A stretch of 64,000 nucleotides of DNA from Glutinoglossum americanum (Eukaryota > Ascomycota > Geoglossomycetes > Geoglossales > Geoglossaceae). A program made the position numbers and the translations under genes. The notes beneath the pieces are model-generated. The model was not told the DNA's origin, did no database searches, and was given only the letters and a program-made list of their open reading frames with translations. The stretch covers positions 1 to 64,000 of the forward strand of contig JAGHQL010000144.1 of the NCBI GenBank assembly GCA_020080175.1, in the 5' to 3' direction. Positions 1 through 64,000 of the stretch are shown piece by piece (within the stretch, counting starts at the first letter, position 1; the number at the start of each line of letters is the position of its first letter).

Positions 1-318
1 CGTCAACAACCTTGGGTCGGTATTGTCGAGCCAGGGCAAGTACGAAGAGGCTGAAACAATGCACCAGCGGGCGCTGGAAGGGTATGAGAAGGTGCTTGGG
101 CCTGAGCACCCAGACACGCTCACCAGCGTCAACAACCTTGGGTTGGTATTGTCGAGCCAGGGCAAGTACGAAGAGGCTGAAGCAATGCACCAGCGGGCGC
201 TGGAAGGGTGTGAGAAGGTGCTTGGGCCTGAGCACCCAGACACGCTCACCAGCGTCAGCAACCTTGGGTCGGTATTGTCGAGCCAGGGCAAGTACGAAGA
301 GGCAGAGAAGATGAATCG
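1..318 (+). repeat. 126-bp tandem repeat encoding TPR units
   Basis: Units begin near 27, 153 and 279 (cgagccagggcaagtacgaa). The copies are almost identical in DNA as well as protein, including silent positions, which points to recent duplication or gene conversion. Confidence 0.9.
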
Positions 319-331
319 ACGAGCACTATAA
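2..331 (+). CDS. C-terminal end of a TPR (kinesin-light-chain type) repeat protein, partial at left edge
   Basis: The frame is open from base 2 to a TAA at 329-331, so this is the 3' end of a gene that begins outside the window. It encodes about 2.5 copies of a 42-residue tetratricopeptide repeat with the signature SSQGKYEEAE...RALEGYEKVLGPEHPDTL. Consecutive 126-bp units differ at only a few bases. Repeats of this kind usually form the C-terminal sensor part of fungal NB-ARC or NACHT receptors, where they act in protein-protein recognition in the cytosol. The last repeat is cut short after KMNRRAL, the natural end. The N-terminal domains cannot be seen, so the NLR assignment is an inference; a free TPR protein is the alternative. 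Confidence 0.88.
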   Translation, partial: VNNLGSVLSSQGKYEEAETMHQRALEGYEKVLGPEHPDTLTSVNNLGLVLSSQGKYEEAEAMHQRALEGCEKVLGPEHPDTLTSVSNLGSVLSSQGKYEEAEKMNRRAL

Positions 332-957
332 GATACCGCTCTAGTAGCATCTCTTGCCTCCACCCCACCCACCACCATGACATTTGCATCCATTATATAT
401 TCCTCTCCGATATTCTATCAGTTTCTAGAAGATCCGTTAAAGGTGGCAATTTTTTGAAGGTGTGAGTAATACGACACGCAAACCACAGCACAGCTTGTGA
501 CTCAATAACAGGGCTAGTCCAAAATCTTCAGATTTCAATCGAAAATCGTTGCTGCTGCGGAAATTAAGACAAATGATACGTCGACACAGGCCTGACAACT
601 CCGGGACGAGTCGAGCAATGCTGTTTCACCCGCCGGTCCAGACGCTCTGTTTTGAATACACGTGCATGTCCCCCCTTCTGGAGCAAGTATCGCATGGAGG
701 AATTTCTATCAATTCACAGGTTTCGCAGTGGCATAGTGGACGGTCTAGGAATGCTGCAATTCTTGCATCCATCGTGTGTTGTTCCCCCTTCACTAGGCCT
801 CGCGCGTTGATCAGCTCGCCTGCTGTAATATAAAGCCGCGGCCCAAAGTCTAGTGGCAGAATATATTGTAGCTCGAAAATCTTATGTCGAATTTCGTCAA
901 AGTATCCTTGACTTCAGCTTTTTAAAGGTAATATCAGATTCGACATCCAAGCTAAGA

Positions 958-1050
958 ACATGGGCCTGAGCATCCATACACGCTCACTGGTATCAGCAAC
1001 CTTAGGTCTGTGTTGTCGGAGAGGTAGAAGCGATGTGCACTGAAAGGAAG
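958..1050 (+). pseudogene. Isolated TPR repeat relic
   Basis: The stretch starting tgggcctgagcatccat and running through acacgctcact, tcagcaacctta and ttgtcgg lines up base for base with the TPR unit at 1-331 (tgggcctgagcacccag, acacgctcacc, tcagcaacctt). It has scattered substitutions and small gaps and no open frame. It is about one repeat unit, roughly 630 bp downstream of the intact gene end, and is probably left from a longer array or a second copy. Confidence 0.75.
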
Positions 1051-1270
1051 GGAGAAAATAAGAGTGAATATATCATTTGTTCCTGTGTAGAGGGAAGCTC
1101 TAGAATCTCCGGTGGGGAGACACCTATCACTAATTGGCAAATCGGTCTTTGGGAGAAAGTAGATAAGAAATCTTGCCACCACAAGCAGGGAGGACGGCCG
1201 ACCCGCTCCGGGAGTGTTGGGGGAAATGGTTAATGGAAACTCGTAATTGTGCTTCAGCCGCCATGACGGT

Positions 1271-1347
1271 TACCACCCTCCACTGCACATTACTTGGCAT
1301 CTATACTAGCCACCACCCCCCACTGCATATTACTTAGCATTTATACC
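1271..1347. repeat. Imperfect tandem direct repeat, about 37 bp
   Basis: Two adjacent copies share ccaccc.ccactgca.attactt.gcat.tatac, the first at 1271-1306 and the second at about 1309-1347, with a handful of transitions. No coding sense was found. Confidence 0.7.
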
Positions 1348-1502
1348 CTTAATCTCGTTTCTAGCATGGCAATAAGTTCAAGATTCTGTCGTATACCATT
1401 CGAGTGTAAGGATCATACACATGATGGACCGTGTACACGAAGAGATGGTATGTGCGCAAGCAAGTATTGTACATATGATAATATTGTTTTGTGCGTAAAT
1501 TA

Positions 1503-1860
1503 AAATTCCCTGAAGGCTCCTATAAGTGCTGGGGAGCGTTTACCCCCAGGGAGAGAATCCCACAGGGGAAAAATTCCCTAAGGGCTCCTATAAGTGCCAG
1601 GAAGCGTTTACCCCCAGGGAAAGAATACCACAGGGGAAAAATTCCCTAAGGGCTCCTATAAGTGCCAGGAAGTGTCTGCCCATAGGGGGAAAATCCCCTG
1701 AGGGCTCCTATAAACGCCGGGAAGTCACCTATCCCAGGGGAGAATCCCACAAGGGAAATTTCCTTGAGGTTCCCTATAGGCGCCGAGAAGCGTCTGCCCC
1801 CCGGGGAAGAATTCCGTAAGGGAAAATTTCCCTGGGGGCTCCTATAAACGCCAGGTCAAA
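1503..1860. repeat. 68-bp minisatellite, about 5-6 copies
   Basis: Units start at aaattccct near 1503, 1571, 1639, 1691, 1756 and 1824. The spacing is 68, 68, 52, 65 and 68 bp. Each carries ggctcctataa, a gaag core, and a ccc..ggg plus ggggaaa flank. The first three copies are closest to each other and later ones diverge. Frames across it are open only because the unit lacks stops; no protein is proposed. Confidence 0.9.
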
Positions 1861-2011
1861 ATTAGCCTCTTATTTAAATAGCAACAGCCAGGGCAGCTCC
1901 TAGCTCCCGGAAAGTCCTTAAACTGGTTTGAGAATTGGTTCGTAGCATCGGTGTCATTGGCGGTCAAGGCTTCATGAAGCTGGCGCGCAGTAATAGGTTG
2001 AATGGAGTGCA

Positions 2012-2704
2012 TCAACCCAACCAGGTGAAGGCCCGTCTTGCCAGACCCCGTTCGCTTCGGCCGCCCAGAGCTACCAGTCCCAAGATCCTCTTATACATTC
2101 CTTCGAGGACTTCAGGAAGTATCACAGGTGTAATTTTCTGGAAACGCATATCTGGAGTAAGAGCTGGCGAATGCAAATAGGTGACCATAAGTCGCGCCCA
2201 AAGAAACATCCCGTCTGCACCCTGAACAAGATGGTCTGCTAAGCAGGAAGTTTCCGAATTGGGTGGCAATTCTCCTTCATCTATCAGTTGAGCAATCCGA
2301 TCTGTCAGAAAAAGTCTGGTATCCTCACTCATTGAGGTGCGGTCAACAGCAAGTCGCAGGTTTACTGGTGCCATGCAATTGAGGCCAGCCACGTTGATAC
2401 GGCTAAATAGCAGGACTTTGGCGGAACATTTCATCGCGAGCAAATGGAGACATTGAATGAGAGATGCGTTATCGTCGCACTCATCAATGCCATCTAGGAT
2501 AATGTAGATATGCCCGAGATCTCCCACGCACATTTGAAAAAGATCAGTAAGCCCGGAGGAGGCTGCTTTCAACTGACCGCTGGATGCCTCAACCATGGCA
2601 AAGACGAACTTGTCTCAAATATCTGGATCGCCGCGATGTCGTTGCAAGATCTGGGCGAGGAGAGACCGCGACGCGGAAGATCCGACTTTATTAATTTCAG
2701 CCAT
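2012..2704 (-). pseudogene. NACHT-domain NLR fragment, 5'-truncated pseudogene
   Basis: Read on the minus strand, the frame starts with an ATG at 2704 and encodes NACHT core sequence: RSLLAQILQRHRGDPDI, an in-frame TGA at 2615-2617, then KFVFAMVEAS. Next come Walker B (IYIILDGIDEC), a sensor-like KVLLFSRI, and the winged-helix approach LPEVLEGMYKRIL, before a TGA at 2012-2014. The P-loop that should lie upstream is missing, and so are any repeats downstream. It is therefore a 5'- and 3'-truncated STAND NTPase with at least one internal stop. In fungi NACHT receptors signal non-self recognition and cell death. A short expressed product from the internal ATG at 2596 cannot be excluded but would lack nucleotide binding. 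Confidence 0.82.
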
Positions 2705-3226
2705 GTACGACGCTCTCCATAGCCGGCGCTGCCTAACCTACCTACCTAGCTAGCTAAAAAAGACATACGCGCAGATCACGAATGGAAAAATGTAAGCTCT
2801 CCTGCTTCCATGCGTGCGCTTGTGAAAATAAAGGTATCAGAAAACTTAGAATAAATTCTAAAATATCTGGATATCTGGGCTGGGGGGTAAGACAATGTGG
2901 AACATCGGAAATAAAATATAGGGGGGATAAAAAAAATAAAGATGGGAAAAAAAAGAGAGAAAAGGGAGAGCAGGCAAAAGCGTGTCGTGCGATCACTGGA
3001 ACAAAATTGCTCTCCGCATGAGTAGCTACAGTGCATTCATAAACCCAAGTTCCGACAAGCTATCTCTCCCCTCTCCGCCGATAGCTACGTATGTGCCATA
3101 TGTGCCTACAGTGCTAGGTCATAAGTTCCGCATCAGTCTTTCCATGAAATATCCGATGGCGATCGCTTGAGCGAATAGATATATGTGAAACTCACAAACC
3201 CTCCATCCATCCACACGACACCCTTA
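2705..3226. other. Gap: probable 3' flank of the WW gene
   Basis: No gene seen. It contains a short CTAC/CTAG-rich tract (2736-2757) and a purine-rich A/G tract (about 2925-2970), then sequence leading to the stop of the minus-strand WW-domain gene. The 3' UTR and polyadenylation region of that gene probably lie here. Confidence 0.5.
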
Positions 3227-4969
3227 CTATTGTGGCGGCGGCGGCGGCGTCACGACGCCATACTGTTGCTGCAACTGCGGCGCTGGTGTCTGCATTTGCT
3301 GGAAGCCTCCCGGAGGAGGCTGGTACATCTGCTGTTGCGGTGCGGGTGTTTGTTGGATGTATGGCGAAGGGGCTGTTACCGGAGGTCCTGGTTGGATATA
3401 TACGGGTGGGGATGGGGCGGTGGTAGGGAGTCTTGTGGGGGGTCCCATAGGGGCAGTTTGCTGTGGTGGTGGTGGCTGTTGGTAGACTGGGTATTGCTGT
3501 GGCTGCTGTTGGTATTGCGGTGGCGAGGCTGCGGAAACGGGAAGAGCGTTCTGTGGATACCATTGCTGCGGCTGATGCAGTTGCTGTTGTAGCGGTTGTT
3601 GTAACGGCTGTTGTAATGGCTGCTGCTGAGCCGACGCACTAACGCTATAGTGGTTAATCGTGATATTACCCATGGTCTGGACCTCTGTAGGCTGCATCAT
3701 ATTTGGTTGGAACTGTACTGGTGGTCTCATCACGTATGGACGTCTTGATGCCGGCGGAGGAAGGGCAGCTTTGTTTTTGGGAAAGAGGGCGTCAAAGCGG
3801 GATTTATGCAACGATGGACCGTAGGAGACCGTGGAGGGTGCCTGTGCGGCTTGGGTTGGGTGGTATAGGGATTGTGTTGGTGGGACAGAGGGTGCGGACA
3901 TAATAGATGGGGTTTGGGGAGAGTATGGTTGTTGGTAGGATTGCGGTTGTGGTGGTACACTAGCCGACTGCTGTGGGGGAGCGAAATAGCCTTGGGACGG
4001 TGGTACATATTGCTGTTGTTGCTGTTGTTGCGGCTGCGGCTGCTGGAGGGCCCCGCCGTAGCCCTGTACTAGTGGACTTTGTCCCTGCGGATTCTGATAC
4101 CCTAGTTGAGACACCATACTGTCTTGTCGTTGAGGGTACTGAGGATCGTGGCCGACGGAGGAGACAGAGTATATCGACTGAGCCGAGGTCGGCGAGGAGC
4201 CTTGCCCCTCGCTATAGCTCTGCTGATGTTGTTGATGTGGCGGTGTGGATTGCAAATTCGAGGGCGACATGGAGGGTGCAGGGGAGAGGGGGGTTTGGGG
4301 AGGTACCTGCGCCGGGTTTGATGTCGGGGCTGGTGTGCTAATTGATGCGGGAGTAGTGGTTGACGGAGGAGTAGGGTGACCGCTCCAATTCCCGCTCATC
4401 TCAACAAGACCCTGTTGACTGGTGGCAAACGTCGGCATCGATGCTCGGGGCCCTTGGCTCTGTCCATGCATAGATCCTGCGCTCTCGCGTCCCGCTACCT
4501 GCAAACCCTCACTCGCTGGGCTCTCCAAGGCTGAGACCGCCGTATCCGACCTACGTATCCCCACTGGTGAATCCGTATACTCTCCGCCCCCATTCACCAG
4601 CGATGCTACCTCCGCAGCCTTGGGCTCCACAAACCTCCATGCCCCGTCCTCTGCCGGCTGTAGTGTCCCATTCTTCGGAATCGGTTGCCGAAATGCCGCC
4701 GCATTACTGTCTCTCCGCCCGATAGTCTCCCGGTCAGAGACGCCGAGCGCCGCCATGTTCACCTCCAACGACTGGTCTTCAGCATGACGAGGCTCTTCCC
4801 GGGTGGGATTGGTATTGAGGGGTGCGGGTTCGGAGCCAAGGTTCAGCTCATCACCATCTTTCGGGAAGGTATATTGCCTGCGTGAGGTGATCTTATGGAT
4901 ATAGCACCACTGCTTTGCATCATTGTCGTAGTCAAGTTTCCAGTCTGTAGGGAGGGCCTGATCAGTCAT
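3227..4969 (-). CDS. WW-domain protein with long Pro/Gln-rich tail
   Basis: A single exon of 580 residues. I chose the ATG at 4969 because the WW domain starts six residues later (LPTDWKLDYDN...QWCYIHKITS), although the frame stays open further upstream. The WW fold binds proline-rich ligands. Here the first Trp is present, but the second signature Trp is a Tyr (RRQYTFP), so binding may be altered. The rest is low complexity, with runs of Gln and Pro throughout and a few ordered islands such as KSRFDALFPKNKAALPPP and MGNITINHYS. No membrane segment or signal peptide is seen. The role is unknown; such proteins are often adaptors in RNA processing or trafficking. It lies 366 bp downstream of the Doa1 gene on the same strand. 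Confidence 0.83.
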   Translation of the reverse strand: MTDQALPTDWKLDYDNDAKQWCYIHKITSRRQYTFPKDGDELNLGSEPAPLNTNPTREEPRHAEDQSLEVNMAALGVSDRETIGRRDSNAAAFRQPIPKNGTLQPAEDGAWRFVEPKAAEVASLVNGGGEYTDSPVGIRRSDTAVSALESPASEGLQVAGRESAGSMHGQSQGPRASMPTFATSQQGLVEMSGNWSGHPTPPSTTTPASISTPAPTSNPAQVPPQTPLSPAPSMSPSNLQSTPPHQQHQQSYSEGQGSSPTSAQSIYSVSSVGHDPQYPQRQDSMVSQLGYQNPQGQSPLVQGYGGALQQPQPQQQQQQQYVPPSQGYFAPPQQSASVPPQPQSYQQPYSPQTPSIMSAPSVPPTQSLYHPTQAAQAPSTVSYGPSLHKSRFDALFPKNKAALPPPASRRPYVMRPPVQFQPNMMQPTEVQTMGNITINHYSVSASAQQQPLQQPLQQPLQQQLHQPQQWYPQNALPVSAASPPQYQQQPQQYPVYQQPPPPQQTAPMGPPTRLPTTAPSPPVYIQPGPPVTAPSPYIQQTPAPQQQMYQPPPGGFQQMQTPAPQLQQQYGVVTPPPPPQ

Positions 4970-5335
4970 TGTTTTTAATGTGTGGAGACCGACCTGGGGG
5001 GGATACAAAGGAGGGAGAGTGGGGGAGGCTTTTTTAAGTGCGGCTCTTGGCGGGGATTTGTCTTGGCACGGCTGAGCGATGCAGTTGCCCTTTATCCTGA
5101 GAAGCATCCCCCAAGAATGCGATGCCTTGGGGAGAATACTCATTATACGGTATCGGGTGCGAAGACTTTGGATGCGAAGGCTTTTGGCCCGTGCCTCCAT
5201 AGTAGGTTCGGCTTGTGTCTAGCACATGCAGCAGTTATCGGATATAAATTATTCTTCTTCTATATGCAACACAGCGGCTGGCTTAAAATCGAAATCCCCC
5301 ACCTCGCCACCGGGTTTACCTGCCCCACCCCCAAC
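4970..5335. promoter_or_regulatory. Intergenic between WW gene and DOA1
   Basis: This 366-bp stretch lies between the WW-gene start (4969) and the Doa1 stop (5336), both on the minus strand. It must hold the WW promoter and the Doa1 3' end. No clear TATA box or other named site was recognised. Confidence 0.45.
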
Positions 5336-7903
5336 TCACTTCCCCAACGACTCCCGAATCTCCGCCCCTACACTTTTGATCCGGGGTTCATTCAGCTTTC
5401 CCTCAGCCCTCGTTACCGCTGCTGCCAGTCCATAGACTTCCCTCGCAGCCAGTCTTACGTCCTCTCCAAGGCTTAGCAAAGTCCCGGCAGCTACTAGTGC
5501 TCGGAATATAGCTTCAGAGTCTGAGGCTGTGCCGACGGTCGCGGTTAGTGTGTCGAGTAGTTCGATAGCTCGATCCTCAGAATTGTTAGGACTCGCTGTC
5601 TTCTGGGTGAGTTGAACCGAGTAATTCAATAGAAGAGTAGTTAAGGCAATCTGGAGATTGCGGTTGGTTGTCAGGGAGGCGGAACTCTTAGCCAGTTCAT
5701 GTATCTATATTGCCATTAAAAGGAGAACATCAGTATACCGTCATGGCTTATTCTTCCAACAAGGGCACTCTCCGCAGGTCGCTAGACTCACTTTGTCGAA
5801 TTTCTCCGCGGCAAACCGCCGCCCCTCCTCTGTCTCAAACAAATTCACAAGCATCCGTACAGCAAGCATTATGTTGTTGCTCTTCTCTTTATCCTCAAAG
5901 GTTCCGCTGCTTTCTAATATCTCCAGGATATCCTCTCTCGCGGAGTTTCTATATGTCGCTACTACCGGAGTTGCTGCAGCGAGCAATCGAAGCAGGTCCA
6001 GGCCTGGAAGCCGCTGCACAGGCGGCCAGAGGGTGACGACTCTGGTGAGTAGCTCGATGCCGTGTGTTATAGAAGCCGGAGGTTTGCTCCCCGATGGTAG
6101 TGGCTTTTCAAGGACAGCGACGAGAGCCTTTAGTGTCGATATGTCAGCGGGGTTCAGCGAGATGTCTTTTTCGTTATTTGCAACGAGTTCTTTGTTGAGA
6201 TCCTCTATTTTTTTTTGGATCGTTTTTAGGTTTGCTTGTTTGATCGACAGGTAGGCCTTTTGTGGCAGGGCATTCGGCCGCTTCGGAGGCGTACTGGCCG
6301 TAGGGGGGTTGCCTTCGCCGGGCCTATATCTGTTCTCTGTCCCCCAGGCATCCGGGACAATCTCCTCTTGTTGCGATGCACCTATTGTCGCACCTTGGGT
6401 ATTTGAAGTAATGAAGGCAGCCACCTGTTCCAGATAACTGATGGGTAATTCGTTGTCTTGGATGAACTTTGTTGCAGCTTCGTACGGATTTTGGCTAAGG
6501 TTATAAGGGAGTTTTAATGGCGGTTTCCCGTCTTCAATGTCCACATCAAATACATAATCGTACTCCTTTCCCTGATGTTCTCGTTTGCGCCCACTGCTGC
6601 CGACCGCATCAACAACAGTGCCCACGTTAATCCATGAGTTCGCCGCTGTCGACCATTGGTGTGCTGTCACGGCGCCGTTGTACTCTTTGATCATGATGAC
6701 CTGCCCCTCTTTTGTGCCCGATTTCTGCTGAAGGAACTCTGGCCCCGGAAGCTGCTCCTTGTTTATATCGCCGACCTGTTGCTGTGGGATAGCAGAGGAC
6801 TGAACGGACTCTCCAAACTGTTTTAGGACGGCCTCCTCTGCCTGGCGTGCCGGGTCACGACTGAAGACCCTAGCTATCCGATCACTAGAGCCGCTAACTA
6901 TATCTCCATTTTCGGCACAGACAGCCACGCTCCAAACAGATATTGCAGGGTGCGTAATGGTTTGTATGCATTGGTCGTTCTTCCATATCCGCACAGTACG
7001 ATCTTCGCTTGAGCTAACGATCTCTCCAGTGGATAAGCTCGCGAGAGAGTAGATAAAGTTCTCATGGCCGACTAACTGACCCACTTGACGGCCTTCGAGT
7101 GTCCAGAGTCTTACCAAGCCATCATTGCCTGCAGAGGCAAACTGTGCACCCGAGGGATGGTTTGGTGGGAGCCTGCAGAGGGCGCGTACCACATCTGTGC
7201 TCCCTCGAATGGTTCGAATTAATCTCCCAGACGGGTGGAATAACCGGATCAGGCGATCTGCACAGCCTGAGATCGGTAGAGCAATTAGCATGGTAGAGTA
7301 CATTGTGCATGCCGCAGCTATACTAAACCAGTCTTACCAGTAATAATTATCTCCTGGCTCCAGGCTAGTACCGCCCATACGCTTCCTTCATGGCCTTCAA
7401 GCAACCCATCACACTCCCACTTCCCTACACCCCACACTCTGGCCTGTCCATCCCAGCCTCCGCTAACAATCAGCTTTCCGGAAGGGTCGACGTCAAGAGC
7501 ACAAACATTGTTACTGTGCCCCAATAACAGTGCCTCTGCATTATCTTCTGGAGCTCGGGTAGGCTGTCTGACTTCAATTATTGTGTCCTTCCCCCCAGAT
7601 ACTATGAGGCCCTCGGGGAATTCTGTAGTGGGTGGGATATATGTGAGGGAGTTTATAAAGGCATGGCCGTGAGAACTGATGTTTCCATCAAAGGTTGGTG
7701 GAGGAGAGGACAGCAAATTCCACACGCGCACCGTGGCATCGCGGGAGGCGGAGAGGACAAATTTTGGGTGAGGAAAACTAACAACGCGGACCTGGCGCTT
7801 CAACGTGAGTTTCGGGCACAATCGGGGGATGTTAGCTACTCGCAGGGATGCCTACGTCGTCTTCGTGGCCTTCAAGAGAGGAAGATAGCTTATAATTACC
7901 CAT
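5336..7903 (-). CDS. DOA1: Doa1/Ufd3 (PLAA), WD40-PFU-PUL ubiquitin-binding Cdc48 cofactor
   Basis: Four exons: 7903-7856, 7791-7338, 7266-5792 and 5686-5336, giving 775 residues, close to yeast Doa1 and human PLAA. All junctions are GT-AG and frame-consistent. The start MGNYKLSSSLEGHEDD lies in a 48-bp first exon. Order: WD40 propeller (about 1-310, with LSASRDATVRVW, VSGGKDT, VSGGWDGQARVW and SSEDRTVRIW), PFU ubiquitin-binding domain (about 355-455, IMIKEYNGAVTAHQW through FIQDNELP), then a C-terminal PUL armadillo domain (about 490-775) ending in RESLGK. In known relatives the PUL binds the Cdc48/p97 tail and the propeller and PFU bind ubiquitin, supporting ubiquitin recycling and organelle quality control. 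Nothing looks damaged. Confidence 0.95.
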
Positions 7904-8753
7904 AGCATACCACGGCACACAAATCAGCGCGAACGAGGGTTGAGTGATAAGAGTTGCTTGCAACCTTGCTGAGGGTTGTTGGATTTGGACAAATGCTGTA
8001 TGGCTGGACTGGTCCGCCCCCGCCAGTGGGGCGGATGAGGCTCAAGGACTTTGCTGAGCAAACCCGCCTGCGCTAGACCCAATGCGTCTGACGCTAGAAG
8101 CGAGAGGAAACATCTTGGTAATTTTACAATGAGGTGAACTTGTACCAATACTGCTGGTACTACCACAAGTCATTGGGCATCTACATCGGATTACGGGTAC
8201 AGCTTCATCACAGGGCTACGCTGCTGGTTTCCGTTTCACGCTCGTTATCTCCTCTGCGCAATGAACTTGTTTGTTGCGATTTATAGTCTGATGTGAGGAG
8301 GGACGACTGGCAGCCCTCCCACCAGGAAGCTATCGCAAAAACCCTGCCTACGCATTGATTAGCCTTGGTTGCCTCTGTTATATATGAGGGGTGAGATTAC
8401 CTTAGAACCAACCTCAACCTTTAATTTTAGTATTTGTAATTTCAAGCAGGGAGAAAAAAAGCTGTTCTGTAAACACGAGCTTGTCAGAATCAAGAATGGC
8501 TCACTATTTAGCCCTGACTGCCTCTGAGGTGTAGCGGAGGAGGACAAAGGGAATCTCCTTAAAACCGAAGATCTTTTTTTTTGTTGTTTAGTGCTTCAAG
8601 CAAAAGGAAAACATGAATCTACCTGTTGGAACGATTAAGAGAGGGACTGTCCATTGATTAGTTCTAAATATGTCGAGAACTCAGTGGAGAAGAGAAGAGC
8701 TTACATTCGAAACTGATCGATATTTCCAACATGACCTGAGGCGTCCAACTCCT
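7904..8753. promoter_or_regulatory. Gap: DOA1 upstream region
   Basis: About 850 bp between the Doa1 start and the stop of the next minus-strand gene. No gene, repeat or RNA was recognised. It should include the Doa1 promoter. Confidence 0.4.
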
Positions 8754-9452
8754 TCAAGACTTGTCAACTTTGGTAAAGCCATCAGATTCACTGGCTTCGT
8801 CCTTGCTGCTCTCCCCCTCAAGGACGACAGCAGAAGATCCAACGCCATCATCGCTATCTGCCATGCCAATATCTTGCTCACCGTCCTTAACACCAGATTT
8901 CACCTCTCCCTTAGTAGCAACATTGACGTACTCCTCTTGAGGAGTGACTTGTTGTTCCTTGTCAAGGTAATCAAGGAGCTTTTGGCGCTTGGCAGAGGCG
9001 TCATCATCAGGAATATAGCTACCACTACCGTCCGTCATGTACATGACTGCCATTGGGGCGCGGAAGGGCGGTCCTGAAGAAGGCGACTCAAGAAGACGCA
9101 TAAAGCGTTCACGGTCGGTTTCGCCAGGAGGTTCGCCTGGCTGTCCGGCTTGTGGGGGTGCCGCATCGGCGCGAGCATGCTTTCCAAAAGCGGCTTTGGC
9201 CATGAGTTTGTGTAGGTCTCCGCTATTTGGACTCGGTGCTGCGGATTCGGTGATGCTAGAGGTGTCACTCTCTGCACAGAAGCTGTCGGCTTCATCATCC
9301 GCATCACTAGCTTGGTTGTCAAGGTAGAGGGTCTCGGCGTTGGTCAGGTGCTTGACTGGGGTGGAACCAGTTGCGACGGCGCAGCCAGAATGGATACGGG
9401 AGTTTTGGGCACTGCTACGAGAAGGATCGTCCATCGCGATTAGTGACGCCAA
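8754..9452 (-). CDS. Hypothetical acidic protein
   Basis: A single open frame of 232 residues. The ATG at 9452 (MASLIAMDD) is used; a second ATG seven codons in (9434) is equally possible. I do not recognise a family. The protein is hydrophilic, rich in Asp, Glu and Ser, and likely disordered (DADDEADSFCAESDTSS near the N-terminus, ESSKDEASESDGFTKVDKS at the end). A more ordered centre reads DRERFMRLLESPSSGPPF, then APMAVMYMTDGSGSYIPDDD and KRQKLLDYLDKEQQ. No signal peptide or membrane segment. It sits in a conserved block between Doa1 and Spt8, all on the minus strand. An upstream exon cannot be ruled out. Confidence 0.6.
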   Translation of the reverse strand: MASLIAMDDPSRSSAQNSRIHSGCAVATGSTPVKHLTNAETLYLDNQASDADDEADSFCAESDTSSITESAAPSPNSGDLHKLMAKAAFGKHARADAAPPQAGQPGEPPGETDRERFMRLLESPSSGPPFRAPMAVMYMTDGSGSYIPDDDASAKRQKLLDYLDKEQQVTPQEEYVNVATKGEVKSGVKDGEQDIGMADSDDGVGSSAVVLEGESSKDEASESDGFTKVDKS

Positions 9453-10715
9453 GAGGTTTATCGTGCTTCGTGAGGCTGTCGGAAATCACACTGGTTAAAA
9501 CAATAGGCCGGTGTTGAGGATTAATGGGATGCAAAAAGCTAAGAAGGCTGCAGGAAGATGTAGAGAGGTGTTGATGGTCGTCAGAACTTGGATAGCGATG
9601 TGAACAGAAGAGGTTGGCACATGTAGCTAGGCGATGCAACTGGGCGTCGCGGATGCTAAGTAGCCGTGGGAGAGAAAGGAGGTGTAGGAACAAGACTTCG
9701 ACAGCTATTCTCTAGGCCCATTCATGGGGTAACCGAGGACAACATGGAGCAAACTATTAACATTTCTTACCGAGCAGACCAGACCGCAAAGAGTCAGGCA
9801 AGGAATCAGGAAAGGAGAGCCAAATAGGAACAATTTCCAACCCTCCCCAAGACGTACAGCGTTAATAGAGCTTGTATTTTCATAGGTCCCTCTCGTGGGT
9901 AACCCCTGAGAGCGTTCTCAAGAACAGAATCTCCTAGTTCGGAACCGTCTCCTCGATCGAATCCCCATGGCAGATTCTCGAATTATGTCCTAAGAGGCCA
10001 TTAATCGATATAACACCTGGAAAAAAATTTCCGATCTGAACGGGGTTCAATCGAAGCCCTGTAGTTCGGTCAAGCCCAACCGCCTCCAAAAGCCATAGAG
10101 CCGGAACCTTCCAATTCGAGCCTGTTCCCCTCGAAGCTCATTCACGTGCACGCCCTGGTATAGCGTCATTGCCAGCAAAAGATTCGCCTCTGGAATTTTT
10201 GGCCATCGCGAACACTCTTCACGGACACAAGATAAGATATTCACCATACATGTAGCGTGTCTCCCTAGTCCAGAGGTTTCTGTTATAGGCTAGTTGTGGT
10301 AAGTATGTGGGAATATAAGGAGCGAGACTGGGCTATGCACAGACCGGATCTTGACAACTAACTTTTGTATCCCCATCTACCAGTTCCACTCTTCATTCTT
10401 AAAGGATTCAATATATTGACGGCCACACACCAATTTGACCGTGTATAGGTATCAACAGATGGCTAACGATGGAGATTATCGCGAGAGATGATTATTTCGC
10501 ATTTGGTTCATATGGATACTCTACAGAGCTAGTCCTTCGCGACCGTAGAGACCTTCTCCAGGTTTCTAAGCTCCCGAGATATCTGCTTCATATGTTCAGT
10601 CAATTCTAGATTGTACATGAATCGCATAAATTACCGTTTTGTTCCAAGCAACTCCGTATCCAGTGGTTTGCTCCAACCCACCCATGTTCCATCCAACACC
10701 TGTTCCAAAACCAAG
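9453..10715. other. Gap: no gene recognised
   Basis: About 1.26 kb between the acidic protein and the Spt8 stop. Only short unconvincing frames occur (for example minus 10047-10247). It should include the 3' end of SPT8 and the promoter of the acidic-protein gene. Confidence 0.45.
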
Positions 10716-13028
10716 TTACGCTTGTTGAGGGACATTAATTTCATAACCCAACAAAACCTCAGTTGGGATTCCCTCCCAGCCTCTAGTACCGGAGGTGGAG
10801 ATGAGATATCTGCAGCTTGGGTCAATGTAGAGTTGAGAAACAAGTCCCGATCTATGACCAGGGACGATTAGGAAAGGGACGGTTGAGTGTTTGAATGTTT
10901 GCTGCTCTTTTAGGTCGTAGAGGCGGAGGATGTCGAATGAGGCACTACAGATGCTTTAGAATCATCGCACATCTTTTGGAACGATAACCTACCAGATCAA
11001 ATGTCTTCCATTGGGCATTGCCCGGACTGCGCTGACTCGGCCACTTCCCTCCGGGAATTTGAAGGTTCTTTCAGGTCCTTTCAAGCCCTTATACAAGCTA
11101 AACTCTTCGACGGTCCCGTTTCTCCGGCCAGCGTATATAAAATTCCCGTCCGGGGACCAGCATGCGTTCATGCACCACGGAGGGACGTTGTGCGGGAGGA
11201 TCCGTGCAATAGGGTTTGGTTGTCGGCGATCCCAGACGCGGAGGGTGCCATCGATGGACGCAGCTAGAAAAGTTGAGTCGGACATAGCAGTGGGGTCGTG
11301 CGACTGCGAAGTTGACTGAGAATCTTGTGCCGCTAGGGAGTATATCAACTCTTCCGAATGCGGTAGGCCATTTGCGAGAGTTCCTGAAGAGGTAGGATCG
11401 GTGCCATTAGGCTGATCAGAAGTCTTGAACGGATGGTGTAATGAGGATGTGGCATCAATTTCAGCGGATGGTAGAGAATTGCCGGCAACGTCAGTCATAT
11501 TAATATCAGCACCGCCATCAGCGCCATCTCCACTCTGCTGAATGCTGTTGACTGCGCGAGAGAACTCGTCATCTTCATAGTCGTTAAAAACGCCCCCTGA
11601 TGGAGTTGCCGGGCCTCCATCGTCACCGAAGAGCGAGCCATCATCTCCAAATAGAGAGTTAACGGGGGAGCCTAGCGCGTCTTCTATATCATCCTCAACC
11701 TTTGTCACTACATCCCCAGTACCATTAACGCCATTCGCGATAATCCCATTTGCAAGCGGCTTGTCTGCGTTATTTGAGGTTAGCGTCCCATTCGTGGTTA
11801 CAATGTCCCCTGACTCCTGAGGAACAGGGAGATTGGACATTGGTCTAATCTCTACAGCAGATATCTGTCCTCCACTGCCCTCAAAACTTCTTTTCACCTG
11901 GCCAGTATTGAGATCCCAGTCTAGCACGGTCTTGTCCCAGCTGCCCGATAGCAGGGACTGTTCATCGTGAGCAAGTGTGAGCACCGATACGGCTGAGGTG
12001 TGCTTTTTCAGACATGTTATCCGTTTCCCTTCGTCATGCCGAACAGATTGGAGATTTATTCCGCCGGATTCCAGACCGGAAAGTAGCCAGAGGGCCTGAG
12101 AATGGACTGCAAGAGAATAAACGGGTGATAGGGTTAGAGAGTCATACGATGGTTGTAACCCAGTGGTTTTGCCTTCAGTTAGTACGTGTGTTAGCAAGTT
12201 CTAGCCTCTCGTTCTGATCCGGGAAGGCTACAGACTTTGGGGCTCCTCATTCTCCCAATAGCTCAACAGCACTCCAGCCTTTGTAACACTATCCACAAAT
12301 GGATGTCGCTGCGCTACTGTCAACATGACCCTTGCGTTTGCTGTGTCAACCCAGTTAAATTTTCTAATATACCCGTCCGAACCCCCAGTGAAGACCCATC
12401 GCAAGTCTAGTGTTGCTGTGACTGTGTTGATCGAAGTGCTATGCGGGGCTGCTATCGTTGGCACAATATCATAGACATGCGCGGTAAGTGCCTCTGGTCT
12501 GATGCTCGGTCGGAAAGGCAAAGACGAGACGGGCGTCGCAGACCGCCGATGCGGAGAAGGTGATGTTAACGTTAGTGTCGGATTCGGATGTGAGGTTGGC
12601 CCCAAGTGCGGGGCACCATTTGCGGTTGCGGAGCCTATACTAGAGGTGGATCCGCCGAGAGGTAGAGGAGAATGGGCTGATGTTGCTGGTCTGCTTGGGA
12701 TACGGGATTGAGGTTGGGATTGAGATGGCGAGTCGGAAAACTGGTCCTGGGTTTCGTCTTGGTCCTGGTCTTCATCATCATTATCATCATTATCGTCATT
12801 GTCCTCATCATTCTCAGCCTCCACATCCGCATCTGCATCAGCCTCCCCATCGGCATCAGCTTCCCCATCAGCGTCCTCGACATCCTCCATTGTCTCGTCC
12901 TGGTCGGAACTTCCTGTCGGCGATACTGGACTGGTCAGCTAGGGACTTGATAAAATGTATAGAGAGTAGTTACCTGCGCCATCGCGCTCATCGTAATCCG
13001 CACCAATGGAACCAAAAGATGGCATCAT
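10716..13028 (-). CDS. SPT8: Spt8, WD40 subunit of the SAGA coactivator
   Basis: Four exons: 13028-12974, 12913-12236, 12172-10993 and 10944-10716, giving 713 residues. Exon 1 encodes MMPSFGSIGADYDERDGA and joins in phase to a very acidic Asp/Glu stretch and a Ser/Pro-rich linker. WD40 blades follow: WVFTGGSDGYIRKFNW, SGLESGGINLQSVRHDEGK, LLSGSWDKTVLDWDLNTG, and DGTLRVWDRRQP. An acidic loop holds two SLFGDDG repeats. Exon 4 supplies the last blade (CASFDILRLYDLKEQQ to EINVPQQA). The VRHDEGK and SWDKTVLDWDLNTG signatures are specific to Spt8, which contacts TBP in yeast SAGA. The exon 1-2 to 3 junction uses a weak GTCTGT donor, chosen because it keeps frame. The gene is divergent from the helicase at 14000. 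Confidence 0.94.
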
Positions 13029-13999
13029 GGGGACTACTTGATAACCTAAAGGCTTTCAATGCAGCAGTTTGAATATGGGGTTTACTGATATCGGAGAAAT
13101 TTTCTCAATCCGGTTAGCTTGGAAATTGATGACTACTGCTTTGGCTCTCAGAATAATCCACCACCTCAATCCTCCGCTGCTGCATAATTCAAGCAAATAT
13201 ATATCACCTTTAGTATGTGCTGCTGACCGAATTGACCGAATTGCATTTCTGCCACACAGAGCTTCAGCAATGGAAAAGGTGGGAGACCATAAAGGGCCGG
13301 GGCCGTCACCGTCTCTCGGGTTGCCGCAGTTGCGAGACAAACCAGTGAATAAGGAATGTTTTCGCTGAAATGAGCGCTCTCTAACCCAGCTTCATTCGTG
13401 CGAGCTAGCAGGCTTTTAGTAAACCGTTAATTAGCCGTGGTTGTCGATTATGGAGACAGCCCGCTCTCCTTCACCCCTTTCCGTGTAGGAAGTCCTCCGA
13501 GTATATAGTGGCCAACTCTAGTAAAAATCGCAGATTCCACGTTGAATACCCGAATGCTACCGTTCCGACGTCGAAAGTAGCTTCTGCGGTACGGCCTGAG
13601 AATAAAAGGTAGTTCTTGCGTTTGCCGCTTATTTGCCCAACAGAGAGCCCTCTACTATGGTTGCAAGTCTTTTTTCCTAGAGAGCAGAGAAGTGTGAGTG
13701 CAATAACTCCAACTACATTTTGAATGCCACTTTTCATTCCATTCCTATCTACAAAATTAAATGTTTCCCTTTCAAAAAACCGTTACAGCGATTTAGCGTT
13801 TGTTTCTATCTATGCCATTCGGTGTTGGCCACTTTACCATTTCATCACGCCTCTCTTTCAGCTAGCCACGCCGGTCCCTAAACCAAATACTGACAAATCA
13901 ATAACACTCAGGGTCTAAACCATATTTCGCGGAGCACCTTTGTGACTCTCTGTACCTTCTGTCAAACCTCACTTTCCAGAATCATTTACCAGCCCCAAA
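13029..13999. promoter_or_regulatory. Shared divergent promoter region SPT8 / helicase
   Basis: The 971 bp between two divergent starts (minus 13028 and plus 14000) must contain both promoters. No gene is seen, and no specific factor site could be named with confidence. Confidence 0.5.
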
Positions 14000-16900
14000 A
14001 TGGCGTCAATTCCTGCAAATGAAGCTATACGGGCGTACGGCCGAACTAGCCAGACTGGCTCTGGTGAATCCTGGCTATCGAAGCCAGAAATTCCCACCAC
14101 GTCTGAGATTCTGGGTGTTGCAGGCGACAAATTCATGGATATCCCTGGCAATAAGATCGATGGCCCGTGGTCCTCCAAAGAGGACTTCATTAGCACTCAC
14201 TATGAGCTCCTCCGTGAGGATGCGGTAGCGCCTCTTCGAGACGCAGTCGCCGATGTGAAGGAGAATCCTCAGATGAAAGACGATGCCAATCTTTGCATTT
14301 ATGACAATGTGAGCAAGATCTTTTCCCGCAAACCGCTAGTGCTGACTGGCATTCAGGTTCACATCCTTGGATTCACGTTTTCTCAACTTGGCCCTGCAGC
14401 TAGAATAGTCATTTCTCTGGCAAGAGCTGGGAAGAGGATCTTGTGGCAACAGTCTAAACGTTTGTTACCTGGCACTCTAGTAGCGCTAACTCCAGCGGAT
14501 GACATGTTCACTGAGCACTGCGTGGTTGCCACTGTCGCAGCGAGGCCACTTGCTGGTGTTGAGCTAAATCCGGCAGAGGTCGACATTTTCTTTGCACACC
14601 CAGAAGATGTTCAGATCAACCCCCTCCGTAGGTGGGTAATGGTCGAGGCGCGAACAGGCTACTACGAGGCCTACAGACACAACCTTGTTGCGCTACAGAG
14701 GCTGATGACCGAGAAGTATGCACCGCACACCTTTGCTCGAGCTCGAGCTTATTACTGGATAGGTTCCCGCTTTCTGAACATTTGATGAAACTTACTAAAG
14801 TATGCGATGCTCCGAAATATGTAAAGGACAGCCCTTGCCTGGATCTAAGCAAGGTGTTTCGCAGCGAGGAAGTGCAGGGGCCCCTTGAGAATATCAACAT
14901 TCTCAGCAAGTGGCCAGAAGTAAAATCCACAGCATTAGACGAGTCGCAGATCTCAGCCTTTCGAAATATACTAACAAAAGAATTGGCCGTTATCCAAGGA
15001 CCTCCTGGTACTGGCAAGACCTATGTCTCGATTCTTGCTTTAAAGGCGATTCTGGACAATATGAGTAACGAAGATCCACCAGTTATTGTGATAGCCCAAA
15101 CCAACCACGCCCTTGACCAACTCCTTCGTCACATTGCGGTCTTTGAGCCGGACTTTATCCGCCTGGGCGGGCGTACCATAGACCAAGATATTATCAAGAA
15201 CCGGACACTACATAGCGTTCGCAATCTTCACCCGACTCCCAGGATCTCCGGCAGCCTCAGAGGCCCCGCTATGAAAAAATTGAAGGATCTCACAGATTCA
15301 ATGATCACAATACTAACGCCACTACAACAGAAGGAGCCTTTTTCCCCAGAGCTTCTTCGAAATCTGAACATTCTCAACGACGCCCAGTGCGAATCTTTCC
15401 ACAGAGGAGCAGACGAATGGGTTCGAATTGTAGACGAAAATCATCCCCCAGGACCCGTGGCTCTGTGGCTTGGCGACTGCTTGTTGCAGATCAACAGTTA
15501 TCACAAGCCGGATGATTTTGGCTTTGAGGTAGAAGATGCGGATCTCGAGTTCGAACAACTCAGGGAAATTGAAGCGGAAGCTCCGGGCCATGCTGACGAA
15601 GATAACGATTCCCTGAAGGGAGCATGGTTTCCTTTACAGGTCCACTATCAAGGGGAGCAGTCGCTGATCGCGAGGACGTCGATTGAGCGAGCCCTAGGAA
15701 TGACTGATATGTGGGAAATTCCGGATCACTTGCGAGGCACAATTTATAACTATCTATGGGAAAAGGCTGTCTCGATCCTTGAGGTTAGCTTCAGGGCAAA
15801 AGTCAAGGAGTACATGGAAGTCGTTAGGCAGCTGAAACTAGGAAAATGGGAATTCGACTCCGTGATCCTACAGAAGGCTCAAGTGATAGGAATGACTGTC
15901 ACGGGACTAAGCAAGAATCGCGGGCTAGTGGCAAGCCTAAAGCCTCGCATTATCATGGTTGAAGAGGCAGCGGAGACGTTGGAAGGGTTAGTCATGTCCG
16001 CATGCATGGAGAGCGTGGAGCACCTTATCCTTGTAGGGTAAGTCGTCTCATCACTGAACATGAGGTCTTAGAGGTCAGGGCCCACCTCTAACATCCAGTT
16101 AGAGATCACAAACAGCTCAGGGGGCATTGTTCCATCCAGCAGCTTGAGGTTGCCCCATTCAACTTGGGAATTTCTATGTTCGAACGGCTTATCCTTAACG
16201 GAGTTGAGTACTCGGAGTTGACAAAGCAGCGGAGTGGGCTTCTACGTAATGCTCTTTCAGCCACAATAAACTAACGTTTCCATTAGGAATGATTCCCGAG
16301 ATAAGGAAGCTCCTTAATCCGATCTGTGAGTGCTCAAATCAAGCCCTCGGGCGAACCTTCCCTCACTGAATTCTACGGCAGATGAAAACCTACTAGATCA
16401 TCCTTCTGTTCTAGAGAGACCTAACGTTCCTGGCATGGGCGGCATTAATGTATGTTTTCCCAAGCTTCCCCATGTAGCAATTCAACTAACCCATTGAACA
16501 GTCGTTCTTTTTCACCCACCGATTTCCCGAACTTACCGACACCAACGTTTCTCGGTGTAATAGGTCAGAGTGTGACATGGTAGTGGGATTCTTCGACTAT
16601 CTCGTTCTAAACGGGGTAAAGATTGAAGATATAACAATCTTAACCTTTTATACTGGGCAAAAGAAGATGATTTTGAAGGCCCTGAGAAATCACGCCAACT
16701 TTCAAGGGCAGTTCTTCAAGGTTGTGACCGTCGACTCATATCAGGGTGAAGAGAATAAGATTGTTTTACTCTCTTTAGTAAGGAGCAACAGCTATAACAA
16801 AATAGGGTTCCTGTCGATTGAGAACCGCGTTTGTGTTGCGCTTTCGCGTGCCCAGCAAGGTTTCTACCTCTTTGGCAATAGCGACAATCTCAGAACCAAC

Positions 16901-17821
16901 TCATTGTGGAAAAAGGTTTTGGATATCATGAGCCAGGACCTCAGGAGGCTAGGCTCAGAGCTTCCGCTGGTATGCCAGAAGCACGGGAACCAGATACGAA
17001 TTAATGGTAAGCCGAGCCTATAGTTGGCGGGGGTTGTAACTAACATACTATTACTCTACAGATCCAGCAGGCTGGTCAACGGTTAACGGAGGGTGTAGGA
17101 TCAAGTGTGAAGATTCTTTGCCTTGTGGACACCCATGCGGTATTAAATGCCATCCGTGGGAATCCAATTCTTTCAGTTTCGGGTTTCAGGGCTAATTTTA
17201 AACAGATTTGACCATAATGACATCCCTTGTATTCAGCCTTGCGATCGCCGCCTCATATGCGGTCACGCCTGTTCAGAGCCCTGCAGAAAAGCATGTCGTT
17301 GCACGCACCACTGTTCAGGTTATGCTAGACCGCTAGAAATTTCTAAAGGGCAGTACCGACCAGAGGTTGCTGATTGGGTTGCATTCGCAAGTGGAGGCGT
17401 TGCGGCGGCGGACGCCGAGATTTCCGGTCGTCTGAAAGCCCAGATGATCGAAAATCGGGGGGCACTGGTAGATGTAGGTGATTCTGGACCTTTAGACGCG
17501 AAGAATCCAATATTGGATCCCCGGAAGCTATCCCGTCCCCTAAACGCACCCGAAATCCCGGCTCCGGACACACCAAGTGTATGGGAGCCAGTAGCTTCTC
17601 CAGCCTCTATAGGAAAACGTGCATCGCCGGACAGCGGCGCTAGTAGTACGGGGAAAATACGGGATATGCCTCAGACGGGCTCGCATACCATTGCCCCGGT
17701 GGTTCGCAGAGCATGGAAGGAGGTAGTCTCCGTGGCAACGTTGGCTCCCGTGAAGGCTCTCAGTACGGCCGCAAATGGGGTACCCCGCACTTACGTGTCA
17801 GAACCCAGTCTGCTTGACTAG
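14000..17821 (+). CDS. NFX1-type zinc-finger SF1 helicase (Hrr1/ZNFX1-like)
   Basis: Eight exons: 14000-14715, 14763-16037, 16103-16233, 16287-16325, 16382-16449, 16502-17006, 17062-17155 and 17206-17821, giving 1147 residues. All junctions keep frame. Helicase core: P-loop GPPGTGKT (about 318-325), AQTNHALDQLL, motif II as VEEAAE (about 638-643), GDHKQLRGHCSIQQLE, then DSYQGEE and a VALSRAQ motif VI. The C-terminus has NFX1-type Cys/His clusters (CEDSLPCGHPCGIKCHP, CDRRLICGHACSEPC, CRCTHHC) and a disordered tail. Fission yeast Hrr1 acts with Rdp1 and Cid12 in the RNA-dependent RNA polymerase complex, and animal ZNFX1 in small-RNA inheritance and antiviral response. A role in RNA silencing here is inferred from family. 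Exons are tiny around motif III; nothing looks broken. Confidence 0.9.
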
Positions 17822-20055
17822 CCACCTCGAACGTCTTCTCGGCGGAGGGGCGATCTGGCTTCACCGGATGGGGACGAAATTTGTAGTCTGGTCAAAAGAC
17901 AAAACGGACCGTTCCTCGGTCATGGGGTAGTGGTTGGATCTTTGCTACAGTGCATCGCATCTAGCTAGGCAAGGGCGGAAACGTGGATTCTGTTGACATT
18001 TTCTTGCTGATCTTGGCGCTCCATGTCCAATTGCAGAGTCATTATAGATCCGGCATCCGATAGGGCCCTAGAGGAACGATGGAGTTTACGATTCTGTCAA
18101 GAGAGGGAAGTTTGTAGAGGCTGAAGCGAATGTAATTAGAACGAGCGGTATCTAACTAAACCAATCTATCGTAAAAGAGGAAGCTTGAGGAATTCTACAC
18201 GAGCAGCGACACCTGCTTCTTGTGGTCTCTCTCTCGAGTTTGTTCCGGCACACAAGGCGATTCGCAACGAAACAATGAGCCCGGCAGAGCGTGTAGCGTG
18301 TAGCGTGTAGCGTGTAGCGTGTAGCGTCTAGCATCTAGCGTCTAGCATCTAGCGTTCTAGTTCCAAAACACCCTAGACTTTATACCGAACGGAAGAAGTC
18401 CCCCCATCCGTACAGGCACTCCGTATTCACGCATAGCATAAACATAGTATCAAGCATCAAGCACTCATTCTCCTCATCAGGTATTTTTTTTTCATGTGAG
18501 CGAGAAGCGAGCAAAGGAGCTCTCCCCCCCCCCCTTCCGCCTGCCGTTTCGTTTTATCATCTGTGCCGTTGGTCTGTTCGAGCGAGACCCGCATCCCCGT
18601 TTCAGCTGGTTCCGTCGATTCAGGTTAGCGTGATCGACGCGGGATGGGGGCTTCTTGGCGATGGGGCGAATCAAGGGAACAATCTCTTGGGGGCGTCCCG
18701 TGATGGGGTACAAGTACGTAAGTATTCTGTGCTCCGTGCGCAGCGTCGTATCCCATTGGAATTTTTATTTTTTTTCGTATTTTACGCTATTGTGGCGCTA
18801 GTGAGGATTCGTTCATAGGGGGGGGAGTCTTTTTTTTTTTTCGTAAATTGCGGATCGCAGGCAGACATCCAACGCGGTCACTTTCGGGGGGATGGACAAC
18901 CCGGGGAGATATTCTGGGCGTCTTTTTTTATCTGGCTGTCGGAGACGTGTGTCAAACTGTCTGCAGAGGGATCTATCCGTCATCTCTAGCGTGGCAACAC
19001 AACGCACTTTGCAAAGCGCAATATACGAGTGATGCGATGTACGACGGTGCGTACGGAGGGTACTCGGCGGAGGGTGGAGGGTGGAGGATAGCCGAGTCTT
19101 AAGGGATGTGCGAGCATAATGGAGGATGCGATGATTCTTGCAGGGTTTATTATTCCCTTCTAGCGATGATCGAGACCACAAGCGTCGTCTGGGATGGACG
19201 CCGGTCGCAGGATTCTGGTCGTAAGCAAGGGAGGGTCAAGGGAGAGAGAGTCAGAGAGACAGAGAGAGAGTCAAGGGAGAGAGTCAAGGGAGAGAGTCAA
19301 CTCCACCACCGGCAATTGCCATCCTCCATCATCCGAACAAACGAAGCTGATCGTGTGATGACCTGCCCGACAAGCGTCAGAGTGTGCACGACTGCACATT
19401 CATCATTTAGCAGTCAGCGTCTAAAGAGCGCCTTGTACCGTAGTAGTAAGAAATGGCCAGATTACTCCGTAATGAAATAATCGATGCCCAATGGAAGTGC
19501 GGCGTATCAGCCTCCAGGTTGGTGGCGACCATCCCTCTTGGGCGAGTCCAATCTCAGAGGAGGCGTGGTTTGGGTGAATTGTTGAATTGGCGTGGTTTCC
19601 CTGGTTTCCACGCTTAATTTAGACGGCAACAGGGCTGAGCAACAAACCCCCCAAAGTCCCCGACGGCAAAGCCTGACACGCCCAGTACACACACACCCTC
19701 AAGCCTCAAGCCCCTCGAGAGAACATCGAATTTCATCTCCTGATCCCCCGATCCCCCCACAGAAGAAATCGGTGAGCGGAACCAGTGGACGGGCGCTGCC
19801 AAACGGAGTGTTGCGTGCTTTGCATTCGGTTTCAGTCGTCGCTCTCGCATGCTCAATCTCCACTGCGTCTGCTTCCTATGCCTTTCCCAAACGGCTTCTT
19901 GACCCTGAGTTAATAGCGCTCTCGCACTTTGTGCCGTGCGAGGTCTCTTGGTCGAACCTCCCGACCAGGCGAACTCGCCTTTCATTACACCTTGTCCAAT
20001 TCACAATTCCGTGTTCCGTCTCGCGCGCACGAGATTCGTGTAGGAGGCAGGAGCG
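17822..20055. promoter_or_regulatory. Gap: 3' of helicase and upstream region of the GH17 gene
   Basis: 2.2 kb without a supported gene. It holds a heptamer microsatellite (18289-18355), homopolymer C and T runs near 18485 and 18830, and a GA/GTCAA-rich stretch (19240-19300). The last several hundred bases before 20056 are pyrimidine-rich and probably include the promoter and 5' UTR of the glucanase. Confidence 0.45.
18289..18355. repeat. Heptamer microsatellite (GTGTAGC)n passing into GTCTAGC/ATCTAGC
   Basis: About five near-perfect gtgtagc units are followed by an alternating gtctagc/atctagc array, so a 7-bp unit passes into a 14-bp higher-order unit. It lies in the intergenic gap. Confidence 0.9.
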
Positions 20056-22776
20056 ATGGCGTCGTCTCGACCTCTGAATCACGCTTTCTCCTTTGAAAAT
20101 TACGACGAAACTTCCCTTCAATCTGGCGGACGACGGCAGCAAGGGCATCAACAGCAGCCAGAGCCGCCGCAGCAGCAGCAGAGGCAACAGTACGAGCCAT
20201 ACCGGTACCCGGAGCCATATCGGGACGACCCCCAACCGTCACAAGAAGACCGTCAGTCCCCCCCTTACGGTGGTTCGCCGGCGCCGGCTCACGATTACTC
20301 GGTCGGTCAATCCTCTCCACCACAGCTGTTCCACCACCACCCCGGTGCGCACCCTGCGAGCTCCTATAGTAGGCTGCAGGCTTCACGGCGGATCAGTACC
20401 GGCTCTGCATCGCCTACGCCGGATCGTCACCCGTACGACAACATCGACTACACGGCCCCCGCAAGTCCAACTTTCTACCCAGAGGACACTGACGCTAGGA
20501 GAAACTACGGCCTACCCACGCAAGGAGCCGAACCTGTACACCGGAAGCCGGTCGGCGCAGCTGCCATCCCCTACGGGTCGCTTCCTGCAGTGACTGGAAC
20601 CTCAACCTCTGGACCTACCCCCCAGCCTTATCCTTCCAACCCGCAGCTACCACTCCCAACAGACTCCTCCTCATCCGCTCGAAGCCCCCCACCGTTGCAT
20701 CAGGAACCGACTCTCCCTCGTCTCCTACCTGCTTCCCCGGCCACGGATGGCGATGGTCGATACTGGGGAAGCGAGATAGGATATTCGATGCCAGCGCAAA
20801 CCACATCGACCGCGACACCAGGTATGGACAACGTCGGCGAGGCCTCCGTAGGAGGAGGGATGACAGGTTTAGCGATGGGGGTCGCTGCGGACAACCAGCG
20901 GGAGAGCGGCGTGCGAGCCCTCCAGGTTATTGAAAATGGTGGGCATGCGGGCCCACCGGGTCAAGAGGGCTCACTAAGCAACATGGCACCAAACAACCAA
21001 CGGGGGCTACCGCACCAGGCTTCCTCGTCGTCCTTACCAAGAAGTGCTCCCGCGATGCCACTAGGGCCCGGTCAATCGCGGTTGAATACCTCCGACAATG
21101 GTTCTCTAGGCTCAAATCGATCGCAAGATCGGTACATGGGTGCTGATGCTGGTAATCACTATACCGATCCTCATATGTGGGACCCTCGAGTCAGCCAAAC
21201 TGGGCTTGCCGGCGGCATAAATCCCGAGGAGGTCGCCGACGACGCCGACGACGGACTGAACTACCCGTCGCAAGATCCCCGAAGGAGATCCATGTTAAGT
21301 CTTGGACGGCAGTCGACCCACAGTACCCCCGTAGGATCAGCTGGAGCCGCTCGAGGTGGTCCGGCAGCAGCCGGAGGCATGCTGGGGACATTGGGGGGCT
21401 TGGTTGGACGAAACAACGCAGGCGGCAATCCAGAACCGTCGAGTAGTGCATACGGGCTCGTTTCTCCATCCGGCGAACCAGCGAGTTTGGAGGGCAACAA
21501 TGAGAAGAGCGAATGGCTGAACCAACAGACCAGCGGGAACAAGAAGATGAAATGGATCGTGGGCATCATAATTGCACTAGTCGTGCTAGCGGCGGTCGGC
21601 GGGGGTATCGCCGGTGGGATCCTAGGTTCGAAAAAGAACAGCGGTAGCGGCAGCGGTGGCTCGTCCTCTGGCGACCCTTCAAACCCAGGGTCGGCATCCG
21701 ATAATGGCCCCGACTTGTCGAAGAACTCGGCCGAGATTAAGAAGCTCATGAACAACCCCAACCTGCATAGGGTCTTCCCAGGGATGGACTACACGCCTCT
21801 CAACGCAGCTACTTACCCAGACTGTCTCGTAGTTCCCCCGAACCAGAACAACGTCACGAGGGATATCGCCGTGATGTCTCAACTTACAAATACTATCCGG
21901 TTGTACGGGTCCGACTGCAATCAGACGGAAATGATCCTTCACTCTATCAAGGCCCTCGGCGTGGACATGAAGGTCTGGCTAGGAGTTTGGCAAGACAGTA
22001 ACGCCACCACCAACGCTCGTCAGCTTGAACACATGTACTCGCTTCTCGACGAATATGGGGCTGACCCGTTTGCTGGAGTGATCGTCGGAAACGAAGTCCT
22101 TTTCCGTAAGGACATGACGGAACCGCAGCTGATGCTGATCATCCAGCAAGTGAAGACCAATCTCACCTCCAAGGGCTACAAGTTGCCTATCGCGACGGCG
22201 GATCTGGGAGACAATTGGGATGCTACCCTGGCCGGATCGGTAGACGTGGTCATGTCGAACGTGCATCCCTTCTTCGCAGGGGTCACGGCGGATGCGGCGT
22301 CGGGCTGGAGTTGGGACTTTTGGCAAAACCATAATGTGGCTCTCACGGCCGGGTTAACCAACAAGCCAAAGTACATCATCAGCGAGATTGGTTGGCCGAG
22401 CGATGGCGGGAACGATTGCGGCGTTGGGGTTACTTGTACGGATAGCACATCTGGAAGCGTCGCTGGAGCTGCGGAAATGAGCACTTTTATGAATGACTTT
22501 GTTTGTCAGTCTTTGACAAATGGGACTACATATTTCTGGTAGGTCTATAAATCGCCCATATTTATACACACATTCTGCCGTGGGTGGTGAGTGGTGTTGG
22601 GGAAGAGAGAGCTAACAACTCTTTTTTTTAGGTTCTCGGCCTTTGACGAGCCGTGGAAGGTCAAGTTCAATCAGGGCAGGGACCAGTGGGAGGACAAATG
22701 GGGATTGATGGACGTCAACCGGAACCTGAAGAAGGGCGTTAAGATTCCGGACTGCGGAGGGCAGTCTGTGCCATGA
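20056..22776 (+). CDS. btgC: BtgC-type GH17 glucan endo-1,3-beta-glucosidase, type II membrane protein
   Basis: Two exons, 20056-22538 and 22632-22776, with a 93-bp intron splitting the Trp of [11 protein letters not shown]. The protein has 875 residues. Residues 1-495 are a cytosolic, disordered, Gln/Pro/Ser-rich arm. One membrane segment follows (about 500-525, [22 protein letters not shown]), then a Gly/Ser linker and a GH17 barrel (about 560-875) with several N-glycosylation sequons. The general acid/base is Glu680 in VGNEV and the nucleophile Glu777 in ISEIGWPS. The enzyme cleaves beta-1,3-glucan in the wall during growth and morphogenesis. The layout, a long N-terminal arm plus signal anchor rather than a cleaved signal peptide, matches Aspergillus BtgC. 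It converges on the STRAP-like gene. Confidence 0.94.
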
Positions 22777-23888
22777 TCGATCTTGATGTTTTTTTTCTTT
22801 CCTCTTTTTTTTTCCCTTTCTCGTTTCTTGGGAGGGAGAAGGAGATGGGAGAAAAGAGAAGGTGAAGAGGGGGGGGGGAAGGGGGAAAGCCTATTATATT
22901 GCTTTTCTTTTCTTTTTTTTTTTTTTCTTCTCGTTTTTCAGGGCTCTTAACATTATATATATATATATATACACTAGTGACTTCTTTCCCCCCCCCTCCT
23001 CTCCTCCCTCACTAATTCACTAGAAAAAAAAAAACGGAAAACACAATATCGGGGCACTCCTTTTTTCCTGGGTGGGAGTTTTTTTTTTTTTTTTTTCCAA
23101 AGGCATGAAAACTTCCCCCGTTTTTTCCCCACCTCTTCTCTCCCTTCTCCTTCCCTCCTTCATGCTTCATGTCATTGGCTTGGCTTTGTGCTGGTCCCTC
23201 TCCGGCTCTTTTTTTTTTTTTTTTTTGGTTCCGGGGGTGGAGGGGGTTGGGATTGGAATTGGAATTGGAATCAGGGGGAGGAGGTGGGAAGGGGGGGTGG
23301 GGAGATTTTACATAGTCGTATTGTGTATTGAATTGAATTGAGAGGGGGTTACTGTTACCTTTTTTTTTTCCCCACCCTTCTGTCCGCTATGGGTGAGAAT
23401 AGAAAGTAGTCTGAAGATATTATCGTGATCGTGATCGTGATCGTGATACTCTTCTGGGAGGGCCCCTCTCCAGCGATTCTTCTTTTTTTTTTTTCAACGA
23501 AAATTTTTAGATTTGGAAAAAAAAATCTATCTAGAACGTACGGGTAATCGAAGCGGGAGGAGAATGTGAAGTGAAGAGTATGCGAGAGTTTTGCTTTGAA
23601 GGTTGATGATATCGCTGAGGTTGGGATATAGAACTTAAACACTAAAAAGTTAGAATAGAAGGGGGTGAGGGAAGATGGCAGGGAAGGGAAAAGGGAAGAG
23701 ATTGAAAAGGAGGGAAAACACCCCGACCCTCCCTCGACCGTCCCTTTGCCGGTTATTTTCTAAATTCCCACCTTACCGTACCATGCCGTACTTTCTGTCT
23801 GCCCCCTTCCCTCCATCCACAAAAACCAAACTAGTATAAAAAAAATAAAGCAACGAAAATTGGGAGGGGAGATGCAAAAGGAAGAGGT
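22777..23888. other. Convergent 3' region with long homopolymer tracts
   Basis: 1.1 kb between two convergent stops. It is dense in simple sequence: T runs around 22915-22927, 23079-23098 and 23209-23226; G runs near 22869; (AT)n at about 22954-22971; ggaatt repeats near 23250-23270; and gtgatc repeats at 23423-23448. No coding frame. It probably includes both 3' UTRs. Confidence 0.7.
23423..23448. repeat. Hexamer microsatellite (GTGATC)4
   Basis: About four tandem gtgatc units lie in the convergent 3' region between the GH17 and STRAP-like genes. Confidence 0.85.
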
Positions 23889-25343
23889 CTATCGCCATAG
23901 CCCATAGGGATGACTGCAGAATTTCCACAGCTTGATGGTCCCATCCTCGCTTCCAGTGGCGTAGAGCTTCCCGCCTGGCGAGAAGCTGACGGACCAGATG
24001 GGGCCGTGATGGCCTTTATATACGTCTGTTTGAGAAGAAACCAAAGGCATTAGTTGTGTTGTACTGTGATGACGGGACTGGATAGGATAGGTGGCGAGTC
24101 AGTTGCAAGGAGTAAGGGGGAGAAAAAAAAAAATAAGACCTACCCAACTCCTTCTCACTCTCATAATCATACACTCTAACCCATGTATCCCCGCTTCCCC
24201 CCGTCACAAACCTTCCACTCTCGGCATGCAAAGCCACGGACGCAACTTCATACGGGGTCTTCACGCTCTTCAGCAGCTGGCGCGTCTCCATGCCATCGAA
24301 GAAGTACACGGTCTTGCCCGCCGCGATGCTCAGAATCCCCGGGGCGCCACTATTGATGTCGAGCTCGCAACTTCCAATCGGGCCGTCCACTTCGAATGTG
24401 CTGATGGGGGAGCGGGAGCGGAGGTCCCACCAGCGGACTATCTTGTCGTCGGCGGCGGTTACGAGGATGTTGGAATCGGTGCCCCAGACTATACTTTTGA
24501 TGGTGCCGTTGTGGACGTTGGGGCCGATTTCGTAACTAGGAGTTGTAGCCGCTGCGCCGTTTGTAGCAGCGCTATTATTGCCGGGCGGGAGGGGGCTTGC
24601 TGGGGAGGCGGTGGTGCTGCGGGAGAGGTCGAAGATGCGGAGCTTCTTCTCGGCACCGCCAGTAGCCAGGATAGTGGGGTGGGGGTTCGTGGGGAAGGCT
24701 ACAGCTCGGACTATGTGAGCGTGTTGAAGGGTGTGTATTGTCTCCCCAGTGTGGGTATCCCAAACTTTACTAGTGGGAGGGTAAGGAAATATATCAGCCG
24801 TTTGTTTTTAGGTCATGAGGTTGCTGTTATTTGGCTGGAGGATGAAGCGGACGACTTACGCGGAGAAATCCGCAGAACCGGTGGCGGCGAGAGACGCATC
24901 GGAGGACAGACGGGCTTGCCAGACCGCGCCTTTATGGCCAATGAAAGTACCGATCCTACAAGTCGATTAGTATGTTGGCCCTCCCCCTTCGACAGAAAGC
25001 TATGTGTGAGCCCACCAGTCACCAGTTATCCCATCTCGAAGCATAGGGTTGTTATCTGAACCGATGTTAACCAGGTGACCCGCGCCGTACCATCTCAGAG
25101 CTTTCTAGATCTACCTTTACAAGCAGAAATAATATAATACTGATCGTCGTCCACGACGGGAGAAAAGCTCAGGTGGGTAACGGGCCGAGAGTGTCCATGG
25201 CAAGTCAATGGGACGACTTTCGGAGTCTCTGCGGGCAACATTTGCGTCAGTAGAGGTCCTCTAAAAAGGGCTAGCGGCCCTAGGCAGCGAGAGAATCCCT
25301 GGGAGGGACATAGGCGGTGAAGAGAGTACCCACCTGAAGCCAT
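23889..25343 (-). CDS. STRAP/unrip-like WD40 protein
   Basis: Six exons: 25343-25334, 25228-25115, 25055-25016, 24955-24860, 24769-24144 and 24025-23889, giving 340 residues (human STRAP 350). Exon 1 encodes only MAS plus one base. The protein reads [17 protein letters not shown], then [87 protein letters not shown] and [12 protein letters not shown]. This is one WD40 propeller in the order typical of STRAP, which works with the SMN complex in animals and is linked to translation and signalling; the fungal role is less defined. Two introns split very short exons. No damage seen. Confidence 0.93.
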
Positions 25344-26718
25344 AACTCCAGCCGTAATATCTCAAGGCCGAAATAAATGAGATTCGTTTCGTTCGTGTTC
25401 TAGTCGTCGTATTCGCAGAAAATAGAAAGGGTGTTCCTATGCAAAATATCTATATCGCTATTCCCCCCTCAAACTCAATCCCCCCAGAAAAGGACTCGAC
25501 GTCAATTAGTCTACTCCACCAGCAGCCGAGCCGTCGTCAATCCGCCGTCCTCAACCAATCTCTCCACAGCAACGCAGACGACGCAGCAGCGCGTATGCGA
25601 GCAGAGAGAGGTGTGCGTGAGCAAGAGCGATATCTCTTTCTCAAGAGGTGAGGTTTCTGGTCAATCTCCGCGCTTAAGAGCCACTCGGGGGTTGCAAACC
25701 GCAAAAAGGAAATCCTAAGAAAACAAGAACAGGAAAAGAGCAGAGAGAGAGAGATCGTGATAATAAAGTCGTTAAAATTCGTTACGGACGTCAATAGGCT
25801 GTCGTTTTTGGACCCGTTTCTTTTATTTCCGTTCCAGCAACCAAAGGCGTTGCATAGGATAGGATGATAGGAAGGGAAGGGGGAAAAAAGTCATCGACCG
25901 AGTACCAGTTCGCGCGAATTCGTAGACGCGGGTGTGGGGTTCGGGGTCTTAGCGCTGGGGTCATGTGATGTGGCTGCCGTCGCCCGCAAATAAGAAAAAA
26001 GGGGCCATTCGAAGTTCCTATTCTGCCTAAATGCGCTGAAAACTCTGTCTTGATATTCTCGGACAGTTGGTTGGGGACGAGCCGGGGTTCTTTTGGGCCG
26101 CGCTGTCTTGCTTACGGGCAAAAAATACTGGCGGCCCGCGGAAAGGCTCTTGGTTCGATGGAGGCGGTGAGATGAAGGGGGAGCTGAAGCTGAATAGCCT
26201 GATTACTTGCTACGCAGGTACGCTTTGGGGGCAAAGGCACAGAGGAACGGAAAGGGCAGGCAGAAGAAAAGAGTTTTTCTTTTTTGGGGGTTTTCCCGCT
26301 GGTGACAGTATCAAACTCGACTAGTCACTACATGTACCATAAAATGCTTATCTTCATCCTCAAATCCACATGTAGACAGGTATTCAACCCGTTTATATCA
26401 GGAGATCTATGGCTATTTACAGATCGGCGGCTTGCTTAGCAATTTTTTGTATTTCGAAGGCATAGGTATATGCCAATATCCAGCCGCCTCTAGGATCAAC
26501 AACAACCTATAGAGCTTGCATCGTACTAAATACGCTATTAGAGTCCCACTTAAAAATGCGCCATCACCTCCGAGACCCTCTCGTATAATTACCCCTTCCA
26601 CTAGAAGGAGAGCAGGGCGATATTTAATTAAGCCTTCACTTGATTCAGAACGCATGCATGACTCGGAGATGGCCACTAATTTCCAATTGAATAGTAAACG
26701 TCTCCCATACTGAGCAAC
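25344..26718. promoter_or_regulatory. Gap: STRAP-like upstream region
   Basis: 1.37 kb with only short frames that lack any recognisable domain. It should include the promoter of the minus-strand STRAP-like gene. Confidence 0.4.
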
Positions 26719-27538
26719 CTATGTCTTACTAAAGTAGCACTCCCAAAAGCGCGCAGTGAGAAAGCCGGGGGAAATAGGCAGTAGAGGTATCAAGAAGCCA
26801 GCTGCTCGCGGATAAAATATCTCACCTTTCTTGTATAGGGTCTCCAGATCACGTCGTACATGGAGTGTACCAAATAGCGGTGGTGCGATGGCATTGCTAA
26901 ACTGCGTATCGGTCTGCCTGGTACCGGCTGGACTTCGTACTTTAAAGCGATGTGTGCGGAGAATCAATTTCATCTGGACGGCTGCAAAGAAACTCCCGAC
27001 ACCGGAGACACAATAAGCTCCCATACGAGCAAGGAGAGTAGAGATTGGTTTGCAAGCGTGACGGTCACTACCGAAGGCCATGAAACTCATAAATGCCAAG
27101 GCCAATGACGGGGCAGTTTCCTTGAGTAGAGTAGTCCTATTCGTTGCTCCGGATTTTGTAGCCGTCTCTGCAGTTTGTGCAGCCTTTTCAATAAGGTCTT
27201 GAGTACCGGAACCCATTGTATGTGCGGGGGTCGGAGTAGATAGACTCGCCGTAGTGGGCTGTCCAAGATGATACACCGGCCTTGCGGCTGAAGGATAAGT
27301 GGATATATTGGGCGACGACCTGCTTCATGGCTCCACGGCTAACTATGCTAGACACGCGCATACTAGCGTTGCCCGCTCGAACATGCTTCGCAACGTCACT
27401 CTTTCTAGGCACCCTTAGTTTCACCGACTGTTTCTTAAGCCCTTCGCGAATCCCAACTGTATAATCGTTTATGTGAGGAGAAGGGATTGGAACAAAAAGA
27501 ACATTAGTCGTGGTGATGATAGACGGCTGGATTTCCAC
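26719..27538 (-). pseudogene. Possible degenerate gene of unknown family
   Basis: Two overlapping minus-strand frames (27538-27188 and 27276-26719) show partly protein-like composition. The second has a Thr/Ala-rich start, hydrophobic stretches (LALAFMSFMAFG and GFLIPLLPISPGFL) and no conventional ATG at its 5' end. I recognise no family, could not find convincing splice sites joining them, and cannot exclude that both are chance frames. Confidence 0.25.
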
Positions 27539-29144
27539 AAAAACGAGGACACCATGTTGGGAGATCGTTCTCGGGTCTGAGCGGGTAAAGGTATCATGGA
27601 AGGCCCATTAGAGGGAGTCGTTCTATTCTAATGAATTAATTCCATGAACAGAATAGATTGGGGTGGTGTGCTGCATTAGGGCTAGGGGAAGGAGCTGTGT
27701 GTAAGAATGGCTTATTAGCTCATTGTATGTAAAATCCGGACCCTCCACCCTGTGGTCAAGTACTCCCAACCACTTGTTTGCCGAAGGAGGAGTGTACCTG
27801 GCGCATATGTTATAGTGCTGCCTGTCTTGGACAGCGGCGAAATGGGAAACTGCTTGAAATTTCTATTAGTAGGCCAATCCTCTTGGTATATTAGAGCGAA
27901 CTTACCGCCTGGAAAACCTCGGTGGTGAGTTGACAAACACATACAATTGTAAGGAGTATTCTACTCAAATTGACGGTTTGAATATGTATTCCTCATTCGG
28001 CCTTGGTGACTCTTAGCAAATGGTATGGAATATAGTGATGCAGGGAAGTTTATAGAATGACAAACCAATATGAACGCGGTTTGGGTTGGGTCAAATGACA
28101 TGCGCTATTGTATTGTTGATATATGTGCTGATATCCATCCGTACCCCAAGCCTCCCTAAGAGCTATTGGAGTCATTTCGACCATAGCTGGGGTTAGTGCT
28201 CTGATTTGCTTTATGAAATCTCAGAGGATGACATGCTCGGGGGCTGTATGGTGAATGACATGACATTGGGGTGTAAAATCGTGTAGTCGGCTGTAAGGAA
28301 CTAGCGATTGACCTCGTTCTGACTGAGGACGCTCTCCAGTCGTTCCGACAACCAACATAACTGATAGCTGGGACATAGGAATATAGTCAGGGTCTCAGGG
28401 GCTACCGTCTTTTGCCACTCAATAAAGACAACCTGCTCCGCGAAGCAGCAGAGTGCAAATTTGAGTATGATTAGCTCTATAACGATTCCCTGAGATATCG
28501 GTAATAAAGACTCTAAAATGCTGATATGAAATAACCAAAGGCGGTGAAGCTGCTCATAAGGGAGGATAGGGCTATGCCTTAGAGTCGTGATTCTCTCCAA
28601 TTGGCTAGTTCGATGCCCCATCCCCGAAGAGCCCACAGGCTGGCTCACTGAATTGCGGATAACTAGGAAAATGTGAATAACCCCTTCGATCCCAATAACA
28701 TACCATATCTTATTTGTGCTGAAAACCGTATACGATTCCGGCAAATCTGAGGGGCAACTGACGAGACCGTAAAACGAGATACTGGGAGGGCAGGCTGAAA
28801 AACTTTTTGGCCACGGTGCTAGATAGGCCTCTAGCTGGGCCCGGTGGGCTATTTACTAGGTCTAAAAGCAGCGGGATCAAGCTCTGGCATGTTGTTTGGG
28901 GGTTCTGAAGGCGTGCATTGGTGATGCTTAACGGTAGGGTAATTGGAATACACCACATAAATGGAATTGTTGTCGAGAGCGATTAGCCATGTGCGTTCCA
29001 GTTAAAACGTTAGGATAACAGTGTGAGGGGCTTGGATCGAGTGGCGGATATCGGGGAATCTCTGGGCAGGGCGGGGCGGAGTTGTCGATCACCCGCCACA
29101 CAATCGAATTCAACACCAAACTGAAGAAGCCCACCTCTGATATT
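27539..29144. other. Gap: unexplained, a few short frames
   Basis: No supported gene. A minus-strand frame at 28301-28744 (147 codons) has two hydrophobic stretches but no recognisable family and could be chance in AT-richer DNA. The promoter of the kelch gene should lie just before 29145. Confidence 0.4.
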
Positions 29145-31395
29145 ATGGGAAAAGACAAAAAAGCAAAGCAGGTGGAGAAGAAGATTAGGGTGGCTGAGAA
29201 GGCGAACAAGAAGGCGGCTCAGAAGGAGAAAAAGGGAAAAACAAAAGGGCGCCGCCCTGGCGACGAGAGCGATGCGGAGGATATCGACCTGGATGCAGTC
29301 TTGGAAGAGTACGCAAGGCAGGTGAGTCTCCTGTCCTGTCACTCACACCGCTGGGCCTGTACGAATTTCTTTACTTACGATCATCGATCGCATAGCAAGC
29401 CCAATTTCTCAAGGTCACCGAAGTCGTTTCTGATCCGCCGTCCCCTCGTTCGTCCTCCACTCTTGTTGGCTCGCCGTCAAACAGCAATGAGTTGTTCCTC
29501 TTTGGGGGAGAGCTCTTCGACGGCGCTGTCGCGAAGTTCTACAATGATCTTTACGTGTACCTAGTTGACAAAGACGAATGGAGGGTGGTGACTAGCCCAA
29601 ATACACCACTCCCACGAAGTGGCCACGCTTGGTGTAGAGGGGGGAATGATGGTGGGATATACTTGTTTGGAGGTATGGAACAGGTCTCTTTTTTTTTCTG
29701 GTGAGGTTTTCATGAAATTTACGCGTGTAGTTTTGCTCCAGGCGAGTTCTCATCCCCGAAGCAAGGGACCTTTTATCATTACAATGATTTCTGGAGGCTG
29801 GATCCCGGATCGAGGGAATGGACAAGAATAGAATCGAAAGGGAAGGGGCCTCCAGCTAGGAGTGGCCATCGTATGACATATCATAAGGTTTGCGTTGCTC
29901 TTTGGATAGGTTGGACATCGGCTTATTCTCACTGCAGAATTTTATATTGCTTTATGGTGGATTCCAGGATACGTCGCAACAAACAAAATACCTCTCTGAC
30001 CTCTGGATATACGACTGTGCGAACTACATATGGCATAACCCGACGCTGCCACCGCATTCGCAGCAGCCAGACGCCAGATCGTCGTTTTCATTCCTTCCCA
30101 ATGAAGGAGGCGCAGTCATCTTTGGTGGATATTCGAGAGTCAAAGCAACAGCAACTGTCGGGAAGCAGACTCGCGGAGGAGGTCAAGCCCAGCGCACAGT
30201 CTTGAAGCCCGTGGTGCATCAGGATACTTGGTTCTTACGTGTATCTCAGCCAACGGCCACCACCTCGTCAGGCTCGGCCCCAACGATCCGGTGGGAACGA
30301 CGGAAGCGGCCAGCGAACGCCCCCAACCCTCCGCGCGCTGGGGCAACGATGGCCTTCCATAGAGGGCGTGGGATTGCTTTTGGAGGTGTGCATGATGTCG
30401 AAGAGAGTGAAGAGGGCATCGATAGCGAGTTTTTCAACGCATTGTTTGCGTGGGGCACAGAGAGAAACAGATTCTTTCAGCTGACCCTGCGTCGGCCCCG
30501 CACACTAAACGCGAAGAAACAGCAGGTTTCGGACCGGGTTGCAGGGAAGAGGGAGCGCGGAAAGGCTGACGAGGACGAACTACTACGTAACCTAGCGGCA
30601 CTAGAAGCTGGTGGAAGTGTCGCAAATGCTCAATCTATCTCTTTAACAAAGAACCCCGAGGACATTGAGCCTTCCGCAAAGACTGTTAAGGAAAAAATCT
30701 TCGAGATGCCACACCAGCGCTTCAACGCACAATTAGCTGTGCAAGACGATGTGCTCTATATCTACGGTGGCACTTTCGAGAAAGGCGATCGGGAATTTAC
30801 CTTTGACGAGATGTGGGCCATCGATCTCGACAAACTGGATGGGGTGAGGGAGATATTTAGGCATGAGCCGGGGAACTGGGTGGGCAGTGAAGATGGGGAC
30901 TCTGAGGATGAAGACGAGGATGAGGACGAGGACGACGAGGATGAGGAGGAAGATGGCCCGGACCCTGAACCAGAAGAGAAACCCATTTTCGTCTCCAAAG
31001 ACACTCCCAGAAAAGCTCGCCGAAAAGGAAAAGCCCCAGATACGCCCTCCCTGACTACCCTCAGTACCTCCGAGCCTCCCGAACCCGTCGAATTCCTAGA
31101 ACCCGAACCCGAACCCGAACCCGACCCCTCTCTCCCCCATCCACGTCCCTTCGAGGCTCTCCGTGACTTCTACGCCCGCACCTCCGCGCAATGGCTCTCT
31201 CTCCTTCCCATCGGTAAATCATCTACGAAGGAACTTCGTACTGAGGCGTTCAGGCTTGCGGAAGACAAGTGGTGGGATTGCAGGGAGGAAATCCGGGCAT
31301 TGGAGGATGAACAGGAGGATGCGGGGATCGGGGAGGTTGTGGGGATTGGGGAAAGGGGAGGTGGGGAGGGAGGGGGAGCGGGCAGGAGGAGGTGA
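29145..31395 (+). CDS. KEL3: Kel3/KLHDC4-like kelch-repeat protein
   Basis: Four exons: 29145-29321, 29396-29672, 29742-29887 and 29938-31395, giving 685 residues; all introns are 50-74 bp. The N-terminus is very basic (MGKDKKAKQVEKKIR with KKAAQKEKKGK). Kelch blades follow: LFLFGGELFDG, NDLYVYLVDKDEW, GIYLFGGEFSSPKQ, NDFWRLDPGSREWTRI, LLYGGFQDT, AVIFGGYSR, IAFGGVHDVE and LYIYGGTFEKG. After an Asp/Glu-rich run and an EPEP repeat comes a C-terminal DUF4110-like segment (FYARTSAQWL to WWDCREEI) and a Gly/Arg tail. This is the architecture of yeast Kel3 and animal KLHDC4. Function is poorly known; the basic N-terminus and acidic region suggest RNA or ribosome association, which is inference. Confidence 0.93.
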
Positions 31396-32976
31396 GGAGA
31401 GAGAGAGGGGGGGTAGTTACTGGATAGCGAGTGCGTATAGGATAGCAGCATTTCTCTACTAAACTTAACTCACCTGCTGGCCGATGCATATACAGCTAGG
31501 TCAGAGAAGTCTCCGGAAAATGCCACATGGCACTTGCCGTCCCGTCCACCCCTATTTTTCAAATTGTCGTGATGAATCTTTCGACTGATTGTGAGTAATT
31601 AATAATGGGGAGAGTCCGAAAGGAGATAATAGAGGCGCAGCGATTAGCATTGATAATTTGGAGAAAGAGTCAAAGTCAATCCAGAAGCACCAACTCGGGG
31701 TTGAAAATGCTCTGAACGACCCAAAAAGGTCTCGACTGGGTCAAGGTGTATTTATGTATATATATTCTGGTTATTATAGAAGGAAAAAAATATTAACAGT
31801 GCCTTCAATGCGATTACTATTTATTGTATCTAAACTTCAGGAGTTTTGTTCGCGCCGCCGAGAATAATTGGTAAAGTAAGCGCTGTGATGAAGTTGGGAG
31901 GTGGGTGGTCTATTATGAAGGATTTTGTGTGAGCACCAAAGGTGTAGTCTTCTGAAAAACTTCTGACCCGACCCAGCCTATCTAACCGGGTACCCAGGTT
32001 ACCCAGGCTGGCGTAACACAGTAGGATCTTGGTGAAGGATACGGTGGGCGGGCATGCGGGTTGATTTGTTGTTGTACATGGACATGCGGAATGAAGATGC
32101 CGGAACGGAAGTGCTGGACCGAGCATTTTAATGCCGGAATGAATTCAGCAGCTCTAATATTGCAATAACCGTATCTGCTTGACTGAAAGTGTCTATTCTG
32201 GGGTGTAGATCTGTTACTTCGGCGGAGGGGCATTGCGTTCAGTTGTCTTGTTGTTTACGTTTCTTCAATTTAAGCATAGGATCCGTTGAGACCGCTTGCT
32301 CTTGTAAAGACTTAAGACTTTAATGAATATATAATTTTATACTTTTTGCCTTACAAGGCTTCGCGCCACTTATATTCCAATAGAACTAATTACGAGGAGG
32401 GGACCGTGTGAGAATGTGTGGTCATGGTCCTAGGTCGTGTAAACAAAAGAATCACGCTGGGCGGAGCGAATTGGGTTGTTGCCAATATCTGACTGAGGCG
32501 GCGTTCCACCATTCAACCACCTAGAGAGCCTATTGGGGTGACCGACAGGCTTTCTTGGTATGCTCCCTCACGGCTGAAATGGGAAGATGGCAGGCTGCAG
32601 GCTGGCTAGAGGAAACCAAAAGGGGTTTTAGGACATCCTTCGCCAAGGCTGGTACCTGTCGATGGCTTGGAAAGACGCCGCCCAATCAATCTACCTCCAA
32701 CCGAATCAACGATCGTTCGTCGAGCACTGCGTGATTTTGTCGATGAGAGCTGCCATTGGCAGCGAAATTAGGGGTCGATAGAAACAATGAGTCATTACCG
32801 GGGGTAAACGTGGGAACGCCCAAAACAGGTCGCGCTTACAAGCTGGAAGTTATACGGGCGCGTTGTGCTGTGGCAGCTTTGGCCGGCGCTCTCTAAATCT
32901 TACTGCTCTTTAGGACCAGGTCGCTCAGTATGAGACCACCAGCTTTACACTGATTGCGCTCGCTGCTTCCTGCAAC
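31396..32976. other. Gap: no gene recognised, upstream of the NLR gene
   Basis: 1.58 kb between the kelch gene and the NLR gene. It is AT-richer around 31740-31830 and 32300-32370. No repeat, RNA or coding segment could be supported. Confidence 0.45.
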
Positions 32977-35900
32977 ATGGCCGCTCGAAGAGATGTATCA
33001 ACGCCCTTCGTAGAAGATGATTGGGGAATGAAGGTGCTCTATGAGCCTAAGGAGGAAGTCCAGACAGAGCATGAGATCATCGAGCAAGTTAACCAATGCT
33101 CTCCGTCACCAGTGATGTCCTTTGCTAATACCAACTCTTTTGATAGTATCATTGCGGTTCACGGGCTGATGGGCCATCGCATAAAATCATGGACTCATCC
33201 CATGTCAGGCAAGATGTGGTTGCGAGACTTCCTCCCTTCTACAATACCTTTTGCGCGGATTATGACCTACGGCTACGATGCCGACCCGCGATCGCCTAAT
33301 ACTTTGGCCACGCGCAAACGCTGCTGCAAGCCGTCAACGCTGAAAGAGGGGCCGAGGTTTGTTTCTCACCTTGCTAGCGGTGGGAACTTGAGCTGACTTT
33401 GGTAGATTGGCAAGCGTCGATTAATATTCATTGGTCACAGTCTTGGGGGGCTGATAATTAAGAAGGCAATCTTACCCCTGTTGCAAGGCCCCTCCCTCTG
33501 GACCGCAATTGCTGACGACTTGGAAGGCACTTCTTCTGTCTAGAGAAAACGACGACAGGGTGTTCAAGCTGACGTATGGGATTGTCTTCATGGGAGTGCC
33601 GCATCGGGGTGCTTCCCTCGCAGACTTCGCCATAAGCCTGATGAAATTTGCTGCGCCTATATCATTGGGCTCAACGGTTCTCCTTGGAGACCTGCAAATG
33701 GACTCGGCTACTCTTTCTCAAATGGCATATTCCTTCTCCTTATACAACATCGTTACTATTACATATCTGCAAAAGAGTCTAACAAGACGAAGGCCGGCTT
33801 CTTCCGCCGTCACTTGGTATACTCTAGAAATTTAGGTTAAGGTGATAGTTCTGACTTCATGACATAGATTGTCGCGCCAGAATCTGCTGTTCTGAATGCC
33901 GGTCAACGAGAGCAACAGTTCTCTATTCCTGGTGCGGACCATCGGCAGGTCTGCAAATTTGGCTCGCTGAATGGAGGGACGTACAGGATTATCTCTTCGA
34001 GCTTGCGTTCGATGGCAGAAGGGGCTGCGAAGCCGGTGCGTGGCAAGATTGCCTTTGCTCAAGTCCATCTTAGTCACATTCTGCACGATTTATCCCTGAC
34101 ATGTCAAAGCTAGATTCCCAAACCTGACCTTTGTAAATACTTCATGGTTCCGGATAACCTTTCGGCACACTTTGTTGGTCGGGATGACGAGCATAAAATG
34201 ATTCGAGACACATTGCAAAGCCCGCAAAGCAGTTTTAGGCGCGTACCTCTTTACGGCATGACCGGAGTTGGAAAAACCCAACTGGCGTACGCTTACGCAA
34301 CTGAGAATAAGCGCAACTACATGGCAGTGTTCTTCATTACCTCTTCTACCACTGCGGACATTGGCCTACGCTACTCAGAAATTTATAATACTTTACAGCT
34401 TCCTCGTCGCGTCGCCAACGATCAGAAAGGGCAGATCAACGAAGTCAAACAATGGCTTGATCGCAACCCAAACTGGCTTCTTATATTTGACGATGTTCAG
34501 GAAGAGTGGTATAACGCATTTACGGAGTTCCTCCCGCCAAGAAAGGGCCACATCCTCATCACTACCCGTAGCGAGCGAGCAGCGAAGACATTTGCTGAAG
34601 GATCTAGAAACCTCTGCCTACATGTCAAGGAACTGAACTTGGAGCCTGCTGTTGATCTTTTGCTTTTGGCTGGTTCACAGCGAACAGATGACGAGGACCT
34701 CCGTGCCGTCGCCCGCGAGGTTGCCAAAGAACTGGGCAATCTACCGGTAGTGCTGGAATTTACCGGCAGAGGCTATCGATCTAAGACTCAACTCCAAGAG
34801 GTTCTGGCTGACCTAAGAGATGCTGACATGAAACGTCGCTTCATCCTCGATCACAAGGACCATATTGTGGGGTATACGGCTGCCGGCATATCGAACGTCA
34901 GCATCCACCAGGTGCTCCAATGGACGGTAGAGAGACTTGAGCCTGAGACTGCAAAGCGAATCTGGTACGTCACTGCCTTCCTGAACCCAGCGTGGATTGC
35001 ACGGTTATTTTTCGCGGAGCTTCCTGACGAGAGCGAAGAGTCACTACGAATGCTTGCCTCCAACCCGCAGAAGACGAGAAATGGCTTAACCCAAATGTGG
35101 GATCTTGGTCTGACGAGCCTTGCAGAAGGGTCCGATGACTACTGGATTCATGACTTGATTCACGCGGCCAATAGAGCCTCTCTTGACCATGAGCAAACTG
35201 CTCAGTACTCCACATTTGCTACCCGCTGGATCCTTGCTGGTTTCCCCGATTACGGCAAATTTGGGAAGTGGGACCATGGAAGGAACTATTTGAAGCATGC
35301 TTTGTCCTGCCGATCGTGGATGTCCACGCTCAATCTTTCCAATCGTGCTTTGGGCAATCTATTTTCCAAAGCTAGTGATTTTGCAAGATTTACTGGGGCA
35401 TTTGAACTGGCAGAGGATCTAGGTCGAGATGCCCTTAAAGTATCGGAGAGTCATACTGAACACGAGGGTGATCACGACGTATTCAAAGCTAGGGACAGCC
35501 TAGCATCAGCATTACGGCGTCAGTCAAAGTTTCAAGAGTCTGAAACTTTATTTCAAATCAATCTCGATGCTCAAGAGCGAATACTTGGAGAGCTGCATCC
35601 AATCACTCTCGGCACAATTAATGAGCTCGGGTGGATGCTCTATCTTAAGGGGAATTGTGAAGAAGCTGAAAAGCTCCTCCGCCGTGCGAAAGCTGGACGT
35701 GAGGAAGTCCTCACGCCCTCCGCCGGGCCGACACAGCACACTTACCAAAACCTTGCAGCTTGCCTTACGAAGCTTGGCGGCGCTGAACGACTGAAAGAGG
35801 CGGAAGAGCTCTACACACTGGCTCTTGAAGGACACCTGAAAATCTTTGGTCCGAAGCAATTTTGGGTTCTTCACATAAAAAGCAACCTGGCCAATCTTGA

Positions 35901-36177
35901 AGCTCAAGGCAAATATGCTGAAACAATTGCGATGTATCAGGAAGTGTTGGAAGGGCGAAAGGTCGTTTTAGGACGTACGCATCATGATACGCTAATGACT
36001 GCGTCACTATTTCTCAAGCTATTGATAAGGCAAAAACAACTGGAGCGAGCGGAGAGAATGGCGCAGGAAATGTATGAATTTTGTAAAGAGGATTTTGGCT
36101 CTGATTGTGAAGAGACTTTTCAATTTGTGGATCTTTTGGTAGAGATTAGATCTACTATTGCTGCAAATGACTCCTGA
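32977..36177 (+). pseudogene. NLR: alpha/beta-hydrolase (SesB-like)-NB-ARC-TPR, frame broken in the hydrolase part
   Basis: Exons by eye: 32977-33367, 33415-33465, 33527-33816, 33868-34035 and 34114-36177. The N-terminus is a lipase-like hydrolase (IIAVHGLMGH, nucleophile elbow IGHSLGGLIIKK, GIVFMGVPHRG). Next is NB-ARC: P-loop GMTGVGKTQLAYAYA, Walker B WLLIFDDVQ, HILITTRS and GNLPVVLEF. At least five TPR-like repeats follow (QSKFQESETLF, GNCEEAEKLLRRA, GKYAETIAMYQ). Intron 2 needs a GC-AG pair. Frames do not meet near 33,307 (NTLAT to AQTLLQAVNAERGAE) or near 33,770 (NIVTITY to KESNKTKAGFFRR). The gene is either dead, or the read has two indels. Exon 5 alone is a 688-codon frame, so a truncated NB-ARC-TPR protein is possible. 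Such receptors trigger non-self or cell-death responses. Confidence 0.82.
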
Positions 36178-37243
36178 CGGGTGTGTTAAAGGTATTTCGT
36201 GTATATCTATAATAATTTCTCGACGGAGGAAATCCCCGACGGGTTGGTTGACATGGTTTAGAAGAAAACGTGCATAGACGGCCTAAGCCTTCCTTTGCTT
36301 GCTACCTGTCCAGCAGAAAGCCGGAAGAGGACATACGTACATCCACTTTCCTAGAGATGTGTGCCTTTCATACGATTATCACGGCCATGCTAAGCACTAC
36401 GTTTGTCGTCCCCCCATCTAAGGAGTGACAGTACTCCTACTCTAAAATTGGTCACCGGGGTCCTTCGAACCAAGTGCCGTTTGTGATAGCCCACATCCTG
36501 GCATCTTGGTTACTTTACATTCATACAACGGGAACCTAGGCTAAAAAGGAGACGGCTGAAGATAAGAGGTTATATGAGGATAAAAGAAAGTAGAAGAAGG
36601 TAGAAGAGATTATTATACCCATCGCATATTGAGAGTCTTGTAATTAGGTGAGTGAGCTAGTAGGCTTGGTTACTATAGTGAGGGTAAACAACAATAAATA
36701 AATGTTATATGGATACATCTGAGCAACCACAGGGTGATAGTTATAGGATGACTATGCCGGCGAGGTCGTGTGCGCCATGGTTGGAGTGGAAGGATGTTGC
36801 TTGATAGTAGAACAGAGTACGATTGCTAAACTACCACTGACTGAGCCTGGCTGTGATTTTCACGAAAACCCCTTCATGGGAATCTCCTAGGCACAAGGAG
36901 AGCCTCCCCAAAATGCACTTAAGGCTTTAAATTCGGCTTGCCACCTGATCAGAGAGAACGCCTTGGTTGCGCTGTGACACCCCATCTTTCCGCTCAACAG
37001 CTCCAACCAATAGGGTATTTTGCCGGAAGGCTGGGCCTCATCGCTGCGATTGTATAGGCCTGGGAATATTCCGAATGGGTATATAGCTAATGGTCATGAC
37101 CACCCCTCCGGTGACTTGGAAATCTCAGCCTGCTGTTACAGCCTTTAAGCTTGGCACAGTTTTGCCACCTCAAGTGGATACTTTCAACTTCACGTCGGCA
37201 ATCCATAGGGATATCACGTATCTAACTCCCCAACCCTTACAGA
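36178..37243. promoter_or_regulatory. Gap between NLR and HeLo-like gene
   Basis: 1.07 kb with no gene. A purine-rich AAG-type stretch lies at about 36541-36612. It should include the promoter of the gene starting at 37244. Confidence 0.45.
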
Positions 37244-39077
37244 ATGAGTTTTGGTGGTAGCGTAGGAGACCTTGCCAGCGTCCCACAGTTTGCATGGCGC
37301 GTCTACAAGGCATGTCGAGACTCCTCTGGCGATTTTGTCGAGTTGTCCGGCGAGGTTGAATCGATGCACGCAGCTCTCAACGAGATTGGGGCACTTATCA
37401 GCCGCTGTACACTAAATGAAGAACGTATAGGTCGGCTTGCAGTATTGCTGAGAGGCTGCCATGGCCTGCTGAAAGATATTGAATCGCAGTTGGCAAAGTA
37501 CAAAAGTCTCGGAACCGACAAGAAGCGCATACGAGACAAGGTTCGATGGGGAATGGAGGCGGTCGGTGACGTTAGGATTCGCCTGGTATCCCATACTGCT
37601 ATGCTTGCCTTGTTTAGCTCTAGTCTCCTCGCGTGAGTTGTAACCACCCTCTGCTCTATTGTTGTGAAGCTTCATATTTTACTCTAGAATAAGTTTAACG
37701 AAAATATAGCTCCCTTCAGACAGCGCCAGAAGAGGAGATTAGTCAGGTCTCTGTGAGAAGGCAGTTAGCACCCCTGCCGCCTTCTCGACCTGTGGGTGAA
37801 GGTGCACGTAGGCCTGTTCAGGTGGGAGCTGTCCAAGCTTGCTGGGGATGCAAAATGCTGAAAGCCCAGGTATGGAGTCGCCGACCAATTCTTGCTTCTT
37901 GCTCTGTTCTTAATCTTGTGAAGTGTGCTCAAGGATATCCATGTCCATCATGCCTTGACTTTTCGAGCAGCGTGCACCACATACCTTGTCGGCGTGGCCC
38001 TCTGGAACATTTAGCCCGAGATCTGATTCCGAGTAAGCCTGGCTAGGGATGAGGTCGTTAATCTTCACCTGTTAGCTAACTGACTAATCAGATTTTTTCT
38101 TGCCTTCACGGAACCGCCCACGGAATCTGATCTGCCGGCGGAATAGCGTGGAAATACTAGATGCACCTTCTTTCAGCTTTAGATGGGGTCTCATTGAGCT
38201 TGATCTCGTGCCAAGCTCTCCTCTTGAGGGTATTAGGGCTGCATTATCTGATCCAACTACAATACGGAAGTTCCAACATACCTACCCTGACGCAAATCAG
38301 TTTCGAGTGAAATTGGTTGATCTGGCAGTCCTTTACGAGGAGCTTAACCCTAATAAGGTGAGGGGCTCAAGATGAATTCCGCCCTCAGGAGTTTGGTTGA
38401 CCATAATTAAGGTACCTGTAATAGGGTCAGCTAAAGAATTCTTGATCCTATCATTTACCATTTCTCACATCCCGTGTATGCGATACTTGAGGGGAACTGG
38501 CTACCCTCACGCACGCCACAACAGCTATGACTATAGACTTCTTTGGTGCCATCTCAAGTTTATTCTGGGCATGCTGCTAGAGAACTCTCTAAGGAATGCA
38601 CTGAAAGAACTCCAAACCCTACTCCTCAAAAGGAACCGGACCGACTGGCCAGCTACTTGTCTCGCGCTCTGTCTTATCTTCTCTGCTGCAGAAAGCATGC
38701 AAGTGGACATCCACAGGATATCCCTTAAACCAAACTCGCTTTGCGAGTCCATGGAGAAAAAGTCGATTCTCGCATTGGCCGAACTCTTCGCGGCGAGCTC
38801 AGCGGGCTTCAATCCATTAAGCCTGGATTGGGAAATGAACGAGAACATGACACTCGTGGATAATGACGCTAATGCCGTCGAGTCGCTTCGGTGCCTGCAG
38901 ACTTTGAGTCAGGAATATTGTGAGTTTAGACTTCCATGGTAACGGATTGAGTGTATATCACGGCATGATTGACGGAATGACGTAGGGGGTTTCTTGAATG
39001 AACGGAAGGGGATTGAATATGACCCTCAAGACACTGACTGCCTGACTGGAAAGCTAGTAGCAAATATTTTGGGTTAG
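37244..39077 (+). CDS. HeLo-like/STAND N-terminal domain protein with Zn2Cys6-like cluster
   Basis: Six exons: 37244-37632, 37710-37869, 37924-38032, 38092-38357, 38412-38919 and 38986-39077, giving 507 residues with every junction in phase. Residues 1-135 (MSFGGSVGDLASVPQFAWRV, then HTAMLALFSSSL) match the helical N-terminal domain of fungal STAND/HeLo-like proteins, here without an NTPase. A Cys cluster follows at Cys174, 177, 184, 190, 193 and 205: CX2CX6CX5CX2CX11C, a Zn2Cys6 pattern whose last loop is longer than the usual 6-8. The C-terminal half is helical (DWPATCLALCLIFSAAESMQVDI, then ALAELFAASSAGFNPLSLDW) and belongs to no family I can name. It may be a DNA-binding regulator or adaptor linked to NLR signalling, an inference from the domain pairing and its position beside an NLR. 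The last exon (WGFLNERKGIEYDPQ) is short but frame-perfect. Confidence 0.77.
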
Positions 39078-39685
39078 GGGGGTACCGCCTGATGCGAAGG
39101 CGCCTTGGAGTAGAGTTTTGTTGGTTACACGAGTCCTGGCTAAGGCATGCGGGACTCGACTTGACTTGGAACTTGAAGTTTTATTGCTAAATATCCTATG
39201 CGGGAGTAAAGGAAATCTTAATTTTCCCTAGCCGTCTGTCTGCAAGCTCAGCAGCAATATCAACAGATTGTTAGACCGGTAGCCCAGCCTAGGCGCCAAG
39301 CTGGAAGGTGGGATCCGTGGCTGTGTGTTTTTGGAGGGATCTCCCTTAACCTAGGGGAGTTGATATCGGGACACGTAGAGATCTGAGGTAACTTAGGGCC
39401 TTGGGGAGTAGACCATCCTCCCCCGGGGAATCTGCCCAGTAGGGCCGTTGGAGGAACGCGGGTGGGGCTGGGTTATACTGGTTTGGGAGAATCTACCGCT
39501 GGTTTTGTATAGCACTCAAGAGTCGCCTAGTCTAGTCCGGTCTAGGGGGTTTGCGCTGGACTGGTTCTTCTATTGATTGGCTAATCATACTCCCTCTGCT
39601 CCCCAACCGCCTTAACTCCCTGGGCTCGCGTACGTACGTTTTCTTCGTAGCTCTGCTGTTGGCCTCTCTATGTATTTGCCTTTGT
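39078..39685. other. Gap: no gene recognised
   Basis: About 600 bp between the convergent HeLo-like gene and the ankyrin pseudogene. Nothing was identified beyond short CTAG-rich words near 39520-39545. Confidence 0.4.
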
Positions 39686-40536
39686 TTATCCCTGCGCACC
39701 GAGTAGCCGCTCGGCGACTTTGCCGTGCCCTCTGGGCGGTGCGACCTGCGGTGAGTTATTATGTATCAGCCCCTGCCCGTTGGTGTCAGCTCCATTTTCA
39801 AGCAGCAGCTGGACGATTTTATCATAGCCCATGACCGATGCAGCTTGCAGTGCAGTATGAGACTTTCCTCCCCGCGTGTTGACGTCGGCCCTATATCTGA
39901 GCAGTATCTGGGTGACACGGTCGTGCCCACGGCTCGAGGCAGCCTGCAGCGCGTTACCATATTCTCCTCCTTGCAGGTTGACTTCGGCCCCATTTTCGAG
40001 CAGCAGCTAGGCGATCCTGCCACAGCCCATGAACAATGCGGCTTGCAACGGAGTATCGTACACTCCTCCCTGCGCATTGGTGTCGGTCCTGCCCTCGAGA
40101 AGCAGTTGGACGACTTCGTCATGACCCATGAGCGAGGCAGCCTGCAGTGCGTTGCCATATACCTCTCCCTTCGCATTGACGTCGGCCCCATTTCGAGAAG
40201 CAACTAGGTAACCCTATCCCGGCACATGAGCGATGCAGTACGAAGTGCAGTACTGTACCTTTTCTCTCGTGCGTTAGCATTGGCTCTGTCAAGCAGCTGC
40301 CGTACGACTATATCTTGGCCATTGGTCGATGCAGCCAGCAATTCCTCATCGAACCCCAATGCGGGGTTAGCAACGAGATATCCTTGGTGCCGCCCCGGTG
40401 AGGGGATCTGGAGAACGTTGAGAGAGTTCTTCCTTAGAAAGAGAAAAACCCGTTCCGAGGGACTCTCCGTAAACGATAGACATTGTGGGCCGATCCATGT
40501 AAGGCCTCTCTGCTTTACTGATTTCTCCGTATGCAA
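39686..40536 (-). pseudogene. Ankyrin-repeat gene, pseudogene
   Basis: On the minus strand the sequence encodes about five ankyrin repeats of the fungal NLR-associated type (NAKGEVYGNALQAAS, LLLENGAEVNLQGGEYGNALQAAS, LLLENGADTNGQG), ending at a TAA at 39686-39688 after RGHGKVAERLLGAQG. Upstream, 40536-40204 gives GFDEELLAASTNGQDIVVRQLL, a first repeat. The frame is interrupted by a stop near 40204 with an adjacent one-base shift, and by a TAG at 40007-40009 inside LLLENG. No NTPase domain is attached. In the same orientation, the patatin gene lies about 950 bp upstream; the two may be parts of a former patatin-NB-ankyrin receptor (inference). Confidence 0.85.
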
Positions 40537-40609
40537 TAGTATCTCTAGAGGGAAACTTCTTTCACTGGGGTTGGCTGCCTATTAGGACGTGGTGGTTGTA
40601 GGAATTGCC

Positions 40610-40651
40610 TAGTCGGAAGTCATGACAATTTTTTGTCATGGCTTCTGACTA
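40610..40651. repeat. 18-bp inverted repeat with T-rich loop
   Basis: The left arm agtcggaagtcatgacaa and right arm ttgtcatggcttctgact pair over 18 bp with two mismatches around a short T loop. It could be a compact hairpin, or two abutting transposon ends. Confidence 0.75.
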
Positions 40652-40810
40652 AGCGATTGTAAAGCATAGGACATATGACGGCTATAATAATATGGCAATA
40701 CTAGATTGCTGTTAGACTAATATCTAGGTTTATAGAAAGGTATATGAGTAAGAAGATTTAGAGGGGGGTATGCGAGCAATTATCCGTAAAATTAATCTTC
40801 TGGCTGCGGC

Positions 40811-40847
40811 GGGCTGGTGTGCTCCTCTAACCAGCCGTCTTTTTTTA
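40811..40847 (+). repeat. Short stem-loop followed by T7
   Basis: ggctggt and accagcc form a 7-bp stem around an 11-base loop, followed by gtcttttttt. It resembles a Pol III-type stop after a hairpin, but no A/B box or RNA gene could be recognised upstream. Confidence 0.45.
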
Positions 40848-41483
40848 TTTCTGGGTTTAATGTGTTTATTTATCTATTTTGTCCGCGGCGGGCAGAACAA
40901 AATTAGTCGTAGGTTTGCAAATATTTAAACTGCGGTTGTGAGACCACGGGATAATTCTAAATCGCGTATACGATTGTGCTGTGATCTGGAGCGGATTCCC
41001 CAATCCGGCTTTAAGCTAGGGTTTATATGCCTTCTCTATGTCTCTACAAAGCACGCCGTTGTCCTAAAGGTCCAATAAACTGCCCCAACCATCTCGAACT
41101 CCCAAGCGACCAAGCACTCAGCTGGATCAGCTGCCGCTGGGCCAATGCGCCAAGTCAATTGGCGAAAGGATCGCCCAGGGGGAGCGATCATATGTAACTA
41201 GTTAGCTTCCGCAGCATTAGCTAAAGTTTGCACAAATCTATAGCGACCTATCAGGGGTCTCCCGAGTATCTTACTATTATATCAGGACGACACATCACCA
41301 AAAATGGTGTTATCCACAAGTATGACGATCCATCTCTTCCACAATTCCCGATCCCCCACTTCCTCCTAATTGTGCTTGATCCGGCAAAACGAATATCCTG
41401 GTTGGTCAATCCCAAGGTGGTTCAATTGTCTCGGTTTCGAGCCTCCACAGGTCGGACTTCCTGGGCTGGTGTTCTCTGTTTAT

Positions 41484-43388
41484 CTAGCATGGACATCTTC
41501 CGATATTGATGATCTCCTCAATCGTTTCTCTGTCTTCATCATTTGTCTCGTCTAGCCTGTGCGCTTTGCGGAGGTGGATGCGCAAGTCGCGAGCACTTCG
41601 TCGCATCTTGTGAATTTTAGGACATCCTTCAACACAGCAACGGTACTGCATGCCGAGACAGACAATATCCCAGATCGCCGTCTTACATCGCTTCCGCCGG
41701 TTTTCAACCAAGATCTTGGCGAGTTTCTTCAGATCTCTTTGGACGTCCTCAAGTTCCAAGTAGTTATTCGTTTTTTCTCGAATGCGCTTCAAGGTCAAGT
41801 TCTCTTTTCGTCGTAGCCATCGGCTGGGTGACTTCCATTCGTCTAGCTTCATTTCTCCTAGCCCGTCCTTGACGTTGAAACGGTAGTACGAGGGCCTTCC
41901 ATCCGTTCCTCCAGTGACGGTCGTCATAATGTCGTGAACCTTTTCGGAGTCGACGGCTAGTTTTTTTGCAGCCCTGAAGTAGGCATAATATTCGCCAAGA
42001 AGACCTTGGCCAAACTTTGACACAGGCGACATCCCGGTGCCAATGCTCACCATCAGCGCTATGTTTCCGAGATCGGACCTCTTACCGGTCATCTGGGTGA
42101 CCTCCCAAATCACTTCCCAGGCAGGGTTGTTGGTTCCGAACCCACCGTCTCCAAACTTACGGTTGTTGATAGTAATCGGTGTGAAGTATGTGGGAGCTGC
42201 CGATGTTGCACGTGCGACTTGCCATATTTCGCCATGATGAGCGCGTCCAGGGTTCCTTTCAGATGGATTTTTAGGCACAGCCGGATAGTGGTCGTAGCTA
42301 CGGAAGAGATATGGGGGTTCGTTAATAAGACCGCCATCCTCGACAGTTTTCTGCTTGTTTGCGACAACAATACTGTAGAGAGTTAAGGCAAATTGTTGGC
42401 CAACAGACCCTGGTACTACTTACGTCTTACAAATACTCTGGCGTGACGAAAAATAGGCCACCTCCCCTGGTGGGATATCCAGGCGTCTAGATACTACTCT
42501 TTCGACCACCCTTTTGACCTGCGCTCCATCGTATTTATCTCTGAAGGCTGGAATTGGCCCTCGAATAGATGCAATGCGCGGATGACCAAAAACTTCGCCA
42601 CCCAGCATCTCATATTCTTCTATGCAATCGTCTATATTCATCCGCAGTCGACTAAGCATGATACTGATTAGACTATGAAGTATTAGCAGGCCATCGGTAT
42701 AATCTAGAAGTCATACATGCCAACTAACCCGCCAGTACTAGTGCCACCGACGTAGTCGAAATAGTGGCATGGAAGATACTTTGATCGTTCCTCCCGCTCC
42801 GTCTGCTCCTCTGGAGAAAGCGGCTTCTTTCCGCTTCCATTCTGATTGCCTTGTTTTTCAATAGAAATAGAATTGTCTCGGCTAGGGACATAATCCAATG
42901 GGTGATAGCTCGTCCCTGCAGATTCACCATGGTCCTTTTCTTCGCGCATGATCTCTGTCATTAATCTGCGGACAACCAAGAGACTAGAGTAGCCCCTGAT
43001 GCCACCACCGTCTGTGCACGTCTTGTCAGTAGACTCTACGTCAGCAGAGGCAGTGTGGCGAAATACCAAATGACATAACATATTGTTTATCCCAGGGCGG
43101 TTCAGCCACCGATGAAGCTGCCGATCTGCTGGAAATTACCGTGCTTGTACGCTGTTTTGAGCTGCGCTTCGGGGTCGGTTTAGTCGGTAGGATAGCGTCA
43201 CCTTGATTATCCGAGAAGCGGGTGCTCTTTCGCTTCTGTGAGGAATGTGCTGCGGTTCCTGCCCCCTTCTTTTCGTCTCCGGAATCGAGCTGGTCTGGGG
43301 AGCTGCTGATGATTTCACCGTCCTGTGTTTTAGAGGAGGATAAAACTCGGCCCAAAGCATTGGACTGTTTTGGCTGATCAGAAGCCAT
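41484..43388 (-). CDS. Patatin-like phospholipase with C-terminal zinc-finger-like segment
   Basis: Four exons: 43388-43080, 43021-42717, 42663-42424 and 42372-41484, giving 580 residues; the total keeps frame. The first donor (GTTATG) is the least certain. Residues 1-100 are disordered. The patatin domain has the oxyanion loop DGGGIRGYSS (about 107), the serine elbow GTSTGG with Ser198, LSRLRMNIDDCIEEYE, ATSAAPTYFTPI, and the second catalytic residue in GDGGFG (Asp360). The enzyme hydrolyses phospholipid acyl chains. The C-terminus (about 525-560) has a C2H2-like pattern (CCVEGCPKIH...IHLRKAH). In fungi patatin is a common N-terminal effector of NLRs; here it stands alone, beside an ankyrin pseudogene in the same orientation and two other NLR-type genes. 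Confidence 0.9.
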
Positions 43389-46300
43389 GGCTTTATTTCA
43401 TATGATAGGTTGAAGCAGCGGGCAGGGCTCTCTAGCAACCGCGAAGGCTGGGGGTTGACTCATTTATGCTTGAGTCGAGCCAGCCTTTCGCAGAGCACTC
43501 CGCAAGGCTGTGGTTCTGTAAATGCGACTACCACACCATTTTTTCAGCCGCATCCAACTCATCCAATCAGGTATGCGCTAAAAGGCGCTGCCTGGCATAT
43601 TCGATAGGCTAATTGCCAAGCCACTAGTAGTTGAGTTACTAATGTGGAGTCGATGGAACTGGGGCGGCCGGCTCCAGACTCGCCCAGCGCCTAGGCAACG
43701 CCGTAGGCGGTCGAGACGAAGCGAATCACGGAAGAGGAGGCGCTCGTGAAATCTCGGCGGCATCTTGCCTCCCCGGAAATGTTGGACGTGGTAATCTTGC
43801 GGTCAGGAAGGGGATCCGGTGCCGCCAGACACCCGGTGCCAGAGCACTGGTCTGACTGAGCCGGCCTCGAGGCTGCGTGTCATCGCGTCGCTTGTGCATC
43901 GCCACCCATAATCCTAAACGCCCCATTGTCCGGAACCATGGTAACCACCGCTGTTCCGGGCTGTGCTCTCCTCGAGGGGGGTGTCTAAATTAGTTGATTT
44001 GTCCCTGTGGGTGATTTGCGTTCCGAAACATGTCAGCTGCCGGGATCAGCCTTGCCACCCACACCGGAACTCTTAAAAAAGTGACGGTCCCCTAAAAGTT
44101 CGCGCCCTTCCATAATTCTCAGAATCATCAGCCTCCTGACGGCTACTACAAGTTTTACCTCTTTTTCATCCAGAACATATGTGTCCATGTCCGCCACGAC
44201 GCGTCTAGAAAATCCGAGTACGGCCCTAACATCCTCCAAACCAACTGCAATTATATACGACCCCACAGCGCAAAAGCTGTACAAGGACACGCGCTCAAAT
44301 CTCCCGAGTCAGTGATATTCACTTCGTCCATCTAGAGAGGTAATAGGCTATAACTAACAGTAGGTTGTTTACACTAGGTTGCGACCAATACACTGAAGTC
44401 TCTTTGCCCAAGTGGAGCAATAAAGTGGAAATCAATCTTCCGCTTGGAGAGACAGGAGAGTCGTCCTTTATAGGGACGGTGAATCTGAAGCAACTTGGCT
44501 GGGGGACCAACTGGAGCCGGCATCGCGGGCAAGTCGATAGGCTCTATGTGCTGGGCCAGGTCAGTGATGGCAGTAGGCCCGTGGCAGGGGGATGAAAACA
44601 GCAGAAAATTGCCGGTTTTGTCATTGGGAACCTCCATTTCTCCTCACTCAAAAGGCCCACCATGGGCGGTAGGGTGGGATCGAAAGTACACTCCTTCTAC
44701 CATGTCAATTTCATTTGTAGCCCGCAGGCATTAGATAAAATGAAAACCTCACGGGAATCTGATTACTTGCCCCTACATTCGCGCAGCAAAAGCCTATCAG
44801 TCTAGGACCCAAGATCTCCGGACTAGGTCATTAGATAGGGTTTGCGGTCCACCAAGTACTTGCTGATAATTACGCTGAAATAAAACACTCATCTACCCAT
44901 CTATCTCAGTTTCAAGTTTTATGAACATTCTTCCTAGTGATTCTTTCTAGGGCTTTGACGTGGACTTGGGTTGGTCCTTGCCCTGGCGATTGACGAATGC
45001 ACAAAATACCAGCATCTGCTTTAATGGCAGCCTTATAGACATTACTACCCCGAACCCGGGTACTGTATCAGCGACTTTGGCCTCAAACTCCAAATACAGT
45101 TATGAACATTAACAACTATACTAACGAACACATTAACCCTAGATAGCGATTAGCTGCCCGCCTCTGGATGCGCAATTCTGAACCATAAATTGGTCGTCAG
45201 ATTAGATATTGGTATTGGTATTGGTATAGCAATCGCCATAGCGCTTATTACATGCTTATTCTTCCTCCTTTAGCACCGTCTATTACCTAAACTACTTCTC
45301 AAACGAGAAGTTCATCAATACGTGGGACAGATGGCGCGAACACCTTGCACCCTGCCTCTCAACTGGAACCAGATAGGATGACCGCTGTTTCTACAGACAA
45401 AGACATCTTTATATAAACAATCCAAGTCCGGGCTGTGGAACAGATATATTACAAATTATAATTGTTGTAGTTTATTACCCAAGATCTCATGCCCCGGATA
45501 CCAATAGTTGTTACACTTGTGAGTGTCCACATGACATGAATACAGAACCAAGGCAAAATTTAGGAGGGCTTTACAATATAAATCTCCAGTCGATCACTAA
45601 ATTTTCGGATGGCAAGGTCCCGTGAAATACCATCTAGCAACTATAGCCGGGCCAAGGCGGTGAGGCTGTATGCGCTTGGTTGGCACTTCGGTATATATCT
45701 CGACTAGGCTGTACTAGGCTGCCAGAGCAACATCAGAATTCTTAGGCTGGAGTCAGCCTCTCGCCCCAAAGCCGTAAAGATCAGACGGCCCGGGTGAAGC
45801 ACTACTACTAATACAGATGCACGTAGGGGCACTTAATAGAAATAAGAGAAATAAAAACAAATGAAAACTAGGGCCGGGAGCAATTCCCCGCTGCGGGAGA
45901 GTGCCACGAACTTCGACGTATTAATATTAGGGTATCTGCCTGAACAAGATAGATAGCGGGTAAGATCACCACAGAATTCCGCATTCCTAATAGACTTACG
46001 CCGCTTCTCACGTAGACGGATGGATCCAGCAGCAGGAGAGCATTCACCCATACCTTTTACACCGTTAATTCCAGCCTCCATTCACCTTCGAGATAGACTT
46101 CCCAAGATCTCGAGACTCTTAGAGCGACCTAGCAAGCCAATCCTATGCAGAGGGCATTGTGTCAGAGTGGTGTATTTGCCTAGGGATGCGGAGGGGGGTA
46201 AGGCGGTAAGGCGTGTTCCTTCAGTCTCGCCTTTAACATACGAAAAAAAAATTATATATTTCCGACTTATTAAGTGAACTTTGAATCTCTCGCTGAGGAA

Positions 46301-49300
46301 TTCACCAGGCCGTCAAAACAATGACATATTAGACTGTTCTAGCATATGTGAAATAGGGTGTGTTTGAGGAGCACCCCTCCACAGACAATCATCGTGGGGG
46401 GAACGCTCTAGCAAAATGCTCAATCGGATCCCGAGGAGAGAGGGATATAGGCGGAAAAGGCCTCTAATGGATTTTTGGAAAAAAAAAAAGTAAAAAGGGA
46501 AGTGGAGCTGCGAGGGGAGGAGGTTGGGAGGAGGGACAGGGAATAGGGTGTGTTGAATAGTAATCGTAAGGCGGTACCAAGCGCCACAAGGACTGTGGCG
46601 GTGGCAATGCTATGGAGCATTACGTAGCCTCAGCTGGCATCGCCGCGGCCTCAACTGGCAATGGGCCGGAGGCCCACCATGGTTCCTTCAGGCATTTAAG
46701 CCAGTCGGAACTCTATGTAATTAATTCTAGATCGTTAAGCAAGCAATCTATTGTCCGTACTACATACAAGAATTGACCCGCTACTCTTCCCGCTGCGCGC
46801 TCAATAACCAACAGGGTGGAAGGTTTGAGATGGGGATGATGGGGATGTCGAGGGGTGGTATAGTGTTGGCGTGGTTTATAGTGCAACGCGCACTAGTCCA
46901 GTTGCGAGGAAGTCACCAACTGAAAAGCCAAAGGACATGTCGGTCTGTTGCACCAAGTGATTGATGGGATTCTGGGGGTGCTATTTGGGCGTCATTTGGA
47001 AATATTGTTCTTGTTACTGGGTGATTAGTGGTTTTAAGTGAGCTGAGGAGGGCGCGTAAGCGGGACTAGGGGGTAGATTTCTCCTCCCCTGGGGCATTGA
47101 TTATGCTCGGAAAGTTAACGTATCATGACGCGCAGCATAAGGTAGTGATTCCATCGAGCGCTTGCCACAGACGGCGTGATGGAGTAGAAACCGCCTTAAA
47201 AGATGGAACGTGGAGGATCGCGGTTCTAAGCTAGATAGGTGAAATATGTGCCGCGGACATTTTTTTTACCGCAAAGAGGAATGGAATAGGGTAGATTTAG
47301 CTAAGCCTTCCTAAGCTGATGCTATGCTGTTTAGTACGATCTTAGTCATCATGCGTGTTTGTAGGGGCCTTAGCATAGGGTTTAGAACCTAGACTCTCGG
47401 GGCGAAGGCTGGCCCCTCCACGCCACAATAAGTCAGAGTAGCTGCTTAGAATCAGCCTTGGCCTTCGTCCCTCAGAGGTTTCGGATTATTGTTTTAGCCG
47501 ATTTGTGATGTAAACGTCCTTTCCCTATTCTGCTAAACGGAGAGTTCTTCTAACTAGGAGAAATGACATAGGGAGAATCCAGCCAGGGGATTTGGACATT
47601 TACTGAGTAAAGGTGCCTGTATCATAGGTGTTCTCCATTTCATATTTGCCCAGCCTTCCATAACCTTTCTGTTCTTATACGAGCGGTGCGAGATCTTGAA
47701 GGATAGGAAAAATAGGGTTTAATTAATTAATGTATTACGAGAGCGAAGGTTCTTATGCTCGGATGGAAAATACAAGCGGACATGGTAATTGAACGCGATC
47801 ATTCCGGAATTGAAATGGCTGCATTCGTTCTAGAATTAGAATGCTTGGATACTTCTATTCCAATACTTGGATCCCTCATGACGAGCCTTTGAGCTTTATA
47901 TCGATTTTGCTGACCGGCTCCTGACGTATTCCGAATTGTTTATTTCCACCACGGTCCCGTTCGTCTAGCTGTTGGAATTCCCGCTCCAGTCCCGCTACTT
48001 GGTTTTAGCGATAGAGGAGAGTTCGCATGTGGAGATAGCTGAATTGACGGCACGCCTTGAAGCCATCAGAACTTACCATGAAGGCCGCAAGCCTTGGGTA
48101 GCCTTGGGTAGCCTTCGGGATATTCGTTGGCTTTTTACTTCGATCAGCATTTCCAGCCGAAGTTCAATCATGAGTTTAAAACAATACTTGACTGAAGTCC
48201 CTGAACGATTGCTTCCCTCCATTTCATCCCTTAACCAGTCAGTCCTGGAGTGTGAAGAAGTTTCAGACACTGATGAAGGTTACCGCTGGGTCCGCCTCAG
48301 GTAGTATACTAGCTAGGTCAATTGCAATATTTTGAACAACCGCCGGTTCTGTCATTGTGCTCGGTGGTTCAATTGATTTGTCCGATTTGATGAATATCTT
48401 AGTCTGAGAATTTAGTGAGGTCGCTTTACCCCAGTATTTCAAGACTAGTTGGGGAATTTAATGAGATCATTCGAGTTGACGTGGTGCCTCTTGATTGAGT
48501 CGCTTCGACGGCTATCTAGTGAAGAGACGGCAGTAACAGCGAAAACAATCATATCCCTTCGTGCTAGTGCCGCTGCTATCGCGGTCATCTAGATTCGGGT
48601 CCATCTGGGAGAGCGTCAAGGGTGGTTGATTGACCGTACCTCCTAATGGCAGTTCCGGCTGCAATGTTGTGACTGATTTGTATTTCTCCCCATCTATGTC
48701 GTCTGAGTCGTCACATTCCTATTCTAGTGTGCCGACCAGACCAGCCATTTAGGCAACATGACTAAGTGCAACATGAAGACTCAGTAGGTCCCTACAGGGC
48801 GCAAACAGGAAGGTGTCCCGGAATTCTGCCCGGGTTGGCTTGTTTGATTACTCTCCGCGGGGATTTGGACTATTTATGGCTCAGCTAGAGCCTCACCTTA
48901 TCACAATCATTTAACTTCAGTAGATACCCGTACCGTTATCTGAACAGTACCAGAGCACGGTTGCGACCCCGCAGGAGTCTTACGAATTGACTTTCACCTG
49001 CTATGCACCATGAAATCGTCGTTAAATATTTGTATCTGAAAATATAGGAACGCTCAATAGGATGCATCTTATAAAACACTAGCTTTCGCTATTCGAAGAT
49101 GCTTAGTGTGGTTGCGTATAGGCACGAGGCCACGCTTAAGGCCTGCCTCGCCTCACGAACCTCCGCTTCCTCGGCCTTCGCATGAGCAATTACATTAGGT
49201 AATTTGAGTTAAGTGTTCGTTCTGTGTTGGTATTCGGAGGGGAACGACGCAATTAAAAAACGCAAGGCGAGTGCATGTTCGGGGAGGGGTCTGATGTTAG

Positions 49301-49479
49301 GAGGAGGGGTTATAGAATATAAAAGTAAGTCAGAGAGAGGGAGAGGGAGGGAGGGGAGTCCAGGAGCGCTAAGGATTGGTGCGATTCCTTCGGGCCACAC
49401 TTTATAGGGTACAGCTTATAGCATTAGGAGAGGTTTGACAAAGACAGTTGCAACATAAGTTGGCATGTCGGTGAGCTTA
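43389..49479. other. Gene-poor 6-kb stretch
   Basis: I find no supported gene, repeat family or RNA here. A few frames are longer than chance expectation but carry no domain: minus 44033-44290, minus 44374-44637 and plus 47972-48304. The last reads like an alpha-helical protein but has no ATG at its 5' end. Small features are ttggta repeats near 45212-45229, an A run near 46481 and the palindromic ttaattaattaa at 47720-47731. The first 300 bp include the patatin promoter. Confidence 0.5.
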
Positions 49480-50645
49480 TCAGACGACCATCCTACCCGT
49501 AGGGCCCCTAGAGCCACCAATCGCGGACGAACTAGACTTGCCGGTTACGGATGAGCGTTCTCCGAGCTCTCCCCTTTGAGGATTGCCGCTCTGATCGACA
49601 GAGGCGAGATAAGGAGGCGGATAAGCAGGCGCTTGAGGATATGAATCAGCAGGGACGACTGATCCTGGGTGGAGATGATCTTGCGGGTGTTGCCGTCCTT
49701 GCTGAGCCTGGTGATCCATGTCTCCCAGGGGAATCGGCGCGTTCTGCGATCCTTGAGTGGGGTTGGTAGCTACACCTCTATGGGGGCCTGGTTCACGCTG
49801 GCCATATGTAGGTCTTAGCGGGGTTGGGTTTTGTTCGACAATTGGCGGAGGTGGGGGTGGGGGTGGGTCTCTCCCCTTGTAATACCACAGCGCGAGGAGC
49901 ACTAAAAGTATAGGCAGGACTAGGCCAAAGCTCAAGCCCAAACCCAATCGTCGTGGCCGATGGTTGGGGGCTGGCATCGGGGGAACCGTAGGCGCTGATG
50001 TGTTGGTGCTCGGATGTGTTGTTTCGCTTGTAGTTACGGTTGTGCTCGTCGTAGTGCTTGAGCTCGTCGTAGTGCTCGAGCTTGTAGTTGTGGTGGAGCT
50101 TGTTGTAGTGCTTGAGCTTGTCGTTGTGCTTGTGGTTGTCTCTGTGCTCGGTGGCGTGTTTGAGAGTGAGTCGTTGGGGTAAATGAATATCTCTTGCGGA
50201 CCGCCACAGCAGGGATAGTTGTCTGACTCGCAACAGTAGCCTCCATTCTGGCAGCGAGTGAGAGGGACATCTTTCGCGTATTTGGGGTCTGGCTACGTTA
50301 GACTTGAGTTCTGAGGTCTAAGGCCATTGCCTTTGCGAGATAAAGGGGTTGCATAATACTAGAACTATTTGTACACAAATGCAGGCAGCCTGGACCCCAT
50401 TTGTCGTCCGTGCAGGATTCTCTCCACAGAACGTTGTTGTCAAGTTCAAGGCAGAGGCCGTGTGGCTGACAGGAATTGGCAGGTTTGTTTCCGCCTATTC
50501 TGCAGCACATGCTCACCGCTAGGGAGGGATCGCAAGGCTGATAGTCGGATGGGGCTGAAGATCCATCTGGGTGATAACAGGATTCTGCTGAAGTTGTCGC
50601 TAGTAACGTTGTAATAGCCAAAAGGCAGAGGACTGGCTTAGCCAT
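49480..50645 (-). CDS. Secreted-type Cys-rich single-pass membrane protein
   Basis: Two exons, 50645-50360 and 50288-49480, giving 364 residues. A signal peptide (MAKPVLCLLAITTLLATTSA) precedes a Cys-rich ectodomain (SCYHPDG, PCDPSLAVSMCCRIGG, NSCQPHGLCL, ESCTDDKWGPGC, PLTRCQNGGYCC, NYPCCGG). A long Ser/Thr stalk follows, then one membrane segment (about LGLSFGLVLPILLVLLALWYY) and a Pro-rich cytoplasmic tail starting with eight prolines. The ectodomain pattern is a common fungal family with no fixed name. The layout resembles wall-stress sensors (Wsc/Mid2), with an O-glycosylated stalk, but the Cys pattern is not WSC. The donor at 50359 (GTATTA) was preferred over a GC alternative at 50345 because it gives a good branch site and keeps frame. 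Function is not known. Confidence 0.78.
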
Positions 50646-52972
50646 TACAGATGATCAACAATGGTGAGGTTTGAAGCTCGTGAGGGAAAGGGGTTGAGGG
50701 TCTCTCCGGTGGACTGACGGGGCCTTTCGTTGGAGGGGAAGTAATTTAAGTTACTGCCATCCAAATCGATTCCATGGAAGGGAGTTCCGGGCGATGGAGT
50801 TTTTTGGCTAATGGGATTCACTCTGAATGACCCCATTCTTGCGGAAGCCACTCTTTAGACGCTGCAGTAAGGTATTCTCCGGAGCAACTGATTCCGCAAA
50901 CCGACCCACACCAGAAAAAAAAAAAATTCAGAGCTATCAAACCTTCTAGGCCCTTCCATTTAAAGATGTATCGAGACACAGCCTGGAAGAGTGCGCTGCT
51001 CATGGGACGGGTTGGGGGTTCTGTGCTGTTTCGGGAAAAGCTTATTCGTTCTTTGCCAATGAAGAAGTTAGGACGAGCTTCGTCACGGCGAATACCTGCA
51101 ATCCAAGGCTGACGGATGGTGACATATGTTCGTAGCCGTGACGGGCGTGTGGACAAGCTTTACGGGGGTTAGGCAAAGAGTCCTCGGGGCTGGCTAGAAG
51201 TCAGTCATTGGCCGCCACAACATGCAAGCTGGGGCTGAACGATGTTTGATCCCGGACCCGCATTTGGGTCTCGCCATGGCCATCTGACCCGCACATGTCT
51301 TTCCTCCTTCTCTTCTTCCTCCCTCTACAGCTACTACTCCTGATACGTAGAACATCGCCTACCAAAACGTGGTGTAGGTCCACACAGACTGCCTGGGGCC
51401 TGTGCTGTGGCTTTGGCGACTAGTGCACCCAAGCGAACTTGGCTGCCGAACAGCCCTCCCCGCCGAGTGCATGCGCGGTCATAGGCGATCCCGTCTCAAA
51501 AAGCAGCCATTACATCAGGGCTGGCAACCTACAGGATTACGTTAGGCCCGCCGAATTGGAGCTCTGGATGGGTAGCAGAACTAGTGCTTTGGAGCCTTGG
51601 AGATTAACCTCTTGGGAATACAGAACTTCCAGGTGGGGCCAGCAGCACGGTTAGGCCTTCTGTGATTCGGCATAAGCGGCCTATCAGCAATGTAAAACTT
51701 GCAGGCTATAGAGCTGCAAGCGGGCATGAGGTGTCCATAGCAGGGATTCCATATGCCGGCCAACGGGGTGTGGCAACCGTAGTGGTGCGGGGTGCTCTGC
51801 ATGTTATCACACTTGGTGCCGCAAGAACGAGTATTGAGCGATGCCCCAGGATTATTTGCCCGGCAGTACCTGTATGTAGTCGAGTAGGAAGGCCATATAC
51901 TCCGGCCTCATCCACTAGGTTTTCCCTTGGTTTTACACTTCAAACCATAGAAGCCATACCGTTAGGGTTAAGATTAATCATCCTCTAGCTTCCTCTAGAT
52001 TAGATGTAGTTTGATTAGGATTAAATCAACCGTTTCTAGAATTATGGTCCCAGCTGAGTCGAGCTACGCTTATTTTCACATAGTTGCCATAAGATATTCA
52101 AGGCGCCGTTCTAGGAAGGCTCATGTGAACCCATAGGTGGAATTTAGTGTAGCGGGGATCCCAGCGATTGCGTTTGGCTGGATATACTCCCCATGCTCCT
52201 AGCATCCTCCTGTCCGAGAAGAGTATATGCACGCCGGGTGAATGCCACGTTCGGATCTTCCCCCCATGTTAAGTACACAGGGGCGCTGCTATGCACCTAA
52301 GGGGCCTGCTGCATTCATAGGGGGCTCTATGATACCCTATTCGGGAAGTGCAGTGAATGGGAAAACGACTTGTAGTGAATGAGGCGTGCCGGAATGGCGC
52401 TAGGAGGCATATAAGGTCTTCTGAGGCCCGATTCGTTCCAAACTTCTTTCCTCCCCTACATCCATTGGGGCATCTGTGGGTGGCATTGCCTCGTGTCCAT
52501 ATGGGCACGGGCTAGGAGCGAATCGGTGATAATCTCGCCTAATCCTCCTAAGAAACTACGATAGGAGCCGTAGGAGATGGCCCTTATGGGGAGTCGCCAG
52601 GTGAGAGGAAGCGATTGAGGGGCAATGGCTAGGTAATTGTCCGATGGGAGCTAGAAAAAGAGGGGGCAAGGGGGAAATGATGGCGAGACAAAGGCTATAG
52701 GTGGTGGCTGGGTCGGTATACACAGACAAACGCCGGGGATCCACTCATACCGGAACTTTGCTAATATATACTAAACCCTTGAAACTTCCAGCCCTTCTTC
52801 AGACCATCGCTCCTATATGTCCGTTGGCTGCTGTTTCTTTGTCGGTTACGACCGCGTGGCTCTTCAGGCTCTGGTGGTCACACAACCGTGGACCTTTGGC
52901 CTTTTCTCTCTATTGTCCCTTCTCCCTGCCGCCTTTCCTCCGCCGTCCTCCTCCATCGTCCCCCCCCGACAG
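50646..52972. other. Gap: no gene recognised
   Basis: 2.3 kb without a supported gene; frames are short and have no recognisable domains. It includes the promoter of the Cys-rich membrane protein (right after 50645) and the left flank of the SNF2 pseudogene. Confidence 0.45.
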
Positions 52973-55770
52973 TATGGCCAGGGCTCAACCGACAGGAGAT
53001 GTCATACGCCTTGGGCCTAACAATGATCTATATTATTTCAAGACAGCAGAGACCAGTGGCCCCAGGCTCGCTGGCCTACTCGACCTCTTCGACACCAAGA
53101 ATCTGGGCAAGTGGCTGCAGTCAAGGGCTGTTAGGGACACCTAGGAACCGTACAGGGACTTTCGGATCAGGGGATTCGGGGGGATTGCTACTAAGGCTGT
53201 TCCGATTGGCCTCGAGGATTGCATGGATCTCTGGGTCAAGGAGCCTATAAGGAAGCTTCTGCGGACCGACGATGTCGCATGGGGTCAGACCCGAAAGGGG
53301 CCCGCCTCCTCCTGGTAACCCTTTGGAATGCGCGCCGGTTGGTTATGGCTAACGTCGAGGTGTTTTCCAAATTCGTGGAGTTCCCGGAGGGACGGAGAGT
53401 GTGGTTGGGGGAGTGCGGTGTCTGCGGCTAATGTGGGACCGAAAGGCCAAAAGTATGCCGGTGGCTCTATGAAAAGCCAGCCAGCCTTAGGCGTGCAACC
53501 GCAGGTTGGACGGGTCAAGGTTCCTCGCGGAACCGACACATTTCCCCGCCACCTCTGACGGTCCAGCACCGCTCCCACGCCACTGACGAGCCAACGACGC
53601 CCTGGCGGATGGACTCAGAGAGATCGAGCAGGGAGTGGATGCCGGCGAGAGCCTCCTGAGCACCACCCGGTCACAAACAATCGGTATCTACCCGGCGTCT
53701 CGAGCCAAGTTCATGCAGGAGATCGCGCGGAAGATCAATGTCCTCCGCACCGGCGGCAACCGCTCCTCCGCCAACAACCAGGCGCTGGTGGAGTTGGCTG
53801 GCAACGCCGGTACGGTGGCGAAGCCGACCGTGGATGAGTCAGGGGATGACGCGGCGGCGGCCACGGCTGTTGAGGAGACTGAGGCCTTTTAGGACCTCCA
53901 GAACGCTATTGCATCGCTATCGTCGGCCAGGGTCCCTAGCTGCAATGAGGCCGAGCAGCTATTCCCCGGAGAACGAGTTCGGCGTGCCGTGTGCGGGTTA
54001 TCTAGCTCTAAAGCCCTAGCAGGTGGCCGGCGTGAAGCGTATGCTGTGCCAGGGGGCCTCTCCTCTGCGTGGCAGGATCGTGGCCCGCGGGTGCGGTCTG
54101 AGGAAGATGAATCAGACGCTCGCCTTCCTAGCCACCTCCGTCCAGAGGGACGAGGCCTCCCAAACTCAGCGAGAGATTTCAAATCTACCCCCACCACCGC
54201 CCACCCCCCAGTCAACCAGATGTGGATTGGCAAGCGGATGGACCACATCTCGGAGATTTCCGACATGTGCATCTTTCACAGCAGCCGCTCCCACGTGCCG
54301 TGGGTCAGGGACGCGGCCCTGGCGCCTACTGAGACGAAGGGCCCGTAAGACGAGGGCGGCATCGCAGACTCGAGCAGTGCTAAGACGCGGCGCCTTCTCC
54401 TACTGCTAACATACGAGACGCTGGCCCGCCGGTTCAGCAACGATGACGACACCAGCAACGGTGGCGACCGCCCTGGCAGCCAGAACATGCAAGTCGGCCG
54501 CTTCTCGTAAGCCATCTGTGGCGAAGGTCATCGGATAAAGGGGCGGAAGACTGAGGCCTGTGGGGCTGTCTCGGGGTTGCGGGCTCGCTGCAAGTGGGCC
54601 TTCAGCAACCCTCGTTAACCGGATCACCGACTACTCCGGCTACCTCTCCTCCTTCTTTGACAGAAGGTGGGTCTCAGAGGTAGCGGATGGAGACCCGGGC
54701 CAGCCGTACCAGACGCTGCTGGTGCTGCACCCCGTGGAGCAGACCATCCTTAATGGCCTTCAGCTCCTGGATCCCGAGCTCTTCGGACGCAACATTGCTC
54801 TCGGTAATATGCCCATGGAACGTGCAAGACACGTTCTCCCGGATCTTTCCTGTGTTCTCCAGCTACAACGGACAACGACGAGCTTGTTCGACATTGAAGG
54901 GGGGGGGGGGGGGGGGGGGGACCCAACGCGTTGGAGACGGCATCCCCCCCTTCGTCGCCAGCACCGTCGAACTCGCTATGTCTAACGAGGCCCAAGCCGA
55001 ATATGTGGGGTACCGCGAGGGACTCTACGGTCAACTAAACGCGGTGAACTGAGACGGCGATGGCGAACCTGCCACTGTCTTCAATGATCAATTCCCCTGG
55101 CGGCTATCGCATGTCTCGTTCTCACCTACCCTGGAGAGGGTTGCCGCGTCGGATTTCCAGGAACGACGCCGAGGAGATTGAGCAGTTCCAGCAATGCACC
55201 GATGGAGGCGCAAGGGCGTTCGTGCGGCATGCCATGCTAGGCTGGGGGGCGCCCGCCCCGCGGGCTGCTGCTGAGCTTGTCGAGTTCCTCACCACCGCTC
55301 CCACCCAATCTGGGCTATATGTGCGGCATCCTCGCCGACGCGGTGCTCACCGAGCGACAGAAGATAATCCTGTTCACAGATTGGCCTCTGGTGGCTGATG
55401 GATATGTCTCTGGGCCTGCTGGATATTGACTAGGCTGGACGAGAGTGCCCGGGTCATGCGGTTGTTTAACGATCCGGGCCTGCTCCTTGGGGATCAACCT
55501 GGAGCACTGCGGTCGCTCTGGAGTCAGTACGCACGCTACTCCAGGCGATAGGTAGGATCAACCGTACCGGCCAGACCCGGCGGCAGTTAGTTACCATACC
55601 GTGAGGACACCTCTAGCAGGTGGCAAGAGTACATATCCACCAAGAAGTTCACGGCGCAGCTCTCCGGGTCACTCACTGCCGGTTCTGGCGGATCGGAGCT
55701 GACCGAAGAGACGGTGGTGGACTCCTGGGACAGCCGCAGCCTCGCCTGCCGACAGGGGACATGAGATTCC
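52973..55770 (+). pseudogene. SNF2-family helicase pseudogene, heavily decayed
   Basis: Fragments in changing plus-strand frames give a SNF2 helicase in the right order. An N-terminal stretch (MARAQPTGDVIRLG, then YRDFRIRGFGGIATKAVPIG) comes first. Next is the Q-motif-like ALKP-stop-QVAGVKRML (near 54015) and a Walker A region LRGRIVARGCGLRKM (54065-54109) where GLGKT is expected. Motif II region ICGEGHRIKGRKTEA (from 54514) has Gly for the Asp of DEGH. NRITDYSGYLSSFF follows, then helicase C pieces TERQKIILFTDWPLVADGYV (near 55350) and LQAIGRINRTGQTRRQ (near 55535). There are many stops and shifts, both ATPase motifs are mutated, and a 22-base G run interrupts it. The DNA stays GC-rich, so RIP-type decay is unlikely. 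Parent function cannot be told. Confidence 0.82.
54899..54920 (+). repeat. G22 homopolymer
   Basis: Twenty-two consecutive G lie inside the SNF2 pseudogene, flanked by attgaa and acccaa. The run may form G-quadruplexes and is prone to length error. Confidence 0.9.
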
Positions 55771-57407
55771 CCCTAGGGACTGCCCTCATCAGTGGCAAAG
55801 ACGAAGACGGGGTCCCTGCTGCTAGTGGTGGCGTAGAGGGGGTTGAGCCCGTTTCTGCGGGTTCGGGCCCCTGAAAGTGATCCTGTCATCGACTCCATCC
55901 GGCCGTTTGTGGGGATACTTCGACCATTGAGGGCCCCGGGGCTAGCAACGCCTGCGTAGAATACTGAGCCAGGCACAAATGAAATCTGACTCGAGATTTC
56001 ACATTGCGGCTACGGACCCTGGAGTCTACAGAGGCGAACCGATGTCGTGTGTTGCGTGGCAAGGAAGGAAAGTGGATCGTTGAGTAGGGGCCTCACGAAC
56101 GAAGAAACCTCCGAGTCAGAGTTCCCCTTCAACCTTCGCCTGCCCCCCTTGCAGGGTTAACTCTACACTCAGCATCACGACTCTATCCACCGACCGGATT
56201 CATTCCTCCTCTTAGATCACCTCCGCCGCTAAAAGTTATGGATTAGCAGCTGATGGGAGGTCTCAAGGCCCTCAAGAAAGTCACCGGGAGAGATGGAGAT
56301 AGAGAGCGAAGATGGGAGAGGTTAGTAGAAGATACGGGGTCCCGGGTCTATTGCGATGCCAGCTAGTTACAGCAGTGCCAAACTAACAACACTAAACCCT
56401 AGACCCCGAGAATCCACTCTCTAGGAACGGCCGCGCGATATTGAACCCAGGTTAGGGTTGTCCCTAGACTATCAGTGGGCGGCTGCTAGACCCCCTGTAG
56501 AAACCCCCCAAGGTGGACGCCCCACGGCGGCCACCTGGGACTATCCCCCCAGCGCCCGTCTGGATCAGTCTTGGGGACTAGTATCGGGAGAGAGCAACAA
56601 CAATTCAATCGGGCAGAGACCCTTCCGCGGTCCCGCGACCGGCCATAGTCAAGAGTCAGATATTCGCCCATCCCGCCACAGATGAGCTCCAATGGGTCGA
56701 GAATGGATGAGCCATACACGTGTAGTTCGGTCTCGCGCAACCCTCATCTGATGCCAATTCCGGTGCCCGCTTAACTAGTGTTGGTTATGCTGTTGGATTT
56801 ATGGCGGCATGTCGCGCGAACCAGCTCTTACCTAGGTGTCCGAACCGAAATGGGGTGTGCCGGTACCGGGAGCCCGTAAACATCCCGATGGAACACATAA
56901 TCATCGCACGGCATATCTCAGAGACTTTAGTGGGAATAGTGATTATAATTATTTCTCTAGTACATGAATCCAGCCACTTATAGACCGATCATTTATTTCG
57001 CCCATCGCGGGTTACTAACCATTCCTCCACTTGAGGGAGTCACCTATCTCACCTTCCTCCGTTATGACACGCTATTTAGCGGTACGGGACTAGGGCGGAC
57101 GGGGTGGTCTCGGTCCACCCAAGCCGAGATTGGCACAACGGGGGAATTAACGTTGTGCAAGTCGGCATGCAATGCGGTACTGGCGTAGATAGATTGCCAT
57201 ATGGTCTATCGAATAGACTCTATAGGTGTGCATATAAAAACACTGTAAATGGCAAAAGCTGCGTTATTCATACGTTCGTTATGGGAAACTCCTTTAATGC
57301 TGCTCGTCTCTTTAGTTAGCAATGGCGGATAGGTTAGGGAAGGTAAAATTGCTCACCAGCTGAAATTCGCAGGCTTTTCCTCTTTTTCCTCTCCACGGAT
57401 GCGCTCA
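55771..57407. other. Gap: no gene recognised
   Basis: 1.6 kb between the SNF2 pseudogene and the stop of the DUF3112 gene. Weak frames may continue the pseudogene to about 55870. Nothing else was identified. Confidence 0.45.
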
Positions 57408-58895
57408 TCACGGTGCCGATTTCTGGTGCGGAATATACTCGATTCGATCATCGTGCTGCGGATGGACGAGCGGCCGTGGGTATTGCACATCAGCCTGCGA
57501 GATTCCAGGCACGTCCCAATCGTTCTGGGTCATCGGCTGGCTCATGGGAATCAATGGAGCCTCCTGGCCCAGCGGAGAATGGCTCTGCATCAGAGGGCTC
57601 GCGGGGGCCGGCGGGCCAGACTGGCTCTGTGGTCGAGTCGTTGTAATGTGCAATTGAGAGCCATTGAAACTAGACGCCCGGGTTGCACGGGAGAGGACGA
57701 GACTTGTGCGCATACTTGATCGGTGGGAGCACGAAGGGCATTCGAACACCTCTTCGTCCCACATGAGCGCATCGAGGCTACCAATGTTCTCCTCGTGCAT
57801 CTTGGGACCGCCGTAGTCACCAGGGCCCTTGCTTCCGTCGGGGACGTGGAATCGTCGGTCAACACGCACAATTGCGTAGATGATGATGACCATGATCTCG
57901 ACGGTGAAGACGAAGAAGTAGAAGCTGCCCCTCCTGTGGAACCAAGCCGGATTATCGAGGGGTCGCTCGAAAAACGCCGTCACGGCTCTGAACCCAGTGC
58001 CAAGTGTGAGGACAAACGCGGCTAGACACACAAGCAGCGCCTTTGAGCGAAACCTCCCCGTCCCGAACTTCTCAACGTGTGCACTCGAAGGAATTGCGCA
58101 TCCGATCCCGACAAAAGGAACGGGGAAGATAGCGAGGAAGGTGTACCAACAGATACCGAAGAGCTGGATGTCCCTGCACTGCTTCATCACTTTGGGATTG
58201 AGAGTGTAGTGATAGGTGACGAGGGAGGTGATGTTCATAGTGACGACGATGACGATGGAGCTGTAGAAGAAGATGAAGAACCATCTGAGATATTTATTCC
58301 AGCCGAATTTCGGGTGGACGGCACGAATTATGCGTTGGGAGAACATGGCGTTGATGGCGAAGAGCATGACGGTTCTAATCCACCACGCGTATTAGCAGCT
58401 CGAACCACCGCAAACCCCACAGCCACGACACAAGGGGAAAACCAAAACCACTGACCCCGCATTGACCAAAATCTCCGAGGTTATGGCGATGTGGACACTA
58501 TTCGGCTTCGCGGCCCATACTATGCGCATGATACACGTACACGTTCTGGCGAGACAGAAATCAAAGGTCAAACCGGATAAATGGAATTTATGCCCACGTT
58601 TGCTGTTCAGGTGGTGGATCGAGATATGGGCGATCCCGCAAGCAATGTACAGCGCAAGAAAGGCAAGCGTGACGGGGACATCGATGGAGACGGTTGGATG
58701 ACCACCGAGGATGGCGAAGGCAGAGGGGTAGGGTTTGTGGTCGGTCTCTGCGGGCTGAGGCTCATCGGAGCGAGGAAGGAGGAGTTTGAGGAACTGGAGA
58801 ATAGTCAGTCGGTGTAGAGTGTCGAGGTGGAAGCAGCTCAACGCTCGAACGCTCACGCTCGAACGCTCACGCTCGAACGCTCCACGCACCTCCAT
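57408..58895 (-). CDS. DUF3112-type multi-pass membrane protein
   Basis: Two exons, 58895-58456 and 58374-57408 (donor GTCAGT, intron 81 bp), giving 468 residues. The family start is recognisable at YPSAFAILGGHPTVSIDVPV. About seven membrane segments follow, including VTLAFLALYIACGIAHI, WFFIFFYSSIVIVVTMNI, WYTFLAIFPVPFVGIGCAIP, LVCLAAFVLTLGTGFRAVTAFF and YFFVFTVEIMVIIIYAIV. Conserved landmarks are GHKFHLSG, MRIVWA and NAMFSQRIIRAVHP. The tail is disordered (Pro/Ser/Gln) with a CPSC pair. The family is fungal, seven-helix-like and of unknown function. The first about 60 residues, including three 14-bp tandem repeats, are atypical; the true start may lie downstream or in an unseen exon. Confidence 0.8.
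58841..58882. repeat. Three perfect 14-bp tandem repeats
   Basis: acgctcgaacgctc occurs three times without a mismatch, just inside or just upstream of the DUF3112 start. Each 14-mer is itself two related 7-mers. Confidence 0.92.
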
Positions 58896-61242
58896 GCCTG
58901 GCGAACCCTCTCAAAAACACCTCAACCAAAACAAAGCAAGTATACACCTTGGAGCAATTCGCGTCGTAGAAGCTCCGTCGTCTTTTTGTCTGATGGAGAA
59001 GAAAAAAAAAAAAAAAAAACCCTCCGACGGACCAAACGACACTATCCAGACTATCGAACGATCGATCAACGGAACACTGGAAGCAATTCAACGAAAAAGC
59101 GAAAAGGGCGAATTCCCGTCTGGCGGGCGAGCCGGCAATATATTCCGTTCCAACGGAAGTGTGTGTGGGGAGCCGAGCCGCGCAAAAAGGTAAAAAGTAA
59201 AATTTGAGGAATTTCGTGTATGCGGGTGTTTTGGGCGAGGCGCAGTCAACCAACCGTATCACCCGTATTGGAGCGTGTATGAGCGTCCCGCTGCAATCTA
59301 ACAATTCTACGTGAAGCGTCGAGTCACTCTACAATATATATACATGTATACGTATACATACATACATGTGTGCGTGCGTGCAACGTGCGAGCAACTCACT
59401 CCACCGCATGCGTACGAGCGGGCAGACGGAGATGGAGATGGCGCGGTTCACGATTAATCTGCACGAGGCTGAATTTAAATATTAAACGGGGGGCCTGGAA
59501 AGGGTGTGGGTATGATCGGAACGTCGCCGGGAACGAGATGAAAGAGAGATGAAAGAGAGATGAATGAGATGAGGAGATGAGATTGTGGTTGGTTGTCTCC
59601 CGGCTCGTACAGCCATCCAGCCAACCACGAGCCGCTGGGCTGTGGAGTTGGGCTGGAGGTGGCGGAAGATCCCGGCGGGAGAAGGCGATTCCGGATATTC
59701 CGGGCGATGCGGAGAAGGTCCCAGCTCGTTCTTGTGCTCCAACTCGTACTCGCGCATACCCACGCAGTAGCTACTCCGCACAGCATGCGTGTCTTGGAAA
59801 AAGCCGGTTTGATTCGCGCGGATATAAGACCAAAGCACCCACGGAAAAAAGGAGGTCGGTCATGCACGGAGAGAAGAATCAAGCATCGCCAACCTCCTCG
59901 CACCGCGTCTTGCATCTTTGGTCCTCAGTCTCAGTCAGTCACAATGCCACGGACCCGTTGCTCAAGCCTCCTTGGCGCTTGGCGCTTGGCTCTCAAGCCA
60001 AGGAAGAGAGCTGCGGCCACCACAGGACAAAGTAACTCGACTGCTCTGCCACCACCGCAGTTGTACAAGCTACACCCTAAAAGCAAAACAAACTCAAAAC
60101 CCGAAAATAGTTCATCGGTTAATTTTCCCAAGGATGAGATTTTCAGATCGGAGATTTGGTGCCTCTTTAATTCTTTTGTATTTTCTTTTTTCCTTTTGAT
60201 CTTCTGCGCTGTGATACGAACAGAGGCGACACGCGAGAGAACCCATGGCTAAAGCCACCCCAGCTGATTAAACCAAAAACGCGTCTCGAAAGAACAAACC
60301 GCTTCCCAAAACACCACGCAGGACCGTAACGCCCATCGCGAAGAAACCAGGGAAATTATATTAAGCACCACGGGGAATAGACGAGTACGATATAAACAGC
60401 CTGACGTCAGTCCCGAGCGGGGAACCTCCGAGAGACCGGGCCAAGCCACACCGACAGCTCAGCCTCAACGCTTGGTTGGCTCTACAAGGCGAATACGGGA
60501 ACCACCAATTATTTTTGGGTCGACGGGCTGAATGAGCCTACGGAATAGCCCTTTCCGAAGTCCGTATGACGCTGTTGGATCTCGAGCAAAAAAATAAGGA
60601 ATAAAATAAATAGAACAAGTCATGCTTTTGCCATCTGGCTTTTTCCGTTTGTTTCACCCGGAGCTTACTAAACTTTTTTTTTTTTTGGTTTCTGGGGATG
60701 ATGGGTCGATGAAGCAAGTGGGTAAAGGACGCCAATTAATTTAGATGTCGGGCTAAGGCTAACGCCTCACGCCTTCAGAGGGCGGTGATGATCTGTTTCT
60801 GCTAAGGTGGTAGAGCGCCCGCCTCTATCTTCCTCTCAAAATGCGCGGAAACTCATTATCGCTTTCTGTTTGCTTAGTTATGGCCAACGTTTAGGTAAGT
60901 GAATGTCGCTGATAAACATGCCAATCGACAACCCAACGACAACCCAAAGCCCGTACTCTGTAGTCTAGCATGGCCTGTGGTTTAGCCTGAGCCTTTCATG
61001 CAGTTGAACCAAAAAACCTTCGGGGCTTTATAAATCAACCATTCAACAACCTGCGCAGGAATACCTCTGTATAGCTTTGCTCAGATATCTAGTCTCGTTA
61101 TACAGATCTTTGTCTCCACTATCTACCGCCGCCCCTTCGCGGGGCCGATGGAGTCACCGATGAGAGGCCTTCAATGAAGGCCTCTACCACAACATAGCCA
61201 TAGATTAGCCAGCTAGTTAAGAGATAAGAATTCACGTAACTA
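58896..61242. other. Gap: DUF3112 upstream region and gene-free sequence
   Basis: 2.3 kb. It holds an A18 run near 59003-59020, an alternating purine-pyrimidine tract (59334-59380) and an atgaaagagag repeat (59538-59562). A long plus-strand frame (59593-60252) overlaps the same bases in three frames with Arg/Pro/Ser-rich composition and no domain, so it is not called. A small G/C hairpin sits near 61136-61150. Confidence 0.45.
59334..59380. repeat. Alternating purine-pyrimidine tract
   Basis: tatatatacatgtatacgta, then tacatacatacatgtgtgcgtgcgtgc: almost unbroken alternation for about 45 bp, a composition able to adopt Z-DNA. It lies upstream of the DUF3112 gene. Confidence 0.75.
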
Positions 61243-61876
61243 AGAGTTATCTATCACTGGGTAGTTGATAACGCCCGAATAAGTTGGCACTTTGCGAAAG
61301 CCAAAAATATGAGCACAACAAGAATTACAGGGTAGATTCAGCAATTGTCAAGAAATTCTATCAGGCCGAAAGGATTCTACATCCCATAAAAGGCTAGAGT
61401 GCGCTCGTACGGGTAGGTGAACAAACAGGCAGTCCTTCCCCTAAAAGTGGCCAAGGCTCTTTAAGACCTACTCCTGGCCGCCTAATCTCTTAAGTAACTG
61501 CCAATGGCTCTCCTGGAGCTACTTAATATTCCTAAATTTTTTATAATCAAAGCTATTACCTTTCCTACCTGCGGCGGCAAACCGGTAAAGACTACCCTTC
61601 TGGGCCGTATGTCGTAGCCAATCAGTAGAATCAGTAGCAACCCGCATATTCAAGAAGCTAGAATGGAAGGAGGGGCTAGAAAAACAAACCCCAACACGAG
61701 ATAAGAGGTATACTGTGAGACGGATTGTATAATGTATACATTTACTCTATTTACTTGATAGAATCCCCTAACCATTAGACTATTGAAATTACCCCACAAT
61801 CACAGCCGTACTCATGTTGCCGATCTTCGCAAAGTGTCAACTACTCGGGTGGTGTCAATTACCCAGCGATGACTCT
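61243..61876. mobile_element. MITE-like element with about 55-bp TIRs, Tc1/mariner (pogo/Fot1)-like
   Basis: The left end (agagttatctatcactgggt, then agttgataacgcccgaa and ttggcactttgcgaa) and the inverted right end (agagtcatcgctgggtaatt, then gacaccacccgagtag and ttgacactttgcgaa) match at about 80 percent. Each end contains two related sub-repeats of the form GGTAnTTGAnAnC and GAGTAGTTGACAC, like transposase-binding iterons. The element is flanked by TA on both sides (61241-61242 and 61877-61878), the target duplication of Tc1/mariner elements. At 634 bp it has no long open frame, so it is non-autonomous. TIR divergence suggests it is not recent. The family is inferred from TA duplication and iteron style, not from a transposase. 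Confidence 0.78.
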
Positions 61877-62149
61877 TATTCAAAAATTATTAGTCACATC
61901 TTGTATTCCAATATTAACTATAACTAGTCCGCGGTCCTACGTCAAGGCCCACAAGCGTGTGAAACTGTGATTGGGAAAGAGGGAAGTAAGCTTAACAGCG
62001 GCAGCAGTAGCAGTAGTGGTAGTTGTAGTAGTTGTGGTAGTAGTAGCTGACATTTGGGGGGACCATTGGTGGTGCGGGTGGGAATATTGTAGCGTCGTCT
62101 ATGCATGGCCGGCCTACTGTGGGGGGCGCGGTGCCGCTTCATTGTCCGT
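61877..62149. other. 3' flank of ankyrin gene
   Basis: A short stretch between the MITE and the ankyrin stop. It contains a GTAGTAGTT-rich trinucleotide tract (about 61997-62048). It probably lies within the ankyrin gene's 3' UTR. Confidence 0.5.
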
Positions 62150-64000
62150 CTAATCTAGGTCCATAGAATCGCCGCCATCCTCTATGGAAAGCCTGGCCTC
62201 TCTGTCGAGTAAGAGGCTTACCACTGCCTTTTGACATCTAAAGGAAGCCAAGCGAAGTGCTGTCTCTCCCCAGTCAGTCTCTACGGAAATGTCGGCCCCC
62301 ATATCAAGTAGTAGGCCCATTACCCCCTCATGTCCGTTCCAGGCGGCTTGGTGGAGTGCTGCCCATCCCTCGTTGTCCTTTGCATCAATCTGAGCCCCCT
62401 TGTCTAGTAGAAGGCGTGCCACAGCCTCATGTCCGTTCCGGGCAGCTTGGTGGAGTGCTGCCCATCCTCTGCTGGCCTTTGCATCAACCTGAGCCCCCTT
62501 ATCCAGCAGAAGGAGTGTCACAGCCTCGTGTCCGTTCCAGGCTGCTCGGTAGAGTGCTGTACATCCCTCGTTGTCCTTTGCATCAGCTTGAGCCCCCTTG
62601 TCTAGCAGAAGGCGTACCACGGCCTCATGTCCGCTCCAGGCAGCTAGGTGAAGTGCTTCCCATCCCTCGTTATCCTTTGCATCAACCTGAGCCCCCTTGT
62701 CCAGTAGAATGAGTGTCACAGCCTCGTGTCCGTCCCAGGCGGCTCGGTGGAGTGCTGTACATCCCTTGTTGTCCTTTGCATCAATCCGAGCCCCCTTGTC
62801 CAGCAGAAGGCGTGCCATGGCCTCACGTCCGTTCCAGGCAGCTAGGTAGAGTGCTGCCCATCCCTTGTTGTCCTTTGCATCAATCCGAGCCCCCTTGTCC
62901 AGCAGAAGGAGTGTCACAGCCTCATGTCCGTTCCAGGCAGCGCGGTGGAGTGCTGTACATCCTTCGTTGTCCTTTGCATCAATCTGAGCTCCGTTGTCCA
63001 GCAGGAGGCGTGTCACAGCCTCATGTCCGTTCCAGGCAGCTAGGCAGAGCGCTGCCTGTCCGCTGTTACCCTTTACATCAACCTGAGTCCCCTTATCCAG
63101 CAGAAGACATGCCACGGACTCACATCCGTTCAAGGCAGCTAGATGGAGTGCTTCCCATCCCTCGTTGTCCTTTGCATCAACCTGGGCCCCCTTGTCTAGC
63201 AGAAGGCGTACCACGGCCTCATGTCCGTTTAAGGCGGCTTGGTGGAGTGCTGCCCATCCGTGGCTGTACTTTGCATCAGCCTGAGCCCTCTTGCCTAGTA
63301 GAAGGAGTGTCACAGCCTCATGTCCGTTCAAGGCGGCTTGGCGGAGTGCTGTATATCCCTCGTTGTCCGTTGCATCAACCTGAGCCCCCTTGTCTAGCAG
63401 AAGGAATGTCACAGCCTCGTGTCCGTTCAAGGCGGCTTGGTGGAGTGCTGTACATCCCTCGTTGTCCTTTGCATCAATCTGAGCCCCCTTGCCCAGCAGA
63501 AGGCATACCACGGCCTCATGTCCGTTCCGGGCAGCTTGATGGAGTGCTGTACATCCCTCGTTGTCCTTTGCATCAACCTGAGCCGCTTTGTCTAGCAGAA
63601 GGCGTACTACAGCCTCATGTCCGTTCAAGGCGGCTTGGTGAAGTGCTCCCCATCCCTCGTTGTCCTTTACATCAACCTGAGCCCCCTTGTCCAGCAGAAG
63701 GAGTGTCACAGTCTCGTGTCCGTTCCAGGCAGCTTTGTGGAGTACTGCCCATCCCTCGTTGTCTTTTGTATCAACCTGAGCCCCCTTGTCTAGCAGAAGA
63801 CGCACCACGGCCTCATGTCCGTTCAAGGCGGCTTGATGGAGTGCTGCCCATCCGCGGCTGTCCTTTGCATCAATCTGAGCCCCCTTGCCCAGCAGAAGGA
63901 GTGTCACAGCCTCATGTCCGTTCCGGGCAGCTAGGTGGAGTGCTGCCCATCCGCAGCTGGCCGTTGCATCAACCTGAGCCCCCTTGTCTAGCAGAATACG
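62150..64000 (-). CDS. Ankyrin-repeat protein with at least 18 homogenised repeats, partial at right edge
   Basis: The minus-strand frame is open from 64000 to the stop at 62150-62152: 616 residues, with the 5' part outside the window. There are 18 repeats of exactly 33 residues (99 bp) with consensus HEAV..LLLDKGAQ.DAKDNEGW.ALH.AA.NG. A diverged C-cap follows (LLLDMGADISVETDWGETAL, then VVSLLLDREARLSIEDGG) and ends in SMDLD. Variable positions recur at the same places in each unit: the two residues before LLL, the W/C/Y then A/T/E before ALH, and the residue after it. Ankyrin stacks bind proteins; such arrays usually form the sensor end of fungal NACHT or NB receptors. That the missing N-terminus is such a domain is inference. 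No frame break was seen. Confidence 0.93.
   Translation of the reverse strand, partial: RILLDKGAQVDATASCGWAALHLAARNGHEAVTLLLLGKGAQIDAKDSRGWAALHQAALNGHEAVVRLLLDKGAQVDTKDNEGWAVLHKAAWNGHETVTLLLLDKGAQVDVKDNEGWGALHQAALNGHEAVVRLLLDKAAQVDAKDNEGCTALHQAARNGHEAVVCLLLGKGAQIDAKDNEGCTALHQAALNGHEAVTFLLLDKGAQVDATDNEGYTALRQAALNGHEAVTLLLLGKRAQADAKYSHGWAALHQAALNGHEAVVRLLLDKGAQVDAKDNEGWEALHLAALNGCESVACLLLDKGTQVDVKGNSGQAALCLAAWNGHEAVTRLLLDNGAQIDAKDNEGCTALHRAAWNGHEAVTLLLLDKGARIDAKDNKGWAALYLAAWNGREAMARLLLDKGARIDAKDNKGCTALHRAAWDGHEAVTLILLDKGAQVDAKDNEGWEALHLAAWSGHEAVVRLLLDKGAQADAKDNEGCTALYRAAWNGHEAVTLLLLDKGAQVDAKASRGWAALHQAARNGHEAVARLLLDKGAQIDAKDNEGWAALHQAAWNGHEGVMGLLLDMGADISVETDWGETALRLASFRCQKAVVSLLLDREARLSIEDGGDSMDLD
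62270..64000 (-). repeat. 99-bp tandem repeat encoding ankyrin units
   Basis: Seventeen or more copies are strongly alike in DNA (cctcatgtccgttc, then gcttggtggagtgctg and catccctcgttgtcctttgc, then gagcccccttgtc.agcagaag on the plus strand). Copies nearest the stop are diverged. Confidence 0.93.

Follow-up and report, generated by a model that had tools for sequence, protein, structure and literature searches.

A 33-unit ankyrin array in a probable fungal NOD-like receptor gene of Glutinoglossum americanum, with local alternation at an outer-helix position

The ankyrin array and its gene

The window, that is, the whole stretch of 64,000 nucleotides analysed, corresponds to positions 1-64000 of contig JAGHQL010000144.1 (C51) in an assembly of 25.77 Mb and 317 contigs. 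An ankyrin array is situated on the minus strand at the end of the window, within a 1364-codon open frame (C51 62150-66244) that crosses the window edge. The array consists of 33 ankyrin-like units of exactly 33 residues without any indel (C51 62180-65446), numbered 8-40 along the array; units 13-39 constitute a core of 27 units, and units 8-12 and 40 are diverged. Tandem Repeats Finder describes a 99-bp unit in 26.9 copies with 82% matches and 0% indels, and Pfam matches the ankyrin exon to Ank_2 (E = 1.3e-226, above the cut-off) and, in 30 stretches, to Ank. A preliminary description of the window had counted 18 units of exactly 33 residues, which agrees with the 18 complete units (23-40) lying uninterrupted inside the window, and the residue pairs that it listed before the LLL motif (positions 20 and 21 of the unit) are exact for units 23-38. 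The features are as follows.

62279..64000, minus strand: in-window share of the 27-unit core, from unit 22 (cut by the window edge) to unit 39, from tandem-repeat and Pfam matches
Outside the window to C51 64951, minus strand: continuation of the core in the same open frame
62180..62278, minus strand: unit 40, the final, diverged repeat
62150..62179, minus strand: short C-terminal tail and stop codon
62378..63961, minus strand: units 23-38, the stretch of the preliminary description, in which position 21 alternates L or C with R (one F)

Upstream of the array on the same strand, an exon matches NPHP3_N (E = 9.5e-37, 127.1 bits) and NACHT (E = 2.8e-7, 31.0 bits), both above the cut-off, and a GPIID_WHD winged-helix match, also above the cut-off (2.1e-7), lies towards the beginning of the ankyrin exon. 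Farther upstream, three open pieces resemble an alpha/beta hydrolase. One of these pieces is matched by DUF676 at 19.2 bits, under the cut-off of 20.3, the Pfam search of the other two gave no match, and a PDB sequence search with one hydrolase-like piece gave none either. A motif AHSLGG in a hydrolase-like piece, noticed by eye, is presumably the nucleophile elbow. The exon joins were taken from the reading frames alone, placing putative introns at about C51 66245-66284 and farther upstream.

The gene would combine a NACHT domain with a C-terminal repeat array of 33 ankyrin units, two elements of a fungal NOD-like receptor, and its N-terminal effector would be a putative sesB-like lipase/esterase. 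In the same genome, the NACHT exon has 97 matches, itself and partial matches included, and Ank_2 has at least 220, with 150 of 973 candidates scored. Because the domain order and the many NACHT-exon matches fit the published architecture, the host gene is probably a fungal NOD-like receptor with the array as its C-terminal part.

At window positions 2-331 (plus strand), a 126-bp (42-residue) tetratricopeptide repeat in 2.4 copies with 97% matches is cut by the contig start; it probably marks where a second, more uniform repeat sensor ends. A gene for a protein with NB-ARC and TPR, likewise receptor-like, lies on this contig at window positions 34144-36177 (plus strand). Two partial NACHT-exon matches at G000:C260:126192-128037 (minus strand) have identities of 56% and 51%, the highest among the other copies listed; the first holds internal stop codons, an ankyrin match (70% DNA identity) is close by, and the locus looks like a decayed relative, as far as these matches indicate. 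Further tandem repeats are found at window positions 1502-1855, where units of about 52-68 bp and 186 bp overlap, and at C51 71418-71722 (L009 9619-9923), close to the contig end, where a 41-bp unit occurs in 7.6 copies.

Divergence of the units

The preliminary description had taken the units to be nearly identical in DNA except at fixed positions, which does not hold: pairwise DNA identity among the 27 core units averages 82.0% (range 66.7-92.9%), and at least three units dissent from the commonest base at 42 of the 99 nucleotide sites. Mean protein identity in the same 27 units is 70%, so that the core taken as a whole falls outside the published class of high internal conservation, which is defined by repeats more than 85% identical over at least 100 residues (PMC4986451). 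The longest exact internal repeat at any offset is 51 bp, and at whole-unit offsets within the array no exact match reaches 55 bp; recent duplication inside the array is unsupported.

The units still resemble one another more closely than they do the remaining DNA matches from this genome. Outside contig C51, these matches are 62-71% identical and at most 549 bp long, in a search that skips very common words, so that the absence of a match is no proof. Recent exchange with other loci is unsupported at such identities.

The same exact-repeat length bears on whether the number or order of the repeats could be an artefact of assembly. Short reads do not confidently recover such repeat arrays (PMC12222747), but the frame is open through all 1364 codons and, since no exact repeat exceeds 51 bp, longer reads or k-mers should separate the units; an artefact is highly improbable.

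Other ankyrin arrays of the genome served as controls. Among the loci studied, 19 frames hold at least four ankyrin motifs, and 12 of them (this array included) were lag-profiled; eight of the 12 had chains of at least eight units, while L013, L017, L025 and L029 gave none. The control chains were set by motif. Their final units are visibly out of register in L020 and L022, and in L011 the final unit contains masked residues; for the block search, L011 and L022 were used without their final units. In L027 (contig C268), units 7-15 contain a four-unit block (family-wise p = 0.006) with a 178-bp exact repeat at 396 bp, a duplication that is, judging by its sequence, recent. In L011, a one-unit block is significant (family-wise p = 0.0025), with a 135-bp exact repeat at a one-unit offset. 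No block is significant in L016 and L022, the other two of the four controls (out of seven) that were searched. The block method therefore finds such structure where it is recent, and the present array, with its 51 bp against 178 bp and 135 bp, is not freshly homogenised.

Two-unit periodicity across whole units

A hidden period of two repeats, with a duplicated unit often 198 bp long, had been proposed for the array. The corresponding history, in which the duplication unit was mostly two repeats (198 bp) and left a dimer period running through the array, is a doubtful possibility. Two-repeat duplication is known in ankyrins (PMC1553488). Of lags 1-12, lag 2 gives the highest DNA identity across the 27 core units (p = 0.013 taken alone; protein p = 0.008), and even lags exceed odd lags in these 27 units (p = 0.020; protein 0.035) as well as in units 22-39 (p = 0.041; protein 0.008). 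Third codon positions favour lag 2 with p = 0.025 in units 23-38 and 0.08-0.09 in units 22-39 and 13-39, and local look-alikes are spaced two apart (15/17/19 and 33/35/37). Because the even-minus-odd lags and the third codon positions point this way, a weak dimer trace is possible.

The direct comparison of adjacent with alternate units is less favourable to such a history. Over the 27 core units, whole-unit DNA identity is 82.2% at lag 1 and 83.4% at lag 2 (difference p = 0.083), so that neighbouring units resemble each other almost as much as alternate units do, close to the outcome that the preliminary description had named as counting against the period; in units 23-38 the values are 82.4% and 84.0% (p = 0.10). 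The difference has p = 0.08-0.12 over the 27-, 18- and 16-unit sets in DNA and protein, and is not significant in units 13-22 (p = 0.31-0.41) or with codons 20-21 masked (p = 0.07-0.16). For 5 of the 27 units the nearest neighbour lies two units off, where 1.9 would be expected (p = 0.07), and for 4 of the 27 it lies 18 units off. In the block search of the array no offset is significant; the best offset-two block reaches a family-wise p of 0.56, and the top-scoring block matches units 13-20 with units 31-38 at offset 18 (family-wise p = 0.13), a resemblance that is suggestive only. A whole-unit period of 198 bp is thus weak in all four approaches (lag profiles, codon masking, nearest-neighbour distances and the search for blocks): the lag-2 excess that would support a 198-bp duplication unit exists, but it is small and is accompanied by no significant block at any offset.

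A two-unit register common to the arrays of this genome finds no support among those profiled, since lag 2 is best in none of the seven other arrays. In DNA, lag 1 scores highest in four of them, L011 (where lag 2 is significant too, p = 0.001), L016, L020 and L028; lag 4 does so in L027, lag 3 in L022 (DNA p = 0.085; in protein, 0.016) and lag 6 in L012 (p = 0.068).

Alternation at position 21

What does stand of the two-repeat period is its expression at position 21 in units 22-38, where L or C occupies all eight odd units and R eight of the nine even units, the ninth having F; the period is weak in whole-unit DNA, and units 13-21 show no alternation at this position. Lag-2 minus lag-1 agreement at position 21 gives p = 0.0014 in units 22-39 and 0.0020 in units 23-38, values that each survive correction for the 17 or 13 positions in a stretch picked after inspection; for the full set of 27 units p is 0.017. 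Taken jointly, positions 20-21 give p = 0.025-0.037. In addition, hydrophobic/polar class switches at position 21 over the 27 units have p = 0.023.

The two residues of the pair are associated. Position 20 is threonine in eight of the nine units with L at 21 and in three of the 12 with R (Fisher p = 0.0075); nine of the latter 12 have V, A or I at position 20. Nine other arrays of the same genome supply 133 motif-picked units for comparison: 94% of them have a hydrophobic residue at position 20, which behaves core-like there, versus 56% here, and 3% have one at position 21, versus 48% here. L occurs at position 21 in only one of the 133 units, and T-L is absent from the 20 commonest 20-21 pairs of the nine arrays. 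In the T-L units, eight of the 27, the hydrophobic residue in effect shifts from position 20 to 21. This switch between T-L and V-R is a small oddity, and it is the sole unusual feature of the array.

Selection could hold such an outer-helix alternation (T-L, then V/A-R), for example through packing or a second interaction face, irrespective of the duplication history. The concentration of the signal at position 21, the T20-L21 association and the rarity of leucine, and of hydrophobic residues in general, at position 21 elsewhere fit this account. It is nevertheless unlikely: the stretch was chosen post hoc, R/non-R switches over all 27 units, which are best at position 21 among 16 positions (p = 0.005), come to about 0.08 after correction, units 13-21 do not alternate, and position 20 by itself shows no alternation (p = 0.35-0.61). 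A more specific form, a two-repeat structural module in which T-L and V/A-R alternate by selection and form a second patterned face besides the concave binding face, has a still smaller chance of being correct.

Variable positions on the ankyrin fold

Ranked by entropy, the most variable positions of the unit are 3, 21, 20, 6, 10, 5, 13, 9, 30, 2 and 14, in descending order. Published ligand-contact positions of ankyrins are 2, 3, 5, 13, 14 and 33, and the most variable positions among 15,497 repeats are 2, 3, 5, 13, 14, 17, 32 and 33 (PMC1261162). Five of the six contact positions (2, 3, 5, 13 and 14) vary here, and position 33 hardly does. In a plain count that takes no account of recombination, nine of 33 codons (3, 5, 6, 9, 10, 13, 20, 21 and 30) have a pN above the mean pS (0.239), and at the contact positions 2 and 14 pN lies below this mean. 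The overall dN/dS across units is 0.63.

A predicted model of units 31-38 (mean pLDDT 97.6) contains helices at positions 7-13/14 and 17-25. In a structure search with this model, AnkB (4rlv) is matched with a TMq of 0.97 and an rmsd of 1.3, and the top matches by E-value are DARPin fusions. Positions 20-21 are located on the second helix of the model, outside the published contact positions, with exposure judged from helix position, contact positions and residue types. The variable sites had been proposed to form a diversifying recognition surface. Variation at five of the six contact positions and a NACHT gene around the array make such a surface plausible, but the alternating pair 20-21 lies off the contact set.

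Proposed function and growth of the array

The domain order, the predicted fold, the position-wise variability and the closeness of the units within the array are best explained by a fungal NOD-like receptor made up of alpha/beta-hydrolase-like, NACHT, winged-helix and ankyrin parts, in that order, with the array as its C-terminal sensor, a reading to which we assign a probability of about 0.8. The accompanying mechanism extends to transcription, ligand binding, signalling and the mode of duplication. The NACHT exon and the ankyrin exon would be joined in one transcript, and the solenoid, by analogy with known receptors, would bind a ligand along its concave face. Binding would then free the NACHT switch for oligomerisation, and the oligomerised NACHT domain would render the N-terminal hydrolase-like effector active, the outcome probably being non-self recognition or cell death.

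As to its growth, tandem duplication of blocks of differing size may have enlarged the array within the locus before the units diverged. The alternation at position 21 would be a local trace of this duplication history, possibly aided by selection, on the outer helix and not on the binding face. The high rank of positions 21 and 20, second and third in variability, is not predicted by an account that rests on the concave face.

The locus adds to the catalogue of fungal NOD-like receptors a probable long ankyrin sensor without recent internal copies. Furthermore, the mixed register sizes among the arrays of one genome (one, four and, weakly, two units) bear on how such sensors grow, and the polarity switch at positions 20-21 hints, in a way that can be tested, that variation in ankyrin receptors may extend beyond their usual binding face.

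Comparison with known systems

Receptors of the sesB-like/NACHT/ANK type with internally conserved ANK repeats and repeat-number polymorphism have been published, with variable ANK sites on the concave face and one exception (PMC4986451). Like the fungal NOD-like receptors of Dyrka et al. 2014 in that report, the present gene has a NACHT domain, a 33-residue ankyrin array, many NACHT matches per genome and variability at fixed positions, the concave face included. Its units, in contrast, are 70% alike in protein, below the 85% threshold, it carries extra variability at positions 20-21, and its 33 units compare with the 7 to more than 16 given for Podospora and the 21 for Chaetomium globosum, figures that refer to the most highly conserved ANK motifs.

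The Podospora HNWD receptors (het-d, het-e and het-r) likewise place a repeat sensor behind NACHT, with fixed hypervariable sites and proposed concerted evolution. However, HNWD proteins combine WD40 repeats with a HET domain, and the present gene has ankyrin repeats and a putative hydrolase-like piece.

In the ankyrin and zinc-finger proteins of Bjorklund et al. 2006, ankyrin repeats have been duplicated two, three or four at a time, with blocks of four the more dominant (PMC1553488). Mixed block sizes are shared with the present genome, where the two-unit signal of this array is weak whereas the four-unit block of L027 is clear. In the accessible portions of the literature on ankyrins, fungal receptors and repeat duplication, no description of an alternation at outer-helix ankyrin positions was found, a weak basis for calling the 20-21 alternation a new detail. 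The array and its gene are otherwise an ordinary new member of a well-described gene type.
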